Source: Halobacterium sp. CBA1132 (GTDB lineage: Archaea > Halobacteriota > Halobacteria > Halobacteriales > Halobacteriaceae). From it: a stretch of DNA of 64,000 bases. The notes under the pieces are model-generated. The model saw only the letters and a program-made list of their open reading frames with translations, did no database searches and was not told the origin of the DNA. The position numbers and the translations under genes were made by a program. Of this stretch, positions 1-64,000 are shown piece by piece (positions within the stretch are counted from its first letter, which is position 1; each line of letters starts with the position of its first letter). The stretch spans positions 62,001 through 126,000 of the forward strand of contig NZ_BCMZ01000002.1 of NCBI RefSeq assembly GCF_001485535.1, written 5' to 3'.

Positions 1-1
1 G

Positions 2-820
2 GACCGCTGGCGACGCGTGAAAGCCGCCGTGGATCGGGCACTTCACGGCGTTGCGGTTCCGCGACCGGATCGATCAGAGGTTGCCCGGTTCATCAACGAG
101 GCTGTGCCCGCGTTCACCCAGGCGGGCATCACGACCTATCTTGTGTTCGGCAGTTATCGCGGCGACTACGAGGTTCGGCTCCGAGCGATGGCGTACGAAC
201 TCAGCAAACCCATCGACGCTGAAGCCACACTCATCGGTGACACCGCTGATCCAGACACGCGTGTCGTGCCGTCGTTCCTCATCAAGTTTCACGCGCTCGC
301 CGAGTTCGCGGACCACCTCGTTGGCGTCTACGAGAAGGAGAGTGGCGGTGAAAGCCCCGAATTGGGGCTGCTCGATCAGCGTCCCTACTTCGAGAAAGGT
401 TGGATGTTCCCCCGGGATTATACGGGCTTGACGCGAGATGCCCTTGAGTCGAAGGCGGACGTGATCGACGCTGCCATTCAGATATACTATGCACCAGACG
501 CTGACGATGAGACGAAACGACGAGAGCTGAAAGCACTCGTCAGTGAAGCGCAAACCTTTGATATCGATATCACCGAACAGGAGGTCGTTGATGCGCTTCG
601 CGACCGTGACCGGGATGCTCTCGGAGAAATCGCATCCTACAGTTGGGTCCACCTGAATCTGTTTCGGAAATACGAACTCCACGACCGCTGTTTCCCCTGG
701 TTTTCGGAGCAGGAACTTCGGACTCTCGCGACGGAAGTGCCGGGGCCGGCCCGTCCGCAGTGGGAAGAGGAATTCGAATCCACAGACCTTGGAAACACAG
801 AGTCTGATGAGTCGGACTAA
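2..820 (+). CDS. Hypothetical acidic protein, probable Rossmann-like domain, 5' end outside window
   Basis: The frame is open from the first bases of the window to the TAA at 818-820, and protein-like sequence precedes the GTG at 17, so the true start is probably upstream. An early segment (TTYLVFGSYRGDYEVR) looks like a beta strand, glycine turn and helix. It is followed by SFLIKFHALAEFADHLVGVY, a pattern reminiscent of TIR-like or nucleotide-binding Rossmann folds. The C-terminal half is acidic and helical. I do not recognise the family. A 42-residue ORF follows 60 bases downstream on the same strand and may be co-transcribed. Coding status is likely; function is unknown. Confidence 0.7.
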   Translation, partial: DRWRRVKAAVDRALHGVAVPRPDRSEVARFINEAVPAFTQAGITTYLVFGSYRGDYEVRLRAMAYELSKPIDAEATLIGDTADPDTRVVPSFLIKFHALAEFADHLVGVYEKESGGESPELGLLDQRPYFEKGWMFPRDYTGLTRDALESKADVIDAAIQIYYAPDADDETKRRELKALVSEAQTFDIDITEQEVVDALRDRDRDALGEIASYSWVHLNLFRKYELHDRCFPWFSEQELRTLATEVPGPARPQWEEEFESTDLGNTESDESD

Positions 821-849
821 CCGCCTGCGAAAATGGCCGCATACTCTTA

Positions 850-866
850 TCTCCGGACACCGGAGA
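850..866. promoter_or_regulatory. 7-bp inverted repeat between two genes
   Basis: TCTCCGG and CCGGAGA arms separated by ACA lie in the 60-base gap between the first gene and the small ORF at 881. This could be a short operator or an intrinsic hairpin. No flanking T-tract is present, so a terminator is less likely. Confidence 0.3.
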
Positions 867-880
867 TGAAATTGAATACC

Positions 881-1009
881 ATGCGTGAGGATGCTGCTGG
901 GCTCTACGAACGAGGCGTCGAAGCGGACTGTAGTGCCGAGGAAGCCTGGGAGCAAATTCAGGTCCGCAACGAGAAGACCGAATGGGATATCGAGGCCATG
1001 TTGGACTGA
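881..1009 (+). CDS. Small acidic protein, 42 aa
   Basis: An ATG at 881 opens a 42-codon frame ending in TGA at 1007-1009. The product begins MREDAAGLYERGVEAD and ends DIEAMLD. It is acidic and helical, with no cysteines and no recognised domain. It follows the preceding gene in the same direction, so it may be a small partner of that protein. Amino-acid composition fits haloarchaeal coding sequence, but at this length the call is only moderately supported. Confidence 0.45.
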   Translation: MREDAAGLYERGVEADCSAEEAWEQIQVRNEKTEWDIEAMLD

Positions 1010-1118
1010 GCCCTTTCGGGATCTCGACAACCGGATTGAGTTCCCTCGTAGGGCTGGATGCATATCCCCGAATCTATTTTCCGGACGTACTGAACCAGTG
1101 GAGCGCACTGGGGCAGGC

Positions 1119-1460
1119 CTATTCGGAGTTTATGTCAGCAACGAGATGCTCTTCGAGGTCGCGCGTCCAGTACGTCGCGGGCCCACCAGGACTACAGCGG
1201 ACACAGAGGTGTACTGTTCCGTCGAGGTGGCCGAGTTCGACGTGGAAGGACGTGAGTGCCGGCAGCGTATCGACGATGCGTCCACAGCCGTCGTAGGCAT
1301 GGTGGTCGAGGTCGTTGGAATCAGGGCGCTCCTGAATAGCGCAGTCGACGCAGATCGGGTGGGTGACCCGTTCGTCTTGCCCCCAGGTGTGGGCCTCGCC
1401 AGTCTCCGTACCGGGCGGCGCGTCGCAAAAAGCGCAGCCGACGAGGGTCTGCTGCATCAC
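1119..1460 (-). CDS. Small multi-cysteine zinc-binding protein (DUF7558-like)
   Basis: This 113-residue protein carries paired cysteines at C9/C12, C37/C40 and C86/C89 plus C59, spaced like two treble-clef or ribbon zinc sites. From memory it matches a haloarchaea-restricted family annotated DUF7558; that name is recall, not a search. It is translationally coupled to the upstream gene, whose stop overlaps its ATG (ATGA at 1457-1460). A cytoplasmic protein- or nucleic-acid-binding role is plausible, but nothing shows the actual function. Confidence 0.75.
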   Translation of the reverse strand: MMQQTLVGCAFCDAPPGTETGEAHTWGQDERVTHPICVDCAIQERPDSNDLDHHAYDGCGRIVDTLPALTSFHVELGHLDGTVHLCVRCSPGGPATYWTRDLEEHLVADINSE

Positions 1461-1747
1461 TCGCCCTCCGTGTCGGCGTCGCGGCCGGCCGTCCAGCCAC
1501 GGTGGAAGACGGCCAGCTGCGTCGATGAGTCGAACGTGGTGCCGCTCGGCTCGTGAACCAGAACTTGGTCCTCGGGAACCGGAGTGACGACGTCCGCGTC
1601 GACGAGGTCGCTGACCAGGCGCTGGGCCGTCCTGTCGTCGACGTCCGCCGTGTCGACGCTGGTGGCGTCACGGTCCAGGGCGAGCTGTTCTTTCTCGAAC
1701 TGTTCGTAGTCGCGACTCGTGTCGTCGTGCGGATCGAGACCAGGCAT
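1457..1747 (-). CDS. Conserved haloarchaeal acidic protein, 96 aa
   Basis: This acidic soluble protein starts MPGLDPHDDTSRDYEQF. It has a central helical region (DDRTAQRLVSDLVDADVVTP) that could be a small winged-helix-like unit, and a C-terminal stretch with TFDSSTQLAVFHRGW. It has no cysteines or membrane segments. It is the first gene of a two-gene leftward operon with the cysteine-rich protein downstream (4-base overlap). Such pairs are common on haloarchaeal plasmids. Function is unknown. Confidence 0.65.
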   Translation of the reverse strand: MPGLDPHDDTSRDYEQFEKEQLALDRDATSVDTADVDDRTAQRLVSDLVDADVVTPVPEDQVLVHEPSGTTFDSSTQLAVFHRGWTAGRDADTEGE

Positions 1748-1877
1748 GGTGAGTCACGCAGCGCACGCTGTCGCGCGCTGCACGCCTCCCGGCGTGCACG
1801 AGAAACAGCGTTCTCGTGCGCACACCAGAACGCTCCGCGTTCTGGGGACGCCGACAAACAGTCAGGAGTGACAGCGT

Positions 1878-2423
1878 CTAGTCCGGTCGCGGGTCTCGAT
1901 AGCCGATGACGGCGACGTCGTCGATGAACAGGACGCCCTTCATAAAGTCGAGCTTGGTCAGACTGTGCTGGTACAGGTTATGCCGGCCAAGATAGTTCAC
2001 CGGCACCACCAGACAGCCGAACTCGATCTTCGGCCGGCCGTCCTTCTTGGTGCGGTACCCCTTCTGGAACTTCAGGAGATCGTCGCTGACGTTCTTCCGC
2101 TCGCTCTTCTCGACCTCGATGGCGATGCGGGCGTCGGCGTCGTAGAGGTCGACGCTGTAGTTAAACCCCTGATGCGACCAAAGCTTACAGTTCGGGTTGA
2201 AGCCGCCGGCGGCGTCCCCTTCGTACTCGTACTGCGAGAGCCGGTCGGCGATCGCGGCATCGAACCCACCGACCTCTGTATGCTTCGTCGAGCCGTCGAA
2301 GACACTTGCTGGGACGGCCTCGACGGCTTCCCGAATCGACGCCAACGAATCATCCGGAAATACCTCGGACGAGGTTTGGGTACGGCGCTCGCTCAGTTTG
2401 GTGACCTCCTCGACGACGACCAT
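1878..2423 (-). CDS. BglII/BstYI-like PD-(D/E)XK endonuclease
   Basis: The ATG at 2423 is chosen because the upstream extension of the frame (to 2564) has proline- and serine-rich noncoding character. The 181-residue product has VDLYDADARIAIEVEKSE at residues 91-108. This supplies D92, E103, E105 and K106 in the D-x(n)-ExE/K arrangement of BglII/BstYI-type restriction nucleases. The following helix (SDDLLKFQKGY) and strand (KIEFGCLVVP) fit that fold. No cognate methylase is adjacent, although a methylase-like protein lies at 12.7 kb. It could be a solitary nuclease, a defence effector, or the nuclease partner of the RAMP operon 4 kb away. Catalytic specificity is not visible. Confidence 0.7.
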   Translation of the reverse strand: MVVVEEVTKLSERRTQTSSEVFPDDSLASIREAVEAVPASVFDGSTKHTEVGGFDAAIADRLSQYEYEGDAAGGFNPNCKLWSHQGFNYSVDLYDADARIAIEVEKSERKNVSDDLLKFQKGYRTKKDGRPKIEFGCLVVPVNYLGRHNLYQHSLTKLDFMKGVLFIDDVAVIGYRDPRPD

Positions 2424-2553
2424 ACTCGCTCTCGACGAACAGTGGCCCGATAAAACCCGTCGCGACGGCCGTTCGAGCCCACCGGTCGCCAGGATACACT
2501 CACTCGAGGAGTCGGGCGGTGGGTGGGGCAAGGGAGTGGATCTAACCCCTGCG

Positions 2554-2595
2554 TTAACCAACACTGTGCCGGTATTAGCCGGTGGTGTTGGTTAA
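2554..2595. repeat. Paired inverted site TTAACCAACA / TGTTGGTTAA (copy 1)
   Basis: Perfect 10-bp arms (2554-2563 and 2586-2595) enclose a 22-base middle. The same arms recur at 43489-43530 (22-base middle) and 44573-44610 (18-base middle), with unrelated middles. This copy lies 130 bases upstream of the nuclease gene start. Confidence 0.7.
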
Positions 2596-3321
2596 GGATA
2601 GTTGCTACGGCGTTCAAAGGCGTCGAACTGCCTTTTAAAGAAATTTTGCGAGCCTTTATCCGATGATGGGGCTCAGTATTGAACAAGTAAGCTCTGGTAG
2701 CATGGAGAAGCCATCTGTCGTATGCGGCAGGTGGAAGATATCAAAGGTTGCAACCCATGTAGGTCGCCTAACAAGCGATCAGGCCGTCATCGCGGTTCGG
2801 GCTGTCCGCTCTAATTAGGGGGCGGACACCCGAATTCCGATCGGCTGCCAAAGGAATCTGGAGTACATGGTTCACTCGGAACCACCAACTACGAGGCTCC
2901 GAGGCGGATGCCGGCGGAGAAATTCCGTCGATAGTGAGCAACACTGTAGCTACCATCCCAGCCGTGAGGCCGCCGATTCCCCATTTTGCTGGCGACGGAA
3001 GAAATTCACAATAGGTGTTTAGTCTGCTATATTATCCACAGTCAGCAGCGAAGAGCAAGGATAAGAGCTGATGTTGGTCATGAAGTCGTTAAGAGAGATT
3101 GAGAGGATTCGGTTCGAGACAGGAAGTTTGTAACTCCCGAAATGGGGTGAGGTGGGATTGAAAAGGGATGTGACGGCCACGACCCAGCACGGTGTTGTTC
3201 TGGCGTGGTCGCCCCATTGTCTCCCGCCTCTGAGTCATATGCAATATCTTCCCCAGTGGCAACACACCGCCACCAAGTTGTATCAACTCCTGACCCAACC
3301 AGTGCTGTTTCGAGGCCCACG
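2596..3321. other. Gene-poor stretch, no convincing CDS
   Basis: Short frames exist on both strands but none has convincing coding character. On the minus strand around 2915-2990 there is a brief hydrophobic run (KWGIGGLTAGMVATVLLTI) that might be a remnant of a membrane protein. I see no RNA gene or insertion sequence. Confidence 0.4.
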
Positions 3322-3561
3322 ATGACGAGGCGGACGCGTTCCGAACAGGGACAGACCACGCGCGAAGCACTCGAGATGCACCTCGCACAAGCACTCACTC
3401 GCTGTGAGTCAGCCGTCGTCCGTGCGCATCTGGAGGCCGGGTTACGGAAGTGTCGTGACCTCCCGCCGACGCCGCTCGTCGAGTGCCCGGTCTGTGGGCG
3501 AGTCGGATTACCAGAGCGGATTCAAGCACACGACTGCTCGGAGGCGTCTCGCGACAGCTGA
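3322..3561 (+). CDS. Small zinc-ribbon protein, 79 aa
   Basis: The ATG at 3322 gives a 79-residue basic-to-neutral protein; the longer upstream frame has noncoding composition. A helical N-terminal half (EALEMHLAQALTRCESAVVRAH) is followed by CPVCGRVGLPERIQAHDC, with C55, C58, H70 and C72 in zinc-finger spacing. Small proteins of this kind are common on haloarchaeal mobile elements and may bind DNA or a partner protein. The gene ends just before the junction at which the next gene is truncated. Confidence 0.6.
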   Translation: MTRRTRSEQGQTTREALEMHLAQALTRCESAVVRAHLEAGLRKCRDLPPTPLVECPVCGRVGLPERIQAHDCSEASRDS

Positions 3562-3594
3562 CGAAGCACACCCAACCCACCAGTTCTCATTTGA

Positions 3595-5025
3595 GAGGCT
3601 CCCGAGGCGAATCCTACAGGGCTTGACGTAGCGGGATTTCTCGGCACGGTTCCGTTCCTCGGTGTCAACGAGAACGTCGACGCTGAGTATCCCGAGGCGA
3701 TTAACGCACGCGGGCGGCGGTACGTCGACGATGACGAACAGCGGTCGTTCAAGACTGCGCTCTCCGTGCTACCCAACGCCGGCGAGGGCGAGCTCTGGGC
3801 GGACAACGAATTCGTGTCGCCAAGTGAAGGCGAGTCCGTCGACGTCAACCTCGATGCGATTCGGAACGTCCACGGCCTCGACATCGAAGACCTCGAGCGT
3901 CGGACGGGGATGGACCTGGAGACGATGGTCCAGCAGGCCGACCCGGAGGCGCTCGTCGGCGTGGAGACGCACAAGGACATCATCGACCGGCGGCGGCTCG
4001 CGCTTCGCACGCTCGGGTTCGACGTTCGATTCCGCTGGCAGATCGCGTCCAGTCGGTATTCGCCGGGCGACATGCGCGAGTTCTTCAAGCGGAAGATTGC
4101 AGCGTGCCAGAAGCACGGCGCTGAGAACGCTTTCGGCTGGATTCGTCACTACGACTGGGGTGGGTCCGTCACCCTCACGACCATCTACCCGTCGAAAGCG
4201 TACGAAATCGACCCGGCTGACGATACCGACATCGACCTCGAGAACGGCGAACTCACCATCGCCAGCGGCGAGGACTTCAACGAGGGCGACATCGAGGACG
4301 GCGAGCCGACCACCATCTATTACGGCGACCAGCTGAAGTACGACTTCCGTGGCCGCCAGAAACTCTCCGTCACGCCCGTCATCTACATTCCCGAGGTCGA
4401 TACGATGATTCCGCTCCCCCATCCCGAGGCGGACCTCGCCCGGAAGCACACGGGGAACCTCATGGAGGACGCGATCGACTGGCACGAGACGGTGCTCTCC
4501 ACCCTCGACGACCTCTGTAAGACGGTGAATCAGGAGATCAAGCGAGCGCGACTCGTCGCAATCGACTTCATGGACCTCCCGTTCAACGTCGAGGAGTTCT
4601 ACTCCTACATCGGCGTCCAGAACGAGGACTACATCGAGGCGGCCGCTGACCGCGCCACGGCGCTCGCGAAGCCATCCCATCAGCCGACGCTGTGGAACCT
4701 CCAGCTGTCACTCAAGCTCGCCATTCTCGACAACTTCGACGGGAACCGGGCGGGAAAGACCTACCGCGAGTACCAGGAGCTCGCTGGGGAAATTCTCCGA
4801 CATCCAGCGACGATGATTACGACGGCGAAAGAGCAGTTCCGGCTGGAAGCCGACAAGGACGATGACGGCGTGGACCTCGACAACGAGCAGACGACGCTCG
4901 CCGAATCCCTCGAGGACGTGATGGACCTCGCCGGCGTCACGGAGAACCAGATCGACGCAACGGACGCCCAGCAGATCGAGCGTCGTGTCCAGCAGCGCCT
5001 CCCGAACAGTGGAGGTGAGGCCTAA
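3595..5025 (+). pseudogene. 5'-truncated haloarchaeal mobile-element gene, partner of AAA ATPase
   Basis: The longest frame with a start codon begins at GTG 3766, but convincing protein sequence in the same frame extends upstream to just after the stop at 3592-3594. It includes GLDVAGFLGTVPFLGVNEN and YPEAINARGRRYVDDDEQ with no ATG. The gene therefore appears to have lost its 5' end. The remaining protein of about 475 residues is acidic and soluble, without a family I recognise; a helical C-terminal third contains DWHETVLSTLDDLCKTVNQE. Its stop overlaps the next start (TAATG), so the two genes form an operon. The break suggests recombination near 3595. Translation from the internal GTG is possible. 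Confidence 0.65.
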
Positions 5026-6308
5026 TGTCGAGTACGGATACCGACCAGGACGCCCCTAGCGGCCAGCAGCTTCTCTCGCACTTCGCCCGCCGGAAGATCC
5101 GCGAGAACGGTGGGGCGGTCCCGCTCTCCTCGGTCCTGTACTCGGTCAGCGACGTCGCCGACATGACCGAAGACGACGCCAAGACTCTCATCGAATCCGG
5201 CGACACAATAGGCATCTACACGCTCGCTCGCGACCAGCACAACGAGAAGGTGATCCAAAGCGTCGACCCGGTCGGTGTGGAACCGCAGGTGATCGCAGAG
5301 CGATTCGGCGACCTCGCTCACAGTGGCGCTAATTTCATCACAATCGACGGCGTCGATGCGACGGTCGAGGAGGCGCTCCACGGCGCTGGCTACGAGTCCT
5401 ACAAAGACCTCGCAGAAGCCGACCCGAATGCGGTTGCCAACGCAATCAATACGGAACTCGACGCTCGTGCGGAGACCGCAGACTTCGACGGCCTCACGGG
5501 ACTGACAGACTCCGAAATCGTCGACCTCCAGCACCAAGACATCGTGACGAAGCGCGACCTCATCCAAGCGGACCCGAATGAAGTCGAAGCAAACACTGAC
5601 TCCGCGACACTCCGGGCTGCGAAGGTCAAGCAGGCGCAACGGCAGGTCGAAGACGACGTCCACATCTACAACGAACACGAGGCCCAACAGTTCGTGAGCG
5701 AGGCCCAGCAACACATCCCCGCTGGCAACGAGATCGCTGAACAGCAGATTCAGCGTCACGAAGCCCGGAAGGACGAGCTCGGCCACGCTGGAGCGGTCGT
5801 GCGCGAAGTCGAGGAACAGACCCAGACCGTCGGTGAGCCGCTCGCGGTCACAGATCCGACCCTCAGCCCCGATGACCCAGAGGCGAACTACGTCAGCGAT
5901 GTCGGCCACAACGCCGACGACCCGGTGAACACGGGCTTCCCCGTGTTGGAAGACATCGGGTACGACCTCGTGCCGAAGCCGGACACGCACCCGGACGCCG
6001 GCCACTCGGCGCTCCCGACCGACGACGACGGTGAGGTCGTTCCACCGACCGTGCCTCTGGAACGGGACCTGAAGATGCCGATCGACGAACTGGTCGCGAA
6101 GAAGCTCGGTCGGAACGTCCCAGTGCGAATCGTCGGGCCGCGTGGCAGCGGGAAGAATTACCTGATGAAGTATCTCTGCTTCAAGACAAACCGTGGCTAC
6201 CGGAGCCTAGACGTCGACAAGGCGACGATGCCACAGGACCTCTTCGGTCCCATCGCCCCTGACGAGGACGGGAAGCTCGAGCCGAAGAACGCCGACGTGA
6301 AGCAGTAA
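5025..6308 (+). pseudogene. 3'-truncated AAA/MoxR-type ATPase with HhH-like repeats
   Basis: The 427-residue N-terminal part has two helix-hairpin-helix-like units around residues 105-190 (LHGAGYESYKDLAEADPN and LQHQDIVTKRDLIQADPN). It ends with the start of an AAA module. The Walker A motif GPRGSGKN is at residues 371-378, but the frame stops 49 residues later, before Walker B, sensor 1 or the arginine finger. The protein therefore cannot be a working ATPase. Sequence after the Walker A reads as normal protein up to LFGPIAPDEDGKL and then ends in a short tail. With the truncated gene upstream, this marks a mobile-element fragment cut at both ends. Confidence 0.7.
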
Positions 6309-6434
6309 TTGTTGTGAATGTGATGTCTTTATTCACGGAATCGCGTGATGTTTCGTTACCAATTCGCCTGCCACCGTCCGGATTTCTCACTCCGTTGGTT
6401 CGCTATTATTTTCTAATTCCTTATATTATTCTGA

Positions 6435-7316
6435 CTAGGGGCTGAGCGGCTTCACTCGTAGCTCTCCGAAGCCGTACTTCGAGTGAGTGCCAACCCGAAG
6501 GATACCGCTCTTCGCGGTCTCAATGGGGCGGTCGCCCTCGTACTTCACGACCTGCCCGTGGTCGACGGTCTGGAGCTTGTAGACCTCCCGTTGCTCGAGG
6601 ATCTTCTCCGCTCGCTCACGGAGATCCCGTCGACTCTCCTTCCACCACCACGGGACGTCTTGGTCGGCGGCGCTGGGGTACTCCGACTCCAGCACGAACG
6701 GCGTCGTCATCCCTACGAGGAAGGCCTCGCCGTCCTCGAGTCGGGAGTAGTCCAGGTCGTCGAGGTCGACAACCTGCGTGCCCTTCAGTCGCGTGACGCC
6801 GTAGCCGTAGTTCCGTTTGCCCCCGAACTGGAGGCCGTTAAGCACGTCCTCGCCCAGCGGGAGCGCATCGGGGTCATCGGCGTGCAGGTAGGCGTTGATG
6901 TACCACTTCGTCGTCTGCTGTTGGTTGTGAGCGCTCTCCGGCTTCCCCATGATTGTCTCATGGGACAGCGCCGGATGCCCGCTCTGCGGGCGAATGTCAT
7001 GCGTGTTCAGCGCATCTCGTGGGCGGCTTTCGAGAAGCCAGTGATGGGCCGGGTTCCGCATGAGGAACAGGTCATCGTAGCTCTCGACGTCCGGGAGGCT
7101 GCTCCCGAGGTATGGCCGGGTTCCGTTCTGCGAGTGTTCCTCGGGATACCTCCCGAACTGGCCGGGGACGAACATCCCGTGGCTGGCGTGAAGATGCTGG
7201 TGGACGTCGTGCGGAACGTGCTGGCCGAGTGCGTGGAGGATGGCGTTCCCCGAGACGTAGTAGGGGTGGCCGATGTAATCCATCTCCAGCTCCCAGTGGA
7301 CTTGCTGGATTATCAT
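6435..7316 (-). CDS. Cas5-like RAMP protein (HRAMP-type)
   Basis: This 293-residue protein is the last gene of a leftward three-gene operon. Starts at 7337 (overlapping the upstream stop) or 7316 (4 bases after it) are both possible; 7316 is used. It opens with a ferredoxin-like strand (VHWELEMDYIG) and has two glycine-rich RAMP loops, LQFGGKRNYGYGVTRL in the middle and VGTHSKYGFGELRV at the C-terminus. Cas5 and related proteins bind the 5' handle of guide RNA in class 1 effector complexes. The neighbours are a Cas7-like protein and an uncharacterised protein, and no CRISPR array is present. This combination matches the haloarchaeal HRAMP system described by Makarova and co-workers. Assignment to Cas5 rather than Cas6 or Cas7 is inference. 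Confidence 0.65.
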   Translation of the reverse strand: MIIQQVHWELEMDYIGHPYYVSGNAILHALGQHVPHDVHQHLHASHGMFVPGQFGRYPEEHSQNGTRPYLGSSLPDVESYDDLFLMRNPAHHWLLESRPRDALNTHDIRPQSGHPALSHETIMGKPESAHNQQQTTKWYINAYLHADDPDALPLGEDVLNGLQFGGKRNYGYGVTRLKGTQVVDLDDLDYSRLEDGEAFLVGMTTPFVLESEYPSAADQDVPWWWKESRRDLRERAEKILEQREVYKLQTVDHGQVVKYEGDRPIETAKSGILRVGTHSKYGFGELRVKPLSP

Positions 7317-7320
7317 GTGG

Positions 7321-8130
7321 TTATGCGATTTCGTCATCCGGTTTGTTCGGCCGGTAGCTCCAGTTCTCGAAGTCCTCGATGTACTGGAGGGCGGTCGACC
7401 ACGCGCCGATCCGTCGGAGATTCGCGTCGAGCACCATGCTGTACTTGTCGTGGCCGGCGTCAAGCGGGTGCGCTTCCAGGCGGTTCCACGCCGATGCCCA
7501 CGACCGCCACGGCCGACTCCCGAGGCGGGCCGACGGCTGGCCTCGAGCGTCGACGCCGATCCGTAGCGTGGACTCCTCGCCCGCGTAGACCGTCCGGTGG
7601 GGGACGATCTCGTCAGCGTCATCGACGACCAGCCGGAGATCACTGAACTTGTGGCCGTCGCGGTAGTTGTCGAGGAGCGCCGCCACGAGTAGCGTGTGGT
7701 ACTTCAGACTCGTGTATGGGTAGTAGACACTCTCCGCGAACGCAGAGACGACGTTGCTGTCCAGCCACGCCCGATGCATCGTCTCTGGGTCTTCTTCGGT
7801 CAGGAGTTCTCTCACGGCGCTCTCGACGCCGTTGCGTGTGAACTCCTGTGGGTCGTATCGACTCTCGCCCTCGATCAGTGATAGCCGGTAGAGCGTCTCG
7901 TGGTTGTCGACGGTCTGCTCAGGCTGGCCGCTGGGCCGGCTCAGCGCCGACGCATCACCGTCCGCGCCGTAAGGAACCGTCTGGTTCACGGAAACGCCTG
8001 CGAACGTCTCAGGCGCGTAGTTATGCGGCTGGCCATTCAGTTTGTGAGCGTCGTGGCGGTAGACTGCAACCATCTCGTCCTTGCCGCCGTCGCCAGTCTG
8101 GAAGTCGCTGAGCCTGGCGTTTTCGACCAT
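7321..8130 (-). CDS. Uncharacterised HRAMP-operon protein, 269 aa
   Basis: The ATG at 8130 directly abuts the stop of the Cas7-like gene, with no spacer. The product is acidic and soluble. It has a central helical segment (YYPYTSLKYHTLLVAALLDNY) and a C-terminal region with GSRPWRSWASAWNRLEA, and no recognised catalytic motif. Its fixed place between the two RAMP genes suggests a structural subunit, perhaps a small or large subunit of an RNA-guided or RNA-binding complex. The published HRAMP core does include one uncharacterised conserved protein; that this is the same family is inference. Confidence 0.6.
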   Translation of the reverse strand: MVENARLSDFQTGDGGKDEMVAVYRHDAHKLNGQPHNYAPETFAGVSVNQTVPYGADGDASALSRPSGQPEQTVDNHETLYRLSLIEGESRYDPQEFTRNGVESAVRELLTEEDPETMHRAWLDSNVVSAFAESVYYPYTSLKYHTLLVAALLDNYRDGHKFSDLRLVVDDADEIVPHRTVYAGEESTLRIGVDARGQPSARLGSRPWRSWASAWNRLEAHPLDAGHDKYSMVLDANLRRIGAWSTALQYIEDFENWSYRPNKPDDEIA

Positions 8131-9048
8131 TTACGGTCCCTCTGCGATGCGGTCTTCTAGTGCTTCTACGAACGCCGGGCGGTACTCCTCGGTCCACTGG
8201 TCGTCTTTCTCGTCCATCGCGTTCGTGTTGCCTTTTCCACGGTCGAAGACGCGCTTCAGTTCGCGCTCATCGTAGCGTGGGTTGATGAGCTCGCAGTCGA
8301 CGATCCCCGCGCCGAAGTTCCGGGCACCGCCCAGCTGATGCATGAAGTCCGTCTTGTGAGCATTGAGGAAGTCGATGCTCTCCGCGAGTAAGCCGATGAA
8401 CTCCGGCTTTTGTTCGCGGAACGTGAGTTGCCAGCAGCCGTCGAGATTGGCGACCGCATCGACTTTGACGTTCCGTAGTGGTTCACGGTTATCTTCTCGA
8501 TTCCGCGAGACGATATTTCGGTTCAACCGTCGATAGTGGCCCTCAGCTTGGCCGCGCGTATAGTCTACGCTGGATCTGACGGGGTTGAACTTGATCGGCC
8601 GCCGCATCACCTTGCCGGGGATGCCACCGAAGCCGCCGAAGAGATCGAAGACGATGCAGCCGGCGTCTTCCTTCGGTTCATCGGTACACGCGCCTTTCTC
8701 ATGATAGCCGGCGTCGAGGTCGCGGTCGTAGACGCCCTCTTTCATGAAGTTTGCGTTGCCCTCCCCAGGATGGCAGGCAGTGCCGCCGTACTCCTGAACG
8801 GTTTCCTCTATCCCGTGACGGAGCCAGCCCGACAACGGGAACGCTGGGATGATGCCGCCGATCTGGTTCTGCGGGTCGTCGTCATCGTAATTCCCGCTTG
8901 AGGCGTGATGTCTGTCGGTCATGATACTGTCACCGACCACTAAGAGGTCGGACTGAATTCGTACAAATACGTCGTCGCCGAGTTCGTCTATCATATCTGG
9001 TATGACTACTGTCTGTTCGTTACTCGATACACAGCGGTCGGCCGCCAT
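8131..9048 (-). CDS. Cas7-like RAMP protein (HRAMP-type)
   Basis: The first gene of the leftward operon encodes 305 residues; an internal ATG at 8994 is an alternative start. After a first strand (DVFVRIQSDLLVVGDS) comes GIIPAFPLSGWLRHGIEE, the equivalent of the 'select and position' segment typical of Cas7/Csm3/Csf2 RAMPs. A glycine-rich region follows (DLFGGFGGIPGKVM), then an RRM-like strand pair, and finally HQLGGARNFGAGIVDCEL, a classic RAMP G-loop. Cas7 proteins polymerise along guide RNA to form the backbone of class 1 effectors. No Cas10, Cas3, Cas6, adaptation genes or array are seen. Another RAMP subtype, for example a type IV Csf2 relative, cannot be excluded. Confidence 0.75.
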   Translation of the reverse strand: MAADRCVSSNEQTVVIPDMIDELGDDVFVRIQSDLLVVGDSIMTDRHHASSGNYDDDDPQNQIGGIIPAFPLSGWLRHGIEETVQEYGGTACHPGEGNANFMKEGVYDRDLDAGYHEKGACTDEPKEDAGCIVFDLFGGFGGIPGKVMRRPIKFNPVRSSVDYTRGQAEGHYRRLNRNIVSRNREDNREPLRNVKVDAVANLDGCWQLTFREQKPEFIGLLAESIDFLNAHKTDFMHQLGGARNFGAGIVDCELINPRYDERELKRVFDRGKGNTNAMDEKDDQWTEEYRPAFVEALEDRIAEGP

Positions 9049-9350
9049 TCAACCAGCTACGGTTGTTTGAAGAACGGGACATCTCAGGCGTCCGTGGAAG
9101 TGGCTGCTGTACTGCATGGAATGAGAATCAAGACCGGTTGGCGATGATCGGTCTATGAGCGCTCCAGCACCAACCCAACTTCCACCCTGTCGTGTTCTCT
9201 CTCATCCCAGAGCGCTCACCCAGTTGCGCGATATAAACTCATCTCTACGACGGCTGCTCCACCAATAGGTATTATTCACCTCCGACCATCCATTCGAACC
9301 CCACACCACCCGGGCGATATCAATAGTTGAAACACAGAATTTCATTCAGC
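9049..9350. other. Upstream region of the RAMP operon, no gene seen
   Basis: This stretch should contain the leftward promoter of the Cas7-like gene, but I cannot point to a clear BRE/TATA pair. No CRISPR repeat or convincing ORF is present. Confidence 0.3.
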
Positions 9351-9430
9351 AATCATCGAGTAATTACACGTGAAACGGCATTATGCCGCCTTCCACGCTG
9401 AATCAAGAAATCGTATTACCAACAACTGAT
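9351..9430. repeat. Direct repeat A (about 80 bp) next to helicase cassette
   Basis: This sequence is closely matched by 9732-9810 with a one-base gap, and its core (AAGAAATCGTATTACCAACA) recurs at 12009-12042. It contains a small palindrome (GGCAT TTA-type centre ATGCC) at 9377-9388 and a potential start codon at 9383. All copies are in the same orientation. Confidence 0.7.
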
Positions 9431-9731
9431 ATACAATCTTCCCGACGAGAATTCGTCTGCGCTTTGCCCACTCAATTCCCTACTCCAGAACCAACACTCG
9501 GTGTTCATTTCTCCGAGGTGGGGAGACGGCAGTCAGCGATTTGCTCTACTACGCTACTATGTGTCTAATTGTAGACGGCACAGCCTGGTTAATAGGCTGA
9601 AAGTTGGCCTGAAATGGAATGGTACCAAGGAACATGAATTAGGGAGGAGACGGACTGCTGTAGAAGTGGAGAAAGGAGATCTACAGCAAGAATTTACATA
9701 ACAGTAATGATAATAAAGAAGTTTATCCAGT
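9431..9731. other. AT-rich spacer between repeats A and B
   Basis: This 300-base stretch of lower GC has only short frames without coding character. Nothing recognisable is present. Confidence 0.3.
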
Positions 9732-9810
9732 AACAATCGAGTAATTAAGCATGGGCGGCATTATGCTGCCTTCCACACTGAGTAAAGAAGTCGTATTGCC
9801 AACAACTAAT
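9732..9810. repeat. Direct repeat B, abutting helicase 3' end
   Basis: This second copy of the 80-bp repeat ends five bases before the stop codon of the leftward helicase gene. It differs from copy A at scattered positions, and only a minority of the differences would be synonymous in the short reading frame it contains. Confidence 0.7.
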
Positions 9811-9815
9811 AACTT

Positions 9816-11834
9816 CTATGATACTATTTGGCCGTTTTTAGCGATTTTCAAGAACATCGCGTGGGTGTCGGTTACGAGGAGGTGGTCCGCTGGTTCGAAA
9901 ATACCTACAGTCTGCTGCAACGCCTCGTCTCCATTCCACCTGAAGCAGTCTGCCCCGTGCCAACCACCGCCGGGATCTTGTTCAATACAACTTGCCAGTT
10001 TCTCATCGTGCAGAACATCCCGAACCCATTCCTTATCGACACTATCTGGTCCACTTTCAGTTACTTCAAGCCGCGCGTTAACAGATTCGTGTAGTGTCTT
10101 AATCGTCTGCCAACTCTGCCGGTCGCCAGCGTTAGAAGCTCTGATGAGATCCTCAATAACTGCTACTCGCTTGGTGGCATTATACCAATCGTCGATAGTC
10201 AGCTGCCGAGGAGTTAGCCACTCCGGTGACGCGCTTGTATTGACATAGACAGTACTCGCATCCGTCGATTCTCCTGGAGTTCGACCGAATCGAAGGATAG
10301 CCTGAAAAACTAAATCATGGGTAAAATGGTGGTAAATCGTTTCACCGAGATCGGTGCTAAACTGGAGTGTATTTCCACCGTCCTCGCCGTTGCTACGCTC
10401 CGGTTGTGTTGGCTCACCACAAAGTGCACACCACCGTTTCACTACTTGATCCCCGGGATATGGGTTTCCGGAAATAAATCCGAGTGACTCATCCTTGAAC
10501 CGATTTGAGCTGAGAACAGATCCGTAGTTCTGTGCTCGATATTTGTCGTCTCCGTTCTCAACCGACTCAACACATTTTCCGAACCAATCTCTTGATTGGT
10601 AGTTATTGAGAGCACGCTTCCGTGAAATAATCGGGAATTTCCGGCCTTCGACATTTCGAACGAGCGCCAATCGTTGCTGATCTCGCCGAGAGAGTCTTCC
10701 GCTAGAGTATGGATGACGACTCTCAGCAACCTGAATGACCTCTATCCCTAACCCCTCTGTTAGATACCGATCGATACGATCTCGCTCTAGAACTTGTTCC
10801 TTATCGAAATCACAGCCGAAGACAATATTCCATAGTCGTTTAACTGGAACTGCATCTAACCCAATCACCTGTTTTGCTGTCTCCAACGGCGGTGGCTCTA
10901 GGACGAGAATCTCTCCCGAACTCCGATCGCGAACACACCGGATCTCAGAACTAACACCGAGTTTCCCCCATAACTCTGGCTCATACGCAAGTTCCATATC
11001 TGGACCTACGTTCTCCATCACCAGCAGAGCGCATGTGAGGAAGGCAGAGAGTTTGTGTGCAGTATTATATTGGGAGGAATTGATATCGAGAACTTTCTTG
11101 ACCGTCTGTTCATCAGCCCCTCTTTCCAAGAACCATTCTAAGGTCTCCTCGTACTCCTCATCTTTACGGGCTCTCGCTTCGATCAGGTCTGTTATATTAT
11201 TCGGTGGCAGTTCATCGACTGCTTGTATGAACTCCGAGATAAGTTCGCTCGGCTTATCGGATATCTTTGAGTTACTTGACGGGAACCGTTCAATAAATGG
11301 ATCTGGGTTAAATTCGTCGAAGATAACGATACGATTATGCAGATACCTCGGATTATAGGCGTGCTGATGGTTCCCTACCAAAATATCAATATTATCAGAT
11401 CCACCATTTAGGTGGTTGATATTATTGATATACTCACATGATGAACCATCTGTGTGGCACGGCATCGAGACATTATTTCGGCCTGTGTGAAGTTCCTTGG
11501 CGGACACGCCTTTGGCGTACAGACGTTTTGCCTTTTGTGTATCCCCAGAATTAGTGCCTTGAAACGTCTCACAATCCCGACTCGGGCTTGGGATTGTTCC
11601 GACAGTAATATCACCCGCTCCCTCTTCGTTTTTGAGTTGCTCTACCTCTCTTTCGGCTTGATCATAGAGATCTGTTCGGCCCGCAAGATATAGAACACTA
11701 TATCCTTGCATGGCTAATCGAACTGCGTTATACGTCTTTCCACTGGCAGGTGGCGCTTCTATAAGAACAGGGCCGTCTGCCTGGCACGCCCCCGTAATGA
11801 GATTTTGTGTTCGATCTCGTACGTCCTCAATCAT
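9816..11834 (-). CDS. DinG/XPD-like superfamily 2 helicase
   Basis: The 672-residue protein has Walker A APPASGKT at residues 27-34 and a Walker B/DEAH-like IFDEFN at 171-176. Between them are C88, C126 and C133, placed like the Fe-S cluster cysteines of XPD/DinG helicases, although only three are evident. A CALC zinc pair (C469/C472) precedes a motif VI-like QAILRFGRTP at 511-520. DinG-type helicases unwind DNA 5' to 3' and serve as the effector helicase (Csf4) of type IV-A CRISPR systems. Base composition is clearly more AT-rich than its neighbours, and direct repeats lie on both sides, suggesting recent acquisition. It may serve the RAMP operon downstream or be independent. Confidence 0.65.
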   Translation of the reverse strand: MIEDVRDRTQNLITGACQADGPVLIEAPPASGKTYNAVRLAMQGYSVLYLAGRTDLYDQAEREVEQLKNEEGAGDITVGTIPSPSRDCETFQGTNSGDTQKAKRLYAKGVSAKELHTGRNNVSMPCHTDGSSCEYINNINHLNGGSDNIDILVGNHQHAYNPRYLHNRIVIFDEFNPDPFIERFPSSNSKISDKPSELISEFIQAVDELPPNNITDLIEARARKDEEYEETLEWFLERGADEQTVKKVLDINSSQYNTAHKLSAFLTCALLVMENVGPDMELAYEPELWGKLGVSSEIRCVRDRSSGEILVLEPPPLETAKQVIGLDAVPVKRLWNIVFGCDFDKEQVLERDRIDRYLTEGLGIEVIQVAESRHPYSSGRLSRRDQQRLALVRNVEGRKFPIISRKRALNNYQSRDWFGKCVESVENGDDKYRAQNYGSVLSSNRFKDESLGFISGNPYPGDQVVKRWCALCGEPTQPERSNGEDGGNTLQFSTDLGETIYHHFTHDLVFQAILRFGRTPGESTDASTVYVNTSASPEWLTPRQLTIDDWYNATKRVAVIEDLIRASNAGDRQSWQTIKTLHESVNARLEVTESGPDSVDKEWVRDVLHDEKLASCIEQDPGGGWHGADCFRWNGDEALQQTVGIFEPADHLLVTDTHAMFLKIAKNGQIVS

Positions 11835-12008
11835 ACTCTCTAGATGTCACTCTAGACATCGCTGATTGCTGATTTATCTATTGGGATTCCAACAGAGACT
11901 ATTGACCATCCAAACGCTTCGACCCAATCCAGAACAACGAAACAAGTGATAACTTTAATAATTAGACGATAGCCTGTATTCTGTAAGAAGCGACTCTGAC
12001 AGATCTGA

Positions 12009-12042
12009 ACTCAATAAAGAAATCGTATTACCAACAACTGAA
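12009..12042. repeat. Direct repeat C (short copy) upstream of helicase gene
   Basis: This 34-base copy matches the core of repeats A and B (AAAGAAATCGTATTACCAAC) in the same orientation. It lies 175 bases upstream of the helicase start, so copies B and C bracket the helicase gene. Confidence 0.65.
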
Positions 12043-12197
12043 ATTACAGCTCGAACATCTTCCTGCATGTCGGCTCGATTGTCCCTCGAAATAGTGTGTA
12101 CTGCTTCAACTGTTCGTACGCCCCATTCGGGATTGCGTGGTGGGAAAACGCGCGCCTCGACGAGATCCTCCCTGAAGCACAGAACGGCAGCGAGTAG
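12042..12197 (+). pseudogene. C-terminal protein remnant starting at repeat C
   Basis: An open frame without a start codon begins at the repeat boundary (a stop lies at 12039-12041) and ends with TAG at 12195-12197. It reads as protein and contains YCFNCSYAPFGIAWWENAR followed by DEILPEAQ. The CxxC and tryptophan-rich text suggests the last 50 residues of a real gene whose front was replaced by the repeat or helicase cassette. The family is not recognised. Confidence 0.4.
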
Positions 12198-12314
12198 ATA
12201 ACCAGAATCATCGAATTACGGCCAGCCCTCGTTTCCGTCTGGTGTATTCCTCACAGAGAGATTGGTGGAGGGGGTGGATGGGTGGTTTCTATCTCTCGGT
12301 GGGGAGTAGAGAGT

Positions 12315-12686
12315 ATGAGTATGGAACAGGCGGTTTCAGAGATTCCCGGCCGGATAGCCGACACTCCCGTACAAACAGTGCAGTCTGGAGCGCGGCTGCC
12401 ATGCCCGCTGTCGGACTGTGACTTCCAGTACTGGAATACCGGGGACCGCCAGGGGAAGCGAACCCCGACGGTCCAAGACAAATTCAGCGCCCGTGACGAG
12501 CCGTGCCAGCACTTCCACGGGAAGTGGACGCCAGCGAATCAGGAGTCTCTCGAGTCGGTCTTGGAGGATGCGGCCGAAGCCGGCTCAGAGATTTTCTGCG
12601 TCGTTGACGAGCAAGTCCCGTTGGAAGCGTCGGCACAGCTGGTCCTCCTCTACGTTGAACAGCAGACCACACTCGGCGGATTCTGA
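12315..12686 (+). CDS. Small zinc-binding protein, 123 aa
   Basis: The ATG at 12315 (MSMEQAVSEI) is preferred to 12282, whose extra residues look noncoding. Cysteines C30, C35 and C64 with H66 or H68 can form a zinc site. A C-terminal hydrophobic strand region (ASAQLVLLYVEQQT) resembles part of a small globular fold. It lies 6 bases upstream of the methylase-like gene, with which it likely forms an operon. Function is unknown; it is typical of haloarchaeal mobile-element cargo. Confidence 0.6.
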   Translation: MSMEQAVSEIPGRIADTPVQTVQSGARLPCPLSDCDFQYWNTGDRQGKRTPTVQDKFSARDEPCQHFHGKWTPANQESLESVLEDAAEAGSEIFCVVDEQVPLEASAQLVLLYVEQQTTLGGF

Positions 12687-12692
12687 CCAGCT

Positions 12693-14072
12693 ATGTCCAC
12701 CGAAGGAACTCAAGTCGAACACGAGCAGCAGCGCCCACAGACCACGCCTGCGGTCAGTTTCTGGACCGATACGACCGAGGGGTCGACGTTCCAGTCGGAC
12801 AAGCTCCGTCACTGGACGGAATCCCATCTTGAGGGCGCGGAACAGGTGTTGAATCCGTGTGCTGGCGTGGCGGCTCTTGACGTCGACGCGGAGGTCCTCC
12901 GGGTAGACGTCGACGAGGACGCGAACGCCGACCTCCACATCGATTTCCGCGAGTTACCCGGTTACGTCGAGGACGAATCGTTCGACGCGATCGTCTACGA
13001 CCCCCCGTATACACCGCACCAAGCCCGTTCGAAGTACGGGCTGGATATCTCTGACGAGGAGTTCTTCTTCTACGGTCGAGCGGTGAAGGAACTGTTCGAT
13101 CAGCTCCTCGCGCCCGGTGGTGTGTTCGTCCAGTTCGGGTATTCGACGGCCGCGATGCCGCGTGAGTTCGGGTACGAGACCGTCAGCGTCGGACTATTCA
13201 ACAAGCTCGGTTCCCAGAACGACTACCTCGGTGTCGCGGCTCGAAAGCCGACCAGCCCGACCGAGCAGGTGTCGCCGGTCGCGGTCACAGAGACGGTCAC
13301 GCAGAACGCTGGTGCAAGCGAGATCGACGCCGGCGATATCTCCACTGGTGGGAACGGCGGGAACACCATCGAAATGCGATACGAACAGGCCGCTCATGAC
13401 ACCAGCTTCGAGGACGCACTCGCCGGCGCTGTCGGATCGCAGATCCGTCCGACCGACCGAGTCCTCCACATCTTCGAGGACGAACCCCGCGTCTCGCTGT
13501 CCATCGAGCGGACCACGACGTGTCGATACGATTGCGTGGACATCGACACTCCGGCGGACCCCGCGCCGGCTGATGTAGTCGAGACGCCGTGGAACATCGA
13601 TGCCCGCTTCGGGACGGGCGTCTTCGACGTGATCGTGCTCGATGTTCCGCATTCGGCGTTCCAGCGGAACATCCGCACGCCCCAAGAGGAAGCGAGCGGC
13701 GGGTCGGACGTGACGCACATCGACACGGCGTTGAAGCGGAGTATCACCGACCTCGTGCGTGGTGACGGTGGGCGAGTCGTCCAGGTCGGGCGGACGGCGA
13801 CGTTGATGTCGGGGAACGACTACGATTATCATCGGGCTGGGGTGAGCATCATCGAGCATCCGGCTGTCCCGCACGACCGAGTGGTCGCCGTCGACGAGAA
13901 GCCCCACGAGAATCTGGAGATCGTCGGCCTCGGTGCAGGGGAGGTTGACCGGGTTCACCAGAACCCGCACGGAGCACCCGGCTTGACGAGCAAGCATCGA
14001 CGGACGGACTTCGAGCCGTCAGCTGAGAGCGAGTTCTGCGTTCACTGTGGGAACCGGTTCTCCCCCACGTGA
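12693..14072 (+). CDS. Two-domain DNA-methylase-like protein
   Basis: The 459-residue protein has an N-terminal Rossmann methyltransferase-like domain with NPCAG (54-58) and DPPY at residues 103-106, the catalytic motif of N6-adenine/N4-cytosine DNA methylases. A second domain repeats the layout but has LDVPH (316-320) where DPPY is expected, so it is probably inactive. A CVHCG half-ribbon ends the protein (C449/C452). Fused active and degenerate copies occur in haloarchaeal viruses and plasmids. It may protect element DNA or act with a nuclease nearby, but no restriction partner is adjacent. Its stop overlaps the next GTG start. Confidence 0.65.
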   Translation: MSTEGTQVEHEQQRPQTTPAVSFWTDTTEGSTFQSDKLRHWTESHLEGAEQVLNPCAGVAALDVDAEVLRVDVDEDANADLHIDFRELPGYVEDESFDAIVYDPPYTPHQARSKYGLDISDEEFFFYGRAVKELFDQLLAPGGVFVQFGYSTAAMPREFGYETVSVGLFNKLGSQNDYLGVAARKPTSPTEQVSPVAVTETVTQNAGASEIDAGDISTGGNGGNTIEMRYEQAAHDTSFEDALAGAVGSQIRPTDRVLHIFEDEPRVSLSIERTTTCRYDCVDIDTPADPAPADVVETPWNIDARFGTGVFDVIVLDVPHSAFQRNIRTPQEEASGGSDVTHIDTALKRSITDLVRGDGGRVVQVGRTATLMSGNDYDYHRAGVSIIEHPAVPHDRVVAVDEKPHENLEIVGLGAGEVDRVHQNPHGAPGLTSKHRRTDFEPSAESEFCVHCGNRFSPT

Positions 14073-14308
14073 GGGACCGTATCGAGTATCACGAACAGCC
14101 GATTGGAGAGGCTAACTTCCCCGAAATGACCAAGCGTGTCGACAATTCTGAGGAGTTTGGCAAGGAACCAATCGTCAAAGAGCAAGTCACGTGCAGCGAT
14201 GACAGCTGTAAGTATGCAAGTGGTAGTCCACAGGATATGCACAGCTCGTATCTCTACCGGTATGGTTGCGATGGCGGCACGATGGAGTTGAATATCGCCA
14301 AGCCGTGA
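14069..14308 (+). CDS. Small cysteine-containing protein, 79 aa
   Basis: A GTG start overlaps the stop of the methylase-like gene (GTGA), indicating translational coupling. The product contains TCSDDSCKYASG and YRYGCDGG, giving three cysteines that could bind zinc with a fourth ligand. It is otherwise unremarkable and not recognised. Position and coupling support it as a real third gene of this operon. Confidence 0.5.
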   Translation: MRDRIEYHEQPIGEANFPEMTKRVDNSEEFGKEPIVKEQVTCSDDSCKYASGSPQDMHSSYLYRYGCDGGTMELNIAKP

Positions 14309-14458
14309 GCAAGTCACTAGAATAAGTTGCGGTTATCAGAGAATTGTTTTAACTACCGATAGTAGTGGAGTGTGAATTAATGGGTCGATAACACTACACG
14401 GCGATCCTTGCGGTACAGACGTTCAAAGACGCAAATACGCGATCCAGGGTTTGTGACA

Positions 14459-14546
14459 GCGATATAAAAGTCACAATCGTTCTTACACCGAAATAGCACG
14501 ATTCTCGCGGAATCCCCCGGCGCAGGCACGCCGGAGGAATCGTGCT
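14459..14546 (+). other. TATA-like element followed by a nested hairpin; candidate small RNA
   Basis: A TATA-like GATATAAAAG at 14461-14470 is followed about 25 bases later by a structured segment. Outer arms AGCACGATTC (14495-14504) and GAATCGTGCT (14537-14546) enclose inner arms CCGGCG (14517-14522) and CGCCGG (14529-14534). The spacing fits an archaeal promoter driving a short structured transcript. A cruciform or protein-binding site is the alternative. Confidence 0.35.
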
Positions 14547-14555
14547 GCCACACCG

Positions 14556-14822
14556 ATGACAGCAAGCCAAATTACCAGGGTCAGGAGTGATAACTCTGTC
14601 TCACAGAGCGCCACTCTTGAACACGACCCACTGACACACCACGCCGTACAATTCGCACGCCAGCGAACTGCCACACCCGACGACGACAGCAGTCCCACAG
14701 GTATCCAGCTACGCGAACCGATACCGCAGTATCTACCATGGCACCTACACGGCCTCGACGACACCTCGTCGAGAATCCGACAGGCGCATCGACGAACCAC
14801 ACCTATTGCGAGGGCGGTCTGA
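14556..14822 (+). CDS. Possible small protein upstream of regulator, 88 aa
   Basis: This open frame of 88 codons ends immediately before the ATG of the next gene (14823). It is hydrophilic, with no domain recognised. Codon usage is not as GC-biased as its neighbours and the antisense frame is also open, so it may be noncoding leader DNA rather than a gene. Confidence 0.3.
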   Translation: MTASQITRVRSDNSVSQSATLEHDPLTHHAVQFARQRTATPDDDSSPTGIQLREPIPQYLPWHLHGLDDTSSRIRQAHRRTTPIARAV

Positions 14823-15209
14823 ATGGACGATACAACCGGCGACACGGCGTCGCTCGCCATCCCGATGGATCCCGACGTCGCGTTCAACGCAATCTCGAAT
14901 AGTCGTCGGCGCCGCGTCTTGTTATCGTTGTCACGCACCAGCGGCGAGCTCACCGCTAACGAACTCGCTTTCGAAATCGCGGCCATCGAAAATTCAGTCG
15001 ACCCCAGCAAAGTCGGCAGTGACGAGCGGACGTCCGTCTACATCACGCTCACCCAATCACATCTTGAGACGCTCGCTGAGTGCGGTGCCATCGACTATGA
15101 TGGCCGTTCGAAGACTGCAACTGCAACGGATGCAACCGAGCCGCTCGCCGAATACATCCGCCGACTCCAAACAGCGTGCTACAAGCCAGAATCGGAGGAC
15201 TCCGCATGA
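14823..15209 (+). CDS. Winged-helix regulator (DUF7344-like)
   Basis: This 128-residue protein has the haloarchaeal winged-helix pattern: DVAFNAISNSRRRRVLLSL, then GELTANELAFEIAAIE, then a helix-strand segment ending GAIDYDGRSKTATATDAT. The family is known to me as DUF7344, a set of predicted DNA-binding regulators; that assignment is recall. It is the first gene of a tightly packed rightward cassette, with its stop overlapping the next start (ATGA at 15206-15209). It probably autoregulates the cassette. Confidence 0.7.
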   Translation: MDDTTGDTASLAIPMDPDVAFNAISNSRRRRVLLSLSRTSGELTANELAFEIAAIENSVDPSKVGSDERTSVYITLTQSHLETLAECGAIDYDGRSKTATATDATEPLAEYIRRLQTACYKPESEDSA

Positions 15210-15907
15210 CGGACGCCCAGCAGCCAGCACTCGCGACGCTTCGAGACATCGACGCCAGCTTTCACAGGCTGTTCGAGGCGGTCGATACTGCGGATGAGAC
15301 AGCAGCCACGCCAGTCGCAGACCCAACCACTACACTCCGACGTGCACGCTCGCAGATCGACGCTGCGCTCTTAGACCAGCACCGTCGAACAGACGACAAC
15401 CCACTCCCAGATGGCGGCTCGTGTGTCCTCCAGTGGACTCCAACTACGTCTCCACCGCGGCGGCTCGTTCTTGAGCCCGACGGCGACGCCGATAGCTGGA
15501 CGCGGCGTGAACTCGAGTGGACCGGCGCCGGCTGGCGCACCTGTCGTCGCGACACCATCCGTGATGTTGCGATCAGCGCCCCCGCGGAACCACGCTACCC
15601 AGACCCCGTTGATCCGCCAACACTCGACACGCTTCTCGCCTTGATTCGCGGCACCTGGACGAACCCAGACCCAAACGTTCTCGTCTTCGATACGGCCAGG
15701 ATGACTGAACAAGGAGTTCTCGTAGCTGTCGAGGACGAACTCCGGTATCGAGGAGCCGATAGTCACCAGTGGTACACCGTCACCGACGAAGCGGAACTCT
15801 CTCATCACCTCCAGCAGCAGGGGCAGCCGACCGTCCAGTCGCTCTCGGAGACTTCGCTGACGCGCCAGCACTTTACGCCGAGTCCACTCACCGATGACGA
15901 CGGATGA
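15206..15907 (+). CDS. Uncharacterised cassette protein, 233 aa
   Basis: The ATG at 15206 overlaps the stop of the regulator. The N-terminal 60 residues are helical. The middle (SCVLQWTPTTSPPRRLVLEP, then EWTGAGWRTCRRDTIRDV) looks like a beta-rich domain, and the C-terminal part has LLALIRGTWTNPDPNVLVFD. No catalytic motif is recognised. Its 3' end overlaps the next gene by 14 bases, so the three genes are probably translated together. A role with the nuclease downstream is inference from the operon. Confidence 0.6.
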   Translation: MTDAQQPALATLRDIDASFHRLFEAVDTADETAATPVADPTTTLRRARSQIDAALLDQHRRTDDNPLPDGGSCVLQWTPTTSPPRRLVLEPDGDADSWTRRELEWTGAGWRTCRRDTIRDVAISAPAEPRYPDPVDPPTLDTLLALIRGTWTNPDPNVLVFDTARMTEQGVLVAVEDELRYRGADSHQWYTVTDEAELSHHLQQQGQPTVQSLSETSLTRQHFTPSPLTDDDG

Positions 15908-16321
15908 GCCCACTCCAGAGGGATACGATGACCGCCTGAGCCTGCTGACGAAGACAATCGAGGCACTCCGTGAAACACTCGAGCGCGATCATTCGCTTCC
16001 CACTGACCAACGGATGTTCGCCTGCCGGCTCCTCTTCCTCGCGAGCCAGCCGATCACTGAAGCCGAACGGATTCTGCCCGAGCCAGACCGAGATGTTGAC
16101 TCAGCAGAAGATCTAACTCTCGCTTCATGGGATGACTACGCGGCTGCAGTCATCAACATCGAACGGCAGTTGTGCTGGCTAGTTCGCTCACTCCGTGCTG
16201 TACAGCCGGCAGCCCACCACTACGACGAAACACCCGCCGAGAAGTTCACAACAGCCCTCGAGTACGCTACAGCCCTCCGAGATATCCTGCCAGCGGTTCC
16301 CGAAGACAGTCCGGTTCTCGC

Positions 16322-17019
16322 CATCGTGTTTAGTTTAGCGAGTTCCACCAGACGGCGAAGGCTTGCAACCACGATTCCGCTGTTGTTGGCTCGACGTGGC
16401 TGAAACTATTACTGAACGAGGAAGTTCGACGTTTTATCTCTCTAAAAACACGTTCGACAGCATTCCGATTCCCATGACGAACGGTCTGGAATCGAAGCCC
16501 GACTCGTTGGAGTGCTGTTTTGAGATGCTGGGCGTGATCAACCAGAAACACTGCGTCTTCAACGTCGTGTTTCTCGCGTAACTCCTGCAGAAACCGTTCA
16601 GTCAACGCCGTTGTTGTCGTCGGAAACAGCCGTACGTGCAGGAATCTGTTCGAATTAGGATTGACGGCAGCGTACAGCCAGTACTGCTGGCCGTCGATGC
16701 GGATCACCGTTTCGTCAACCGCAACCTGATCCGGACTAGCGTCGCTGGCGGGCTGTAGATCAGCTTTCTGCACCCAGTCATGGATGGCTTTCCGCGAGCG
16801 TTTGACACCGAACTTCTCAAGTTCTTTGACGGTATTCGAAAGTGAGAGTCCAGCCAGATGGAGTCGAATACCAAGACGCATCAGCTCGCTCGGTGTCCGC
16901 TCTCGCTCCACAAAATCTAACTCAAGCCAGTCGCTACAGCCACTGAGGCGGGTGATTTCTGCCATGAACCAGCTGAAAATCACTTCCGCCTCACTTTTCA
17001 GCCTTAACTAAACACGACC
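16322..17019. mobile_element. IS6-family insertion sequence, 698 bp
   Basis: The terminal inverted repeats share TCGTGTTTAGTT (left end 16324 onward, right end inverted from 17017), with two mismatched outermost bases. The 8-base direct repeat GTTCTCGC at 16314-16321 and 17020-17027 is a target duplication of the size usual for IS6 elements. Length and single-transposase organisation fit the family. Confidence 0.8.
16330..16965 (-). CDS. IS6-family transposase
   Basis: The start at 16965 (MAEITRLSGC) matches the usual beginning of haloarchaeal IS6 transposases; an upstream ATG at 16983 adds six residues. The 211-residue enzyme has an N-terminal helix-turn-helix region. The DDE triad is visible as VAVDETVI (D), VFLVDHAQ (D) and ERVFREIK (E), with the downstream lysine or arginine. 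It catalyses replicative transposition by cointegrate formation. The full-length frame suggests an active or recently active copy. The stop lies inside the left inverted repeat. Confidence 0.9.
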   Translation of the reverse strand: MAEITRLSGCSDWLELDFVERERTPSELMRLGIRLHLAGLSLSNTVKELEKFGVKRSRKAIHDWVQKADLQPASDASPDQVAVDETVIRIDGQQYWLYAAVNPNSNRFLHVRLFPTTTTALTERFLQELREKHDVEDAVFLVDHAQHLKTALQRVGLRFQTVRHGNRNAVERVFREIKRRTSSFSNSFSHVEPTTAESWLQAFAVWWNSLN

Positions 17020-17789
17020 GTTCTCGCCGACATAGAGGACATCAACCTCGACAACGTTGACCCGCACGTCGGGGGGCGTGGGAATGGTGATGGGCGGTGG
17101 CTGGAGTATCAACTCGAGCGTGCACTGGGGCGCTGGGGATACCGTGCAGCGACACGCCAACACCTCTATAGTATGGAGATTGATGTCGTCGCTACACGGC
17201 GGGAGAAACAGCAGCAGCCAAGCGACTGGATTGTCGCCCAGTGTAAAGACTGGACAGACGACCCAATCACACCGACGGCTCTCTTCCGGTTGTGTACCGT
17301 GGCGTTTGCCTGTCGTGCGATGCCGGTGCTCTGTCACACGACCGAGCTGACGCCTCGGACCGAGAAACTGGCGCGCGAACTCGAAGTGCGCGTGCTTGAG
17401 CTACCAGACTTAGAGCGTGCAGAGCTGCCTGCCCCACAGATTGCCAAACCAACGATGGAATTCCGAGAATGGGAGCCACAGTACCGCGCTCGCGAGCATC
17501 GTGGCATGTTCCCGTTGATGTTCCGCAGCGAGCCAGGGAAACGCTTCAGCTACGTCCCCGGGTTCAAGCCAGTCGGCAACGACGCCGACTACGAACCGAT
17601 CGAGAACGATCGGGATGACGATGTCCATCCCGCTGCTGGTCATTAACTCTCTACAGGATTGGACAGTGAGTGTCGAATTATACTTCTACTGGCTAGGAGC
17701 GAAATTCTCTGAAATGTTCTTCGGAGATCTGCTGAGGCATATCCATCTGCGAAAACCGTATTATCGTCCGCCGACAGATATTGGTACGG

Positions 17790-18245
17790 ATGCCCGTTCC
17801 GGTTGACGAACTCACGAGTGACGACCCGTTCCCGATCAAGCCGGACACAAACGAGTACCGCGCTCTCAGCTTCCTTGTCGCACACCGCGAATACGGCTTC
17901 ACCCCACGCGAAATCGCAGATCGAACAGCCCTCAACAAGACCGCCGTGTCGAACACGATGGCTCGTCTCTTCAAGCACGGGCTTATCGAACGAGTAGACA
18001 ACGTCTATTACGTTGACCCAAGCCGAGCCAGTGAGCTAAAGCGACGGCTCGAATCGCTCGATTCACTCGTTCAATTCTTCGAGTCAGCACCCGACGACAG
18101 CTACGCCGAGAAGGGCTGGGAACAGGAACTCCCGACCTTCGATCCAGATGGAAAAGCAGATGCCCCGGAGGGGAACTCCGAACCGGCAGAAACACAAGCA
18201 GAAGCCCTCATCGCAGATATCGAGGACTGTCGTAGAACGGAATAA
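17790..18245 (+). CDS. MarR-like winged-helix regulator, possible orphan antitoxin
   Basis: The ATG at 17790 gives 151 residues. A winged helix is clear at residues about 18-75 (NEYRALSFLVAHREYGFTP, EIADRTALNKTAVSNTMARL, HGLIERVDNVYYVD), followed by an acidic tail. In haloarchaea this family often precedes a PemK/MazF-type toxin and acts as its antitoxin and repressor; that is family knowledge. Here the next gene is on the other strand, so the toxin is missing or has been lost. It lies directly after the broken nuclease cassette. Confidence 0.7.
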   Translation: MPVPVDELTSDDPFPIKPDTNEYRALSFLVAHREYGFTPREIADRTALNKTAVSNTMARLFKHGLIERVDNVYYVDPSRASELKRRLESLDSLVQFFESAPDDSYAEKGWEQELPTFDPDGKADAPEGNSEPAETQAEALIADIEDCRRTE

Positions 18246-18279
18246 CCTCGCTTCCGTGTTTAAATTCCGCGTCCATGTC

Positions 18280-18516
18280 TCAGTACAGGTTTTCCAAGAC
18301 CATACAGGGGAGCTCGGCGTCGCCGTCGGTGAGCGTGAAGTAGAGCGCCGTGCTGTTCTGGTGGAGGTCAGTGACTTCGCCGATACAGCGGACCCCGTTG
18401 AGGGCAGGGGTATCCTGGACGACCGACGCAATCCTGTCGTTCAGCTGGGGCACGCTAAGGACCTCTTTCGCGTCGGGTTCGACCGCCTGCCGTTCGATAT
18501 CCGGTGCGTCCGCCAT
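18280..18516 (-). pseudogene. N-terminal OB-fold fragment of exonuclease VII large subunit
   Basis: The 78-residue frame contains VLSVPQLNDRIASVV, VRCIGEVTDL and STALYFTLTDGDAELPCMV. This is the order and spacing of the N-terminal OB-fold of XseA, which binds single-stranded DNA. Full XseA proteins run to several hundred residues with a catalytic C-terminal domain, and none is present here. The fragment stops soon after the OB-fold. It may be a stand-alone OB protein or a truncated gene; the latter is more likely next to other broken genes. Confidence 0.55.
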
Positions 18517-18591
18517 CTCCGTTTCCTAACTTCTGAACAGGAACCTCAAAAAGCTACGTTCGAGTGCCGGGGTGGGCTGCGTTACGCAGGC

Positions 18592-18759
18592 CTACAGATC
18601 GTGGGGCTGGACCGTCTTCCGGTCGTTAGCCTCGGCACGCTCTGCGGCGTCGTCGAGTAGTTCGGCGACCTCTTCGTTGAGGGCGTCGTAGAAATCTGCC
18701 GAGACGTTGTGGTCCGAGAGTGCGTCCTTCACGGCTGCTTTGACGATTAGGTCAGACAT
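18592..18759 (-). CDS. DUF1931 histone-fold protein, 55 aa
   Basis: A 55-codon frame starts at the ATG at 18759 and stops at 18592. The product (MSDLIVKAAVKDALSD, then DFYDALNEEVAELLDDAAER, then ANDRKTVQPHDL) matches the small haloarchaeal histone-fold family DUF1931. In that family the terminal TVQPHDL is the loop and last-helix signature of archaeal histone-like folds. Such proteins likely bind DNA as dimers. It lies upstream of the OB-fold fragment in the same direction. Confidence 0.8.
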   Translation of the reverse strand: MSDLIVKAAVKDALSDHNVSADFYDALNEEVAELLDDAAERAEANDRKTVQPHDL

Positions 18760-18893
18760 TCCATCGCGGATTTCTCCTGTCCACCATATAAAGGTTCGAA
18801 GTTCTCACGTAGTCTTCCTGGCCAGTCACGCCGAATTCGTCTCTGAGTACCAGAGAGAACATATGCCACCCCTCAAAAATAAGGAACAGGCAG

Positions 18894-19190
18894 ATGCACG
18901 ATCTAACTGGGTTCCAGCGGGATATCTTGTACGTAACCGCCGGACTCGAGGAACCACACGGGCTCGCAATCAAGGACGAACTCGACGACTATTACGAGCA
19001 GGAGATCAACCACGGCCGCCTCTATCCGAATCTTGACGATCTCGTCAACAAAGGACTGCTGGAGAAGGGAGAACTTGACAAACGGACGAACGTATACACG
19101 GTCACGCAACGCGGATTACGGGAGATCGAGGCGCGACGTGAGTGGGAAAGTCAGTATTTAGAAGACGTGAACGTACCCGCTACGTCGTAG
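18894..19190 (+). CDS. PadR-family transcriptional regulator
   Basis: This 98-residue winged-helix protein begins MHDLTGFQRDILYVTAGL, the standard opening of haloarchaeal PadR regulators. GLAIKDELDDYY and HGRLYPNLDDLVNKGLLEKG give the recognition helix and wing, and a C-terminal dimerisation helix follows (EARREWESQYLED). PadR proteins usually repress neighbouring genes. It may regulate itself or the Fic-like gene 53 bases downstream. Confidence 0.85.
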   Translation: MHDLTGFQRDILYVTAGLEEPHGLAIKDELDDYYEQEINHGRLYPNLDDLVNKGLLEKGELDKRTNVYTVTQRGLREIEARREWESQYLEDVNVPATS

Positions 19191-20079
19191 GATCATTATA
19201 AAAGCGGGACTGCTTTACCCACTTCCCACGAATACACAGTAAGATGGCTCGGCTCGTCTTCTATCACCACCCACAGGCCGAGAATTTCTCACTCAAATAT
19301 AGCTCGGCATCGGTGGCAGAAATCCTGTCTCAGCGAGAGCAATCCGACGAGTCGACAAAACTCATCGGGTACCCCTTCGAAACACCGGTCTATGTCCTCT
19401 ACGAAGGCGATTCAGAGATCGAATCAGCCCATGACATCGACTTCGATCAGGAATGGTTGAGCGACCGTATTCGTGACCTTCCTCGTGCTGGGCAAGTTGT
19501 CGCATTCCGATTAGTGGAGTTGCTCGAAGCAGCTGTCGATGTTCGAGAGGAGGATGAGTTTCGGCTCTACAAGGAGTTCGAACCGCAAAAAATCCAGCAG
19601 GCACTCGATCACGTCTCCTGGGGAGCCCCACTTCCGACCGTCGCTGGAGAGGTGATGTCGAATTTGATTCTCCGACATTCCCTCCCGAATGCGAATCATC
19701 GAACTGGCATCGCTATGCTGCAGTTCTGTATTGAGAGTGTGGACTCGGATTTTGCGATGCCACGAACACACGTCGACGACGATACCTGGCGAGAGTGGGT
19801 CGACCCCTACATCGTCGACTCCAAGCGGCTCATCACGGTCCGCCGGAACAACCTCCGTTTCAAGCAACTCGAAGACCTGGATGTCGACCTCGTCGAACGG
19901 AAAGACGGGATTCAAATCCGATTAGCCGAATTCGAGCTTGATATGCACTGGCGAGAAGCCCTCTCAGAGTACGCTGGGCAGCACGAATCCCACTGTACGG
20001 ACTTCGCGCAGGCAGTTCTCGAACGAGCAGGACGGGACGATCTACTCGACCGTCAAGGACCAACGAAACAAGAGTTCAT

Positions 20080-21468
20080 AGCGTAACAGCGGGGAAACCC
20101 ACCCCTTCAGGGGTGGGAGGAAGCGCGTACACTCCGTGCGACAACCCACCGACGACGACGGGGTCGACCCCCAATACTTTTGAACCACCAAAACTACATA
20201 TGATGTATGGAGAAGCGGCGTACTGTCCCGGTCAAGCTTGACGTGGACAGTGACGACGCCGCACTCCTCGAAGACACCGTCGACGAGTTTCTGTGGGCCG
20301 CCAACTACGTCACACGCCACGCGTTCGAGGGCGAATACGTCACGACGAGCAAAACCACGCTCCACGACGACACCTACGAAGACGTGCGCGACGAAACGGC
20401 GTTGCACAGCAATCACGTCCAAGCCGCCCGAAACAAGGCTGCTGACGCCTGCAAGAGCGTGGTCGAGAAGTGGAAAAACGGCAAGAAAGCGTCGAGGCCG
20501 TATTTCACCAGCCCACACGTCGTCTACGACCATCGCACCGCCACCTTCCACGACGAGTCCGTGTCGCTGGCGACTGTTGACGGTCGCATCGAAGCCGACT
20601 ACGTGCTCCCCGACAACGAGCGAGAGACGCCCCACGCGGAATACATCTTCTCGGACGAGTACGAAACCACGGGAGCCGAACTGCACTACTCGAACGGCAG
20701 CTGGATGCTTCACATCCACTGCAAAATGGAGGTGGAGTCCGACACGCCGGAACAGGATGCCACCGAGAACAGAACGGTTCTCGGGGTAGACCTCGGCGTG
20801 AACAATCTGGCCGTCGCCTCGACGGGCACGTTCTGGACTGGTGATGAGTTCGACCACTGGCGGCGCGAATACGAGAACCGCCGTGGCAATCTCCAGCAGT
20901 GCGGGACGCGATGGGCGCATGAGAACATCCAATCCGTTGGACGGAAAGAGAAAGGCCGATTCAAGATCACGCTCCACCGTATATCGAACGAGTTGGTAGC
21001 TGAAGCCCGCGAGTACGAGTGTTCGGTGATAGCGTTCGAAGACCTGACGGACATCCGTGACCGCACTGGGGCGTCGTGGGGACACAAGTGGGCGTTCAAC
21101 CGCCTCTACGAATACGTCCAGTACAAGGCCGCCGAGTACGGCATCGACGTAGAGCAGGTTGACCCGGAGAATACCTCTCGGCGGTGTTCGACGTGTGGGT
21201 TTACGCACCCGGATAATCGTGAGAGTGAGTTGTTCGAGTGTCTGAAGTGTGGCTACGAGAACCACGCTGACTACAACGCCGCGAAGAATATTGGACTGCG
21301 GTATCTCCGTCGGACCCAAACTGGCTCCGGTGGAGGCGCACCCGTAGGCGTGCGCTTGAACAGCGGGACGCTGAACGCGAACGGGGCGTATGATTCTCCT
21401 GCCGACAGTGTCGGCCAGAGCGGGAGTCCACGCTGAACGCCCACGGCTTTAGCCGTGGGCTAGCTTAC
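20080..21468 (+). mobile_element. IS200/IS605-type (IS1341-like) element carrying tnpB only
   Basis: The element has a left-end hairpin region (CCACCCCTTCAGGGGTGGG near 20099-20117) and a right-end hairpin (GCCCACGGC and GCCGTGGGC arms, 21439-21460) ending at TTAC. The boundaries are set by the in-frame rejoining of the Fic-like gene. No target duplication is present, as expected for this class. No tnpA is present, so movement would need a transposase in trans. Confidence 0.7.
20207..21436 (+). CDS. tnpB: TnpB RNA-guided nuclease
   Basis: The 409-residue protein shows all TnpB landmarks: the RuvC-I aspartate in [13 protein letters not shown], the RuvC-II glutamate in [12 protein letters not shown], a zinc ribbon (CSTCGF and CLKCGY) and the RuvC-III aspartate in DYNAAKNIG. 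TnpB nucleases use an RNA from the element's right end to cleave DNA and help the element persist. The 3' part of the gene plus the right-end hairpin is the likely guide-RNA source. The frame is intact. Confidence 0.9.
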
Positions 21469-21520
21469 CACGTATCTGGAGAACGGACTGGTCGAACGGG
21501 ACTTCAGAGAAATGTTTTGA

Positions 21521-21625
21521 TCAGTCGCGAAGCTCGGCGACCGACTGACCAACCTCACGGACGTGTTCACTTCGCTCGAGGTCGAGTTCCTCGGCGAGGT
21601 AGTCAACCGTCTCTTCGAGGCTCAT
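21521..21625 (-). CDS. Possible 34-aa acidic helical protein
   Basis: The start at 21625 gives MSLEETVDYLAEELDLERSE and a short helical tail ending SVAELRD. The composition is strongly haloarchaeal-coding and the upstream extension is not. It lies downstream of the copper ATPase in the same direction, with its stop abutting the end of the Fic-like reading frame. Function is unknown. Confidence 0.4.
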   Translation of the reverse strand: MSLEETVDYLAEELDLERSEHVREVGQSVAELRD

Positions 21626-21841
21626 ATTGGAAAGAAGTCCGTCTAACGGTATAAACCTAGTGCTGACGCAGCAATGTCGCCCATCAGAGGAAGCGTCTGT
21701 GTATACCAAATTACGTACCCCTCGGGAAAACTGTGGAATCGGTGATCGCATAGCGATACCCACCGAAATCACGCAGTGTCGCCATTTGCTGTCCATTAAC
21801 CGAACTCAATTGAAAGAAGCTCCGAAGCGATCGGGAGCGTT

Positions 21842-24124
21842 TCAGTCTGCAGGTTGTGCGTCAGTCGCTGGTGTCCCGCTTGGAAGCTCGGGGATGGACA
21901 GGTCCACGCGGCGGAGCAGCTGAGCGTTGATGGCCACGATGACTGTACTCAACGACATCAAGAGCGCACCCACAGCGGGGGACAGCAGAATCCCGATCGG
22001 TGCCAACACGCCTGCTGCGAGCGGAATCGCGAACACGTTATAGCCGGCCGCCCAGACGATGTTCTCCTGCATCTTTCGGTAGCTCGCCTTGCTCAGCTTG
22101 ACCAGTCGAACGACATCCATGGGGTTGTTCTGGACGAGGATGACGTCGGCCGACTGGACCGCGACGTCAGTACCACTCCCGATCGCAATGCCGACGTCGG
22201 CTCGCGTCAGCGCCGGCGCGTCGTTCACACCGTCGCCGACCATCCCCACGAGCTTCCCCTGGTCCTGGAGTTCCTGGACTTTCTCGTCTTTGTCTTCGGG
22301 GAGGACCTCCGCGAACACTGTGTCGATGCCCAGTTCGTCGGCGACGGCGTTGGCGACGTCCTGGGAGTCCCCAGTCAACATCGCCACCTCGATCCCCAGA
22401 TCGTGGAGGGCGTCGACGACGCGGAAACTCTCCTCGCGGATCACGTCGGCCATCGCGAAGGCGGCGGTCAGCTCTCCGTCACGAACGAGATACACCACTG
22501 TCTGGGCGTTCTGTCCGGCCTCGTCAGCGAAGCGCTGGAGGTGGTCGGGGATCTCGCTATCGAGCTGGGTCAACAGGTTCGGCCCGCCGACGTACACCTC
22601 GTTTCCGTTGACGGTCGCCCGGACCCCTTGTCCTTTGATCGCCTCGAAGGCTGTCGCGTCAGGAGTAGTTACATCTCGCTCGTCGGCGGCCTCACGGATC
22701 GCTCGGGCGATCATGTGTTCGGAGTCACTCTCGACGGCTGCCGCCAGCCCGAGCGCGTCGTCCTCGTCGACGCCGTCGACGGTCGCCATATCCACGACGC
22801 CGTGTTCGCCCTCGGTGAGCGTCCCTGTCTTGTCGAAGATGATCGCGTCCAGATTCCGCGCATCCTCCATCGCGATGCGGTCGCGAACGAGCATCCCGTT
22901 GCGCGCTGCAAGTGAGGTGTTGATCGCGACGACCAGCGGGATGGCGAGCCCGAGGGCGTGTGGGCAGGCGATGACGAGCACCGTTACGACTCGCTCGATG
23001 ACGGTCGCGTCGAACGAGACCGCGACCGTCCACGCGATTGCGGTCACGACTGCCGCCCCGAGCGCGACATAGAACAGCCAGCCGGCCGCCCGGTCGGCCA
23101 GTACCTGCGTCTTGGACTTGCTCTGTTGAGCTTCCTCGACCAGGCGCATGATGCCCGCGAGCGTCGTCTCCTCGCCCGTCGCACCGACGCGAACACGGAG
23201 ACTGCCGTCGCCGTTGATGGTGCCGCCGATGACCTCGTCGCCAGGCTCTTTCGAGACGGGCTTGGACTCGCCGGTGATCATCGACTCGTTGACGTCGGAG
23301 TCACCCTCCTCGACGGTGCCGTCAGCAGGGACACTTGCGCCCGGCCGGACGAGCACAAGATCGCCCTCAGAGAGTTCACTGACGGGAACCTCCTCGGTCT
23401 CTCCATCATCAGTAATTCGCTCTGCGGTGTCGGGCATCAGCTTTGCCAGTTCGTCGACTGCGCTGGAGGCCCGCCGGACTGACCGCATCTCGATCCAGTG
23501 GCCGAGCAGCATGATGTCGATCAGCGTGACGAGTTCCCAGAAAAACGCAGACTGCGTCGGGAAGACCACGCTCGCGAGACTGTAGACAAACGCGACGGTG
23601 ATCGCCATCGAGATGAGCGTCATCATCCCCGGCGCACGGTCTTTCAGCTCCGGAAGTGCCATCTTGAGGAACGGAATCCCACCGTACGCGAAGACGATCA
23701 CCGCGAAGACGGGGTTGATCCACTCGCTCCCCGGGAATACAGGGACGGAGAAGCCGAGCCACTCCTGTAGCATTTCGCTGTACAGGAGGACGGGGATCGA
23801 CAGGAGCGTCGAAATGAAGAAACGCCGGCGGAACATCTGCTCGTGGCCTTCGTGCATCCCGCCATGGCCCTCGCCGTGTCCCTCGTGGGAATCGTGGCCG
23901 TGCCCGTCGCCCTCGTGGCCGGCGTGTTCGTGCTGTTCGTGGGACGCCATCTCACCTGCCGCAGCAGGGTGAGCCTCCTCCTCCAGTAGCTCCTGTTCTA
24001 CCCCTTCTTCGTCAGATTCCGCGACCGCTTCATCTTGCTCACCGTGTTCGTGCTGGTGACTGGTGGTGTCCGGCTGGTCCTCTCCTCCCGGGGAATTCTC
24101 AGTTGTATCTTTGTGGTCGTCCAT
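21842..24124 (-). CDS. copB: CopB-type copper-translocating P1B ATPase
   Basis: The 760-residue membrane ATPase has a histidine-rich acidic N-terminus (residues 1-95) instead of HMA domains. It has the transport motif CPH (387-389), phosphatase TGES (284-287), phosphorylation site DKTGT (431-435) and hinge [11 protein letters not shown] defines the P1B-3 CopB class, which exports Cu(I) or Cu(II) from the cytoplasm. Around eight membrane segments are predictable. A CopZ-like gene lies 147 bases upstream in the same direction and may deliver metal. It sits in a 12 kb metal island. Silver transport is an alternative substrate. Confidence 0.9.
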
Positions 24125-24270
24125 GAGTCATGTTCTCTATTGAGGTGGTTCCGCCGGCTTCCTGAATCTTCGGCCCTGAAACCGTACAGCAAGACCAGCG
24201 TAGACAAGCTCCGAAGACAACAGTTAGTCGTCGTCTCGAAGCGACTTGTGCTATCCGCAGCGCACGATAC

Positions 24271-24468
24271 TCAGGCGTGAGCGGTGTATCCCGCATCTTC
24301 GACGGCCGCCACGAGGGCCGTGACCTCTGCCTCGCCGTCGACACTTGCCTGTTCACTCTCCCTGTCGACGGTCACGGAAGTTACGCCAGTGACCTCTTCA
24401 AGGGCCTCTTCGACCGTCTGCTCACAGTGACCGCACGACATTCCTTCCACGGTGATGGTCGTCGTCAT
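24271..24468 (-). CDS. copZ: CopZ-like heavy-metal-associated (HMA) chaperone
   Basis: The start at 24468 (MTTTITVEGM) is preferred over the ATG four codons earlier. The 65-residue protein is a single HMA domain with the metal-binding GMSCGHC motif (C12, C15) and a complete beta-alpha-beta-beta-alpha-beta pattern. Such proteins carry Cu(I) in the cytoplasm and hand it to P1B ATPases. Position directly upstream of the CopB-type gene supports that role. Confidence 0.9.
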   Translation of the reverse strand: MTTTITVEGMSCGHCEQTVEEALEEVTGVTSVTVDRESEQASVDGEAEVTALVAAVEDAGYTAHA

Positions 24469-24494
24469 ACAGAGGTACATACGGCTCCCTCTCT

Positions 24495-25010
24495 TTAGCG
24501 GATTTCCCCTTCGATTATACAGGTCTCTTGGGGGTCAAACTTTAGATTCCAAGCGATACATGCAGCGGCAACGAACCAAATCTCAGATTCAGCAATTGAC
24601 GATGGCGGGAAGACCCAGGTATCGTTGTGGCGCTCCAGATACGTCTTCGCCGCTAAAAAGACGTATAGTGCGCCGATAGCCCGAATACCCGAGCGGAATC
24701 GCTCGTTCCATTCGATCGACTCCGGACGCTCGTATAGGAACGCGGTGGCAAATCTTCGATACAGATCGGGAAACAGGAAGACGATAGCGCCGAACACACC
24801 GGTAAGATTCATCAGCCACGCGTATGCTCGCCCATTGAGGAGGGAAATCGCAGCTATCAGAACGCCCTCAGACCGGATAGCTGGGCCGACCCACCCTCTC
24901 ACCGTTCCCTCGCTTGGATTCGCAATCGCGAGTTTCTCGAAGAGCTTGACGATTTTGTCCGGGAACAGCGCTGAGAGAGCGCCAAGGACACCCACGAGTG
25001 TTCGAATCAT
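24495..25010 (-). CDS. Conserved membrane protein, 171 aa
   Basis: The start at 25010 (MIRTLVGVLGAL) gives a protein with about four membrane segments: an N-terminal one, LIAAISLLNGRAYAWLMNL with FGAIVFLFPDLY, AIGALYVFLAAKTY, and a last one near IWFVAAACIAWNL. It is not recognised beyond being a haloarchaeal-type membrane protein. It lies upstream of the HMA gene in the same direction and may belong to the same metal-response transcript. Confidence 0.6.
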   Translation of the reverse strand: MIRTLVGVLGALSALFPDKIVKLFEKLAIANPSEGTVRGWVGPAIRSEGVLIAAISLLNGRAYAWLMNLTGVFGAIVFLFPDLYRRFATAFLYERPESIEWNERFRSGIRAIGALYVFLAAKTYLERHNDTWVFPPSSIAESEIWFVAAACIAWNLKFDPQETCIIEGEIR

Positions 25011-25147
25011 ACGATACTGTACGACTGGTATGGGCATAATTCCCGCTACGACCCTACACTGGCGAGAATAAGGGGAATCCAAACAATAGCGACTTCGAAT
25101 GAGGAACAACGCCCAGAGGCCGCTTCTCGAATGAACGTCCCGAATCC

Positions 25148-25423
25148 TCAGGGGTTTGGGGCATACAGAGCGTAGAGGATCGACAGCATCCCGGCGGCGG
25201 TGACGAGTGCTGCGACGAATCCTGCTTCGAAAATCGACACTTGGAGGAGTTCGAAGAGAACGCCTTCAAGGAGGCCACCAAGACCGACCAGCGCGAAGCC
25301 CGCGGCGACGTACAGGAGTAACTGCGTGTGATGTCGTTGGTACCCGCGATAGGCCTGATATGCGATGACCAGTGCTAACGCGGTCGTGAACAGTTTGCCG
25401 ATGACGAATAGCGTGTGTTCCAT
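25148..25423 (-). CDS. Small membrane protein (DUF7521-like)
   Basis: This 91-residue protein has three hydrophobic helices (FTTALALVIAYQAY, LLLYVAAGFALVGLGGLL and FVAALVTAAGMLSILYALY). From memory this type is found beside winged-helix regulators in haloarchaea, and such a regulator lies immediately upstream with a 3-base gap. It may be a membrane sensor or a regulated partner. Confidence 0.7.
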   Translation of the reverse strand: MEHTLFVIGKLFTTALALVIAYQAYRGYQRHHTQLLLYVAAGFALVGLGGLLEGVLFELLQVSIFEAGFVAALVTAAGMLSILYALYAPNP

Positions 25424-25426
25424 AAG

Positions 25427-25777
25427 TCAGTCTCCCCGCATCTCCTCGAAGATGGTCGTAATCCGGTCGGCGGGGTCCGCCCGGACATCGACCTGGACAT
25501 CGAAGCCCTCTGCCTGGAGGAGGACTTCAATACGTTCGAGACGAGCCTCGTACTCGCTGTAGTGCCGTCCTCCGGGGTCGACGTGCGTATACTCTTCGAG
25601 GAGGCCCTGCTCGACGAGGCGGGTGACACGGCGCGAGACGGTCGGGCGTGACATGTCACATTCCTCGCTGAGTTCCTTCGCAGACAGTCGGTCGGTCTTC
25701 GTCGCCACGAGGATGTCGCGAGCGTACTCGTCGTCGAGTGTAGCGAAGATTTCCGACGGGTCGGACTCCTCGGTCAC
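25427..25777 (-). CDS. Winged-helix (ArsR-like) transcriptional regulator
   Basis: The 116-residue protein has a clear winged helix: PSEIFATLDDEYARDILVAT, LSAKELSEECDMSRPTVSRR, and GLLEEYTHVDPGGRHYSEYE as the wing. The C-terminal part (LLQAEGFDVQVDV) may dimerise. It is transcribed with the small membrane protein and is divergent from the DoxX gene across a 114-base gap. That arrangement suits control of both directions. No metal-binding cysteine cluster is obvious apart from one cysteine in the recognition region. Confidence 0.8.
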   Translation of the reverse strand: MTEESDPSEIFATLDDEYARDILVATKTDRLSAKELSEECDMSRPTVSRRVTRLVEQGLLEEYTHVDPGGRHYSEYEARLERIEVLLQAEGFDVQVDVRADPADRITTIFEEMRGD

Positions 25778-25891
25778 ACGTCTCTACTCGCGACAGGAGC
25801 GTAATATAGCCCGCCGATTTTCTGACTCAGAACGCCGGCTCGCCGTTATATCGTCTCTGCCTCCGTACTGATAGTTGAAGGTGCAATAACT

Positions 25892-26452
25892 ATGTCCACA
25901 CTCGACTCCGACATGAATCAGCTCGAGAGCAGAGTCGGCGGTCTGACCGTCGGCGGGAAAGTTCACAGTCTCAGTGCGTGGTTCGTGCTCGCGCTCCGTC
26001 TCATGATGGGCTACGCGTTCGCGTACTCCGGGTTCACGAAGATCACCGGCGAGTTCGCCGCGGGCGGTTACCTCACGAACGTCGCGGCGACGAACGGCAA
26101 CCCGCTCGCGGGGATGTTCGCGTGGATGGGTAGCACGCCGTGGTTCGTCGAGTTCGCGAACGTCGCCGTGCCGTGGGGCGAGCTGTTCATCGGCCTCGGC
26201 CTGCTCGTCGGCGCGTTCGTCCGCCTCGCGGCGTTCTTCGGCGCGCTCATGATGCTCATGTTCTACTTCGGGAACTGGGATATGGGTCACGGGTTCATCA
26301 ACGGGGACTTCGCGTACATGCTCGTGTTCCTCGCGGTCGCCGCGTTCGCCGCGGGCCGCATCCTGGGCCTCGACCAGTACATCGAGAACTACGACGTCGG
26401 CGGCGAGACGCTCGTCGAGCGCTACCCCGCCCTCGAATACATCCTCGGCTAA
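25892..26452 (+). CDS. DoxX/DoxD-family membrane protein
   Basis: This 186-residue protein has four membrane helices in the DoxX layout: WFVLALRLMMGYAFAYSGFT, a segment at VPWGELFIGLGLLVGAFVRL, then FFGALMMLMFYFGNW and FAYMLVFLAVAAFAAGRILG. The family includes quinone-linked oxidoreductase subunits and respiratory or stress-associated membrane proteins. Divergence from the winged-helix regulator suggests regulated expression. The substrate is not visible. Confidence 0.85.
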   Translation: MSTLDSDMNQLESRVGGLTVGGKVHSLSAWFVLALRLMMGYAFAYSGFTKITGEFAAGGYLTNVAATNGNPLAGMFAWMGSTPWFVEFANVAVPWGELFIGLGLLVGAFVRLAAFFGALMMLMFYFGNWDMGHGFINGDFAYMLVFLAVAAFAAGRILGLDQYIENYDVGGETLVERYPALEYILG

Positions 26453-26480
26453 CCACGCCGAGACCTTTGGGAGTACAACA

Positions 26481-26876
26481 ATGCAAAATCCAATTCAAGC
26501 ACGCGGGATTCGTTCTCTGGGACTCATCGTCGTCGGAGCGCTGGCTCTGGCCGTCGTCGCCGGAATGGCGCTAACACACGCGACTGTCCCAGATGCAATG
26601 ATGTGGGGGTGGCACGACGGGATGTGGAACGACGGCCACATGGCCGGATGGGGTAGCTGGGGCTGGGGGATGATGCTGTTCGGGCTCCTGTGGATGGCAC
26701 TCCTCGTCGCCGTCCCCCTCGGTTTCATCTACTGGCTGGGAACGCGGTCGCAATCGAACGGCCCCGCTGAGGATTGCGCACTCGCCGTCCTCCAAAAGCG
26801 GTACGCCCGTGGCGAGATCGACGGCGAGGAGTTTGACCGCCGTCGCGCCCGTCTCACACCAGATGATGGACGGTAA
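26481..26876 (+). CDS. SHOCT-domain membrane protein with Met/His/Trp-rich loop
   Basis: The 131-residue protein has a first membrane helix (LGLIVVGALALAVVAGMAL), a loop rich in methionine, histidine and tryptophan (MMWGWHDGMWNDGHMAGW), a second helix, and a C-terminal SHOCT motif (LAVLQKRYARGEIDGEEFDR). SHOCT domains are short oligomerisation modules. The Met/His-rich extracytoplasmic loop could bind copper, consistent with the surrounding metal genes; this is inference. A paralogue lies at 29063. Confidence 0.8.
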   Translation: MQNPIQARGIRSLGLIVVGALALAVVAGMALTHATVPDAMMWGWHDGMWNDGHMAGWGSWGWGMMLFGLLWMALLVAVPLGFIYWLGTRSQSNGPAEDCALAVLQKRYARGEIDGEEFDRRRARLTPDDGR

Positions 26877-26890
26877 CGGACGGTCGTTTC

Positions 26891-27340
26891 CTACTCGCTG
26901 ACTTCTGTTTTCACGACGGTTGCCGGACGCGTCGTCAGCCGAAGGACGCGGTCGGTGACACTTCCGAGCAACGCACGATATTCGTCGGGCCGGCGTTTGG
27001 TACCGAGCACGAGGAGATCGGCGTCACAGTCGTCTGCGTGGTCCACGATGGTCTCAGCGGGGCGGCCATGTTGCATTGCCGTCTCGACATCGACATCGGT
27101 TTCTGCGGCTCGACGTCGGAGTTCGGAAAGCGTCTCCTCGCCGTGTTCTTCGAGGCCGTGTTCGGGACCTTCGGCTTCGTCGACGTACTCGTCCCCGCTG
27201 TACGCAGTTACGACATCCTCGTCAACGACGTAGAGCACATGGAGGACTGCGTTGTGAGCGGCTGCGAGCTCGAGTGCATGCGTTTCAGCATCTTCAGACG
27301 CAACAGTTCCATCGGTCGACAGGAGAATTCGGTCGTACAT
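26891..27340 (-). CDS. UspA-family universal stress protein
   Basis: The 149-residue protein opens with YDRILLSTDGTVASEDA, has the usual helix and strand order, and ends with the nucleotide-binding signature VLGTKRRPDEYRALLGSVTD followed by TTRPATVV. This is a complete single Usp domain of normal length. Such proteins bind ATP and modulate stress responses. Its presence in metal or redox islands is common in haloarchaea. Confidence 0.9.
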   Translation of the reverse strand: MYDRILLSTDGTVASEDAETHALELAAAHNAVLHVLYVVDEDVVTAYSGDEYVDEAEGPEHGLEEHGEETLSELRRRAAETDVDVETAMQHGRPAETIVDHADDCDADLLVLGTKRRPDEYRALLGSVTDRVLRLTTRPATVVKTEVSE

Positions 27341-27495
27341 TCAGTCAGAATTCAAAGGCGGGTAACATAAATTCGGCTTCCAATTCTCTCTGCTCAAGAG
27401 TCACGGTAGCGTGTTCAGTATGGCCGCGTCAGCGGATGTGTCCAAGCACGACTGACGTACTCAATCGAGACTGTGAACCATCAACGAGCTGTCCG

Positions 27496-28881
27496 TCAGT
27501 GGTCGTGTCCCTCCATCACCATCGGATGCCCGGTGGCGTATTCGTCCGGGTTTTCCCCGAAGGTCTCCTTGCAGGTCTGCGAGCAGAAGTAGTACGTCTC
27601 ACCGTCGTGCGCCGCCGATGGCTCGCTGTCGTCAGTCCGCATCCCACAGACGGGGTCGCGGTACTGGCCGGGCGCACCGAGACCGCGACGATAAACATAC
27701 AGCAGGAACCCGGAGAGCGCGAACGCGATGAGGTTGAGATAGAACGTGTAGTTGAGTTTGAAGTACGTCTGCTCCGTCGCCGTCTCGCCGCCCGCCAGAT
27801 CCGGAACGATTCCCAGCGCGTCGAACAGCAGCTCCATGAGGAAGCCGGTGAACGCCATCGTCATGAAAAAGACGCCGAGGATGTACAGCATGATCTTCCA
27901 GCCGTAGTACTTCCGGTAGACGTTCAGCACGGGAATCGTGATGAGGTCAGCGTAGACGAACGCGATGATCCCGGCGAAGCTGACGCCACCGCCCCACAGC
28001 GCGACGGCGAACGGGACGTTACCCATACTGCCAACGAAACTGAGGACGGCGATGGTGACACCCATAATCGCGTTCTCGGCAGTCACGAGCAGGCCGTCGC
28101 CCTGAATGAACAGCGTGTTCCACACCCACTGCGGGACGAAAACGATGACGAACCCAGAAATAAGGAAGCCAGCGACGATGTCCTTCCAGATCATCGACCA
28201 CTCCTTGCGGTACTGATTCCCGATTTTGTACCAGCCACCCCACGACAGCAACTCGTCACGCCACCCGCCGCGACTCGACGTCTCCTGACGGTAGGTCTCC
28301 ATACAGCCCTCCGAGCAGAATTTGAGCGTCTCACCGCCGTCGGTCGTGAGCGTGTATTCGTCTTTGCCTTCCATCCCGCAGGTCGGGTCTTCGGTGACGC
28401 CCGCCTCACGGTCGCGCTCGTTGAGCGTTTCTCGAACTTCGGCAAAGAGATTCTCGGGGAGCGTGAGGTGGACGATCACCGCCATCACGGCGATGAGGAT
28501 GAGACCGCCCAGCAGTTCCGCCAAGAGGAACTCCCAGCCGAGCAGAATCAGAATCATCAGCCCGAGTTCGACGATCAGATTCGTCGACGCGAACATGAAC
28601 GCGAGAAAGTTGACCGCGTGCGCTCCCTTCTTGAACAGGCCCTTCCCGATGGCGACAGCGCCGAAACTGCAGCCGCTGCTCGCCGCACCGAACGCAGTCG
28701 CCTTGGTGAGCCCGCTCAGATCACCGTCGCCCAACACCTGTGCCATTCGCTCCTTGGAGACATAGACTTGGACCAGACTCGTGATCGTGAGACCCATAAT
28801 GATCGCCCACGCCGCCGTCCAGAGGAATCCTACACCGATTCGGAGGGCTTCGAAGATGCCCTCGACCATCGTCACCTGCAT
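27496..28881 (-). CDS. Permease of the ArsP/DUF318 type with two YHS/TRASH metal-binding segments
   Basis: The 461-residue membrane protein has two blocks of membrane helices. The first contains GAASSGCSFGAVAIGKGLF and the second SFVGSMGNVPFAVALWGGG, the duplicated conserved motifs of DUF318/ArsP-like permeases. Between the blocks is a YHS/TRASH-like segment (DPTCGMEG and FCSEGCMETY). A second such segment ends the protein (DPVCGMRT and FCSQTCKETF), followed by a His-rich tail. This suggests efflux of a soft metal ion or organometal. Relatives have been linked to copper or zinc efflux; the substrate here is unproven. Confidence 0.8.
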   Translation of the reverse strand: MQVTMVEGIFEALRIGVGFLWTAAWAIIMGLTITSLVQVYVSKERMAQVLGDGDLSGLTKATAFGAASSGCSFGAVAIGKGLFKKGAHAVNFLAFMFASTNLIVELGLMILILLGWEFLLAELLGGLILIAVMAVIVHLTLPENLFAEVRETLNERDREAGVTEDPTCGMEGKDEYTLTTDGGETLKFCSEGCMETYRQETSSRGGWRDELLSWGGWYKIGNQYRKEWSMIWKDIVAGFLISGFVIVFVPQWVWNTLFIQGDGLLVTAENAIMGVTIAVLSFVGSMGNVPFAVALWGGGVSFAGIIAFVYADLITIPVLNVYRKYYGWKIMLYILGVFFMTMAFTGFLMELLFDALGIVPDLAGGETATEQTYFKLNYTFYLNLIAFALSGFLLYVYRRGLGAPGQYRDPVCGMRTDDSEPSAAHDGETYYFCSQTCKETFGENPDEYATGHPMVMEGHDH

Positions 28882-29062
28882 AGATGTATCATCGTACGGA
28901 TCATCTTTTGCAGTTTTCCTTCAGATAGTTCAGGTTAGAGCCGTTGAGAGTGTGAATTCAAAAGATTAGCGGTGGGTAGAACACGCAGGTCGAAGGCACA
29001 ACCGCATTGAATAGTAAGGACGTAGTATTACTTGAGACCCAAACTCACGGAGGGATTACAAT

Positions 29063-29449
29063 ATGCCGACAAATTCAGACGACACGCGACTTGTTACGCT
29101 CCTCCTCGTTATCATCGGTGCCGTATTCATCGTCCCGCTGTTCTTCATGGGCTTCGGGATGATGGGGTTCGGCCCAATGATGGGCGGGATGTGGGGCGGT
29201 CACATGTGGGGTGACGGGACGATGCCTGGCTGGATGTTCATCGTCGGCATCGTGATGCAGTTACTGTTCCTCGCTGCCCTCGTCGGCGGTGGCTACCTCA
29301 TCTATCGTGCGATTACGGGAAGTGAGAGTAGCTCAGACCAAGCCTTCGAGGAGCTCCGGGTCGCCTACGCCCGCGGAGAGCTGACCGACGAGGAATACGA
29401 ACAGCGACGCGAAGCACTCGAACGCGACACGGAGTCACAGGAAGACTGA
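29063..29449 (+). CDS. SHOCT-domain membrane protein, Met-rich
   Basis: This 128-residue paralogue of the protein at 26481 has the same layout: a membrane helix, a glycine/methionine/histidine-rich segment (GMMGFGPMMGGMWGGHMWG), a second helix (VMQLLFLAALVGGGYLIYR) and a C-terminal SHOCT motif (LRVAYARGELTDEEYEQR). The methionine clusters could coordinate Cu(I). It is followed 8 bases later by another membrane protein gene. Confidence 0.8.
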   Translation: MPTNSDDTRLVTLLLVIIGAVFIVPLFFMGFGMMGFGPMMGGMWGGHMWGDGTMPGWMFIVGIVMQLLFLAALVGGGYLIYRAITGSESSSDQAFEELRVAYARGELTDEEYEQRREALERDTESQED

Positions 29450-29457
29450 TTCGAGGA

Positions 29458-30111
29458 ATGACGGGCACACCCGATCGCCATACCACAACGGTGCACCCGT
29501 CGCTCCCGGCCTGGCTCAGCCGATATACAACGTTGGGCCTCTACGGACTACTCGTCGGGACGGGACTCTGTCTGATCGCATTCGTAACAAGTCCAGTCCC
29601 TGATCCCTCATTCCCTTGGGCGACGCTGCCGGAATCGCTCCGACTTCCCTTCGAGCAACCACGGATCGAGCACTGGCCCGTGTCATACACTATCGGCATC
29701 TGGCTGTGGATCCTCGGATTTCCGGCGTTGTTCCTTGCTGGCTACAGACGATTCGGTGCTCGGACGCCATTCGGCTCGACGACATGGCTCGCGGGACTTC
29801 CCACGCTGGCGATGCTCGGCTGGACGACGTACTGTCGATTCTTCTGGCCGAAACTCCATCCACCGACCTGGAATGCCCCCTCCTACACGTTCGTCTGCTG
29901 GCTGTACTGCTCCTCATATGACGTGGTCTGGAGTAATACAGCCTACGTAATTGCGCTTCTCGGCATCGTCGCGACGCTCCTCGCCATGCGACATCAGGAC
30001 GCAGATGAGTATGCCCTTCTCGGATTTGGACTCCTCGCACTCCCCCTCGGATTACCAGCTTTGTACGAGGGATACCGACGGACAACGGTACGGCAACCTG
30101 AGGAACTGTGA
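29458..30111 (+). CDS. Hypothetical multi-pass membrane protein, 217 aa
   Basis: About five membrane segments are visible, for example LGLYGLLVGTGLCLIAFV, YTIGIWLWILGFPALFLAGY and AYVIALLGIVATLLAM. No family is recognised. A conserved-looking central part (YCRFFWPKLHPPTWNAPSY) contains cysteines and tryptophans. It directly follows the SHOCT gene, so the two are probably co-transcribed within the metal island. Confidence 0.6.
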   Translation: MTGTPDRHTTTVHPSLPAWLSRYTTLGLYGLLVGTGLCLIAFVTSPVPDPSFPWATLPESLRLPFEQPRIEHWPVSYTIGIWLWILGFPALFLAGYRRFGARTPFGSTTWLAGLPTLAMLGWTTYCRFFWPKLHPPTWNAPSYTFVCWLYCSSYDVVWSNTAYVIALLGIVATLLAMRHQDADEYALLGFGLLALPLGLPALYEGYRRTTVRQPEEL

Positions 30112-30220
30112 CCGGAGGTTGGTTTCAGCTCTGTTGATAACATTGGTGTATGATGATTCTGGCTCAAGCGAGGGTGATTTAGGGGATTCACTTATCGGTA
30201 CAGGCAGCGTATCGTTCAGT

Positions 30221-30508
30221 ATGCCTGAAGAAGTCCTGTTCAAATCAGAGAGTGGCCAGACTCGAGAAGAAATCGCGTCGTATCTCCGTAGCGTCGCTGA
30301 TAAACTCGAACAAGGGGACGCAGTCACACTCAAATCCGGTTCCGAGTCCGTGACAATGGAACCACCAGCGCGCCCGACGTTCGAGGTCAAAGCCGAGCGC
30401 GAGGGACCAACGGACGGACCCGGTGAATTGAGTATCGAGTTCGAACTCGAATGGGATGAGAACGACAATAGGGAGGACGGTGGGAGCAGTCAGTTAGAAA
30501 TTGAGTGA
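30221..30508 (+). CDS. Amphi-Trp domain protein, 95 aa
   Basis: The start at 30221 (MPEEVLFKSESG) is chosen because the frame upstream reads into the preceding gene's shadow. The product has the amphi-Trp layout: REEIASYLRSVADKLEQGDA, then a strand pair including FEVKAEREG, then a final SIEFELEWDEN. This small haloarchaeal domain is common but has no known biochemical role. The C-terminal tail is very acidic. Confidence 0.8.
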   Translation: MPEEVLFKSESGQTREEIASYLRSVADKLEQGDAVTLKSGSESVTMEPPARPTFEVKAEREGPTDGPGELSIEFELEWDENDNREDGGSSQLEIE

Positions 30509-30588
30509 TCAATTCGCAGCCTTCAACGACCGGTGGTTTCGTGTCGTGTCGTATCTGATGAAATCCCAATAGTCCCGAGTTTTCTCGC

Positions 30589-31113
30589 TCAGGAGTCTCT
30601 GTGAGCACGAACGAACGCACGTCGGAGGACAGTCAGAAGCACATACGTTTCGTACTTCTGGGTCCGGCAGTGCTCGCAGGGCTGCATATCCGCGACGATC
30701 TCCTCAATAGCGTCGTCGTACTCGTCGGTGAGCGTAGTGAGCGCGTCCGTGATCTGGGGCTGGACAGCGTCGATCATCTCTTCGACGGCGGCGGCGGCCG
30801 AATCTGGTAGTGAGTACGAGAGAACGATCGTGTTTGCGTGGTAGTACTTCGTCGTCCCACCACGACCCTCCTCGAAGCGAACGACGTCGACGAGGCCGGC
30901 GTCCCGGAGCTCGTTGATGTGGTGGCGAACCGTGTTCTCCGTCCGGTCGACGCCGCGAACGTCGAGGCGTTCGTGGACCTCGGTCGCGGTCAGGGCCTCC
31001 TCGGCCAGAATATCGAGGATCATCGCCCGCATCGGCTCGTCGATGGCATCCGAAACCCGAGTGTCTCGCACCGCGATGTCGTCGAGACGGTGGTCAGTAT
31101 CGAAATCACTCAT
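30589..31113 (-). CDS. ArsR-like metal-responsive regulator
   Basis: The start at 31113 (MSDFDTDHRL) gives 174 residues. The winged helix is at residues about 25-95 (EPMRAMILDILAEEALTATE, then NTVRHHINELRDAGLVDVV). A C-terminal segment with CEHCRTQKYE could sense a soft metal. It is divergent from the HMA/P1B-ATPase operon across a 200-base gap that holds a 9-bp inverted repeat, so it probably represses that operon and itself. This resembles copper regulators of haloarchaea; metal specificity is inference. Confidence 0.8.
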   Translation of the reverse strand: MSDFDTDHRLDDIAVRDTRVSDAIDEPMRAMILDILAEEALTATEVHERLDVRGVDRTENTVRHHINELRDAGLVDVVRFEEGRGGTTKYYHANTIVLSYSLPDSAAAAVEEMIDAVQPQITDALTTLTDEYDDAIEEIVADMQPCEHCRTQKYETYVLLTVLRRAFVRAHRDS

Positions 31114-31250
31114 ACGAGAACTGAGCGCGAGCACGCGGGAAAAGGTAGCGGGGCAGGAGTCGGGTAGGTGTCTGTCGAGGTATCGAGTACAGGATGGACC
31201 AGCGATAGCGAAAGCCCTAGACGACCCGTTTGACTGTTCCAACGACCTGT

Positions 31251-31287
31251 ATAAGTATTCAAACATATCATCTAAAAAATACTTATT
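31251..31287. promoter_or_regulatory. Inverted repeat operator candidate in divergent metal promoter
   Basis: Perfect 9-bp arms ATAAGTATT (31251-31259) and AATACTTAT (31279-31287) enclose 19 bases. They lie between the ArsR-like regulator and the HMA/ATPase genes, 28 bases before the HMA start. The AT-rich arms overlap the likely TATA region. A dimeric winged-helix regulator could bind here. Confidence 0.5.
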
Positions 31288-31314
31288 GGGGTACGGGCAC
31301 TACCTCAAACTGTA

Positions 31315-31530
31315 ATGAGCGACACAACCCAATTCCGCGTCCTCGACTTCGACTGCCCCACCTGTGCGAGCACCGTCGAACGCGCCCTGTCGAACGTCGA
31401 CGGCGTCCAGCACGTCGAAGTCCACTACGCGACCGGCCGCGTCGAGATCGAGTACGACGCCAGCGTCGGCGACCCCGACACCTTCGCACAGACCATTGAA
31501 AACCAGGGGTACACGCCCCAGCCCGCCTAA
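31315..31530 (+). CDS. HMA-domain metal chaperone
   Basis: The 71-residue single HMA domain has FDCPTCAST in place of the usual GMxCxxC (cysteines two apart, preceded by D), and the full beta-alpha-beta-beta-alpha-beta pattern. It lies 4 bases upstream of the P1B ATPase gene and surely forms an operon with it. It likely delivers metal to the ATPase or acts as a detached N-terminal domain. Confidence 0.9.
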   Translation: MSDTTQFRVLDFDCPTCASTVERALSNVDGVQHVEVHYATGRVEIEYDASVGDPDTFAQTIENQGYTPQPA

Positions 31531-31534
31531 CACC

Positions 31535-33454
31535 ATGAACAAACAATCGATCACGCAGTACTACCGGAAACACCGGAAGGCCATCGTCACGGCGACGAGC
31601 GGTCTCCTCTACGGCGGTGGCTGGAGTCTGGGCTACCTCACGAGTTTTAATACGGCCAGCGCCGCCATCCTCGTCCTGGCGACGCTCGTGGGTGGCTACG
31701 ACATCGCCAAAACCGCCTACCACGAGGTCACCAACCGGACGCTCGGAATCAAGACGCTGGTGACGCTAGCCGCCATTGGGGCCATCATCATCGGGGAGTA
31801 CTGGGAGGCCGCCGCCGTCGTCTTCCTGTTCAGCCTCGGCAGCTACCTCGAGGGACGGACGATGCGGAAGACCCGGACTGCCCTCCAGGAGCTGTTGGAG
31901 ATGACGCCCGACACGGCGACCGTCCGTCGCGACGGGGAACTCCAAGAAGTCCCCGCCCGCGAGGTCGAAGAGGGCGAAGTCGTCGTCGTAAAGCCGGGCG
32001 GGAAGATTCCGGTTGACGGCACCGTCGTCGACGGCGAGAGCGCCGTCAACCAAGCACCAGTCACCGGCGAGAGCGCGCCCGTCCACAAGGCCGACGGCGA
32101 CGAGGTCTACGCCGGGACGGTCAATCAAGAAGGCGCACTGGAGATCCGAACGACGGGTGCGGGCTCGGATACGACGCTCGAACGGATCATCCGCCGTGTC
32201 GAGGAGGCCCAAGAGGCTCAGTCGCCGACCGAGAGTCTCATCGACCGGTTCGCGAAGTATTACACGCCGGCCGTCATCGTGCTCGCTATCGGTGCGTACG
32301 CCGTCACGCAGAACGCGATCCTGTCGCTGACCCTGTTGGTCATCGGCTGTCCCGGCGCGCTGGTCATCGGGCCACCGGTCAGCATCGTCTCGGCCATCGG
32401 CAACGCCGCTCGGTCTGGCGTGCTGATGAAGGGCGGCGAACACCTCGAACGCGCCGGCAAGATCGACCTTGTCGCCTTCGACAAGACCGGCACCCTCACG
32501 AAGGGCGAGACCACCGTCGCCGATGTTGAGGGGTTCGGCGTTGCTGATGACGAGGTCCTCTCACTCGCGGCGACCGCCGAGAAGAAGAGCGAACACCACC
32601 TCGCTGACGCCATCGTCGACGCGGCCCGCGAGGATCCGACCGCCGCGACGGACGGCGGAACGACGGTCGCCCAAGCGGACGATACGGACGCGGGGCGCAG
32701 GTCGGTCCCCGATCCGGATGACTTCGACGTAGTCGCTGGCAAGGGCGTCATCGCCCACGCCGATGGCCAGGAAGTTGTTGTCGGCAACCGCGCACTGCTG
32801 GCCGACCGCGACATTGACGTCCCCAGCCGGGTCGCCGACTACGTCCGCGAGCGTGAGGGGCGCGGCGAGACAGTCGTCCACGTCGTTCGGGACGGGGACA
32901 TCATCGGCGCGATTGCGATGCGGGACGAGCTCCGGGAGGCCGCTTCTGGGGTCGTCGCGGCGCTCCAAGACGCTGGCATCGAGACGGTGATGCTCACCGG
33001 CGACAACGAGCGGACGGCCGCTGCCGTTGCCGAGGAGGTCGGTATCGACGAGTACCGTGCCGAACTCCTCCCCGAGGACAAGCAGTCCGTCATCGAGAGC
33101 TACCAGGCCGACGGCCACGTCGTCGCGATGGTCGGCGACGGCATCAACGACGCGCCATCGCTGGCGACCGCCGACGTCGGCATCGCGATGGGTGCTGCGG
33201 GGACGGACACCGCCATCGAGACGGCTGACATGGCGTTGATGGCCGACGACCTCGAACGAATCCCGTACGCGGTCAAACTCAGCAAGGCGACGCGCTGGAA
33301 CGTCCTCGAGAACGTCGGGCTGGCAGTGTTGACCGTGACCGTCCTCCTCGCGGGCGTGCTCACCAGCTACGTCACCCTCGCGTCGGGAATGCTGGTCCAC
33401 GAGGCCAGCGTCCTCCTCGTCATCCTCAACGGGATGCGACTGCTCCGCTACTGA
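31535..33454 (+). CDS. Heavy-metal P1B ATPase with CPG transport motif
   Basis: The 639-residue ATPase starts at the ATG at 31535. It has TGES (178-181), transport motif CPG (272-274) in GCPGALVIGPP, DKTGT (316-320) and GDGINDAP. The CPG triplet differs from the CPC/CPH/SPC motifs that define the well-studied classes, so the metal cannot be read from it directly. Overall sequence resembles the cadmium/zinc/cobalt or copper exporters. An insertion of about 25 residues in the nucleotide-binding domain (AATDGGTTVAQADDTDAG) looks lineage-specific. Confidence 0.85.
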   Translation: MNKQSITQYYRKHRKAIVTATSGLLYGGGWSLGYLTSFNTASAAILVLATLVGGYDIAKTAYHEVTNRTLGIKTLVTLAAIGAIIIGEYWEAAAVVFLFSLGSYLEGRTMRKTRTALQELLEMTPDTATVRRDGELQEVPAREVEEGEVVVVKPGGKIPVDGTVVDGESAVNQAPVTGESAPVHKADGDEVYAGTVNQEGALEIRTTGAGSDTTLERIIRRVEEAQEAQSPTESLIDRFAKYYTPAVIVLAIGAYAVTQNAILSLTLLVIGCPGALVIGPPVSIVSAIGNAARSGVLMKGGEHLERAGKIDLVAFDKTGTLTKGETTVADVEGFGVADDEVLSLAATAEKKSEHHLADAIVDAAREDPTAATDGGTTVAQADDTDAGRRSVPDPDDFDVVAGKGVIAHADGQEVVVGNRALLADRDIDVPSRVADYVREREGRGETVVHVVRDGDIIGAIAMRDELREAASGVVAALQDAGIETVMLTGDNERTAAAVAEEVGIDEYRAELLPEDKQSVIESYQADGHVVAMVGDGINDAPSLATADVGIAMGAAGTDTAIETADMALMADDLERIPYAVKLSKATRWNVLENVGLAVLTVTVLLAGVLTSYVTLASGMLVHEASVLLVILNGMRLLRY

Positions 33455-33482
33455 CCACGAGACACGATCACAACCACAACTC

Positions 33483-34136
33483 ATGACATCGAATTCGACT
33501 GCGACTGACACGACCCAGACGAGAACCAATTGGCAGGTCGACTACGACGTCGACCCGATCGAAATCCGCGACCCCGTCGCGGAGGCCCTCGGCGTCCTCG
33601 AACCGGGCGAACCGTTCGTCGTCACCTACCGGGACGCGGTGAAAGAAGCGGGCCACTCCTGTCCGACAGCCTCGGGCGCCTACCGGATCGTCCAGCTCGG
33701 GCTCGACGCCCTGTATCCCGACGACTATCCAGTCCGGAGCAAAATCGAGGTCCAGACGGCCGGCCCGCAGGACGATGCCGCGTACGGCGTGATGAGCCGC
33801 ATCATCTCGTACGTGACTGGCGCGACCGGCGATGACGGATTCAGCGGGCTCGCCGGCGGCTATGGCGGCCGCCGCGACCTCCTCGTCTTCGACGCGTTCG
33901 ACCCGGACACGGCGGACCCGACGTTCCGGTTCCGGCGAACCGACACGGACGAGACCGTCGAAGTGGCCTACCACGTCAGCGACGTTCCTGGCGGTGGACC
34001 CGCGATCGGGAACCTCCAGGGGATTCTCGACGGATCGGCAAGCGACCAGCAACGGGAGGCCTTTGCTGACGCCTGGCACCGCCGGGTACAGGTCGTCCTC
34101 AGCGACGACTCGCTGTTCACCGTCGACGCGGTGTGA
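33483..34136 (+). CDS. FmdE-like protein
   Basis: The 217-residue soluble protein has GHSCPTASGAYRIVQLGLD near residues 57-75, which resembles the GHxCPG opening of FmdE domains. It is followed by SKIEVQTAGPQDDAAYGVMS and a glycine-rich GDDGFSGLAGGYGGRRD. FmdE domains bind metal and occur in formylmethanofuran dehydrogenase and in stand-alone proteins of unknown role. The gene follows the P1B ATPase by 28 bases on the same strand, so a metal-related function is plausible. Assignment rests on motif resemblance only. Confidence 0.55.
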   Translation: MTSNSTATDTTQTRTNWQVDYDVDPIEIRDPVAEALGVLEPGEPFVVTYRDAVKEAGHSCPTASGAYRIVQLGLDALYPDDYPVRSKIEVQTAGPQDDAAYGVMSRIISYVTGATGDDGFSGLAGGYGGRRDLLVFDAFDPDTADPTFRFRRTDTDETVEVAYHVSDVPGGGPAIGNLQGILDGSASDQQREAFADAWHRRVQVVLSDDSLFTVDAV

Positions 34137-34172
34137 ACGCGACGGTCTACCCCTCACACTCGAAATATGTTA

Positions 34173-35408
34173 CTACGGTATACTATCGATCTCCTCGAGC
34201 GCCTCAGTAGCGACATCACCGAGTTCTCCGGCCTCGATATGTGAATACCGCTCTCTCACCATCTCCTCTGAGTTATCGAGATACCGGGCCGCCACCGTGT
34301 ACCCGAACGCGCGGACAAGCACCTCCCCCATACCACGACGACCACCGTGCGGGGCAAGATAATCGTGTTTCGGATGGTCGATATCGATCTCTGCGGTCTC
34401 CGAGAGCCGTTGAAGAATTGACCGTGCGCCGTCCGTCGTGATCGACGGCGGCCGAATGTCCTCATCGAGCGCCAGCAGGAGGTCGCGGGCGTATTCGTTA
34501 CGGCACTCAGTAATTGCTTCTGAACGTTCCCCTCGTTCGCCTAGCTCTTCCCGAACGAGCTCTGCGAGCGTCCGTTGGTCGAACGTGGGAAACACCGGCC
34601 AGCGCCCCGTCGGTGGGTCCATCAGCTGGCGGTAGCTCCGCAGCGGCGAGATCACCGGGTCGGGGAGACTCGCGGCGTCCCATTGCTGTTTCTTCCGGTA
34701 GACGTCCATACTGCCGTCGTCGAGGGAGAGGTCCTCCCAGCGGACGCCGCGCCGGCGCGGGTCGTTCGGATCGCGGAGGAGTTCGCCGACGCGGACGGCG
34801 GTGTACGCGAGGACGAACACCAGCGCCCGGTCACGAGCCGCCTTCAGCGCCGCGTAGCGTCCTCGCTGCTTGTCGAGGGGGTCAGTACCCTCCGGGAGTG
34901 TCGTGTACGCCTCGACGGCGTAGCGGGCCCGTTCGTCGACGTGGCGGGTGAGGGCGTGGCGCTGCTCGGACGTCCAGGCCTGCTGGTCGCCGGGCTTGCG
35001 GCCGTCGTCCTCCGGCAGCGGCGCCATCGCACTGGCCCGCTGCGCGTAATGCGCCTCGAGATATCCCTCGTTGACGCACCAGCCACACCAGGCAGAGATA
35101 TAGCGGTAATAGGTTTGTACCGTGTTCTGCTTGAGTCCCCGATCTCCACCGAGATGTCGGGCGTACTCCCGGAACACGCGTTCGTCGAGATCGTCGAAGG
35201 TCGGCTCGCGGTCGACGTCGTCGGAGACGATCCCGGTCCAGTCGTCGGCGCCGCGGTCGCCGGCGGCCCACTCGGCGAACCGTTCGAGCTCGCGTGCAGC
35301 GTTACGTCGATAGTTCCCACCGTCGCCGCCGCGGCCTTTCCCCTTGTCCTGGAGGTAGCGCTCGAAGGAACTCGCGAGTGACTGATTAGTGCGTTCTCGA
35401 GGTGTCAT
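34173..35408 (-). CDS. Tyrosine recombinase/integrase
   Basis: The 411-residue integrase has an N-terminal SAM-like core-binding domain (SFERYLQDKGKGR, then ERFAEWAAGD). Its catalytic domain has R206 in AVRVGELLR, the HxxR box as HGGRRG (H354, R357) and the nucleophile Y388 in VRERYSHIE. It catalyses site-specific recombination of a mobile element. It is the last gene of a three-gene leftward cassette, overlapping the upstream gene by 4 bases. No tRNA target is visible nearby. Confidence 0.9.
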   Translation of the reverse strand: MTPRERTNQSLASSFERYLQDKGKGRGGDGGNYRRNAARELERFAEWAAGDRGADDWTGIVSDDVDREPTFDDLDERVFREYARHLGGDRGLKQNTVQTYYRYISAWCGWCVNEGYLEAHYAQRASAMAPLPEDDGRKPGDQQAWTSEQRHALTRHVDERARYAVEAYTTLPEGTDPLDKQRGRYAALKAARDRALVFVLAYTAVRVGELLRDPNDPRRRGVRWEDLSLDDGSMDVYRKKQQWDAASLPDPVISPLRSYRQLMDPPTGRWPVFPTFDQRTLAELVREELGERGERSEAITECRNEYARDLLLALDEDIRPPSITTDGARSILQRLSETAEIDIDHPKHDYLAPHGGRRGMGEVLVRAFGYTVAARYLDNSEEMVRERYSHIEAGELGDVATEALEEIDSIP

Positions 35409-35863
35409 CGTTCCTCGTTCGCGTACTGGTAAGTCGGACGGACGTCCTCGAAGAGCGTTTCGACGATTTCCCAGAGGATCAGGGAAGGAGTCTCGTATTC
35501 AAATGTGATCCCCCAGCGGTCCTCCGTATTGGCGGCAGAGTACTGGAAATGCGCCCGTCCGAGATCGGGATGGTCCTCGTCCTGGTGCCAGCCGGCGTGA
35601 AAGCCCGTGTTCGGATCGGTGTAGTTGATACGGAACCAGTCGTGAGGGTCCTGTCGATACCACTTGACGGTCAGTTCCGGCGAATCAGGGCCCGTTGGGG
35701 GATTAAGGCGGGCTGGATCAAAAACCGCCCGCAGCTGCTTGGCCTCGATATCGTCAGGAACGTACTCGACGGCCGTGATCTGGGGGACACGGTCGAGGAC
35801 GTCCCGCTTCAATTGGGCGTAGAGGTTCGCGTTCGGGTCACCACCTGGATGCGGGACCGACAT
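35405..35863 (-). CDS. Integrase-cassette protein, 152 aa
   Basis: This soluble protein starts MSVPHPGGDPNANLYAQLK. It contains paired beta segments (LTVKWYRQDPHDWFRINY and GWHQDEDHPDLGRAHFQYS) and a helical C-terminus (PSLILWEIVETLF). I recognise it only as a common companion between a winged-helix gene and an integrase in haloarchaeal mobile elements. It overlaps the integrase start (ATGA). A role in controlling excision is speculation. Confidence 0.65.
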   Translation of the reverse strand: MSVPHPGGDPNANLYAQLKRDVLDRVPQITAVEYVPDDIEAKQLRAVFDPARLNPPTGPDSPELTVKWYRQDPHDWFRINYTDPNTGFHAGWHQDEDHPDLGRAHFQYSAANTEDRWGITFEYETPSLILWEIVETLFEDVRPTYQYANEER

Positions 35864-35866
35864 CCG

Positions 35867-36406
35867 TTAGCTGCTGGCCTCGGCAGACTCTGTCGTCGGA
35901 GCGAGGAAGTCCCATTCGCGGATGGCAAAGCCAACGATCTGGATACGACGCTGAAGGTGCTCCCACTCGCGGGCAATCTCACGGCGACGGTCTTCCTCGT
36001 CACCGTCAAGGGACTCGTCAGCGAGCGTTCCGCGAAGCTGATTCGGTGACTCGACGCCGAATTCGCCCTCCCAGTCGCGAATCTGCGTCTTCATATCGGC
36101 GAGACGGTCCGTAAGCTCCTCGACAGTGTGCCCGCTGTCTCGAAGCCGCATCGCCTCCTGCATCGCTTGGCGGCGATAATCTGGGTAATACGTGGTGTGA
36201 GTACCGCTTTCGTCACGGTGGAGGATGCCATCGTCGACGAGCCGATCGAGGACGCGTTTGGTCGGCTCGTGTGACCAGCCCGCTTCCGAGGCGATCCAGT
36301 TGGCCGTCTGAGGCTCCGAAAGCTGCCGGGCGGTCATCCTCACGCGGTCTTCGCCCGTGGTTTGGCGTTCCATTAGGCCCTCGGAGTTCGGTTCGTCTTC
36401 GGACAT
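35867..36406 (-). CDS. Winged-helix regulator of integrase cassette (DUF7342-like)
   Basis: The start at 36406 (MSEDEPNSEG) gives 179 residues. The N-terminal half is a winged helix (TARQLSEPQTANWIASEAGW, then EPTKRVLDRLVDDGILHRDE). The C-terminal half is a charged helical region (HTVEELTDRLADMKTQIRDW) that may form a coiled coil. From memory this family (DUF7342) regularly precedes the 152-residue protein and integrase seen here. It probably represses the cassette promoter. Confidence 0.75.
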   Translation of the reverse strand: MSEDEPNSEGLMERQTTGEDRVRMTARQLSEPQTANWIASEAGWSHEPTKRVLDRLVDDGILHRDESGTHTTYYPDYRRQAMQEAMRLRDSGHTVEELTDRLADMKTQIRDWEGEFGVESPNQLRGTLADESLDGDEEDRRREIAREWEHLQRRIQIVGFAIREWDFLAPTTESAEASS

Positions 36407-36820
36407 ACAACACCGTTCGCGCTTTGTCTTAATATAGGTTGAGGTCATTAGTTCTATATCGAGTGCGTTTCTTCGCCATCGCCTCGACCCCGGCTGAGGA
36501 GAGTCAGAGCAAACTCGGAGCCCGGTCTTGTCGGCTCTACCCGGGGGAAGCGCCGTTGTGAGGGGGTTGCAGCATTCGTGCTTCACCGACGGCGTCGGGG
36601 TACTTCAAACTGGTCGTGATTATTGGGGTAATCACGACCAATCTATGCATAGACGAATTTCACCGATATTGGCACCCTCAAGCCATCTAAGAGGTAAATA
36701 GCGGATGATAGAACTATCATAAATTGTATTCTGCTATATCAAATTATTGGGGCGGCGGGAAGGATCGGAGAGCGCCTAGACAATCAAATTCCCTTTAGTC
36801 AGCCCCACGTACAGCCGGTA
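36407..36820. other. Intergenic region with a perfect 12-bp hairpin
   Basis: The stretch holds the leftward promoter of the integrase cassette near 36410-36440 (an AT-rich TTAATATAGG). It also contains arms TGGTCGTGATTA (36611-36622) and TAATCACGACCA (36629-36640) around TTGGGG. The hairpin could be a terminator, an integrase arm site or an operator. No CDS is supported before 36821. Confidence 0.5.
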
Positions 36821-36856
36821 ATGGCAGAGATTCCGGATACACTACGCCTTCTCTAC

Positions 36857-38305
36857 AGGCGGAGCAGGCCGAGTGCCTCGGGGCTTGACCCCGAGGGTGA
36901 AGGCCGTAAGCTCAGGTGGGTGTTCCACTTTCACTGTGGATGGCTGGCATTCAAGATAATCGCATTACTACACTAGTACTGGAGCGAATGGTTGACGCAC
37001 AGGCTCTCGTCAAGACGCTGGACGTCCAACTCGACATCCAGAGTGATAACGAGGGCCTGCTGTACGACGCCACACTTGAAGCACGGTGGGCGTACAACGA
37101 AACCATCCGACTCGCCAAAGAAGGCGTGGACTGGGATGCCATTCCCGACAGGGTAGCCGACGACGCTGACCTCGTGAAGAACACGACACAGCGTGTCGTT
37201 GCGAAGGCGCTCGATGCGATGGAGAACTACTACGAGTACGACGGCTTCGGCCAACCCAGCCACACCAAGGGCGGAACGTACCCGCTTCGTGCGAACTACG
37301 AGGAAGGGTACAACCTGTCGCTCACCGACGATGGTGACGTGGCGTTCCGCATCAGCGCGAAACCCTACAAGCACGTCACGGGCGTTCTCGAAGGCGACGA
37401 CGCCCACCTCGACGTTCTCAAAACCGCACTCGAAAGCGACGAGTGGAAGATTGGGGCGGCGGAAGCCCTGTTCCACAACGACAACCCCGAATTGCACGTT
37501 AATGTCACCAACACCGAGCAGACCGTTCGAGACAAGCAGGACTCACGAACGGTCGGCGGCGTGGACGTGAACGAGGACAACGTGGCTCTCACCGCACTCT
37601 CCGAGAGTGGCGTCGAGGACTCGTTGGTTATCGACTTTCCCGAAATCAAGTTCGAGCGCCACCACTACTTCACGATGCGCAAGCGCGTGCAGAACGCGGG
37701 GAAAGACAGTATCCACGAGACGCTGGACGGGCGCGAGGAACGGTTCGTCCGCGACCGACTCCACAAGGTGAGCCGTCACATCGTGGAGTGGAGCCGGCAG
37801 TTCGAGAAGGCGTGCATCGTCTTTGAAGACCTCAAAGAGATGCGCGACAGTATCGACTACGGCACGCGGATGAACCGACGCTTGCACCACTTGCCGTTCC
37901 GCGCTCTGCAATACTACACGTCGTACAAGGCGTCGTTCGAGGGCATCCCGACTGGTTGGATTGACCCATACAAGACGAGTCAACGGTGTTCGCTGTGCGG
38001 GCACGCCGAGCGTGCGAACCGCAACAAGAAGCGGTTCAAATGTCGAGACTGTGGGCATCAAGACCACAGTGACCGTGGTGCAAGCGTCAACATCGCCATG
38101 AAAGGCATCAAGAAGCATCAGGATTGGACTGTGCCTGCTCTCAACAGCCTTCCCACTGTGCGGACGGTGCGACGGCAGGCATCGGGGGCCGTGGACGCCC
38201 CGACCGTGACCCACGACACCGTTTGAGGCTATCAGACCGATGGTATCGTGGGGGTGTCCGATTAACCCACGGGAAGCCTCGGGGCTTGACCCCGAGGCGG
38301 TTCAC
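36857..38305 (+). mobile_element. IS200/IS605-type (IS1341-like) element carrying tnpB only
   Basis: Both ends carry the same hairpin (CTCGGGGCTTGACCCCGAG, near 36877-36895 and 38279-38297), and the right end finishes at TTCAC. The boundaries follow from exact in-frame repair of the TRAM gene, with insertion after TCTAC and no target duplication. No tnpA is present. Confidence 0.75.
36988..38226 (+). CDS. tnpB: TnpB RNA-guided nuclease
   Basis: The start at 36988 (MVDAQALVKT) gives 412 residues. The RuvC motifs are partly altered. VGGVDVNEDNVALTAL carries the first aspartate, IVFEDLKEMRD the glutamate, and SDRGASVNIAM the last aspartate. A zinc ribbon is present (CSLCGH and CRDCGH). The catalytic residues appear to be retained. 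It belongs to a different TnpB lineage from the copies at 20207 and 40790. Its own right-end hairpin is the likely guide-RNA scaffold. Confidence 0.85.
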   Translation: MVDAQALVKTLDVQLDIQSDNEGLLYDATLEARWAYNETIRLAKEGVDWDAIPDRVADDADLVKNTTQRVVAKALDAMENYYEYDGFGQPSHTKGGTYPLRANYEEGYNLSLTDDGDVAFRISAKPYKHVTGVLEGDDAHLDVLKTALESDEWKIGAAEALFHNDNPELHVNVTNTEQTVRDKQDSRTVGGVDVNEDNVALTALSESGVEDSLVIDFPEIKFERHHYFTMRKRVQNAGKDSIHETLDGREERFVRDRLHKVSRHIVEWSRQFEKACIVFEDLKEMRDSIDYGTRMNRRLHHLPFRALQYYTSYKASFEGIPTGWIDPYKTSQRCSLCGHAERANRNKKRFKCRDCGHQDHSDRGASVNIAMKGIKKHQDWTVPALNSLPTVRTVRRQASGAVDAPTVTHDTV

Positions 38306-38820
38306 GAAACAACACTCGAAAAGCAGGGGGATCAGTACACGATTTCAATTCCAGAAGAACTTGTCGAGGACAGCTCGCTTTCACCAGGGGACATCTGTCG
38401 GGTGGCGCTGCTTGCCTCAACGAACGACGTTCAGGAAGAAACGACCAACGCGCAATCTGCATCAAACGGTGAGCGTCACCGAAGTGGGAACCAGAATGAG
38501 ACGCCACCGGTAGAAGAAGGCGAAGTCCGCTCAGTAACCATCGATACACTAGGCGACCAGGGCGATGGAATCGCGAAGGTCGAACGAGGGTTTGTCGTTG
38601 TCGTGCCCGGGACTCAGCCCGGCGATAAGGCAGACGTCGAGATTACTGACGTGCGAGAGTCGGTCGCGTTCGCCGAACCAGTGACTGAGCCGGAAGTGAG
38701 ATAGTACGATCACCCCGACGGGATCTTCGACTTCGCTTGTAACTGCAACCAGGTACATTCATTACCACTCACTAGTAGTTTCACCCACAGTATACATTCA
38801 TTAGTTGCGTTCATTTTTAA

Positions 38821-38859
38821 TGTTCACTAGTGGTGTTCACTATTGATGTTCACTACACC
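38821..38859. repeat. Three tandem 13-bp repeats (TGTTCACTA...) before parA
   Basis: TGTTCACTAGTGG, TGTTCACTATTGA and TGTTCACTACACC are contiguous at 38821-38859. Related GTTCA and CACTAGTA pieces lie just upstream (38756-38820). The 13-base period and position 45 bases before parA suggest a partition site or an autoregulatory operator. An iteron role is the alternative, but no Rep gene is present. Confidence 0.6.
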
Positions 38860-38903
38860 ACGTAACGAATTACAGTAATGAATGAACGTACCGAACTTTC
38901 AAG

Positions 38904-39803
38904 ATGAGTGGTGTCTATGAAGAGAGTATGTTAGCGTACTCGACGTACAGCGAGGCAGGCGGGGTCGGCAAGACGACGACAGCCGCAAACCTCGCAGTCG
39001 CGCACGCCCGAGCTGGGCTAAAACCGCTCGTCGCCCCACTCGACCCGCAGGATGGTGACCTCTCTCGACTCTTCGGTGTCGACACAGACCGGACCGAATC
39101 GGTCGACAATATCGTCCGCCACATGATTCGGCGCCCGAGCGGCGACTTCGACGACCTCGTACGGACCGTCGAAGGCGTCGACATCATCCCGGAGCACAAC
39201 ATGCTCTCGGACCTCGCGGAGTACCTCCAGCGCGAGAAAGACCAAGCCGAAGCGATGGGGGAAGCATTCGGAATGCACGCGCAACTGCTGCGCGTCCTCC
39301 AGGAAGCCGGCGTGCCCGACGAGTACGACGTCCTCATCTGTGACCCGCCCGCGACCGAAGGCCCACACCTCTACAACGCGATTCACGCCACCCGCTCGCT
39401 CGTGATCCCCGTCGAGCCGAGCGCGAAGGGGCGAGCCGCCGTCGAAGGTCTCGAATCGCTTGTCGCCGGACTCGAGGATCAGCTCGACGTCGAGGTTGGC
39501 GTGCTTGCGGCGGTCCCGGTCGGCTTCAAGAATACGCGCGATCAGCGGACGATTCTCGACGAAATCGACTACCCGATCCCCGAGGTTATTGGCGAGCGGG
39601 CGTCACTGATGGAGGGCTGTTGGATGCAGCAGTGTTCGGCGTTCGAGTACGTCCGCAACCACCGGGACCGCCGACGCGACTACGAAATCGAGACGCTCGC
39701 CCAGTTCGACCGGATTGCCCGCCACCTGGAGGAGCAAGTCGGACTCGAAGCGCCGAACCCACCGGAACCCGGTGACCTCGACCACGAGGTGCTCTCCGCA
39801 TGA
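38904..39803 (+). CDS. parA: ParA/Soj-family partition ATPase
   Basis: The 299-residue protein has the deviant Walker A GGVGKTTTA near residues 19-27, then VAPLDPQDGDLSRLF and Walker B VLICDPPATEG. A second ATG at 38928 (MLAYSTYSEAGG) is an equally plausible start. ParA ATPases bind DNA nonspecifically and segregate plasmids with a partner and a centromere site. The partner candidate overlaps its stop (ATGA), and tandem repeats lie upstream. This supports a plasmid origin for this part of the window. Confidence 0.9.
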   Translation: MSGVYEESMLAYSTYSEAGGVGKTTTAANLAVAHARAGLKPLVAPLDPQDGDLSRLFGVDTDRTESVDNIVRHMIRRPSGDFDDLVRTVEGVDIIPEHNMLSDLAEYLQREKDQAEAMGEAFGMHAQLLRVLQEAGVPDEYDVLICDPPATEGPHLYNAIHATRSLVIPVEPSAKGRAAVEGLESLVAGLEDQLDVEVGVLAAVPVGFKNTRDQRTILDEIDYPIPEVIGERASLMEGCWMQQCSAFEYVRNHRDRRRDYEIETLAQFDRIARHLEEQVGLEAPNPPEPGDLDHEVLSA

Positions 39804-40198
39804 CGGGCATGAAAGAAGGAGCTGGCGAGGACCCCTTCGCATCCGGAGAAGAGAGTACGGACATCGAGAAATCGAGTTCATCCGACACGACCACGACCGA
39901 GTCCGAGACGACAGACTCTGAGTCGACGGAGTCAGCGCGACAGCAGCGGGCGATGCAGATTCCGTATAAGTTCCGGAGAGATGGCGTTCAGGATGGTCGT
40001 GAACGCGTGCCGCTATTCCTACAGAGTGAGACCAAGAGCGGTGAACGCGACGCCCAGCGAGAACTCGAAGACCGCTTCGACGACGACGTCTCGCTCACTG
40101 ACCTCCGGGAGGCGCTGATGAAGGCCGGGCTGGACCATCTCGACGAGGTCGAGGAGCACCTCGAAGAGTGGGGCTACGGGATGACCTTCGAGGAGTGA
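39800..40198 (+). CDS. Small partner of ParA (putative partition protein)
   Basis: The 132-residue protein has a disordered Ser/Thr/Glu-rich N-terminus, a middle PYKFRRDGVQDGRERVPLFL, and a helical C-terminus (LTDLREALMKAGLDHLDEVE). Its ATG overlaps the parA stop. Small proteins in this position on haloarchaeal plasmids are thought to act as the centromere-binding or adaptor component, in place of a classical ParB. No DNA-binding motif is obvious. Confidence 0.65.
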   Translation: MTGMKEGAGEDPFASGEESTDIEKSSSSDTTTTESETTDSESTESARQQRAMQIPYKFRRDGVQDGRERVPLFLQSETKSGERDAQRELEDRFDDDVSLTDLREALMKAGLDHLDEVEEHLEEWGYGMTFEE

Positions 40199-40343
40199 TA
40201 TCAGTCACGAACCTTACTCTGTAGCAGAAAGAGGGAACCGTTCGAGCAAGTTCGAAAGGTTCCATAAAACAGGGGAGATCAGCTTTATTGAAATCCGACC
40301 GGCGATCAGATTCTGGCGGCTGTCGCTAATTACAGGTAATACA

Positions 40344-40664
40344 CTACACAGGTGGGTCTGCGTCGTCACCAAATCCACTTCCATATGATTCGATGACTTC
40401 CGTGACGGTGACCTCGTAGGCATCGTACCACTCTGTCCACCGCTGTTTCGCCTCTTTGTGTTCTGAATATGCTCCAAACGTCTCAAGCGCGTCTAACGAC
40501 TCCCAGTAGTACGCGACGAGAACCTCCTCACTCTCTGGAGCATGCCACGTACGCTTGCCGAGATAGCCGCCTGTGTCCTCAGCAGCCGCCTGTATCGCGT
40601 CGTTTAGCTCGTGAAACTCCTCGTCGTACTCCCCTGGATTGAGGCGAAACGTAACGAGATACAT
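40344..40664 (-). CDS. ABM-like (dimeric alpha-beta barrel) protein, 106 aa
   Basis: This protein opens MYLVTFRLNPGEYDEEFHEL, then has a helix, GGYLGKRTWHAPESEEVLVA, YYWESLDALETFGAYSEHK and a terminal strand. That is the strand-helix order of antibiotic-biosynthesis monooxygenase (ABM) and related dimeric alpha-beta barrels. The WHA and HKEAKQRW parts resemble those of heme-degrading or quinol monooxygenases, but no specific activity can be assigned. It stands alone between the partition genes and a transposon. Confidence 0.65.
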   Translation of the reverse strand: MYLVTFRLNPGEYDEEFHELNDAIQAAAEDTGGYLGKRTWHAPESEEVLVAYYWESLDALETFGAYSEHKEAKQRWTEWYDAYEVTVTEVIESYGSGFGDDADPPV

Positions 40665-40789
40665 CCAGACGGTTCTCGCCCTCCCGCGAGTAAGACGGTT
40701 TCCTTCAGAGACTGAGCTTCACACACCCACTTAGGGGTCGTTTCACCCAGGACAGCATCTGGCAATTGGGCGTTGTGAACTACCCTACC

Positions 40790-42091
40790 CTACTCGCTGA
40801 CGGCTGACGCCGTTCGCTCCTTGAGGGGAGGGCTTCCTGCTTCCACGACGCGCTTTGCAGATACGGACGTATCCACAGGGAGCGCAGTCTCCACAGGCGT
40901 TCGTTCGGAGTGTCCCACTCCTACATCTTCGAGGCCGCGAGAAAGGATGTTCCACGCCGCGTTCGCGTCCCTGTCCGCCTCAAACCCGCAGGCGGGACAG
41001 GAGTGTTCACGGACCCACAACGGCTTGTCGGTCGAGACGCCGCACGACGCGCACTCCTTGGTCGTTCCTCTCGGATTCACGGCGACGAAGTGCGTTCCTT
41101 CCCGTTCGCACTTGTATTCGAGTAACGTGAGGAACGTTCGCCACGCGGCAGACGCCGTGTTGCGACTGTTCGACGGTGATTCGAGCATCCCTTTCACGTT
41201 CAGGTCTTCGACCGCTACGAGGTCGTACTCCCGAGCGTAGTAGTTCGAGAGCTTGTGCAAGAAGTCGCGGCGCTTCCGTCGGAGATCGGCGTGACACTCC
41301 GCGACCCGCCGCCGTTGTTTCTCGTAGTTGTTTGACCCGTGTTCTTTCCGTGAGAGAGACCGCTGTTCGCGTTCCAGTCGTTCCCGTTCGGCGGAGAGGT
41401 CGAGCGACCCGACGGCGGTCCCGTCGGTATCGTGGGCGTACGTGAGTATCCCCACGTCAATGCCGACGCACCGCTCGGGATTCTCAGGCGGTTCGGGCGG
41501 TTCACGGTCCATTTCGACGTCCTCAGAAGCCTTCGGCTTCTGATGGGCTGCAGAAACCGTCATCGACGGTTTCTGAACGCCGAACGTGGCGAACCACTCG
41601 CCCGTCGGTTCCTTCTTGACCGTGACCTGTTTCACGGTGGCGTCGTCGGGGATGGCGCGATGGAGCCGTATCGGTATGTCCGCGAGTTTCGAGAGTGACA
41701 GGACAGTCTGACCGCCCTTCTTGTCGAGCTTGAAGCCAGACTGACTGTACGTGAAACTGCGGAACTCCCGTGGCGGCTTCCACTTGAGTTGCCCGACGCC
41801 GTAGCCGTTCTCCTTGAGTTTGGAGAGTCCTTTGAGATTGTCGAAGAGGCGTTCCACGACGGTTTGGAGAACCTTCGAGTACACGTCCGAGAGGCCGTCC
41901 CACCACTTCTTGAGGTCGGGTAGCTCCGACCGCAGGGTGGTCATCGACGGCAGTTCGCCGTGTTCATCTTGGTACTCGTTGAGGCGGTAGAGCGTGTGGT
42001 TGTACAGTTGCCGACAAATATCGCGGTGGCGGTCCAACTCCTCGCGGTGGGCATTAGACGGCTTGAGACGGTACTTGTAGGCGTAGTACAT
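40790..42091 (-). CDS. tnpB: TnpB RNA-guided nuclease
   Basis: The 433-residue protein has RuvC residues in CVGIDVGILTYAHD, VAVEDLNVKGM and DRDANAAWNIL, plus the zinc ribbon CASCGVS and CPACGF. The start at 42091 lies one base after the tnpA stop, so the two are translated together. It is a full-length, apparently intact TnpB of the IS605 type. Confidence 0.9.
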   Translation of the reverse strand: MYYAYKYRLKPSNAHREELDRHRDICRQLYNHTLYRLNEYQDEHGELPSMTTLRSELPDLKKWWDGLSDVYSKVLQTVVERLFDNLKGLSKLKENGYGVGQLKWKPPREFRSFTYSQSGFKLDKKGGQTVLSLSKLADIPIRLHRAIPDDATVKQVTVKKEPTGEWFATFGVQKPSMTVSAAHQKPKASEDVEMDREPPEPPENPERCVGIDVGILTYAHDTDGTAVGSLDLSAERERLEREQRSLSRKEHGSNNYEKQRRRVAECHADLRRKRRDFLHKLSNYYAREYDLVAVEDLNVKGMLESPSNSRNTASAAWRTFLTLLEYKCEREGTHFVAVNPRGTTKECASCGVSTDKPLWVREHSCPACGFEADRDANAAWNILSRGLEDVGVGHSERTPVETALPVDTSVSAKRVVEAGSPPLKERTASAVSE

Positions 42092-42092
42092 T

Positions 42093-42506
42093 CTACTCGC
42101 GTTGGTCCTCTACGTACTGTTTCAGCACATCCAGCGACACCTGCCCGGTCGAGATGAGGCAGTACGAGTCGTTCCAGAACGAGTCTCCCCACAGTTCGGT
42201 CTTCAGTTCGTCCGCGTACTCGTTGCGGATACGGCGGGCGGTCGCGCCCTTGACCGTGTTGATGAACTTCACGAGGTCCGTGGTGGGTTTCGCTCGGAAC
42301 AGGATGTGGACGTGGTCGTCCTCGCCGTCGAGGTTCGTCAGTTCGACGCCGTAGTTGTCCGTGAACCCGCTGATGACCCCGCGAATGAATTGGGTTCGCT
42401 CCTCGGTGAGCACTCCGCGCCGATACTTCGTGGTGAGTATCAGGTGGTAGTGCAGGGAATACGTCGAATGCGCTCCCGAGTCGAGGCCGTACTCCATTGG
42501 GTTCAA
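42093..42506 (-). CDS. tnpA: IS200/IS605 family Y1 transposase TnpA
   Basis: The 137-residue HUH transposase has the metal-binding HVH (H65, H67) in DDHVHILFRAKP and the conserved LWGDSFWNDSYCL segment. The C-terminal helix ends LDVLKQYVEDQ, where Y131 is the likely nucleophile. It moves single-stranded DNA by cutting beside subterminal hairpins. Length and motif order are normal for the family. Confidence 0.9.
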   Translation of the reverse strand: MNPMEYGLDSGAHSTYSLHYHLILTTKYRRGVLTEERTQFIRGVISGFTDNYGVELTNLDGEDDHVHILFRAKPTTDLVKFINTVKGATARRIRNEYADELKTELWGDSFWNDSYCLISTGQVSLDVLKQYVEDQRE

Positions 42507-42755
42507 CCAATAATATGCTACCCTACTGCAAAAACATGTTGATTGCGTGTGTCTGTGGGTCTGCTACCGAATCGTGTATGAGAACTGTGCGGCGCTGTAT
42601 CCCCTCCCTGCTCGCGCCTCCCGTTCGGTCGGGGCTCGCTGAGGAAGGGGGCTTAGCGCCTCGATTCAGCTAAAGAGCTGCGAGATGTGGCTTAAAGAGG
42701 AGGGAGAATAGCGGAAAGACTACCGTGGGTCAGTGTGACGGTAGTTCTGAACAGT

Positions 42756-42965
42756 ATGGCTGATGAAGACTCTGCATCGCTCGTCCAAATCGATGAGCTC
42801 ACGAAAATCGCATCGATTGATTTGGAGAACGTCGATAACGTGAGTCCCACGCTCCGTGATGACCTCCTCGCATTTCTGCTAGCACTTGATGACGAGGACT
42901 ATGCATCAGCGGCGGAGCTCTGCGGACGTGTCTCTGAAGACCTAGAAACGCTAGCAGGTGAGTGA
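42756..42965 (+). CDS. Small acidic protein, 69 aa
   Basis: The ATG at 42756 (MADEDSASLV) is preferred over the GTG at 42735. The protein is acidic and helical (TLRDDLLAFLLALDDEDYAS), with no cysteine pair and no recognised family. Coding composition is convincing. It converges with the leftward zinc protein gene, whose stop is 10 bases away. Confidence 0.5.
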   Translation: MADEDSASLVQIDELTKIASIDLENVDNVSPTLRDDLLAFLLALDDEDYASAAELCGRVSEDLETLAGE

Positions 42966-42974
42966 ACAATCTCA

Positions 42975-43412
42975 CTATGAGATGTCGAGGTGTGCCGCCG
43001 TGTCAAGTTGAGCTGTCAGCTGTTGCTGTGTGTCGAGGCCAGTATGGAATCGATTGATGATCTCGGATTGATGCTCCGGACAAGTGAGAATCGCGACAGC
43101 ACCGTCTTCAACCTGAACGAGCGGCTGGTGTGGCATATGTGCTGCGAGGCCACAACTAGGACAACTCACGCCGCCAGCAGGCCGGTGGTTGAGGAGTTCA
43201 GCGGATGCCTCTGTTGTGTATCCACAGATTGACGTGAACTGCTGGAGATGGTCGTCACAGCCGATAAGTGGGGCTGTAAGCTGGTCGAGAAGCAGGAACG
43301 ACAGCGTATGCCGCTCTGGAGACTGAAGTGCTAACTCGCACGCATCGCACTGCATCGGTGGAAGCTCTTGGTCGCCATCTGATTCGTGATGCAGCGATTC
43401 TCCGAGGTCCAT
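42975..43412 (-). CDS. Cysteine-rich zinc-binding protein, 145 aa
   Basis: Zinc ligands are suggested by MQCDACELAL, a middle IGCDDHL and ICGYTT, VSCPSCGLAAHMPH and a later CPEH. The layout looks like two zinc-binding modules of the kind common in haloarchaeal plasmid proteins. The family is not recognised. A 42-bp paired inverted site lies 77 bases upstream of its start. Confidence 0.55.
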   Translation of the reverse strand: MDLGESLHHESDGDQELPPMQCDACELALQSPERHTLSFLLLDQLTAPLIGCDDHLQQFTSICGYTTEASAELLNHRPAGGVSCPSCGLAAHMPHQPLVQVEDGAVAILTCPEHQSEIINRFHTGLDTQQQLTAQLDTAAHLDIS

Positions 43413-43488
43413 CTAGGGATGATTGTCGGTTGCTACGCCAGACGGGTAAGTGGTTGGGAGAGCTGAGCTGTTAGTCAATCACAGAAAG

Positions 43489-43530
43489 TTAACCAACAAT
43501 AGAGGAAGCTCCGCTCAGATTGTTGGTTAA
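43489..43530. repeat. Paired inverted site TTAACCAACA / TGTTGGTTAA (copy 2)
   Basis: Perfect 10-bp arms at 43489-43498 and 43521-43530 enclose 22 bases, exactly as in copy 1 at 2554, but with an unrelated middle. It lies in the intergenic gap 150 bases upstream of the unknown gene at 43680. Confidence 0.7.
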
Positions 43531-43679
43531 GTTTGATTCAACTCAATAGGCTTAGATAACCTGCGGACACTGTGATGGTGAAGGAGTTGTAAATCAACCG
43601 CTCGATGTGGCTGCGAAAATACCAACGCCACCGCCGAGTTCAATATCTCGTGATACATAGTGTTGTCAGATACTGAACT

Positions 43680-44495
43680 ATGCGTGACTGGAGTGACCGT
43701 CTGGATACCGGGATGAAGCTCCTGCACCGACAGGCAGTTCGAATTCCACTGCCAGACGTGCAAGCAGAACGGTCTCTCCACGAGAACATGGAGAGAATTG
43801 CAGCTGCTGGCGATCGGAAGAGCACGCTGCTTGATGACCCAGATGTCCCGTTAACAGAGGTATACGAGGACGAACTGGCTGACATGAGACAGAGCTTCAA
43901 ACATCGCTTACAACAGATTGCGGGCGAAGACTACTACGATGTCGCAACCGCGTACCTCGACGGTGAGCGTGACGACTGGATCGGCGCACTCGCAGCGTAC
44001 TACCTCGAGTGCTATTATCGACTCCAGGAACGCTACACGGTCGACGAGCAAATCTTCTGCTTGGTGGTCCTGCGATATCCGGACTGTTTCACGGTGAATC
44101 TCAGCTTCCTCACGGGGGACATCAGCGCCGACGCAGTCCGGTACGAGTCCGTCAAACACATCGAGGCAGATTTCGACGACCACCAACAAGAACAGTACTA
44201 CGGAGACTGCCAGTACTCCCAGCACAAGGCTGCAGAATACCTTCGCGAGCGCGTCACCTGTATTCGAGACGCCTTCCCGGACCCAGATACAGTTCCACGC
44301 GACCAACGCCAATATGGCGGATTCATACACATCACTGGGCGGGACGGCACGACCTTCGCAGAAATCCTAAATTCACTTACCCCAAATCCGAACCGATTCA
44401 ATACCAACACCTCGTCTCCGGGCCTCGTCGCCGAAGGACCAGAAACCACCCACGCCAAGGAAACCTACGTTCCAAACTATGACATCGCACTCTAG
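43680..44495 (+). CDS. Uncharacterised protein, 271 aa, bracketed by paired inverted sites
   Basis: The soluble acidic protein starts MRDWSDRLDTGMKLLHRQAV. It has a helical N-terminal half, a middle segment YDVATAYLDGERDDWIGALA with an aromatic-rich stretch (YYLECYYRLQERYTVDE), a strand part FCLVVLRYPDCFTVNLSFL, and a C-terminal region rich in asparagine. No known family or catalytic motif is recognised. Paired TTAACCAACA/TGTTGGTTAA sites lie on both sides (43489 and 44573). It may be cargo of a small mobile unit or the protein that recognises these sites. Confidence 0.65.
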   Translation: MRDWSDRLDTGMKLLHRQAVRIPLPDVQAERSLHENMERIAAAGDRKSTLLDDPDVPLTEVYEDELADMRQSFKHRLQQIAGEDYYDVATAYLDGERDDWIGALAAYYLECYYRLQERYTVDEQIFCLVVLRYPDCFTVNLSFLTGDISADAVRYESVKHIEADFDDHQQEQYYGDCQYSQHKAAEYLRERVTCIRDAFPDPDTVPRDQRQYGGFIHITGRDGTTFAEILNSLTPNPNRFNTNTSSPGLVAEGPETTHAKETYVPNYDIAL

Positions 44496-44572
44496 TCCCC
44501 GACCTCGTCACACGCCGCAGCCAGTTCGTCTGTACTGACCGAGTGGTTCACTTCAACTGAACCGTCTCACCT

Positions 44573-44610
44573 TTAACCAACATCGCCACTATTGCCATTC
44601 TGTTGGTTAA
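44573..44610. repeat. Paired inverted site TTAACCAACA / TGTTGGTTAA (copy 3)
   Basis: Arms at 44573-44582 and 44601-44610 are identical to copies 1 and 2, but the middle is 18 rather than 22 bases. It lies 77 bases after the stop of the unknown 271-residue gene. Confidence 0.7.
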
Positions 44611-44781
44611 ACAATCCCGCAGTCGGGAGTAGTTCCGTGAAGCAGGCTTTCCGTCGGTGACCAATCCCATGAAGTATTGTCCTCGGACCAACGTGGCCGA
44701 CATCCGCGTCTGCCGTCGTCCCGCTGTACCAGTAGACGACCACTTGAGCGAGTGCCCCCGCTACCGCATCGTTTTGTCGCG

Positions 44782-45092
44782 TTAGGAGTCGAAGAGCGGG
44801 CTAGAGCGGACGCTACGACGCGACCGTCCGCCCCCGTACTCAATTTCGGCGGATTGGCCGACGTCAGTGTACTCGGTGGGGAGGTACGCGCACGCGATGC
44901 CTGCGTTGATGCTGTAGTCGTAGTCGGCGCGACAGGTGTAGGCAACGACTTCGTCGTCGACGAGGACCGGGTGACCTGCATCGACGACGGTGCCGGATTC
45001 ATCGAGCGTGACGGGGGCGATTTCCTCCTCGATACCGGTCTCGCGTGCTTTGAGGAGCGCGTCCTTTCCGAGGAAATCGGTGTCGAGGTCCA
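44782..45092 (-). pseudogene. C-terminal remnant of a GcvT-like aminomethyltransferase
   Basis: The frame (readable from an ATG at 45132 inside a transposon-end scar) contains DTDFLGKDALLKARETG, VTLDESGTVVDAGHPVLVDD and DYDYSINAGIACAYLPTEY. This is the C-terminal beta-barrel of GcvT-type folate-dependent enzymes. The N-terminal folate-binding domains are absent, so roughly the last hundred residues survive. The break coincides with an IS200/IS605 right-end hairpin, suggesting transposon-associated deletion beside the urease cluster. Confidence 0.7.
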
Positions 45093-45125
45093 CCGACAAG
45101 CCCACGGCTTCAGCCGTGGGTAGCT
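45093..45125. mobile_element. Right-end scar of an IS200/IS605-type element
   Basis: The hairpin CCCACGGC TTCA GCCGTGGG followed by TAGCTGAC matches the right end of the element at 21439-21468 in sequence and orientation. No tnpB body remains; a GcvT fragment takes its place. Confidence 0.65.
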
Positions 45126-45142
45126 GACTCAACCGGTAGGGG

Positions 45143-45832
45143 CTAGCTCAGGAATAAACGACGGTCGGCACGTTCGTGCTCGGCCGAAAGCAAATCAATG
45201 AGTGGCGCGAACGATGTCATCCCGTCCAGGGGTAGTGTGTCGCTGGTGGAGACTGCGTCAGATATCACTGGCTGCAGGTCATCGAGCGTCCGCTGCGTGT
45301 CCGTGTGACCGACAGAGAGCAGGCGCTGAGCGGCCCCGAGTAGCCCGGTAACGAATCCATGACAGCACAACAGACACGCTTCCCGTTCCGGGATTCCAGC
45401 AGTGCCAGCGACGGCGCCTAGCACGACAGCGTACGAGCCAGCTGCCGCTCCGTCATGGACTTGATCGGCATAGCTGTCCAGTAATGGGTCCGAACGGAGG
45501 TCCCGCTGGAGTTGAAGAAGCCGGGCGCCAGATTGCTCGGCACTAGCGCGGAATTCAGCGGCCAGCGTCACAGCTTCAAGACGATGATCCGCCTTGCAGA
45601 TGTCTTCCACGTTGCCCTTCCGTGCAGCAGCATGTGCCGCTCGAAGTGCGACCAGATCGGCAGTCCCGATCTGGTTTCGAAGGTACGTCTCGAGCAGTAC
45701 CCGAAGGTCTTCAATATCCTCAACGCGGTCATCTTGGACGAACTGCTCTAACCCATAGGAGAGTGAATTCGTTCCGACAGGGAGGAACGAGTCCGCGAGA
45801 CGGAACGCCTCTAAGGTCGCGTCGTCACTCAT
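45143..45832 (-). CDS. ureF: Urease accessory protein UreF
   Basis: The start at 45832 (MSDDATLEAFRLADSFLPVG) gives 229 residues. LADSFLPVGTNSLSYGLEQF is the N-terminal signature of UreF. The all-helical body continues through LETYLRNQIGTADLVALRAA and the C-terminal region. UreF acts with UreD and UreG in the GTP-dependent nickel insertion complex. It is the last gene of the leftward urease operon and overlaps ureE by 8 bases. Confidence 0.9.
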   Translation of the reverse strand: MSDDATLEAFRLADSFLPVGTNSLSYGLEQFVQDDRVEDIEDLRVLLETYLRNQIGTADLVALRAAHAAARKGNVEDICKADHRLEAVTLAAEFRASAEQSGARLLQLQRDLRSDPLLDSYADQVHDGAAAGSYAVVLGAVAGTAGIPEREACLLCCHGFVTGLLGAAQRLLSVGHTDTQRTLDDLQPVISDAVSTSDTLPLDGMTSFAPLIDLLSAEHERADRRLFLS

Positions 45833-46412
45833 TGTGGTTCCCCTTGGCAGTCCGCGCTCCATGGTCGTGATCATGTTTACCCTCGCCATGAGAATGGGCA
45901 TGTCCAGCGTCGTCACGGGTGTGGCCGTGTTCGTGGTCTGGCGCGTCCGCGTCGTCGAACGTTGTCGGCGGAACGCGCTCGAAGCGAGTGGTCACGCCAT
46001 CCGGTAGTTCACCGGCGAGCGCGTCGAGCATCCGTTCCCGGGTGTCCGGAACGGGGAACAGGGCTTCGCCGTTCCGCACGGCGAGATTCCAGTGTCGATT
46101 CCCCGCAGCGTGACCGAACGCGAGCGCAGCGGTCGCGGAAACGTCGGCATCGCTGAAATCGACGACAAGTGCGTCGATAGCCGCCAGCTCCACAACGACC
46201 AAAGCGCCATCCTCGGTTTCGAGTACGTCGCCGTCACCGAGCTCCCGCGAGACGACGATGCCGAGATCGCTGCCGTCGACTGTCTCGGTACGGACGCGAG
46301 AGCGGCGCCGATCGGTGTCTGACAGCACTACGCGATGGGGGTTCCCCGCGGCGAGTCGCGTCCCGACATCGGGGTCGTCGCGATGGCCGAGGTACTGGTC
46401 GGCAACAAGCAT
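45825..46412 (-). CDS. ureE: Urease accessory protein UreE (nickel chaperone)
   Basis: The 195-residue protein has the UreE N-terminal peptide-binding domain and a metallochaperone domain ending in ALAFGHAAGNRHWNLAV. A histidine-rich tail from about residue 157 follows (DHEHGHTRDDAGHAHSHGEG). UreE binds nickel and delivers it to the UreDFG-apourease complex. It overlaps ureD by one base and ureF by eight, so it is clearly in the operon. Confidence 0.92.
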   Translation of the reverse strand: MLVADQYLGHRDDPDVGTRLAAGNPHRVVLSDTDRRRSRVRTETVDGSDLGIVVSRELGDGDVLETEDGALVVVELAAIDALVVDFSDADVSATAALAFGHAAGNRHWNLAVRNGEALFPVPDTRERMLDALAGELPDGVTTRFERVPPTTFDDADAPDHEHGHTRDDAGHAHSHGEGKHDHDHGARTAKGNHNE

Positions 46413-47311
46413 CAGTACTTCCTCCCCGATGGTGCGGGAGCGTCCACGAGCGTTTCTCGGGCCTGATCCCAGGCGCTGTGAAGCGCTGCCTGGGTCGTCT
46501 CGGCACGATTGCCGAGTGCACGAACGACGACGCCGGCCTCGTTCGGGAGCGCAGTTGCAGCCGCGCGAGCCTGACAGTCAGCGACCGCTGCATGAAGCGT
46601 GTCGCTCAGTGTGTCGGTGTCGCGGTCAGGTGCAATAGCAAATAGCGATCCGTAGACGTCGAACTCTCCGAGCACACCGGGTGACTTCGCTGCTGTATCT
46701 TCAGGTGTGAGGTGTGTCGTATCCTCGAACAGTAATCCGTCGGGACCATCAGCGCGGACGCGTGACAGGTATCGCTCGAACTCGAACCGTTCGCCGCGCG
46801 CGAGCCGACCGGGGACGACCACGTCGGAGACGATAGCGGTCGCGTCACGCGCCACGTCCAGCGTGAGGTCGACGTGGTAGCGCGAGTCGGCGTGAAGGAT
46901 GGTCGGCTCCGGCACATAGTCGAGGTGGCCCCCTGGGCCCACGGTCAGCGTCGTGTTCGCTGCCGCGTAGTTGTGCTGCATCGACTGGACTTTCGTCGAA
47001 CTCTGTGTTGAGACGTGCGCGAGCGCGTTCGATCCGATAGCGACATCGATATCGTGGCGATCTCCTTGCGCGACGCCACCAGTTGGAGACTGCACGAAGA
47101 CCGTCGCCACGTCCGGGTGGGGATCGTGAGCGAGCGTGCCCGAGATGTGGAACGGAACTGTCGCGTAGTCCTCGACGAGCGCGGTCCCACGGGCCGACTG
47201 TTCGAAGCACAATTTCAGGACGCCGTCTTTCCCGGGCGACCCGACAGCGGCCTGTGGGACCGCCTCGGCGGCGTACCCCTCGAACGATGGATGTGGGGCG
47301 TCGGCCGCCAT
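46412..47311 (-). CDS. ureD: Urease accessory protein UreD
   Basis: The 299-residue protein contains ATVFVQSPTGGVAQGDRHDI, matching the conserved UreD/UreH segment, then HVSTQSSTKVQSMQHNYAAA and HLDYVPEPTILHADSRY. UreD binds apourease and scaffolds UreF and UreG for nickel insertion. The stop overlaps the ureE start and its start overlaps the ureG stop, each by one base. Confidence 0.92.
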   Translation of the reverse strand: MAADAPHPSFEGYAAEAVPQAAVGSPGKDGVLKLCFEQSARGTALVEDYATVPFHISGTLAHDPHPDVATVFVQSPTGGVAQGDRHDIDVAIGSNALAHVSTQSSTKVQSMQHNYAAANTTLTVGPGGHLDYVPEPTILHADSRYHVDLTLDVARDATAIVSDVVVPGRLARGERFEFERYLSRVRADGPDGLLFEDTTHLTPEDTAAKSPGVLGEFDVYGSLFAIAPDRDTDTLSDTLHAAVADCQARAAATALPNEAGVVVRALGNRAETTQAALHSAWDQARETLVDAPAPSGRKY

Positions 47312-47934
47312 CAGGCGAACAACACCCCGTCCCGAACGTGGTCGAGAACTTCATCGAGCCCCTTCTCGGCCTTACAGTCGGTGAAGACGAACGGCCCGTC
47401 GCGAACGTCGCGGGCGTCGCGCTCCATAACGTCGAGGTCGGCATCGACGTGTGGAGCGAGGTCAGTTTTATTGATGACCAGCAGGTCGCAGTCGACGACA
47501 CCAGGGCCGCGCTTCCGGGGGATATCATCGCCCTCAGCGACGCTAATGACGTACAGCGAGTAATCTGCAAGCTCAGGGTTGAACGTCGCGGCGAGATTGT
47601 CCCCACCGCTCTCAATGAGAACGAGGTCCAGCTCCGGGTGGTCGTCAAGGAACGCGTCGATCTGCTGGAGGTTCATCGAGGGATCCTCGCGGATACCCGT
47701 ATGCGGGCATGCGCCGGTTTCGACGCCAGCGACCAAGTCCTCGGGAACGACACCGTCGAATCGATCGCGGAGGCGTTCAGCGTCCTCTTGCGTGAGAATA
47801 TCGTTCGCAATGACGCCGACGTCCAAGCCCGCCTCCCGCAGCTGCGGGACGATCTCTGTAAGCAGAGATGTCTTCCCAGACCCGACAGGTCCACCAATGC
47901 CGACAGTTGCGATGTCGCGATGTGTCAAACTCAT
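47311..47934 (-). CDS. ureG: Urease accessory GTPase UreG
   Basis: The 207-residue SIMIBI-class GTPase has P-loop GPVGSGKT (15-22), the nickel-binding CPH (76-78) in [29 protein letters not shown] and the base-specificity motif [11 protein letters not shown] hydrolysis drives nickel delivery into urease. It overlaps ureA by four bases upstream. It is a normal-length, intact gene. Confidence 0.95.
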
Positions 47935-48278
47935 GCGTCGCCCTCTACGCCACCGTCCGTGTCTTCGACACTATCGGAACGAATCGGGTCGTGAACGGTA
48001 ACGAGTTTGGTGCCGTCGGGGAAGACTGGTTCCACCTGAATCATGTCGATCATCTCTGGGACGCCGTCCATCACGTCGTCGCGGCCCAGTAGCTGCGTCG
48101 CTGCCGAGCGGATCTCCGCGACGGACTGTCCCTCCCTGGCGCGCTCGATGCACCAGTCGCTGATGTACGCGACTGTTTCGGGGTGGTTCAACAGGACGCC
48201 GCGTTCCTTGCGGCGCCGTGCGACCTCTGCGGCAGTGAAGACCGTGAGACGTTCCTCCTCTTTGGGTGTGAGCTTCAT
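47931..48278 (-). CDS. ureA: Urease gamma subunit
   Basis: This 115-residue protein starts [20 protein letters not shown] and contains [39 protein letters not shown] and [18 protein letters not shown], all diagnostic of the gamma subunit. It forms the alpha-beta-gamma trimers of urease with UreB and UreC. It lies 3 bases after ureC. Archaeal B-C-A order differs from the common bacterial A-B-C. Confidence 0.95.
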
Positions 48279-48281
48279 CGA

Positions 48282-49988
48282 TTAGAGCATGTACCGCTGT
48301 GCGAGTGGGAGTTCTGAGGACGGTTCGCAGGTCACGTGTTCACCGTCGACCGTCACCTCGAACGTTTCGGCGTCGACTTCGATGTCGTCGGGACAGTAGT
48401 CGTTGTGTAGCATGTCGCTCTTCGAGGGCGTGCGCGTCCCCTCGATGGGCACGACCTCTTTCTGGAGACCGTACGCTTCCCCGACGTCGGCCTCGGCTGC
48501 AGCGGGTGAGACGAACGACAGCGAGAGCCCGTATTTGGCGGTGCCTTTCGCCCCGGCGCGTTCACGCTGCTTGATCGGTTCGCAGGTCATCAGCGAGCCG
48601 TTGGACTCCCCCATCTCGGAGTGGACCGGGAATCCGCCCTTGAACGTCATCGCGGGTTTCACGCCGAAGAACGCGGGGTCCCACAGGACGATGTCCGCGA
48701 GTTTCCCTGGTTCGAGCGTGCCGACGTACTCGTCGATACCCGACGAGATGGCGGGGTTGATGGTGTACTTGGCGAGGTAGCGTTTGATGCGGTGGTTGTC
48801 GGCACCGGTCCCCTCGTCTTCGGGCAGCGGGCCGCGCTGGGCTTTCATCTTCGAGGCCGTCTGCCACGTCCGCGAGATGACCTCGGCAACGCGCCCCATC
48901 GCTTGGGCGTCAGAGGTCATCATCGAGATTGCACCCATGTCGTGGAGCACGTCCTCGGCGGCGATGGTCTCCGAGCGAACGCGGGACTCTGCGAACGCCA
49001 CGTCCTCGGGAACGTCCGGGTTCAAGTGATGGCACACCATCACCATGTCGAGGTGCTCGTCGAACGTGTTGTCGGTGTACGGCATCGAGGGGTTCGTCGA
49101 CGAGGGGAGCATGTTGGGTTCGCCGACCATCTCCATGATGTCGGGAGCGTGCCCTCCGCCCGCGCCCTCAATGTGGAAGAGGTGCATCGTCCGGCCGTCG
49201 ACCGCCTCGAACGTGTTTTCGAGGAAGCCCGCCTCATTGAGCGTGTCTGTGTGCATGCAGACCTGCACGTCTTCGTCCTCAGCCACGGCGAGCGCAGTGT
49301 CGATCGCCTCTGGCGTCGACCCCCAGTCCTCGTGAAGCTTGAGCCCACAAGCACCGGCAGCAACCTGCTCGCGTAGTGGCTCCGGGTCGGAGGCGTTCCC
49401 CTTACCGTAGAAACCAACATTGACCGGCCACTCGTCGGCTGCCTGGAGGAACCGCTTGATGTTCTCGGGGCCAGTCGTAGTTGTCGCTGCACCACCGCCG
49501 TAACCACCGCCGAGCATCGTCGTCAGACCCGATGCAAGCGCGTGTTCGTGGAGTTGGGCGGAGTTCCAGTGAATGTGGATGTCGAGTCCACCGGCGGTCG
49601 CAATTTTTCCCTCGGCAGGGTACGCGTCCGTCGACGGCCCGACGACCATGTCCACGCCGTCCATCGTGTCGGGGTTCCCGGCTTTGCCGATGCCGACGAT
49701 TTCGCCGTTCCGGATACCGATGTCACCAGCGACGACGCCGAGGACGGGGTCGATGACTGTTGCGTTCGTGATGACCCAGTCGAGTGCGCCTTCTTTTTGG
49801 GTGACGCCGGGCGCCATCCCGAGGCCGTCACGGAGCGTCTTCCCGCCACCGAAGACAGCTTCGTCGCCGTGCGTCCGAAAGTCCTGTTCGACTTTTGCGA
49901 ATAGCTCAGTGTCACCCAGTCGGACCTTGTCGCCCTCGGTCGGCCCATACAGTTCGGCGTAGTTCTCCCGGTCGATGTCACGAGTCAT
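48282..49988 (-). CDS. ureC: Urease alpha (catalytic) subunit
   Basis: The 568-residue catalytic subunit has the nickel ligands H138 and H140 (GLDIHIHW), the carbamylated lysine K217 in [12 protein letters not shown]246 in CMHTDTLNE, the [12 protein letters not shown] loop and the flap cysteine region MVCHHLNPD. It hydrolyses urea to ammonia and carbamate in the cytoplasm. Its start overlaps the ureB stop by four bases. Length is normal and all active-site residues that I can check are present. Confidence 0.97.
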
Positions 49989-50389
49989 GTGTCGTCCCCC
50001 GCATCGGGGTCGTTGCCCGTATCGCGGAAGCCAGCTTCACGCGCTCGCTGGAGCGCCTCACTGGGGTCGCCATCGACGCTTCCGTTCACAAGCCCGTTCA
50101 TCCCGTGTGCACGCCGCTTCCCGCCGATTGCGACGAGGTCGACCGTCTGTTCGTCGCCCGGCTCAAAGCGAACGGCAGTGCCAGCCGGGATGTTCAGCCG
50201 CATGCCGTACGCGGCTTCACGGTCGAACTCGAGGGCGGCGTTCGCTTCGAAGAAGTGGAAGTGCGACCCGACCTGTACGGGACGGTCGCCGGTGTTACCG
50301 ACCGTCACTTCAGTCGTGTCACGCCCTTCGTTGAGCGTTATCGTTCCCTCGCCAGACCGGATTTCGCCGGGGATGAGTTCGTCGGTCAC
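49985..50389 (-). CDS. ureB: Urease beta subunit
   Basis: The 134-residue protein has [20 protein letters not shown] near the N-terminus and [20 protein letters not shown] and [20 protein letters not shown], the hallmark segments of the beta subunit. It is the first gene of the leftward urease operon (ureBCAGDEF). The promoter must lie in the 209-base gap shared with the divergent nickel permease. Confidence 0.95.
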
Positions 50390-50598
50390 TGCATCACCGA
50401 TGACAGACTTCCTTCGATTGGTGTCTTCTGCGCCATTTTGTCAAGCATACACGAATCTGTTAGGTCATCCAGAGTAAAAGTGAATCCCTGAGACAATATT
50501 TGCCCAGTTACCAACCGACTACACCACCTATCGTAAACAACTGCTGCGATGCACCAGCTAATTCGCCGGGAACAGACTGAATCGAGTGAAGGACGGCG

Positions 50599-51336
50599 AT
50601 GAGTGTAACACTGTTCAGCGCCGTAGCGACGGCAGGCGTATTGGGTGTTACGCACGCCGTCGAACCCGACCACGTAGCGGGGATTGCGTCGTTGACGAGC
50701 CGATACGGCGACGCGAAACTCTCCGCGCTCGTTGGCGCGTGCTTCAGTCTCGGCCACGTCGCGCTGGTCGTCTGCTGGCTCGCCATCGGGTACGTGGTGC
50801 TCGGCCGCACCGAGTTCCCTGCTGTCTTCGACACGATTGGCACACTTGGTGTCGGTGTCCTCTTGGGGATTCTCGGGGTGGTACTCGCGTTCGGCGGCCT
50901 TAAGCGGCTCTTCTACGCGCACAGCCACTCTCACGAGCACGATGGCGAAACACACACTCACTTGCACGCACATATTCCATTCCGCAGTGAGGACAGCCAC
51001 GGCGACAGCGCACACAGCCATGACCACACTGTACTTGCCTACCTCAAGACTGGCTTCGTCGGAGCACTGTTCACGCTCTCTCCACCGCTGTCGATGATCG
51101 TGTTCTCGTCGACGCTATTCTCGACCGGGGCAGAGCTAGTTCTGATCGCCGTTACTACGTACGCTATCGCGATTACTGTGACGATGAGCGCGCTGGGAGC
51201 TGGTGCAGGTGCTATCTTCGGGAAAACGAGTGAGTTGAATACTCGCGTTTACGGCGGTGCACAGGCGCTAACCGGCGTCCTCGTTGTCACTCTCGCCGGC
51301 TCGCTGCTGGGCGGTGTCATCCCCCTGTTCGGTTAA
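50599..51336 (+). CDS. Nickel/cobalt permease (NiCoT/UreH-type)
   Basis: The 245-residue membrane protein has the HX4DH nickel-binding motif HAVEPDH (residues 19-25) in its first membrane helix. It has six or so membrane segments and a cytoplasmic or periplasmic histidine-rich loop (AHSHSHEHDGETHTHLHAH). These features define NiCoT-like or UreH-type nickel transporters. Position beside the urease operon, on the opposite strand, indicates that it supplies nickel for UreE and UreG. Confidence 0.85.
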   Translation: MSVTLFSAVATAGVLGVTHAVEPDHVAGIASLTSRYGDAKLSALVGACFSLGHVALVVCWLAIGYVVLGRTEFPAVFDTIGTLGVGVLLGILGVVLAFGGLKRLFYAHSHSHEHDGETHTHLHAHIPFRSEDSHGDSAHSHDHTVLAYLKTGFVGALFTLSPPLSMIVFSSTLFSTGAELVLIAVTTYAIAITVTMSALGAGAGAIFGKTSELNTRVYGGAQALTGVLVVTLAGSLLGGVIPLFG

Positions 51337-51672
51337 CTCCCACAATTCCAGCGTCCAGCTTCGGTGCCCACTTTCCGTTTTCGAACTGTGTTTTCATCTT
51401 CTTCGTACCTCATCTGTGACAGATACAGATGTTCACTCCGAATAATTTAGTGGAGTTTCCGGAAGGGACGTGTTAGACAATTACCTTATATACTCAAGTG
51501 TTAATTCACAATTTTATTGCGTAAGTAGGAAACCTTTTTCAATCAATCTACGATGTTCGGGCATGTCGATAGATATGAACGGATGTCCACGCTACGGCCA
51601 GATTAGCTCAATTACCAGTGCATTATCTCTCAAACTGAATTACAATCGGTCTACTAACGGAGGTAACAACTG
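51337..51672. other. AT-rich upstream region of urtA, no gene seen
   Basis: The region between the nickel permease and urtA is markedly AT-rich, with possible TATA-like text (CCTTATATACTC near 51482-51495). It is the probable promoter and regulatory region of the urea transporter operon. A short ORF in it has no coding character. Confidence 0.4.
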
Positions 51673-52941
51673 ATGGACGACCATGCGTCGTCATCCCGGC
51701 GTTCGTTCCTCGCAGCCGGTGGAACTGTCGCTGCAACTGCCCTTGGCGGCTGTCTCACGAGCGGTGGATCCGGATCGGATACCCTCAAGCTCGGCATTAT
51801 CGAGGACCGGTCAGGCAACTTCGCGCTCAACGGGACGCCGAAGTACCAGGCGAGTATGCTCGCCATCGAGGAGCTCAACGAGGAGGGGGGCATTCTCGGA
51901 AACGAGATTGAAACGTTCACTCCCGACCCGCAGTCCGACAACCAACGCTACCAGCAGCTCACTCGGCAAGCAATCAACGAGGAGAACGTCGACGCCCTCT
52001 GGGCCGGTTACTCGTCGGCCACCAGAGAGACGATTCGTCCGATCATCGACCAGAACGAGCAGCTGTACTTCTACACAACCCAGTACGAGGGCGGCGTTTG
52101 TGACTCCTACACGTTCTGCATGGGTGCGACGGCCCGTCAACAGCTCGGGAGTGTCCTCCCCTACATGGTCGAGAACTTCGGGTCGGACATTTACACCATT
52201 GCTGCGGACTACAACTTCGGTCAGCTCTCCGCAGACTGGGTGCGTGTCCTCGCCGATGAAAACGACGCAAACGTTATTGGTGAGGAATTTATTCCACTGT
52301 CGGTCACGGACTTCGGGTCCACTATCAACAACATTCAGGAAGCCGACCCCGACTTCGTGATGGCGCTGCTCGTCGGTGCGAACCACACGTCGTTCTGGAG
52401 CCAGCGCACTTCCGCTGGCCTCGATATCCCTATGGGTACGTCGACGGTGATGGCCCAAGGGTACCAGCACAAGCGCCTCGATGCACCCGCAATGGCAAAC
52501 GTCTACGGCGGGTTCAACTACATGGAGGAAGTGCCAACTGACCGCAACCAGGAATTCGTGGAGCGTTTCTACGAGAAGTTCCCCGACGCCGACTACATCA
52601 ACGAGGAGGCAGTGAACAACTACTTCTCGATCAAAATGTACGCCCAAGCCGCGGAGGCTGTTGGGTCGACAAATCAGGCCGATATTATCGAGGAGTTGGA
52701 GAATGGCATGGATATCTCGGCGCCGGAGGGTGACATCTCACTACAGGGGCCCGTTCACCACATGACGCACAACATGCGGGTGTTCCGGTGTGACGAGGAA
52801 CACAACATCACCGTCGAGGACGAACGGAAGATTCCCGAACAGTTCCTCTCGGAGACCGTCGGGTGCGACCTCACGGAGAACGAAATGACCACTCAATACA
52901 CGCCCGCGGACTACTACGACGAGGCAGATACCACGCAATGA
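51673..52941 (+). CDS. urtA: Urea ABC transporter substrate-binding lipoprotein UrtA
   Basis: The 422-residue protein starts with a Tat signal (RRSFLAAGG, twin arginines at 9-10) and a lipobox ending in C27 (ALGGC), so it is exported folded and lipid-anchored. The body is a type I periplasmic binding fold (KLGIIEDRSGNFALNGTPKY), with WAGYSSATRETIRPIIDQNE and FYTTQYEGGVCDSYTFCMGA typical of amide/urea-binding UrtA. Its stop overlaps the urtB start (ATGA). Location beside urease confirms urea as the substrate. Confidence 0.93.
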   Translation: MDDHASSSRRSFLAAGGTVAATALGGCLTSGGSGSDTLKLGIIEDRSGNFALNGTPKYQASMLAIEELNEEGGILGNEIETFTPDPQSDNQRYQQLTRQAINEENVDALWAGYSSATRETIRPIIDQNEQLYFYTTQYEGGVCDSYTFCMGATARQQLGSVLPYMVENFGSDIYTIAADYNFGQLSADWVRVLADENDANVIGEEFIPLSVTDFGSTINNIQEADPDFVMALLVGANHTSFWSQRTSAGLDIPMGTSTVMAQGYQHKRLDAPAMANVYGGFNYMEEVPTDRNQEFVERFYEKFPDADYINEEAVNNYFSIKMYAQAAEAVGSTNQADIIEELENGMDISAPEGDISLQGPVHHMTHNMRVFRCDEEHNITVEDERKIPEQFLSETVGCDLTENEMTTQYTPADYYDEADTTQ

Positions 52942-53813
52942 ATCCGCTGAACCTGTTGTTCCAGGTCGCGGACAGCTTCGCGTTCATCGTCCTCGCAGCA
53001 GTTGGACTAGCGGTCATCTTCGGCATGATGGGCGTCATCAACCTCGGCCACGGCGAATTTATTATGGTCGGCGCGTACGGAACAACGTTGACCGCGAACG
53101 CGGGACTCCCTCTCCCGCTTGCTATGGCTCTTGGGGTTCTTGTCACGGCAGTCATGGGATTCGTCATCGAACGGACCGTCGTTCAACATCTCTACGACCG
53201 GTTGCTCGATTCGATGGTGGCGACGTGGGCGCTCGGTCTCATCCTCACACAGGGTGCTCGCATTCTGTTCGGGAACTCTATCCCACAGGTGTCGACGCCG
53301 CTGGGATACATCCAGTACGGACCGTACTCCTACTCCACCTATCGGGTGTTACTCGCCGTCATCGCACTCCTCGTCCTCCTAGGGCTGTATCTCGTGTTCA
53401 CCCGCACGGAGTTCGGAATCCGCGCTCGCGCAACCATTCAGAACCCCGATACTGCGCAGGCACTCGGCGTGAACACCGAACGGATGTACACGTCGACGTT
53501 CGTCGTCGGCTCCGGACTGGCCGGCCTCACCGGCGCGCTATACGCGCCGACGCTCACCGTCGTGCCGGGGATGGGGTCGAGCTTCCTCGTCGAAGCATTC
53601 ATCTCCGTCGTTATTGGTGGCCCGTCCGTTCTCCTGGGAACAACGCTCTCTGGCGGCCTGCTCGGCGTCATCAACAGCCTGTTCACGAACCTCTACGGCA
53701 CGTTCTTCGGGCAAATCGCGATGTTACTTACGGCTATCGTCGCGATTCGCATCCTCGGAGACGGGCTGACCGGACTCGCAAACGACATCCGCGACCGGTT
53801 GGAGGGGGAGTGA
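52938..53813 (+). CDS. urtB: Urea ABC transporter permease UrtB
   Basis: The start at 52938 overlaps the urtA stop and gives 291 residues with about eight membrane helices. GVINLGHGEFIMVGAYGTTL is the conserved LivH-type permease motif, followed later by FGIRARATIQNPDTAQALGV, the cytoplasmic loop that contacts the ATPase. Urea specificity follows from the operon. It forms the channel with UrtC. Confidence 0.93.
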   Translation: MNPLNLLFQVADSFAFIVLAAVGLAVIFGMMGVINLGHGEFIMVGAYGTTLTANAGLPLPLAMALGVLVTAVMGFVIERTVVQHLYDRLLDSMVATWALGLILTQGARILFGNSIPQVSTPLGYIQYGPYSYSTYRVLLAVIALLVLLGLYLVFTRTEFGIRARATIQNPDTAQALGVNTERMYTSTFVVGSGLAGLTGALYAPTLTVVPGMGSSFLVEAFISVVIGGPSVLLGTTLSGGLLGVINSLFTNLYGTFFGQIAMLLTAIVAIRILGDGLTGLANDIRDRLEGE

Positions 53814-53814
53814 A

Positions 53815-54903
53815 ATGGGGGTCGGATCGTTCTTCGACCGGCTTGTCGAGCCCTTCGAAGGACCCAACACCATTGGCAACTCGCGCCCGTTCTGGATCGG
53901 GTTCGCCGTCGTACTCGTCGGCCTATTCGGGTACCCCATCGGCTTCGGTACCTACGCAGCCTCCAGTGCCGCGCTGTACCTCGTCTACGCGATTCTTGCA
54001 CTCTCCCTTTCCGTTGTGTGGGGGTATACCGGCATCTTGAGCTTCGGGCAAGTGGCGTTCTTCGGTGTCGCGGGGTACTCGTTCGGGCTCATCAGCCTGA
54101 ATCTATCGAGCGCACTCACGACGATGCTCGCGTTGCCCGTCGCCGTCATCCTAGCAACTATCGCCGCGTTCGTCCTCGGCTACTTCATGTTCTACGGCGA
54201 TGTTCGCAACGTCTATGTCACCATCCTCACCCTCGTCGTCACGCTCGTCCTCAACACCTTCATGGCGCAAACCGCGGGGAGCGAGTGGACGATCGGAACC
54301 GTCCAGCTCGGCGGTTTCAACGGGATTCCCGCGATTCCGAACCTCACGTTCGGCGTTGGGGGGACCGCGATTGCACTCGACGACGCGGCGTTCTACTGGT
54401 TCACGCTCGTCGTACTATTGGTCGTCTATCTCGGTTTGCGCGCGCTCGTGAACGGTCGCTTCGGCTACGCGATGGTGGCCGCCCGCGAAGACGAAGACCG
54501 CACCGCGATGCTCGGCTACGACGTCCGCCGCATCAAACTACTGGTCTTCGGCCTCGGTGGCGCAATCGCCGGGCTTTCCGGCGTCCTATACGCGTCTTGG
54601 GGGAACTACATCAGTCCGACCGTCTTCGGCATCACGTTCGCGTCGATCCCCGTCGTCTGGGTGACTGTCGGTGGCCGGCGCTCGCTTCTCGGTGCCGTCG
54701 TCGCGACGGTTGGCCTCGAGTGGTTCCGCCAGCAACTCTCCGCTTCGGGGAGCCAGTACGCGATGATTGTTGTCGGTGTCATCCTACTGATCGCCATTCT
54801 GTTCGTCCCAGAAGGCGTCGTCCCACGCGTCAAGAACGTCGTTCTCGCCGCGCGGAACCGCTTCCAGACGACCAGCGACTCCGTGGAGAGTACACCCGAA
54901 TGA
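53815..54903 (+). CDS. urtC: Urea ABC transporter permease UrtC
   Basis: This 362-residue LivM-type permease has about ten membrane segments. Conserved GYTGILSFGQVAFFGVAGYS and the coupling loop FGYAMVAAREDEDRTAMLGY are visible. It starts one base after the urtB stop and overlaps the urtD start (ATGA). It pairs with UrtB. Confidence 0.93.
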   Translation: MGVGSFFDRLVEPFEGPNTIGNSRPFWIGFAVVLVGLFGYPIGFGTYAASSAALYLVYAILALSLSVVWGYTGILSFGQVAFFGVAGYSFGLISLNLSSALTTMLALPVAVILATIAAFVLGYFMFYGDVRNVYVTILTLVVTLVLNTFMAQTAGSEWTIGTVQLGGFNGIPAIPNLTFGVGGTAIALDDAAFYWFTLVVLLVVYLGLRALVNGRFGYAMVAAREDEDRTAMLGYDVRRIKLLVFGLGGAIAGLSGVLYASWGNYISPTVFGITFASIPVVWVTVGGRRSLLGAVVATVGLEWFRQQLSASGSQYAMIVVGVILLIAILFVPEGVVPRVKNVVLAARNRFQTTSDSVESTPE

Positions 54904-55700
54904 CAACTACTGATACTGATACGACGACTGACGAATCGCTACCCGGTGGTGTCCGCGAACCCCCTGCAGTGGCGGCGACCGGGCCAAAGACCGACACGCT
55001 CCTAGAGACCGACGACCTCACGAAGCGCTTCGGTGGATTCACAGCCATCGACGACGTCGACTTCTCCGTCGGTGAAGGAGAGCTTCGCTGCCTCATCGGC
55101 CCGAATGGCGCCGGGAAATCAACGCTGTTGAAACTCATCACCGGTCGGCATGATGCGACGAGCGGGTCGATTTACTACGATGGCGAAGACATCACCGACC
55201 TCAGGCCGCACCGTCGGGTCGACCTCGGCATCGGGATGAAGTTTCAGGTGCCGTCGGTTTTCGAGGAGCTCACCGCCTTCGAGAACATGCGGTTGTCCGT
55301 ACAACGCATCCACGATACGGACCTCGATGCAGCTATTCGGACCGCTCTCGAACGCGTCGACCTCGCGGACCGCGCAGACACTCCTGCGGGAGAGCTTTCG
55401 CACGGACAGCAGGGTCGCCTCGAAATTGGAATGGCCGCGGCGCTCGATCCCGACTTGTTGTTGCTCGACGAACCCGTCGCCGGCCTCTCCGTCGAGGAGC
55501 GGTCGGAAGTCGCGGACCTCGTCACCGGCTTGAACGCCGACGGTATCGCGTTCATCGTTATCGAGCACAACATCGACTTCGTCGCGAACATCACCGACGA
55601 GGTCACCGTCCTTCATCAAGGACAGGTCTTCCGCGAGGGGTCCATCGAGGAGATACGCGCCGACGATGAAGTTCGCCGTATCTACTTGGAGGGTGAGTAG
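54900..55700 (+). CDS. urtD: Urea ABC transporter ATPase UrtD
   Basis: The 266-residue ATPase has Walker A GPNGAGKST, signature ELSHGQQGRLEIGMA and Walker B LLLLDEPVAG, with the LivG-type insertion between Walker A and signature (GMKFQVPSVFEELTAFENMR). The start at 54900 overlaps urtC. The first 35 residues are an acidic extension common in haloarchaeal ATPases. Confidence 0.93.
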   Translation: MTTTDTDTTTDESLPGGVREPPAVAATGPKTDTLLETDDLTKRFGGFTAIDDVDFSVGEGELRCLIGPNGAGKSTLLKLITGRHDATSGSIYYDGEDITDLRPHRRVDLGIGMKFQVPSVFEELTAFENMRLSVQRIHDTDLDAAIRTALERVDLADRADTPAGELSHGQQGRLEIGMAAALDPDLLLLDEPVAGLSVEERSEVADLVTGLNADGIAFIVIEHNIDFVANITDEVTVLHQGQVFREGSIEEIRADDEVRRIYLEGE

Positions 55701-55702
55701 TC

Positions 55703-56407
55703 GTGACACTCCTCTCATGTGAGGCCCTCTCCGTCGCCTATGATACGACGCTCGTACTCCGCGACGTCGATCTCTCCGTCGAGGAAGGCGAGATTGTCGG
55801 CGTAATGGGAAAGAACGGCGCAGGAAAGTCCACGCTGATGAAGACACTCATCGGACTACTGGAACCGCGGTCCGGCGTCGTCAGCTACAGGGACGAAGAT
55901 CTCGACGGAGTATCCGCTGACGAGCGCGCACGCAGGGGCATCGGCTACATCCCACAGGGACGAGATGTCTTCCCGGACCTGACTGTCGAGGAAAACCTCC
56001 TCGTCGGAGAGACGATCAATGAGGATAGCAAGGGAGACCTCTACGACGAGGTCTACGAGTACTTCCCCATACTGGAAGAACGCGCCACCCAGGAAGCGGG
56101 AACGATGAGTGGCGGCCAACAGCAGATGCTCGCAATCGCGCGAGCGTTGGTTGGCAATCCGGATTTACTATTACTCGACGAGCACAGCGAGGGCGTCCAG
56201 CCGTCTATCGTGGGGGAGATCAGTGAGAACCTCCGGGAACTCAACGACGATCTTGGGACGACGATTCTCTTCGTCGAACAAAACCTCGGTGCAATCCAGG
56301 ACATGGCGGACCGGTGTTACGCGATGAAACGTGGCCGTATCGTCGACGAAGTCGGGCGAGCCAGTCTGGAAGACGAAGACAAAATCGCGTCCCACCTCGC
56401 TGTTTGA
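55703..56407 (+). CDS. urtE: Urea ABC transporter ATPase UrtE
   Basis: A GTG start lies 2 bases after the urtD stop. The 234-residue LivF-type ATPase has Walker A GKNGAGKST, signature TMSGGQQQMLAIARAL and Walker B LLLLDEHSEGVQP. In that motif the residue after DE is H rather than P, and the SEG text is typical of UrtE. It ends the five-gene urt operon. Confidence 0.93.
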   Translation: MTLLSCEALSVAYDTTLVLRDVDLSVEEGEIVGVMGKNGAGKSTLMKTLIGLLEPRSGVVSYRDEDLDGVSADERARRGIGYIPQGRDVFPDLTVEENLLVGETINEDSKGDLYDEVYEYFPILEERATQEAGTMSGGQQQMLAIARALVGNPDLLLLDEHSEGVQPSIVGEISENLRELNDDLGTTILFVEQNLGAIQDMADRCYAMKRGRIVDEVGRASLEDEDKIASHLAV

Positions 56408-56495
56408 GAGGCGCTACGCACGACCAATCGAATCGCCCATCTCAGAATGGGTTCGGCGTCGGCACTCCTGGCGGAACCCACCCGTCGGTCTGTAC

Positions 56496-56822
56496 TTACC
56501 GGCCGCCTCGATTGAGGGGTGTGTTGGCGATGTATTCGCCGAGTGTGGCGCCGATGACGCGTGGGGTGAGGAACCCAACGACGACCAGCACTTCGAGGAC
56601 ACCGGCGATACTGACTGCGAGGCGTAGCGGGTTTGCGGTGAGTGGTCCGAGACTCCCGAGTAGTAGTGCGGTGCCGAGGAGGAGTCCGATGAGGGGGATG
56701 AGGGGGATGAGGGTGCTGATGGCGCCGGTGCGTCCGGTTTGCGTTCGGTTGGGTGAGCTGAGGTAGTAGCCGATTGGGAAGATCGTGCTACCAAAGAGGA
56801 TGATTGCTGGCACCCACGTCAT
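56496..56822 (-). CDS. Small membrane protein, 108 aa
   Basis: The start at 56822 (MTWVPAIILFGST) is preferred; the upstream extension to 56897 looks noncoding. Three to four hydrophobic segments are present, including LIPLIPLIGLLLGTALLLGS and AGVLEVLVVVGFLTP. A short DNA repeat of GATGAGGG units (about 56686-56712) encodes the LIPLIPLI stretch, so this part may vary in length. Function is unknown. Confidence 0.55.
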   Translation of the reverse strand: MTWVPAIILFGSTIFPIGYYLSSPNRTQTGRTGAISTLIPLIPLIGLLLGTALLLGSLGPLTANPLRLAVSIAGVLEVLVVVGFLTPRVIGATLGEYIANTPLNRGGR

Positions 56823-56956
56823 ACAACTACCATTAAAATAATTACAAATGAAGGTGGTGTCAACCACACCCATACCACGATTCCCCGCTGCCGCCACTCC
56901 ACAATAACGCCCCCGTCACTACCGCGACCCCACAGAACCCCCTGCCAAGCACGGCT

Positions 56957-57973
56957 TCACAGCAAGAATCTGAGAAGGGCTAAGGTCGCAGTGCTAACCA
57001 ACACCAGCGTGGTTGCCAGAATCGCAACCGGCTGCACGCCCGTCTTCCGGAACGCCCCAATATCGATGCTAAGTCCAAGCCCCGCAAACGCAACCAAGAA
57101 CAACCACCGGTAGACAGCACTCACTCCCTCAACGATCGGCGCCGAAACCAACGAGGTCGAGGTCAGTACCATCACCGCCAGAAATCCGAGGACAAATTTC
57201 GGGAACGACTCCCAGAGCGCCCGCATCGAGAACCCATCGTACTTGCCGGCGTCAGCGTAGACGAGCGAGTACCCCCCGACGAGCACGCCGAGGAAGATAT
57301 TCCGCGTCAGTTTCGTCACCGTCGCCCACTCCCCAGCAGTTTCCGACATCGTGAACCCGGCCGCAGTCACCGGGCCCGTACTGAACATCGTCACCCCAGC
57401 CCAGATGCCGAATACTTGGTCGCTCAACCCAAGCACCCCGCCGAGTGCTGGGTAGACGAACAGTGTCACGACATCAAACAGGAGGACGGTCGCAGCCGCA
57501 TACGCGATATGCTCCTCCTCAGCGCGGATACTCCCAGCCACCCCAACAACCGCGGAGACACCACAGATACCGGCGCCAGCAGCCAACAACGACCCAAGCT
57601 CACCGGGAATATCGAAAACCAACCGGCTCAACACCTCCACAAGCACAACCGTTACCGCGACCGCCCCAATCGTCACTCCGAGTAAGACCACGCCGTTGTC
57701 CAACAGCGTTCCAAAGGAGATGCGAGCACCCATCAGCACAATCCCCGCCGCAAGCCACCAATCATACGTCTGAACGCCAGCTCGCACTCGCGCTGGAAGT
57801 GACACAGAATTCCCCACCGCCAATCCGAGGCCAACAGCCAGCACAAGCGGCGTCACAAACGGCACCCTCGCCCCAACAACTCTCGCAACCACCGCGAACA
57901 CACCCAGCACCACCACCCCCGGCACAAACTCCCTCAGCAACATCCCACGTAAATCAGATCCTGTAACACTCAT
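56957..57973 (-). CDS. YeiH/UPF0324-family putative sulfate exporter
   Basis: The 338-residue membrane protein has nine to ten helices. It carries the family signature LLAAGAGICGVSAVVGVAGS, and TMFSTGPVTAAGFTMSETAG and KLTRNIFLGVLVGGYSLVY are also characteristic. YeiH proteins are annotated as putative sulfate or sulfonate exporters, without firm biochemical proof. No sulfur-metabolism genes are adjacent, so the context does not clarify its substrate. Confidence 0.8.
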   Translation of the reverse strand: MSVTGSDLRGMLLREFVPGVVVLGVFAVVARVVGARVPFVTPLVLAVGLGLAVGNSVSLPARVRAGVQTYDWWLAAGIVLMGARISFGTLLDNGVVLLGVTIGAVAVTVVLVEVLSRLVFDIPGELGSLLAAGAGICGVSAVVGVAGSIRAEEEHIAYAAATVLLFDVVTLFVYPALGGVLGLSDQVFGIWAGVTMFSTGPVTAAGFTMSETAGEWATVTKLTRNIFLGVLVGGYSLVYADAGKYDGFSMRALWESFPKFVLGFLAVMVLTSTSLVSAPIVEGVSAVYRWLFLVAFAGLGLSIDIGAFRKTGVQPVAILATTLVLVSTATLALLRFLL

Positions 57974-58323
57974 CGTCGCTCAAAGTACTGCCGTTGAAAT
58001 CAATAACCAGCCACAGACATACAACTGTTCCCAGTTAGCGCCCTTAACCACCACACCTAGAACAAGGAGCGTTTCGATAACTACGACGACGACTATAAAT
58101 TCACCGACAACCTCCCACTCGTCGCCAGCGCCGCCAGCGACCTCGAAACACCCCTCGCTCGTTTTTCGCGGAGCTTCGCGAGAAGGTTGAGTACAAACAT
58201 CTGAAGCAGAAAGGTGAGGGATACGCCGAAGCGTGGCATCTCACCACTATATCGACTTCCTATCTGAGGAGCGTAACTCCAGGGAATCTCTGGACAAGTT
58301 ACTGGAGAATCACAAGGAAAAGA
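57974..58323. other. Intergenic stretch with possible gene remnants
   Basis: Two short plus-strand stretches read like protein without a start: FDNYDDDYKFTDNLPLVASA near 58071-58130, and in another frame AELREKVEYKHLKQKGEGYA near 58172-58231. They could be decayed pieces of one gene with a frameshift. The family is not recognised. Confidence 0.3.
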
Positions 58324-61260
58324 TTAGAGGAGTTCGTCGAGTTCGCTGTTGTCGACGGTACCAAGTACCGAATCAGCATCGGCGGTTGTGTATTCGAATT
58401 CGTTGGGGTCGACGATGCCGAGGAATACTGCTTTGCCGTTGTTCATCATCAGTGCGTGATTGGCGTCGTTGACGATGACGGTGCCGCCGCCCTTCTGTTC
58501 GTGTACCGTTGCGGCGATGTCTTCTGCTATCTGGTGGCGAATATACTGGCGGCCGTCTGCCGTTTTCTCGAACGGCTGGCCGTCGGCGTCAACGCTGAAT
58601 CGGTAGCCATCCCGTGGACCCGGATACTGGTCACCGACTGAGAGGTCAGCTGTATCCGGAACCGGACGGCGTGTGTTTGGTTCTGGCAGTTCTTCGTCTG
58701 TTGGGTCGCGGACGCAGTCCCAGAACGGTGTGTCGGGGTCCCAATCGCCGGCTTCCCAGTCGCCGTCTGGATCCCATACTAAGTGTGAGACGTCTGCCGT
58801 CGAGAGTTGTTCGTCCCAGTCGTAGTCGCTGAATATCTTCTCGTCAACTGTATCTCGCGCGTAGAGGACGAATAGCTCGGAGGTATTGGTGGGGTCATCT
58901 CCAGTACGAAGGACGCGGCCGAGTGTCTGGATGCGTTGTCGGACGCTGCCAGATGACACGCGTACGATGCCGACGTCGGCATTCGGGACGTCTACTCCCT
59001 CGATCAGTGCTTTGACGCTGAGCATGACGTTGGCGAATCCGTCGTCGTCGAACCACTCTACTGCGAAGTCGTTCCAGGCGTCGCTTCGGTGCCCGGAGTG
59101 ATACATCACTGGGCGATAGTCCGCGTCGAAGAACAGGTCTTCTAGCGCTTGGTCAGCTTTTTCGAGGCCGGGGTATTTTTCGTAGAGGTGCTGGCGGTCT
59201 CCGTACTCCGTTGAGATGTCGCCTGTTCGATAGTTCCGGCCGCGTGATTCTGCTGACGCGACCATTCGTTCGAGTTGCTTGATTCGTTCCTGGAAGACGA
59301 TTGCTTTCCGTGACTCGGAGACCGTCTCTCGCAGCAGCGACAACGAGATCGCTTGCCGGCCGATTGCGTCTGCCACCAATTCGCGTCGTTCCTGCGTGTA
59401 CCGGAAGAAGTCCGAGACCGCCGGCGTTGGCCCATCAACTGAGTTAGCGATCGTCTGCAGCTTCTGCGAAAAACTGCCGTTCAGATCGTAAATCCGATTC
59501 CCGTACCGCATCTCAATGTCAGAAACTGCGTCGCTGACCTTCTCGCTAAGCCGATTGTAGGTCGTCCGTTCCGCATCCGTTAGATCAAACCCGACGTACC
59601 GGACTTTGAATTCGGGGATCAGATTTCGGGCGATTCCCTCGTCGTAGGTGAGTTCGTAGTAGATGTCGCCGAGTTCAGACAAGAGGAGTTCGTCGCTTTC
59701 CGAGTGGTCGTCTTCTCCCGGGTCGGACAGTGGTGTTGCGGAAAGGCCGAGCGACGCTGTGCGAGGATACTCGAAGACGTTCGAGAAGGTGTCTCCCGTA
59801 TAGCGGTGGCATTCGTCGGCCACTAAGAGGTGCTCCTCTACGTTCGCAGCGGCGAGCGTGTCCCCGAGGAAGTCGTCTTTCACGGCGGAGTTGACGATGC
59901 TGACGAGAATTCGATGGTCGTTCTCGAAGCGGTCTTTGTGACCGCCGCCAGCCCAGCCGACGTCATCGGCTGGGACGTTCAGTTTCTCGACGAGTTCCTC
60001 TAACCACTGGTGCATGAGGACCTTCGTCGGGACGAGAATCGTCACAACGCCCTCGGGGTGGTCGTTGAGCCAGCGACGAAGCACCTCAAGCGCCATCACC
60101 GTTTTCCCAGCGCCAGTCACCACTCTCGCGATCCCTTGCTCCGGCGTACGGCTTGCAGCCGCGTCGGATGGAGTGAGCCACTGTTGGGCGGCTTCCTGTT
60201 GCCAGTCATAGAGGTCGAAGTGGTCGGGGAACGAATAGCTGGGGCGATCCGCGCCGGCCCAGCGTTCGAAGTCAGCCCGGGACAGGCCGGCACCTGCAGA
60301 GGATTTCACCCGATAAGCTTCTGCTTCGTCAGCCGCACCCGCAATTCGCTCAAGGACGCTCGTCGACAGGCCAGACAAGCTATCACCGGTGAATGACGGG
60401 AATTGCTCGCGAATCTGGTCACGTAGCTGTCCACGCTTGTTTTCGGCCTCAACGTACTTCTCGGCACGACGGATCGTCGGCTGTGAGACGTCGTTTTCGT
60501 AGGCCGTCTTCTTGAGGTAATCCCGTCGGAACGTATCGAAGAGCTGGCGGTGCCGGCCATGTCCGCCAGATTCCCGGTAAATGTAGTATTTCGCCAGGTC
60601 TCGTTTCACCGTGTCCGAAGGCGGGTCTACGTTGGCTCCTTCTTGCTTGAGCCATCGTTCGAACGTCGGGAGCAAGTCAGCGTTCCGGAGCCGGTCTTGC
60701 CATCGGTCCGTTGGGGTCGTGGCGACATATCCAGCATCGGTTTGCCGTGCGGCCCCGAGGTTCGCGAGCAGTGTTGGGAAGCCACGGATCTTCTGGTCGT
60801 TGAACTCGTACTCGTGCTCGTCGACGAGGTGCTGTTCGATTTCTCCGCGCTCGAGTGGGCCGTCACTGTGCACCAGAATGCGGTGGATCGCTCGAAGGCC
60901 ATCGATCCCCTCCGGGAAGCCGCCATCGATCACCCATGCGCGCTTGATCCCATACCAGAGGAAAGTCTTGAAGTCGATTTCGTCGGCGTGCCAATCGTGG
61001 CCGAATTGCCAGACGGTGATCGTTCCGTCTGATTGTTGGCGGAGGACACCGAGTTGAACGTACGTCGAGACGATCCGCCGCATATAGGCGGCTGAATAGC
61101 GGCCTTCCTCGTCGGGTTTCTGTAGTCGCTCACGGGCTTGCTCGACGAACTGTGATTTTGGTAAGCCCCCATCCGAATCAATCGCGAGTGCAACGAAGGC
61201 TTCGCTGCGCCGCTTCGTGCGTTCAACTCCGAACAGCGGTGGCGGAAAGCGTCGACCCAC
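58324..61260 (-). CDS. Large SF2 DEAD/DEAH-type helicase with N-terminal winged-helix-like region
   Basis: A GTG start at 61260 gives 978 residues. The first 340 residues are helical and contain short winged-helix-like units (YMRRIVSTYVQLGVLRQQSD; LVDEHEYEFNDQKIRGFPTL). The helicase core has TGAGKT (382-387), DECH (482-485), LSATP (506-510) and the motif VI-like QTLGRVLRTGDD. A C-terminal 150-residue extension follows. The architecture resembles type III restriction or defence helicases, but no nuclease motif is evident. It lies 6 bases downstream of the 282-residue gene and forms an operon with it. A DNA-translocating defence role is inference. Confidence 0.75.
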   Translation of the reverse strand: MGRRFPPPLFGVERTKRRSEAFVALAIDSDGGLPKSQFVEQARERLQKPDEEGRYSAAYMRRIVSTYVQLGVLRQQSDGTITVWQFGHDWHADEIDFKTFLWYGIKRAWVIDGGFPEGIDGLRAIHRILVHSDGPLERGEIEQHLVDEHEYEFNDQKIRGFPTLLANLGAARQTDAGYVATTPTDRWQDRLRNADLLPTFERWLKQEGANVDPPSDTVKRDLAKYYIYRESGGHGRHRQLFDTFRRDYLKKTAYENDVSQPTIRRAEKYVEAENKRGQLRDQIREQFPSFTGDSLSGLSTSVLERIAGAADEAEAYRVKSSAGAGLSRADFERWAGADRPSYSFPDHFDLYDWQQEAAQQWLTPSDAAASRTPEQGIARVVTGAGKTVMALEVLRRWLNDHPEGVVTILVPTKVLMHQWLEELVEKLNVPADDVGWAGGGHKDRFENDHRILVSIVNSAVKDDFLGDTLAAANVEEHLLVADECHRYTGDTFSNVFEYPRTASLGLSATPLSDPGEDDHSESDELLLSELGDIYYELTYDEGIARNLIPEFKVRYVGFDLTDAERTTYNRLSEKVSDAVSDIEMRYGNRIYDLNGSFSQKLQTIANSVDGPTPAVSDFFRYTQERRELVADAIGRQAISLSLLRETVSESRKAIVFQERIKQLERMVASAESRGRNYRTGDISTEYGDRQHLYEKYPGLEKADQALEDLFFDADYRPVMYHSGHRSDAWNDFAVEWFDDDGFANVMLSVKALIEGVDVPNADVGIVRVSSGSVRQRIQTLGRVLRTGDDPTNTSELFVLYARDTVDEKIFSDYDWDEQLSTADVSHLVWDPDGDWEAGDWDPDTPFWDCVRDPTDEELPEPNTRRPVPDTADLSVGDQYPGPRDGYRFSVDADGQPFEKTADGRQYIRHQIAEDIAATVHEQKGGGTVIVNDANHALMMNNGKAVFLGIVDPNEFEYTTADADSVLGTVDNSELDELL

Positions 61261-61266
61261 TAATAG

Positions 61267-62115
61267 TCACCAGTCCTCTGGATCGTCCGGTGTATGGGTC
61301 TTGGTCGCGTCGTCGATCCGATGTTCGTCCGGATCAATTTCTTCCGTTGGCCCGAGTGATCCGGACCACGAATCTAGCTGTGCGCGCTCGTCTGCGGACA
61401 GCGCATCGGTGAGAGACCGCGGTTCACTCACCTCGAGCGGAACGGTATCGAGCGACCCGACATAGACGGGGAGGCGTTCGACGCCGTGTTCTCGTCGAAG
61501 CACGATGATGTTCTTGATTACTCGTGGGAGGTTGTGGAGTTGCTCTCGCGTAGCTTCAGGATTGGGGGGGTCTTCGACGAGTGTGATGACATCATTCCAG
61601 GGGGTGACGCGGAAGGAACCACCGGATGGTTTGAGGCGTTGGAGTGTCGTCATCACGTCGTCCGGGAGCTCTGTTTTGACGGGGTGGCGTTTGTGCGTTT
61701 GTGGGTGTTGCCACCAGATGCGGTCTTCGCTGAAGGAGAACTTTGAGCCGTCGTAGACGCTGGGCCAGAGGTCGCCAGACGAAAGGCCTTCGGGCCGGAT
61801 GTCGACGCTGAATTCGGTCTGATCTTCTGGGATGAGTTTCCCTGATAGTGAGAGGTCCCCGACGTAGAGGTCTTCGTAGTCATCACCATCCTCGATGCGG
61901 GTGATGACTGCACCAGCCTCTGTGACGCGGACGCGCCCGCCGAGTCGTTTGAGAGAGAGGAGGTCTTCGACGAGTTCGTCGGGTGTTGGTTCGACGTAGA
62001 GGCGTTCGGTCCCATTGTAGACTTGCCACCAGACATCGCCGTTTGGATTTGTCTGCAGGCGGTAGCCGCGATAGTAGCTCGACCACTCGTCGCCGGGACT
62101 GGACGTAGCGTTCAT
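61267..62115 (-). CDS. Uncharacterised protein of helicase operon, 282 aa
   Basis: The start at 62115 (MNATSSPGDEW) is preferred; the upstream frame to 62301 covers the promoter. The protein contains two similar halves: YYRGYRLQTNPNGDVWWQVY with RVRVTEAGAVITRIED, and FSFSEDRIWWQHPQTHKRHP with FRVTPWNDVITLVEDP. This suggests an internal duplication of a beta-rich domain with paired tryptophans. The family is not known to me. It is translated with the helicase and divergent from the SNF2 helicase, so it is probably a component of one system. Confidence 0.6.
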   Translation of the reverse strand: MNATSSPGDEWSSYYRGYRLQTNPNGDVWWQVYNGTERLYVEPTPDELVEDLLSLKRLGGRVRVTEAGAVITRIEDGDDYEDLYVGDLSLSGKLIPEDQTEFSVDIRPEGLSSGDLWPSVYDGSKFSFSEDRIWWQHPQTHKRHPVKTELPDDVMTTLQRLKPSGGSFRVTPWNDVITLVEDPPNPEATREQLHNLPRVIKNIIVLRREHGVERLPVYVGSLDTVPLEVSEPRSLTDALSADERAQLDSWSGSLGPTEEIDPDEHRIDDATKTHTPDDPEDW

Positions 62116-62283
62116 TTGGGGACCTCGGTTGTCGTCTATGTTCAATTCAGAGATGGGACATAAAGAGTGTGTTGGGATTTTCGCCTGACAGCTTTCAGAC
62201 GCCTCCGTCGTGGAACCATATAATCCGGGTAGATGTCCGGGAGCGACAATTATAACTTGGGCGAAAGACACTCGAATAGCAGG

Positions 62284-64000
62284 ATGGCAACGGGGGACCA
62301 ATCCGGATCTGACGTTACCGCGAACTGGTCAATCGACGACCCACCTTCTCTCGACGCTTCGACGCAGTCCGACGCGACCGCTCACATTCAAGCGCTCCAA
62401 GCCCACCGCTTCGGAGCCACGCAAAGCGAACAGGAACTGCTCGCCGTCGAGGAGCTCAAAGATAAGGTCAAACTCCTCGACCACCAGCTCTCCGCCGCCC
62501 ACCGCGCAATCACAAACATGGGCCGTGGACTACTGTTCGCCGACGAAGTCGGACTCGGGAAGACCATCGAAATCGGGATGGTGCTCAAAGAACTCGACTT
62601 ACGGGATACGCGAGACAGCTTCCTCGTTCTCACACCCGCCCAGCTCGCCCCACAGTGGCAACAAGAACTTGACGAGAAGTTCGACCTCGACTTCGTCTGC
62701 AACTACGACGACGAATTCCAAGGCTTCGACGCCCACAACAGAATTGTCGCCAGCGTCGACACTGCGAAAAGCAGTCGGTACATTGAGGATGTTTTGAGTC
62801 GCCGCTGGGACGCGCTCGTCCTCGACGAGGCGCATTACGTCCGCAACGAGGACACAAACCGGTACTCTCTCATCGAGCAAATCGAATACGAGGAGGCCTT
62901 TTTCGCTACCGCAACTCCGATCCAGAACGACATCACCGATCTCTACAATATTATTAACCTCATTCGGCCAGGCTTGCTCGGCACACCGAGTGAATTCGAA
63001 GAACGATACGTGGCCGATGGCGACGGCACACAGATTAAGAACGCCGACGCTCTCCAACGGAAGCTCGATCGCGTGATGATTCGGAACCGGCGTGAAGAGA
63101 CGGACATCGATTTCACGAACCGGGAAGTCCGCACGAACACGTTCGATCCCACGGCCGCCGAACAGGAACTGTACGGCACTGTCACGAACTACGTCCAATC
63201 AAACTACTCCAGTGACGACGCGAAACACCTCGTGCTCCTGCTCCTCCAGAAGGAAGTTGTGAGCAGCCCGAGCGCAGTCCTCGGGACGGTCAACAAATGG
63301 CTCAACGGCGAGGGCTCGACAACCGTCTCGAAGCGTGAACGCGAGCAACTCCGCGAGATCAAACAGGCGGCGAATGAAATCGCGGACACCACCAAACAAC
63401 AACGGCTCCGTGAGGTCGTCACGACGATTCACGATCAACTCGAAACGACGCGCATTGTCGTGTTCACGCAGTTCCGACAGACCCAGCAGGAAGTCGCTGA
63501 AAGCGTACGCAAACTCGACCAACCAGTCCACGTGGTGAACGGGGATTGTTCGAGTACCGAGAAGGAGGCCATTGTCTCTGATTTCGAATCAGAGGGCGGC
63601 GTCCTCGTCGCTACAGACTCAATCAGTGAAGGGCGGAACATGCAGTTCTGTAACGTGATGGTGAACTACGATCTTCCCTGGAATCCGATGAAGGTCGAAC
63701 AGCGAATCGGCCGTATCGACCGGATCGGACAAGACCGCGACGTCCACGTGTTCAACCTCGCACTAACTGGGACCGTCGAAGAACACGTCTTAGACAAACT
63801 CTACGGGAAAATCAACCTCTTCACACAGTCGATCGGTGGACTCCGGGAGATCCTGTCTCGGATGGAGAAATCCGGCGCTGACTTCGAACGAGAAGTCTTC
63901 GACCGCGTCCGTACCGCCGACGACCGCGTAGAACTCGAGAATAACTTCGAGGAGATGGCTGTCGACCTCGAGGAGAACAAGGAAGCAGCCCAGAAGATGA
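62284..64000 (+). CDS. SNF2/RapA-type helicase, 3' end outside window
   Basis: The ATG at 62284 opens a frame that continues past the window end (about 572 codons visible). Motifs are DEVGLGKT (87-94), DEAH (181-184), a motif III-like FFATATPIQND, a helicase C domain with VVFTQFRQTQQEVAES, and QRIGRIDRIGQ. This is the RapA/HepA-like SNF2 layout seen in several defence operons, including DISARM-related ones. Genes beyond the window (for example phospholipase D, methylase or ATPase genes) would decide the system. It diverges from the 282-residue gene across a 168-base promoter region. Confidence 0.85.
   Translation, partial: MATGDQSGSDVTANWSIDDPPSLDASTQSDATAHIQALQAHRFGATQSEQELLAVEELKDKVKLLDHQLSAAHRAITNMGRGLLFADEVGLGKTIEIGMVLKELDLRDTRDSFLVLTPAQLAPQWQQELDEKFDLDFVCNYDDEFQGFDAHNRIVASVDTAKSSRYIEDVLSRRWDALVLDEAHYVRNEDTNRYSLIEQIEYEEAFFATATPIQNDITDLYNIINLIRPGLLGTPSEFEERYVADGDGTQIKNADALQRKLDRVMIRNRREETDIDFTNREVRTNTFDPTAAEQELYGTVTNYVQSNYSSDDAKHLVLLLLQKEVVSSPSAVLGTVNKWLNGEGSTTVSKREREQLREIKQAANEIADTTKQQRLREVVTTIHDQLETTRIVVFTQFRQTQQEVAESVRKLDQPVHVVNGDCSSTEKEAIVSDFESEGGVLVATDSISEGRNMQFCNVMVNYDLPWNPMKVEQRIGRIDRIGQDRDVHVFNLALTGTVEEHVLDKLYGKINLFTQSIGGLREILSRMEKSGADFEREVFDRVRTADDRVELENNFEEMAVDLEENKEAAQKM

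What the first reader, a model, noticed from the sequence alone, without database searches (positions are those of the whole stretch)
36821..38704. TnpB element inserted in a TRAM-domain gene after codon 12
MAEIPDTLRLLY before the element and ETTLEKQGDQYTISIPEE after it rejoin exactly in frame when 36857-38305 is removed. This defines both ends of a tnpB-only element to the base (insertion after TCTAC, element ending TTCAC). It also gives a predicted guide target for its TnpB.
Basis: seen in the sequence. Interest (0 to 1): 0.55.

Follow-up and report, generated by a model that had tools for sequence, protein, structure and literature searches.

The report
TnpB insertion element splitting TRAM gene
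A small mobile DNA element carrying only an RNA-guided DNA-cutting enzyme has inserted into a plasmid gene of a salt-loving archaeon, and a relative still has the uninterrupted gene, so the element's ends and likely target can be read off; it is a clean example of a well-known kind.

Summary
Confirmed, and ordinary in kind. Window 36857-38305 is a 1449-bp tnpB-only IS200/IS605 (IS1341-type) element inside a TRAM-domain gene (36821-36856 + 38306-38704). Decisive evidence: an intact syntenic allele in Halobacterium sp. CBA1126, where the flanks meet without gap or duplication, 96% protein identity. In related copies the left end follows TCTAC in 29 of 32 cases, most right ends are ...TTCAC, and sequence beyond is unrelated from copy to copy. 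tnpB (36988-38226) keeps D-E-D residues and passes NCBIfam's TnpB cut-off; its 3' end plus the right end form a covarying omega-RNA-like structure resembling Rfam sot2652. Predicted target: TCTAC + GAAACAACACTCGAAA, the empty site itself. Additions: the junction alone fixes the ends only to 2 bp; tnpB lost its last 13 codons to a stop; no cognate tnpA was found in the genome; an in-frame ATG inside the element (38240) could still express the TRAM part; a chromosomal paralogue has perfect TCTAC but 3 of 16 guide mismatches; the 22-bp end repeats could collapse the element to a 48-bp in-frame remnant, a form seen in relatives and like published PATEs. Nuclease activity is inferred.

The parts
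36821..36856 (+). First 12 codons of the TRAM-domain gene, ending in the TAM TCTAC (36852-36856)
   Evidence: orthologous bases in L098/L105
36857..38305 (+). tnpB-only IS200/IS605 (IS1341-type) element, 1449 bp
   Evidence: empty site; ends shared with other copies
36857..36913 (+). Left end with near-terminal hairpin GCCTCGGGGCTTGACCCCGAGG at 36875-36896
36988..38226 (+). tnpB, 412 codons plus stop; RuvC residues D193, E280, D362; 13 codons shorter at the 3' end than the copy in L071
38129..38305 (+). Scaffold of the predicted omega RNA (reRNA); start approximate, taken from the Rfam sot2652 match 38129-38225 and the conserved structure
38276..38305 (+). Right end: hairpin 38276-38297, identical for 22 bp to the left one, and the terminal GGTTCAC
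38306..38321 (+). Predicted 16-nt guide GAAACAACACTCGAAA, which is codons 13 onward of the host gene
   Evidence: position by analogy with ISDra2 reRNA (PMC8612924, passages); start of the variable region
38306..38704 (+). Remainder of the TRAM-domain gene (TRAM domain intact)
38240..38704 (+). Open frame from an ATG inside the element through the right end into the TRAM gene, 154 aa; possible fusion product, expression not shown

Best explanation
An IS200/IS605-family element that had lost tnpA and its small companion gene (an IS1341-type, tnpB-only derivative) was inserted as a single strand 3' of TCTAC in codon 12 of a plasmid TRAM gene, without target duplication, most likely with a TnpA supplied from elsewhere. 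The tnpB mRNA 3' end plus right end is processed into an omega RNA whose 3' tail reads on into the TRAM gene. The TnpB-RNA complex then recognises TCTAC + GAAACAACACTCGAAA, which exists only where the element is absent (the occupied copy shows TTCAC instead of TCTAC before the same sequence). Cutting empty plasmid copies favours repair from, or survival of, occupied ones and so keeps the element in a multi-copy replicon. Shown: insertion, ends, empty site, TAM consensus in relatives, coding capacity, conserved RNA structure, low dN/dS. Inferred: TnpA in trans, expression, RNA processing, cleavage, drive.
For: Empty site and synteny. TCTAC before 29 of 32 left ends. Junk-free boundary: the 14 aligned right ends agree up to TTCAC and diverge at the next base. 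RNA structure: 14 of 55 pairs with changes on both sides against 5.6 expected from shuffles, 0 of 500 shuffles as high, though the structure came from the same alignment. Rfam sot2652 at E = 2.8e-5 (9 of 9 relatives searched also match). D-E-D invariant in the 5 proteins aligned and aligned with solved TnpB/Cas12f. dN/dS 0.125-0.181 against 11 nearer copies, including 0.151 against L071, another tnpA-less copy with the same left-end-to-tnpB spacer. Mechanism precedent: PMC8612924 (passages) and PMC11870625 (abstract and outline).
Against: Every Rfam match is below the family's gathering score (61 bits). tnpB carries a stop 13 codons early. No cognate tnpA was found in the genome: the 3 Y1 transposases found are alike in score, and the one compared is 32% identical to the cognate one, so the element may be stranded. 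The relative's empty site has TTTAC. No expression or cleavage data.
Confidence: 0.85

Rival explanations
1. The element is a dead relic: tnpA gone, tnpB truncated, and it merely persists as a knock-out of a gene that is dispensable because a chromosomal paralogue (67% aa) is intact.
For: No cognate tnpA in the genome; early stop in tnpB; intact paralogue at C1:1067267.
Against: Catalytic residues, zinc-binding cysteines and RNA structure are intact; the lost 13 residues lie in the stretch that overlaps the RNA scaffold; low dN/dS between two tnpA-less copies.
Confidence: 0.25
2. The element still lets the TRAM gene be expressed as a fusion from the ATG at 38240, with the 22 codons up to the element end replacing the first 12 codons; the host gene would then be altered, not lost, and tied to tnpB transcription.
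For: Open frame 38240-38704 through the right end; the TRAM domain is C-terminal and untouched.
Against: The ATG lies in the conserved RNA scaffold, so its presence is not special to this insertion; no promoter, ribosome-binding or expression evidence; the N-terminal 12 residues are conserved in homologues.
Confidence: 0.2
3. TnpB here acts as an RNA-guided repressor of TRAM genes (TldR-like) rather than as a nuclease.
For: The guide is TRAM coding sequence and the chromosomal paralogue has TCTAC plus 13 of 16 guide bases.
Against: D193, E280 and D362 are intact, whereas TldRs are catalytically dead (recalled, not from a call); the paralogue has mismatches at guide positions 6, 9 and 16; only 1 of 80 TRAM homologues examined has TCTAC at this place.
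Confidence: 0.03

Closest known systems
Haloarchaeal IS200/IS605 elements with tnpB and sot2652-type omega RNA (Halobacterium salinarum; Rfam RF02657)
   Same: RNA at the 3' end of tnpB running into the right end; hairpin ends; related tnpB with tnpA in other haloarchaea (sotRNA identified with omega RNA in PMC12558985, passages)
   Different: This copy lacks tnpA and the small companion gene; its RNA match is below the Rfam gathering score
ISDra2 TnpB and its reRNA (Deinococcus radiodurans)
   Same: TAM equals the insertion site; guide is the DNA flanking the right end; RuvC residues (PMC8612924, passages)
   Different: TCTAC in place of TTGAT; distant protein (PDB 8bf8/8h1j only E about 0.08); activity untested
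PATEs: ISHwa23 and HqIRS46 core deletions of Haloquadratum walsbyi
   Same: Near-terminal palindromes that are direct repeats (22 bp in HqIRS46, 19 bp in ISHwa23) allow collapse to a terminal-only copy of about 50 bp (PMC3119063, section 30 read)
   Different: Here the copy is still full length; the collapsed form would be 48 bp rather than 52 and keep the reading frame
IS200/605 TnpB as gene drive in plasmids
   Same: Element on an extrachromosomal-looking contig with ParA; guide matches the empty plasmid copy (PMC11870625, abstract and outline)
   Different: Shown there in bacteria; here inferred

Membership tests
IS200/IS605, IS1341-type (tnpB-only) | Insertion 3' of a fixed short motif, no target duplication | tested here: met
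   29 of 32 left ends after TCTAC; flanks meet without duplication in the relative
IS200/IS605, IS1341-type (tnpB-only) | Subterminal imperfect palindromes instead of terminal inverted repeats | tested here: met
   22-bp hairpin unit at both ends in direct orientation
IS200/IS605, IS1341-type (tnpB-only) | tnpB present, tnpA absent, full copies with tnpA among relatives | tested here: met
   no room between left end and tnpB; tnpA in relatives
IS200/IS605, IS1341-type (tnpB-only) | Mobilised by a TnpA in trans | not testable with these tools
   three other-family Y1 transposases in the genome
TnpB RNA-guided nuclease | Family profile above curated cut-off | tested here: met
   NF040570 125.2 against 100; PF07282 58.5 against 26.3
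TnpB RNA-guided nuclease | RuvC D-E-D and zinc-finger cysteines | tested here: met
   D193, E280, D362 and C334, C337, C352, C355 invariant in 5 aligned proteins; solved-structure alignment
TnpB RNA-guided nuclease | RNA-guided DNA cleavage | not testable with these tools
   needs an assay
Rfam RF02657 sot2652 (omega RNA) | Score at or above gathering (61 bits) | tested here: not met
   32.6 bits, E 2.8e-5 in the window; 9 of 9 relatives 39.7-54.6 bits
Omega RNA / reRNA (general) | Conserved covarying structure ending at the right end, followed by variable guide | tested here: met
TRAM-domain protein | PF01938 above cut-off | tested here: met
   65.2 against 21
PyTRAM RNA chaperone (NF053605) | Score above cut-off | tested here: not met
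   58.3 against 85
TldR repressor | Loss of RuvC catalytic residues (recalled) | tested here: not met
   residues present

The most novel reading that the evidence does not exclude
A tnpA-less TnpB element maintains itself on a haloarchaeal plasmid purely by RNA-guided homing: TnpB destroys empty plasmid copies, while its own RNA scaffold doubles as the 5' leader of a TRAM fusion (ATG 38240), so that host-gene expression and element retention are coupled.
Probability: 0.06. Interest if true: 0.6.

Novelty: new member of a known kind. Interest (0 to 1): 0.25.

Why it matters
It gives a base-level definition (ends, TAM, guide, empty allele in a named relative) for a haloarchaeal TnpB element in a genus where omega RNAs are already studied. 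Such a defined pair of occupied and empty plasmid sites makes the plasmid-homing idea testable in archaea. Otherwise it is an ordinary insertion.

Tried and rejected
Family-wide homing: I first thought TCTAC at the Y codon was a conserved landing site in TRAM genes. In 80 homologues (the best 80 of 181 found) only 1 has TCTAC there, so I dropped it.

Cognate TnpA at home: the Y1 transposase in the same window (42102-42464) belongs to a different element, 32% identical to the cognate TnpA, with TTTAG rather than TCTAC before its left end.

In-frame remnants: I asked whether the 48-bp terminal-only copies sit in frame inside genes. Of 20 fetched (chosen by me from the short left-end matches listed, which listed more and was cut off), 18 follow TCTAC, but I made no statistical test of frame and claim none. 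A pattern search for such copies over 59 genomes used a spacer one base too long and found 1; I did not repeat it and its low count means nothing.

Alignment A1 holds 14 right ends picked by me; L014 was left out as a look-alike of L013, L009, L015 and L017 because an insert splits their right-end hairpin, and more distant or partial copies (L019, L023, L024 and others) were left out. The one search count drops duplicates, hits that miss positions 10-24 of the left end, and hits too near a locus edge.

A search of viral contigs for the two-hairpin repeat found nothing and a first script for it printed nothing because its pattern was too narrow. No structure prediction was run.

Full report
Observation. 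ATG 36821 opens MAEIPDTLRLLY; at 36857 the frame enters foreign DNA and stops soon after; after 38305 it continues ETTLEKQGDQYTISIPEE to the stop at 38702-38704. Element length is 1449 bp, a multiple of three.

Empty site. The joined 144-aa protein was searched in 59 related genomes. The best hit, G009:C138:27202-27633, matches residues 1-144 at 96% without interruption; the gene is 410 of 435 nt identical. Contig length and position identify it as NZ_WPCF01000026.1, Halobacterium sp. CBA1126. Synteny holds on both sides: window 36521-36856 pairs with 6903-7238 and 38301-40335 with 7234-9266 of L098. The few bases by which the two matches overlap are the shared AC and neighbours, which is why the junction alone fixes the ends to 2 bp. 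There is no target duplication.

Ends and TAM. The left 57 bp and the right end recur in many related genomes. In 32 distinct left ends, 29 follow TCTAC; right ends mostly read ...TTCAC and are followed by unrelated sequence. The same 22-bp hairpin unit lies at both ends as a direct repeat.

What was lost. Full relatives have tnpA on the opposite strand and a small gene between the left end and tnpB (Y1_Tnp confirmed; the small protein resembles an antitoxin profile only weakly, below cut-off). In the window only about 70 bp separate left end and tnpB, and a near-identical spacer occurs in L071 (Halorarius halobius plasmid) and, less alike, in L012. These sit at other sites, so a tnpA-less form appears to have spread. 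The own genome has a second tnpB copy (86%, chromosome) and three Y1 transposases; none of the three lies next to either copy, and the one compared is 32% identical to the cognate TnpA.

TnpB. The 412-aa protein passes NF040570 and PF07282 cut-offs. D193, E280, D362 and four cysteines are invariant in the five proteins aligned (four relatives, three of them partial) and align with those of solved TnpB and Cas12f proteins. Compared with L071 it ends 13 codons early at a stop. Pairwise dN/dS (Nei-Gojobori) is 0.125-0.181 for 11 nearer copies and 0.229-0.250 for 4 distant ones; most of that divergence predates this insertion, so it does not prove selection on this copy.

RNA. Fourteen right ends aligned from within tnpB to 16 nt past the end show conservation up to TTCAC and none after. 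The consensus fold has 55 pairs; 96.9% of cells pair; 14 pairs have changes on both sides (shuffled mean 5.6; 0 of 500 shuffles as high), with the caveat that the fold was derived from this alignment. Rfam's sot2652, the Halobacterium salinarum transcript now called omega RNA (PMC12558985, passages), matches 38129-38225 at E = 2.8e-5 but below gathering; 9 of 9 relatives searched match likewise. At the gathering threshold the whole window gives no such match.

Target. By analogy with ISDra2 (PMC8612924, passages) the guide is 38306 onward. In the own genome, within 3 mismatches of TCTAC + 16 nt, there are two places: the element's own right junction (TTCAC instead of TCTAC) and the chromosomal paralogue (TCTAC perfect, mismatches at guide positions 6, 9, 16). 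The CBA1126 allele has TTTAC and 16 of 16 guide bases. Thus occupied and empty DNA differ at the TAM, as the homing model needs.

Consequences for the gene. The N-terminal 12 codons are cut off; the TRAM domain is intact; an ATG at 38240 inside the element reads in frame through the right end into the gene. An intact paralogue (67% aa) is on the chromosome.

Comparison. Collapse of such elements through their terminal repeats to about 50-bp remnants, and probable movement of these, was described in Haloquadratum (PMC3119063, passages and section 30). Plasmid gene drive by IS200/605 TnpB has been reported (PMC11870625, abstract and outline only). I found no reason to claim anything new in kind; literature searches were and I make no claim about what is not in print.

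Noticed in passing
window 40775-42669 (-): A second IS605-type element with tnpA (42102-42464) and tnpB (40790-42091). The same CBA1126 contig shows its empty site too: left end after TTTAG, right end TTCAC. Similar copies (about 90-97%) lie twice on the chromosome.
   Followed up: partly
L009, L015, L016, L017 and L185-L214: A roughly 54-62-nt repeat of two adjacent hairpins with constant CGTGATGACGAGA...GAACCA and freely varying, still pairing stems. 54 exact matches in 26 of 40 genomes, none for the reversed pattern. In 9 of the 30 loci looked at it sits inside the terminal hairpin loop of IS605-type ends, at GGGG^(C/G)TTGACC or close to it; elsewhere it lies in other places. It recalls the SMR-A repeats of Haloquadratum (about 110 bp, PMC3119063, passages) but is shorter.
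   Followed up: partly
L073-L092: 48-bp terminal-only copies of this element; 18 of the 20 fetched follow TCTAC. One frame of the consensus is open (RRSRPSASGLDPEAVH).
   Followed up: partly
L002 and L011: The own chromosomal tnpB copy and a copy in another species of the genus have nearly the same downstream sequence, suggesting one shared old insertion site.
   Followed up: no
window 49546-49822 (+): Rfam 5_ureB_sRNA match (56.8 bits, gathering 40) lies antisense to a urease alpha-subunit-like frame at 48282-49988 (-); probably coding-sequence similarity rather than an sRNA.
   Followed up: partly

What the first reader, a model, noticed from the sequence alone, without database searches (positions are those of the whole stretch)
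58324..64000. Two-helicase module with an unknown duplicated protein: candidate defence system
A 978-residue SF2 helicase and a 282-residue protein of two similar tryptophan-rich halves form one operon, divergent from a RapA-type SNF2 helicase. SNF2 helicases of this kind occur in DISARM-like and related systems, but the partner protein and the large helicase do not obviously match a named set. The window ends before the SNF2 operon is complete.
Basis: inference. Interest (0 to 1): 0.65.

Follow-up and report, generated by a model that had tools for sequence, protein, structure and literature searches.

The report
Haloarchaeal two-helicase candidate defence cassette
A six-gene cassette in a salt-loving archaeon, built from two DNA motors, two copies of an unknown tryptophan-rich protein, a zinc-rich scaffold and a broken restriction-enzyme domain, recurs as a unit in unrelated haloarchaea beside known antiviral systems and is probably an undescribed defence system.

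Summary
The genes are an SF2 helicase (978 aa) and a 282-aa protein of two homologous halves (DupW1). Diverging from them is an operon with 4-bp gene overlaps: SNF2 motor, 1095-aa Cys-rich protein, Mrr-type protein and a second DupW. The SF2 N-terminal domain occurs in 22 of 394 Halobacteria genomes. All 22 also carry DupW2, against 1 of the other 372. Two modules recur: an obligate trio (SF2+DupW1+DupW2) and a quartet (SNF2+Cys+Mrr+DupW2). The quartet was found without the trio only as one remnant. New findings: SNF2 plus the Cys protein form a split BrxHII/RapA-type helicase; the Mrr site is degenerate in all 14 copies, while a related three-gene form keeps it intact; DupW matches no known family or fold; the SF2 N-terminus is winged-helix and weakly resembles type IIS restriction-enzyme recognition domains. 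It is not DISARM, Hma/BR, Pbe/Dnd or Zorya. It sits beside BREX-5 here and beside Dnd-Pbe, RM or BrxHII genes elsewhere. Most likely it is a mobile helicase-based antiviral system that acts without a nuclease of its own. Function is inferred; nothing was tested experimentally.

The parts
58324..61260 (-). SF2 helicase, 978 aa: winged-helix N-terminal domain (1-340), XPB-like helicase core (343-805), C-terminal region unassigned
61267..62115 (-). DupW1, 282 aa, two homologous halves, no known family
62116..62283 (.). divergent intergenic region; TATA-like TTATAACTT lies about 30 bp before the SNF2 ATG at 62284 (the start conserved in homologues)
   Evidence: by inspection
62233..64000 (+). RapA/BrxHII/DrmD-type SNF2 motor, 607 aa as the longest ORF (conserved start 62284); its stop lies 56 bp past the window end. 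Further genes of the cassette lie outside the window, in extrapolated coordinates: 1095-aa Cys-rich protein 64053-67340 + (G000:C2:126053-129340; N-terminal 400 aa = separated C-terminal half of a BrxHII/RapA helicase), degenerate Mrr protein 339 aa 67337-68356 +, DupW2 298 aa 68353-69249 +
   Evidence: outside genes:

Best explanation
This is a mobile, helicase-based antiviral (anti-foreign-DNA) system of haloarchaea with two modules. Core: SF2 (an XPB-like helicase with a winged-helix, probably DNA-reading N-terminal domain) with DupW1 and DupW2. Second module: a RapA/BrxHII-type SNF2 translocase split into two proteins (SNF2 + Cys protein), plus a dead Mrr domain and a DupW2. Proposed working: SF2-DupW recognises incoming or replicating foreign DNA through the winged-helix domain and the W-rich DupW domains; the SNF2-Cys-Mrr complex is recruited (the dead Mrr as DNA-binding or docking part, the Cys array as scaffold) and translocates; together they strip or unwind the target and block its replication or transcription without cutting it, or hand it to a nuclease encoded elsewhere. 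Shown: gene content, co-occurrence, two-module structure, split-helicase homology, degenerate Mrr site, intact ATPase motifs, defence-gene neighbourhoods. Inferred: defence role (about 0.8), complex formation (about 0.6), nuclease-free action (about 0.4), DNA reading by the SF2 N-terminus (about 0.4).
For: Co-occurrence: SF2 N-terminus in 22/394 Halobacteria, all with DupW2, against 1/372 without SF2 (Fisher P=4e-35, not corrected for phylogeny). Patchy spread across 18 genera, with 0 of the 12 other sampled genomes of the window's own genus and up to 89% identity to Halorhabdus, a different family, so it moves between lineages. Distances of all six proteins correlate across 12 complete loci (Mantel r 0.75-0.94). 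Defence neighbours: BREX-5 here; DndCDEA+Pbe (L038/L089), Pbe-like genes (L039), type I RM subunit (L042), BrxHII-like helicase (L041), orphan/type II methylases (L036, L057). SNF2+Cys = split BrxHII-type helicase: hhalign 97.5%, E=9e-12; control 0.3%. Mrr degenerate in 14/14 against intact E..D..QAK in four of five short-form loci compared. SF2 N-terminal model pLDDT 86; highest-probability PDB matches are BpuJI recognition domain (0.77-0.94) with FokI at 0.47.
Against: No experiment links it to virus resistance. The BpuJI/FokI resemblance has Foldseek E of 0.1-0.3 and TM about 0.3-0.4, so it is only a hint. DupW has no function assigned, and a nuclease activity in DupW or in the SF2 C-terminus is not excluded. 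No self/non-self mark is encoded in the cassette. Defence neighbours could reflect island clustering rather than shared function, and no enrichment statistic was computed. The Mantel values partly reflect shared ancestry of the loci.
Confidence: 0.5

Rival explanations
1. A restriction-like system that cuts: the motors translocate on unprotected DNA and an active nuclease (Mrr, or a domain in DupW or the SF2 C-terminus) cleaves it.
For: The three-gene relatives SNF2+Cys(675 aa)+Mrr keep an intact Mrr motif, so the SNF2-Cys module did work with a nuclease. ZorD, a SNF2+Mrr protein, is a weak profile match to our Mrr.
Against: In all 14 copies compared the Mrr helix E and the motif Q are lost and the lysine is kept in only 3. 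No other nuclease family was found in the cassette by Pfam, although the SF2 C-terminus and DupW are unassigned.
Confidence: 0.2
2. A maintenance or repair function of extrachromosomal replicons: a RapA-like and an XPB-like motor that clear RNA polymerase or damage on plasmids and secondary chromosomes.
For: Core folds resemble RapA and XPB; several copies sit on plasmids.
Against: Patchy distribution, copies broken by insertions or deleted in relatives, co-location with BREX, Dnd-Pbe and RM, and relatedness of the SNF2-Cys pair to the motor of DUF499/DUF1156 defence systems are untypical of housekeeping.
Confidence: 0.15
3. A restriction module for phosphorothioate-modified or unmodified DNA, a relative of PbeABCD.
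For: SF2 core is nearest to PbeA in PADLOC (136 bits); one trio lies directly before dndCDEA (L038) and one beside a Pbe-like set (L039).
Against: Only 2 of 18 genomes examined have DndC. In G030 the dnd locus is followed by its own PbeA and PbeC. PADLOC finds no PbeC-type partner in the cassette itself, and true PbeA scores 700 bits against 136 here.
Confidence: 0.04
4. Two independent systems that merely sit side by side (trio and quartet).
For: The trio occurs without the quartet in 8 of 22 genomes, and in two genomes the modules lie several kb apart.
Against: The quartet was found without the trio in only one genome, as a remnant (G320). Both modules carry a DupW. In the compact loci a single DupW2 is encoded at the end of the quartet and the trio's own copy is gone, so the modules share it.
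Confidence: 0.11

Closest known systems
DUF499-centred BREX-related (BR) / Hma systems (PMC12839542)
   Same: SNF2 motor of the BrxHII/RapA kind. In haloarchaea the same SNF2 + separate C-terminal half (about 400 aa) pair sits beside a DUF499 ATPase and/or DUF1156 methylase in all 8 loci inspected.
   Different: Our cassette has no DUF499 ATPase and no methylase. The C-terminal half is extended by a long Cys array, and SF2, DupW and a dead Mrr are added.
DISARM (DrmD)
   Same: SNF2 resembles DrmD: 268 bits, below the family cut-off of 610.
   Different: No DrmA, DrmB, DrmC or methylase.
PbeABCD / Dnd (PMC10853773, PMC6459918)
   Same: SF2 helicase core nearest to PbeA.
   Different: No PbeC in the cassette; dndC absent from 16 of 18 genomes.
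Zorya type I, ZorD
   Same: Combination of SNF2 motor and Mrr-type domain.
   Different: Separate genes, degenerate Mrr site, no ZorA/B/C matches.
XPB helicases (archaeal XPBII)
   Same: Helicase core of SF2 (E=3.6e-21).
   Different: Different N-terminus (winged-helix, about 340 aa) and C-terminus; always linked to DupW.

Membership tests
DISARM | DrmB (DUF1998) and DrmC (PLD nuclease) | tested here: not met
   No DUF1998 or PLD match in the six proteins.
DISARM | DrmA helicase and DrmMI/MII methylase | tested here: not met
   No methylase in the cassette; DrmA profile hits SNF2 only through the shared core (153 bits).
DISARM | DrmD SNF2 helicase | tested here: not met
   NF038317 267.8 bits against a cut-off of 610.
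BR / Hma (DUF499-DUF1156-SNF2) | DUF499 AAA ATPase and DUF1156 N6-methylase in the locus | tested here: not met
   Absent from the cassette and not among genes conserved around relatives.
BR / Hma (DUF499-DUF1156-SNF2) | BrxHII/RapA-type SNF2 motor with its C-terminal half | tested here: met
   Split over SNF2 and Cys proteins; hhalign 97.5%, E=9e-12.
PbeABCD | PbeA over full length with its partners PbeB-D | tested here: not met
   SF2 matches PbeA over the helicase core only (136 bits); no PbeC match in the cassette.
PbeABCD | Dnd modification genes in the genome | tested here: not met
   DndC in 2 of 18 genomes, not in the window's own.
Zorya type I | ZorA/ZorB motor and ZorC with ZorD | tested here: not met
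   No ZorA/B/C match in the six proteins; ZorD only by shared domains.
BREX type 5 | PglZ, PglX, BrxC-type ATPases, BrxHII | tested here: not met
   A BREX-5 locus lies downstream as a separate gene set; none of its proteins is in the cassette.
Mrr restriction endonucleases | Catalytic E, D and (Q/E)xK residues | tested here: not met
   Fold matched by Pfam (25.9 bits), but E and Q lost in 14/14 and K kept in 3/14.
antiviral defence system (function) | Measured protection against virus or plasmid | not testable with these tools
   No experimental data.

The most novel reading that the evidence does not exclude
A nuclease-free immune system with two ATP motors. An XPB-like helicase carries a restriction-enzyme-like DNA-recognition domain and works with a protein family of a new fold (DupW). 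It recruits a split RapA/BrxHII translocase whose ancestral nuclease partner (Mrr) has been converted into a structural or DNA-binding subunit.
Probability: 0.25. Interest if true: 0.75.

Novelty: new variant of a known kind. Interest (0 to 1): 0.55.

Why it matters
The cassette adds an undescribed protein family (DupW) and an obligate partner helicase to archaeal immunity, of which little has been tested. It also exposes a wider haloarchaeal pattern: the BrxHII/RapA-type motor is split in two, and the half-gene pair is reused in at least three settings (DUF499/DUF1156 loci, a three-gene form with active Mrr, and this six-gene form with dead Mrr). That series makes a directly testable case of a restriction nuclease being lost while the motor is kept, which bears on how defence helicases protect without cutting.

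Tried and rejected
DISARM, BR/Hma, Pbe/Dnd, Zorya and BREX membership: tested and not met. PCNA-like fold for DupW: PCNA entries fill the Foldseek list, but E>=0.18, probability <=0.11 and TM about 0.15, so rejected as noise. DupW hits in G167 and G150: G167 is an out-of-frame hit opposite a CobW-type gene, and no DupW-like ORF was seen in the G150 locus. DupW in viruses: none found. AddAB as an obligate part: an AddAB-like helicase-nuclease pair flanks 6 loci, but the copy here is 92-96% identical to one beside a trio whose DupW1 is only 49% identical, so it moves independently. Apparent truncation of the BREX-5 PglX was an artefact of my locus border. A first Mantel run mixed in a BREX helicase and was redone on 12 complete loci.

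Full report
What is there. The window is G000:C2:62001-126000 of a 3.0-Mb haloarchaeal assembly in four contigs. Reading on past 64000 gives SNF2 (stop at extrapolated window position 64056), then a 1095-aa Cys-rich protein (64053-67340), a 339-aa protein (67337-68356) and a 298-aa protein (68353-69249). Each gene overlaps the next by 4 bp. After that come transposon-type genes, an AddA/AddB-like helicase-nuclease pair and a BREX type 5 locus (BrxHII 2097 bits; PglZ-5 1180 bits).

The 282-aa protein. Its two halves are homologous (hhalign 98.1%, E=1e-13; shuffled controls up to 2.2%). It is homologous to the 298-aa protein at the far end of the second operon (98%, E=2e-13). I call them DupW1 and DupW2. 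Neither matches Pfam, NCBIfam or PADLOC, nor, for DupW1, any solved structure by sequence. AlphaFold2 gives DupW1 a confident beta-rich model (pLDDT 83) without any PDB or viral fold match at E<=0.001.

Distribution. DupW1 was found in 16 true loci among 294 Halobacteria genomes; of the two weak extra hits one is out of frame and the other has no DupW-like ORF. The SF2 N-terminal domain was found in 22 of 394 genomes, all of which also have DupW2; DupW2 without SF2 occurs in one more genome, G320, as a remnant. A scan of GTDB species genomes returned only haloarchaea, and viral contigs gave nothing. The set is patchy: 18 genera, and none of the 12 other sampled genomes of the window's own genus. 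Halorhabdus tiamatea, of another family, carries the same six genes at 69-89% identity on a plasmid. There they are annotated as hypothetical proteins, 'SNF2-related', 'restriction endonuclease' and 'DEAD/DEAH box helicase'. This is the behaviour of a mobile cassette.

Two modules. Fourteen of the 22 genomes have all six genes or their remains: compact in most, collinear in L034, decayed in G291 and G315, spread out in G339 and G346. Eight have only DupW1-DupW2-SF2; in one of these, G125, a scar joins the start of SNF2 to the end of DupW2, so the quartet was deleted there. So SF2+DupW1+DupW2 is the obligate trio and SNF2+Cys+Mrr(+DupW2) a second module that depends on it. Protein distances of all six genes agree across 12 complete loci (Mantel r 0.75-0.94).

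The Cys-rich protein explained. Relatives of its first 400 residues occur in 72 of 394 genomes, next to an SNF2 gene in the loci checked. A profile of this region aligns with the C-terminal half of BrxHII over 244 columns (97.5%, E=9e-12; unrelated control 0.3%). This covers both the alpha/beta part and the long coiled coil that PMC12839542 describes for BrxHII and RapA. Hence SNF2 and the Cys protein are the two halves of one RapA/BrxHII-type motor, with a long Cys array added. Short versions (about 400 aa) sit beside DUF499 ATPase and/or DUF1156 methylase genes in all eight loci inspected. A 675-aa version forms a three-gene set with SNF2 and Mrr.

The Mrr protein. In the three-gene set the Mrr site is intact in four of five compared copies (E, D, QAK). 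In all 14 copies of our form E and Q are lost and K is kept in three. I conclude that it is probably not a working nuclease.

The SF2 protein. The core is XPB-like with intact motifs. The N-terminal 345 aa give a confident winged-helix model (pLDDT 86). The highest-probability PDB match is the DNA-recognition domain of BpuJI (up to 0.94), and FokI (0.47) and Nt.BspD6I (0.16) are also listed. E-values are only 0.1-0.7, so this is a hint that the domain reads DNA, not proof.

Is it defence? Evidence is by association: BREX-5 downstream here; DndCDEA with PbeA and PbeC beside L038; Pbe-like genes (L039); a type I RM subunit (L042); a BrxHII-like helicase (L041); methylases (L036, L057). In addition the SNF2-Cys module is kin to motors of known or predicted defence systems. 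I did not compute an enrichment statistic and there is no experiment. It is not phosphorothioate-dependent in general: DndC is in 2 of 18 genomes.

Proposed working. SF2 with DupW recognises foreign DNA; the split SNF2 motor, bridged by DupW2, the Cys array and the dead Mrr, is recruited and moves along it; the result is blocked replication or transcription, or hand-over to a nuclease encoded elsewhere. Only the anatomy and linkage are shown; the steps are inferred. A cutting mechanism through an unrecognised nuclease remains the main rival.

Limits. Searches of the literature covered open-access papers only; ARMADA, BRIGADE, BR and Pbe papers were checked and do not describe this set in the passages read. 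PADLOC is the 2023 version.

Noticed in passing
G000:C2, extrapolated window positions about 78976-100800 (L003:2977 to L004:13752): BREX type 5 locus that looks intact: BrxHII, a 425-aa unassigned protein, PglZ-5, PglX-5, two large ATPases and smaller BREX-like genes, just downstream of the finding.
   Followed up: partly
extrapolated window positions 71971-78787 (L002:15972 into L003): AddA/AddB-like helicase-nuclease pair 92-96% identical to one in Halorussus litoreus (L041/L058), where the neighbouring cassette is only about 50% identical: recent independent transfer. Similar pairs flank the cassette in L056/L087, L086, L136 and L147.
   Followed up: partly
L121-L124: Three-gene set SNF2 + 675-aa Cys protein + Mrr with intact catalytic motif, apparently free-standing: a separate candidate restriction system of haloarchaea.
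   Followed up: partly
L126-L133: Haloarchaeal DUF499/DUF1156 loci in which the BrxHII-type helicase is split into SNF2 plus a separate coiled-coil, zinc-ribbon-like C-terminal half; not mentioned in the passages of PMC12839542 read here.
   Followed up: partly
L040:1531-3810, L033:2922, L048:637-2832, L085:12276: Metallo-beta-lactamase-fold protein (about 760 aa) adjoining several copies of the cassette; vWA+DUF5797 protein beside L029 and L033.
   Followed up: partly
L147:9069-10849: Scar where the start of SNF2 is joined to the last 31 residues of DupW2, next to a lone DupW2-like gene: natural deletion of the quartet.
   Followed up: yes
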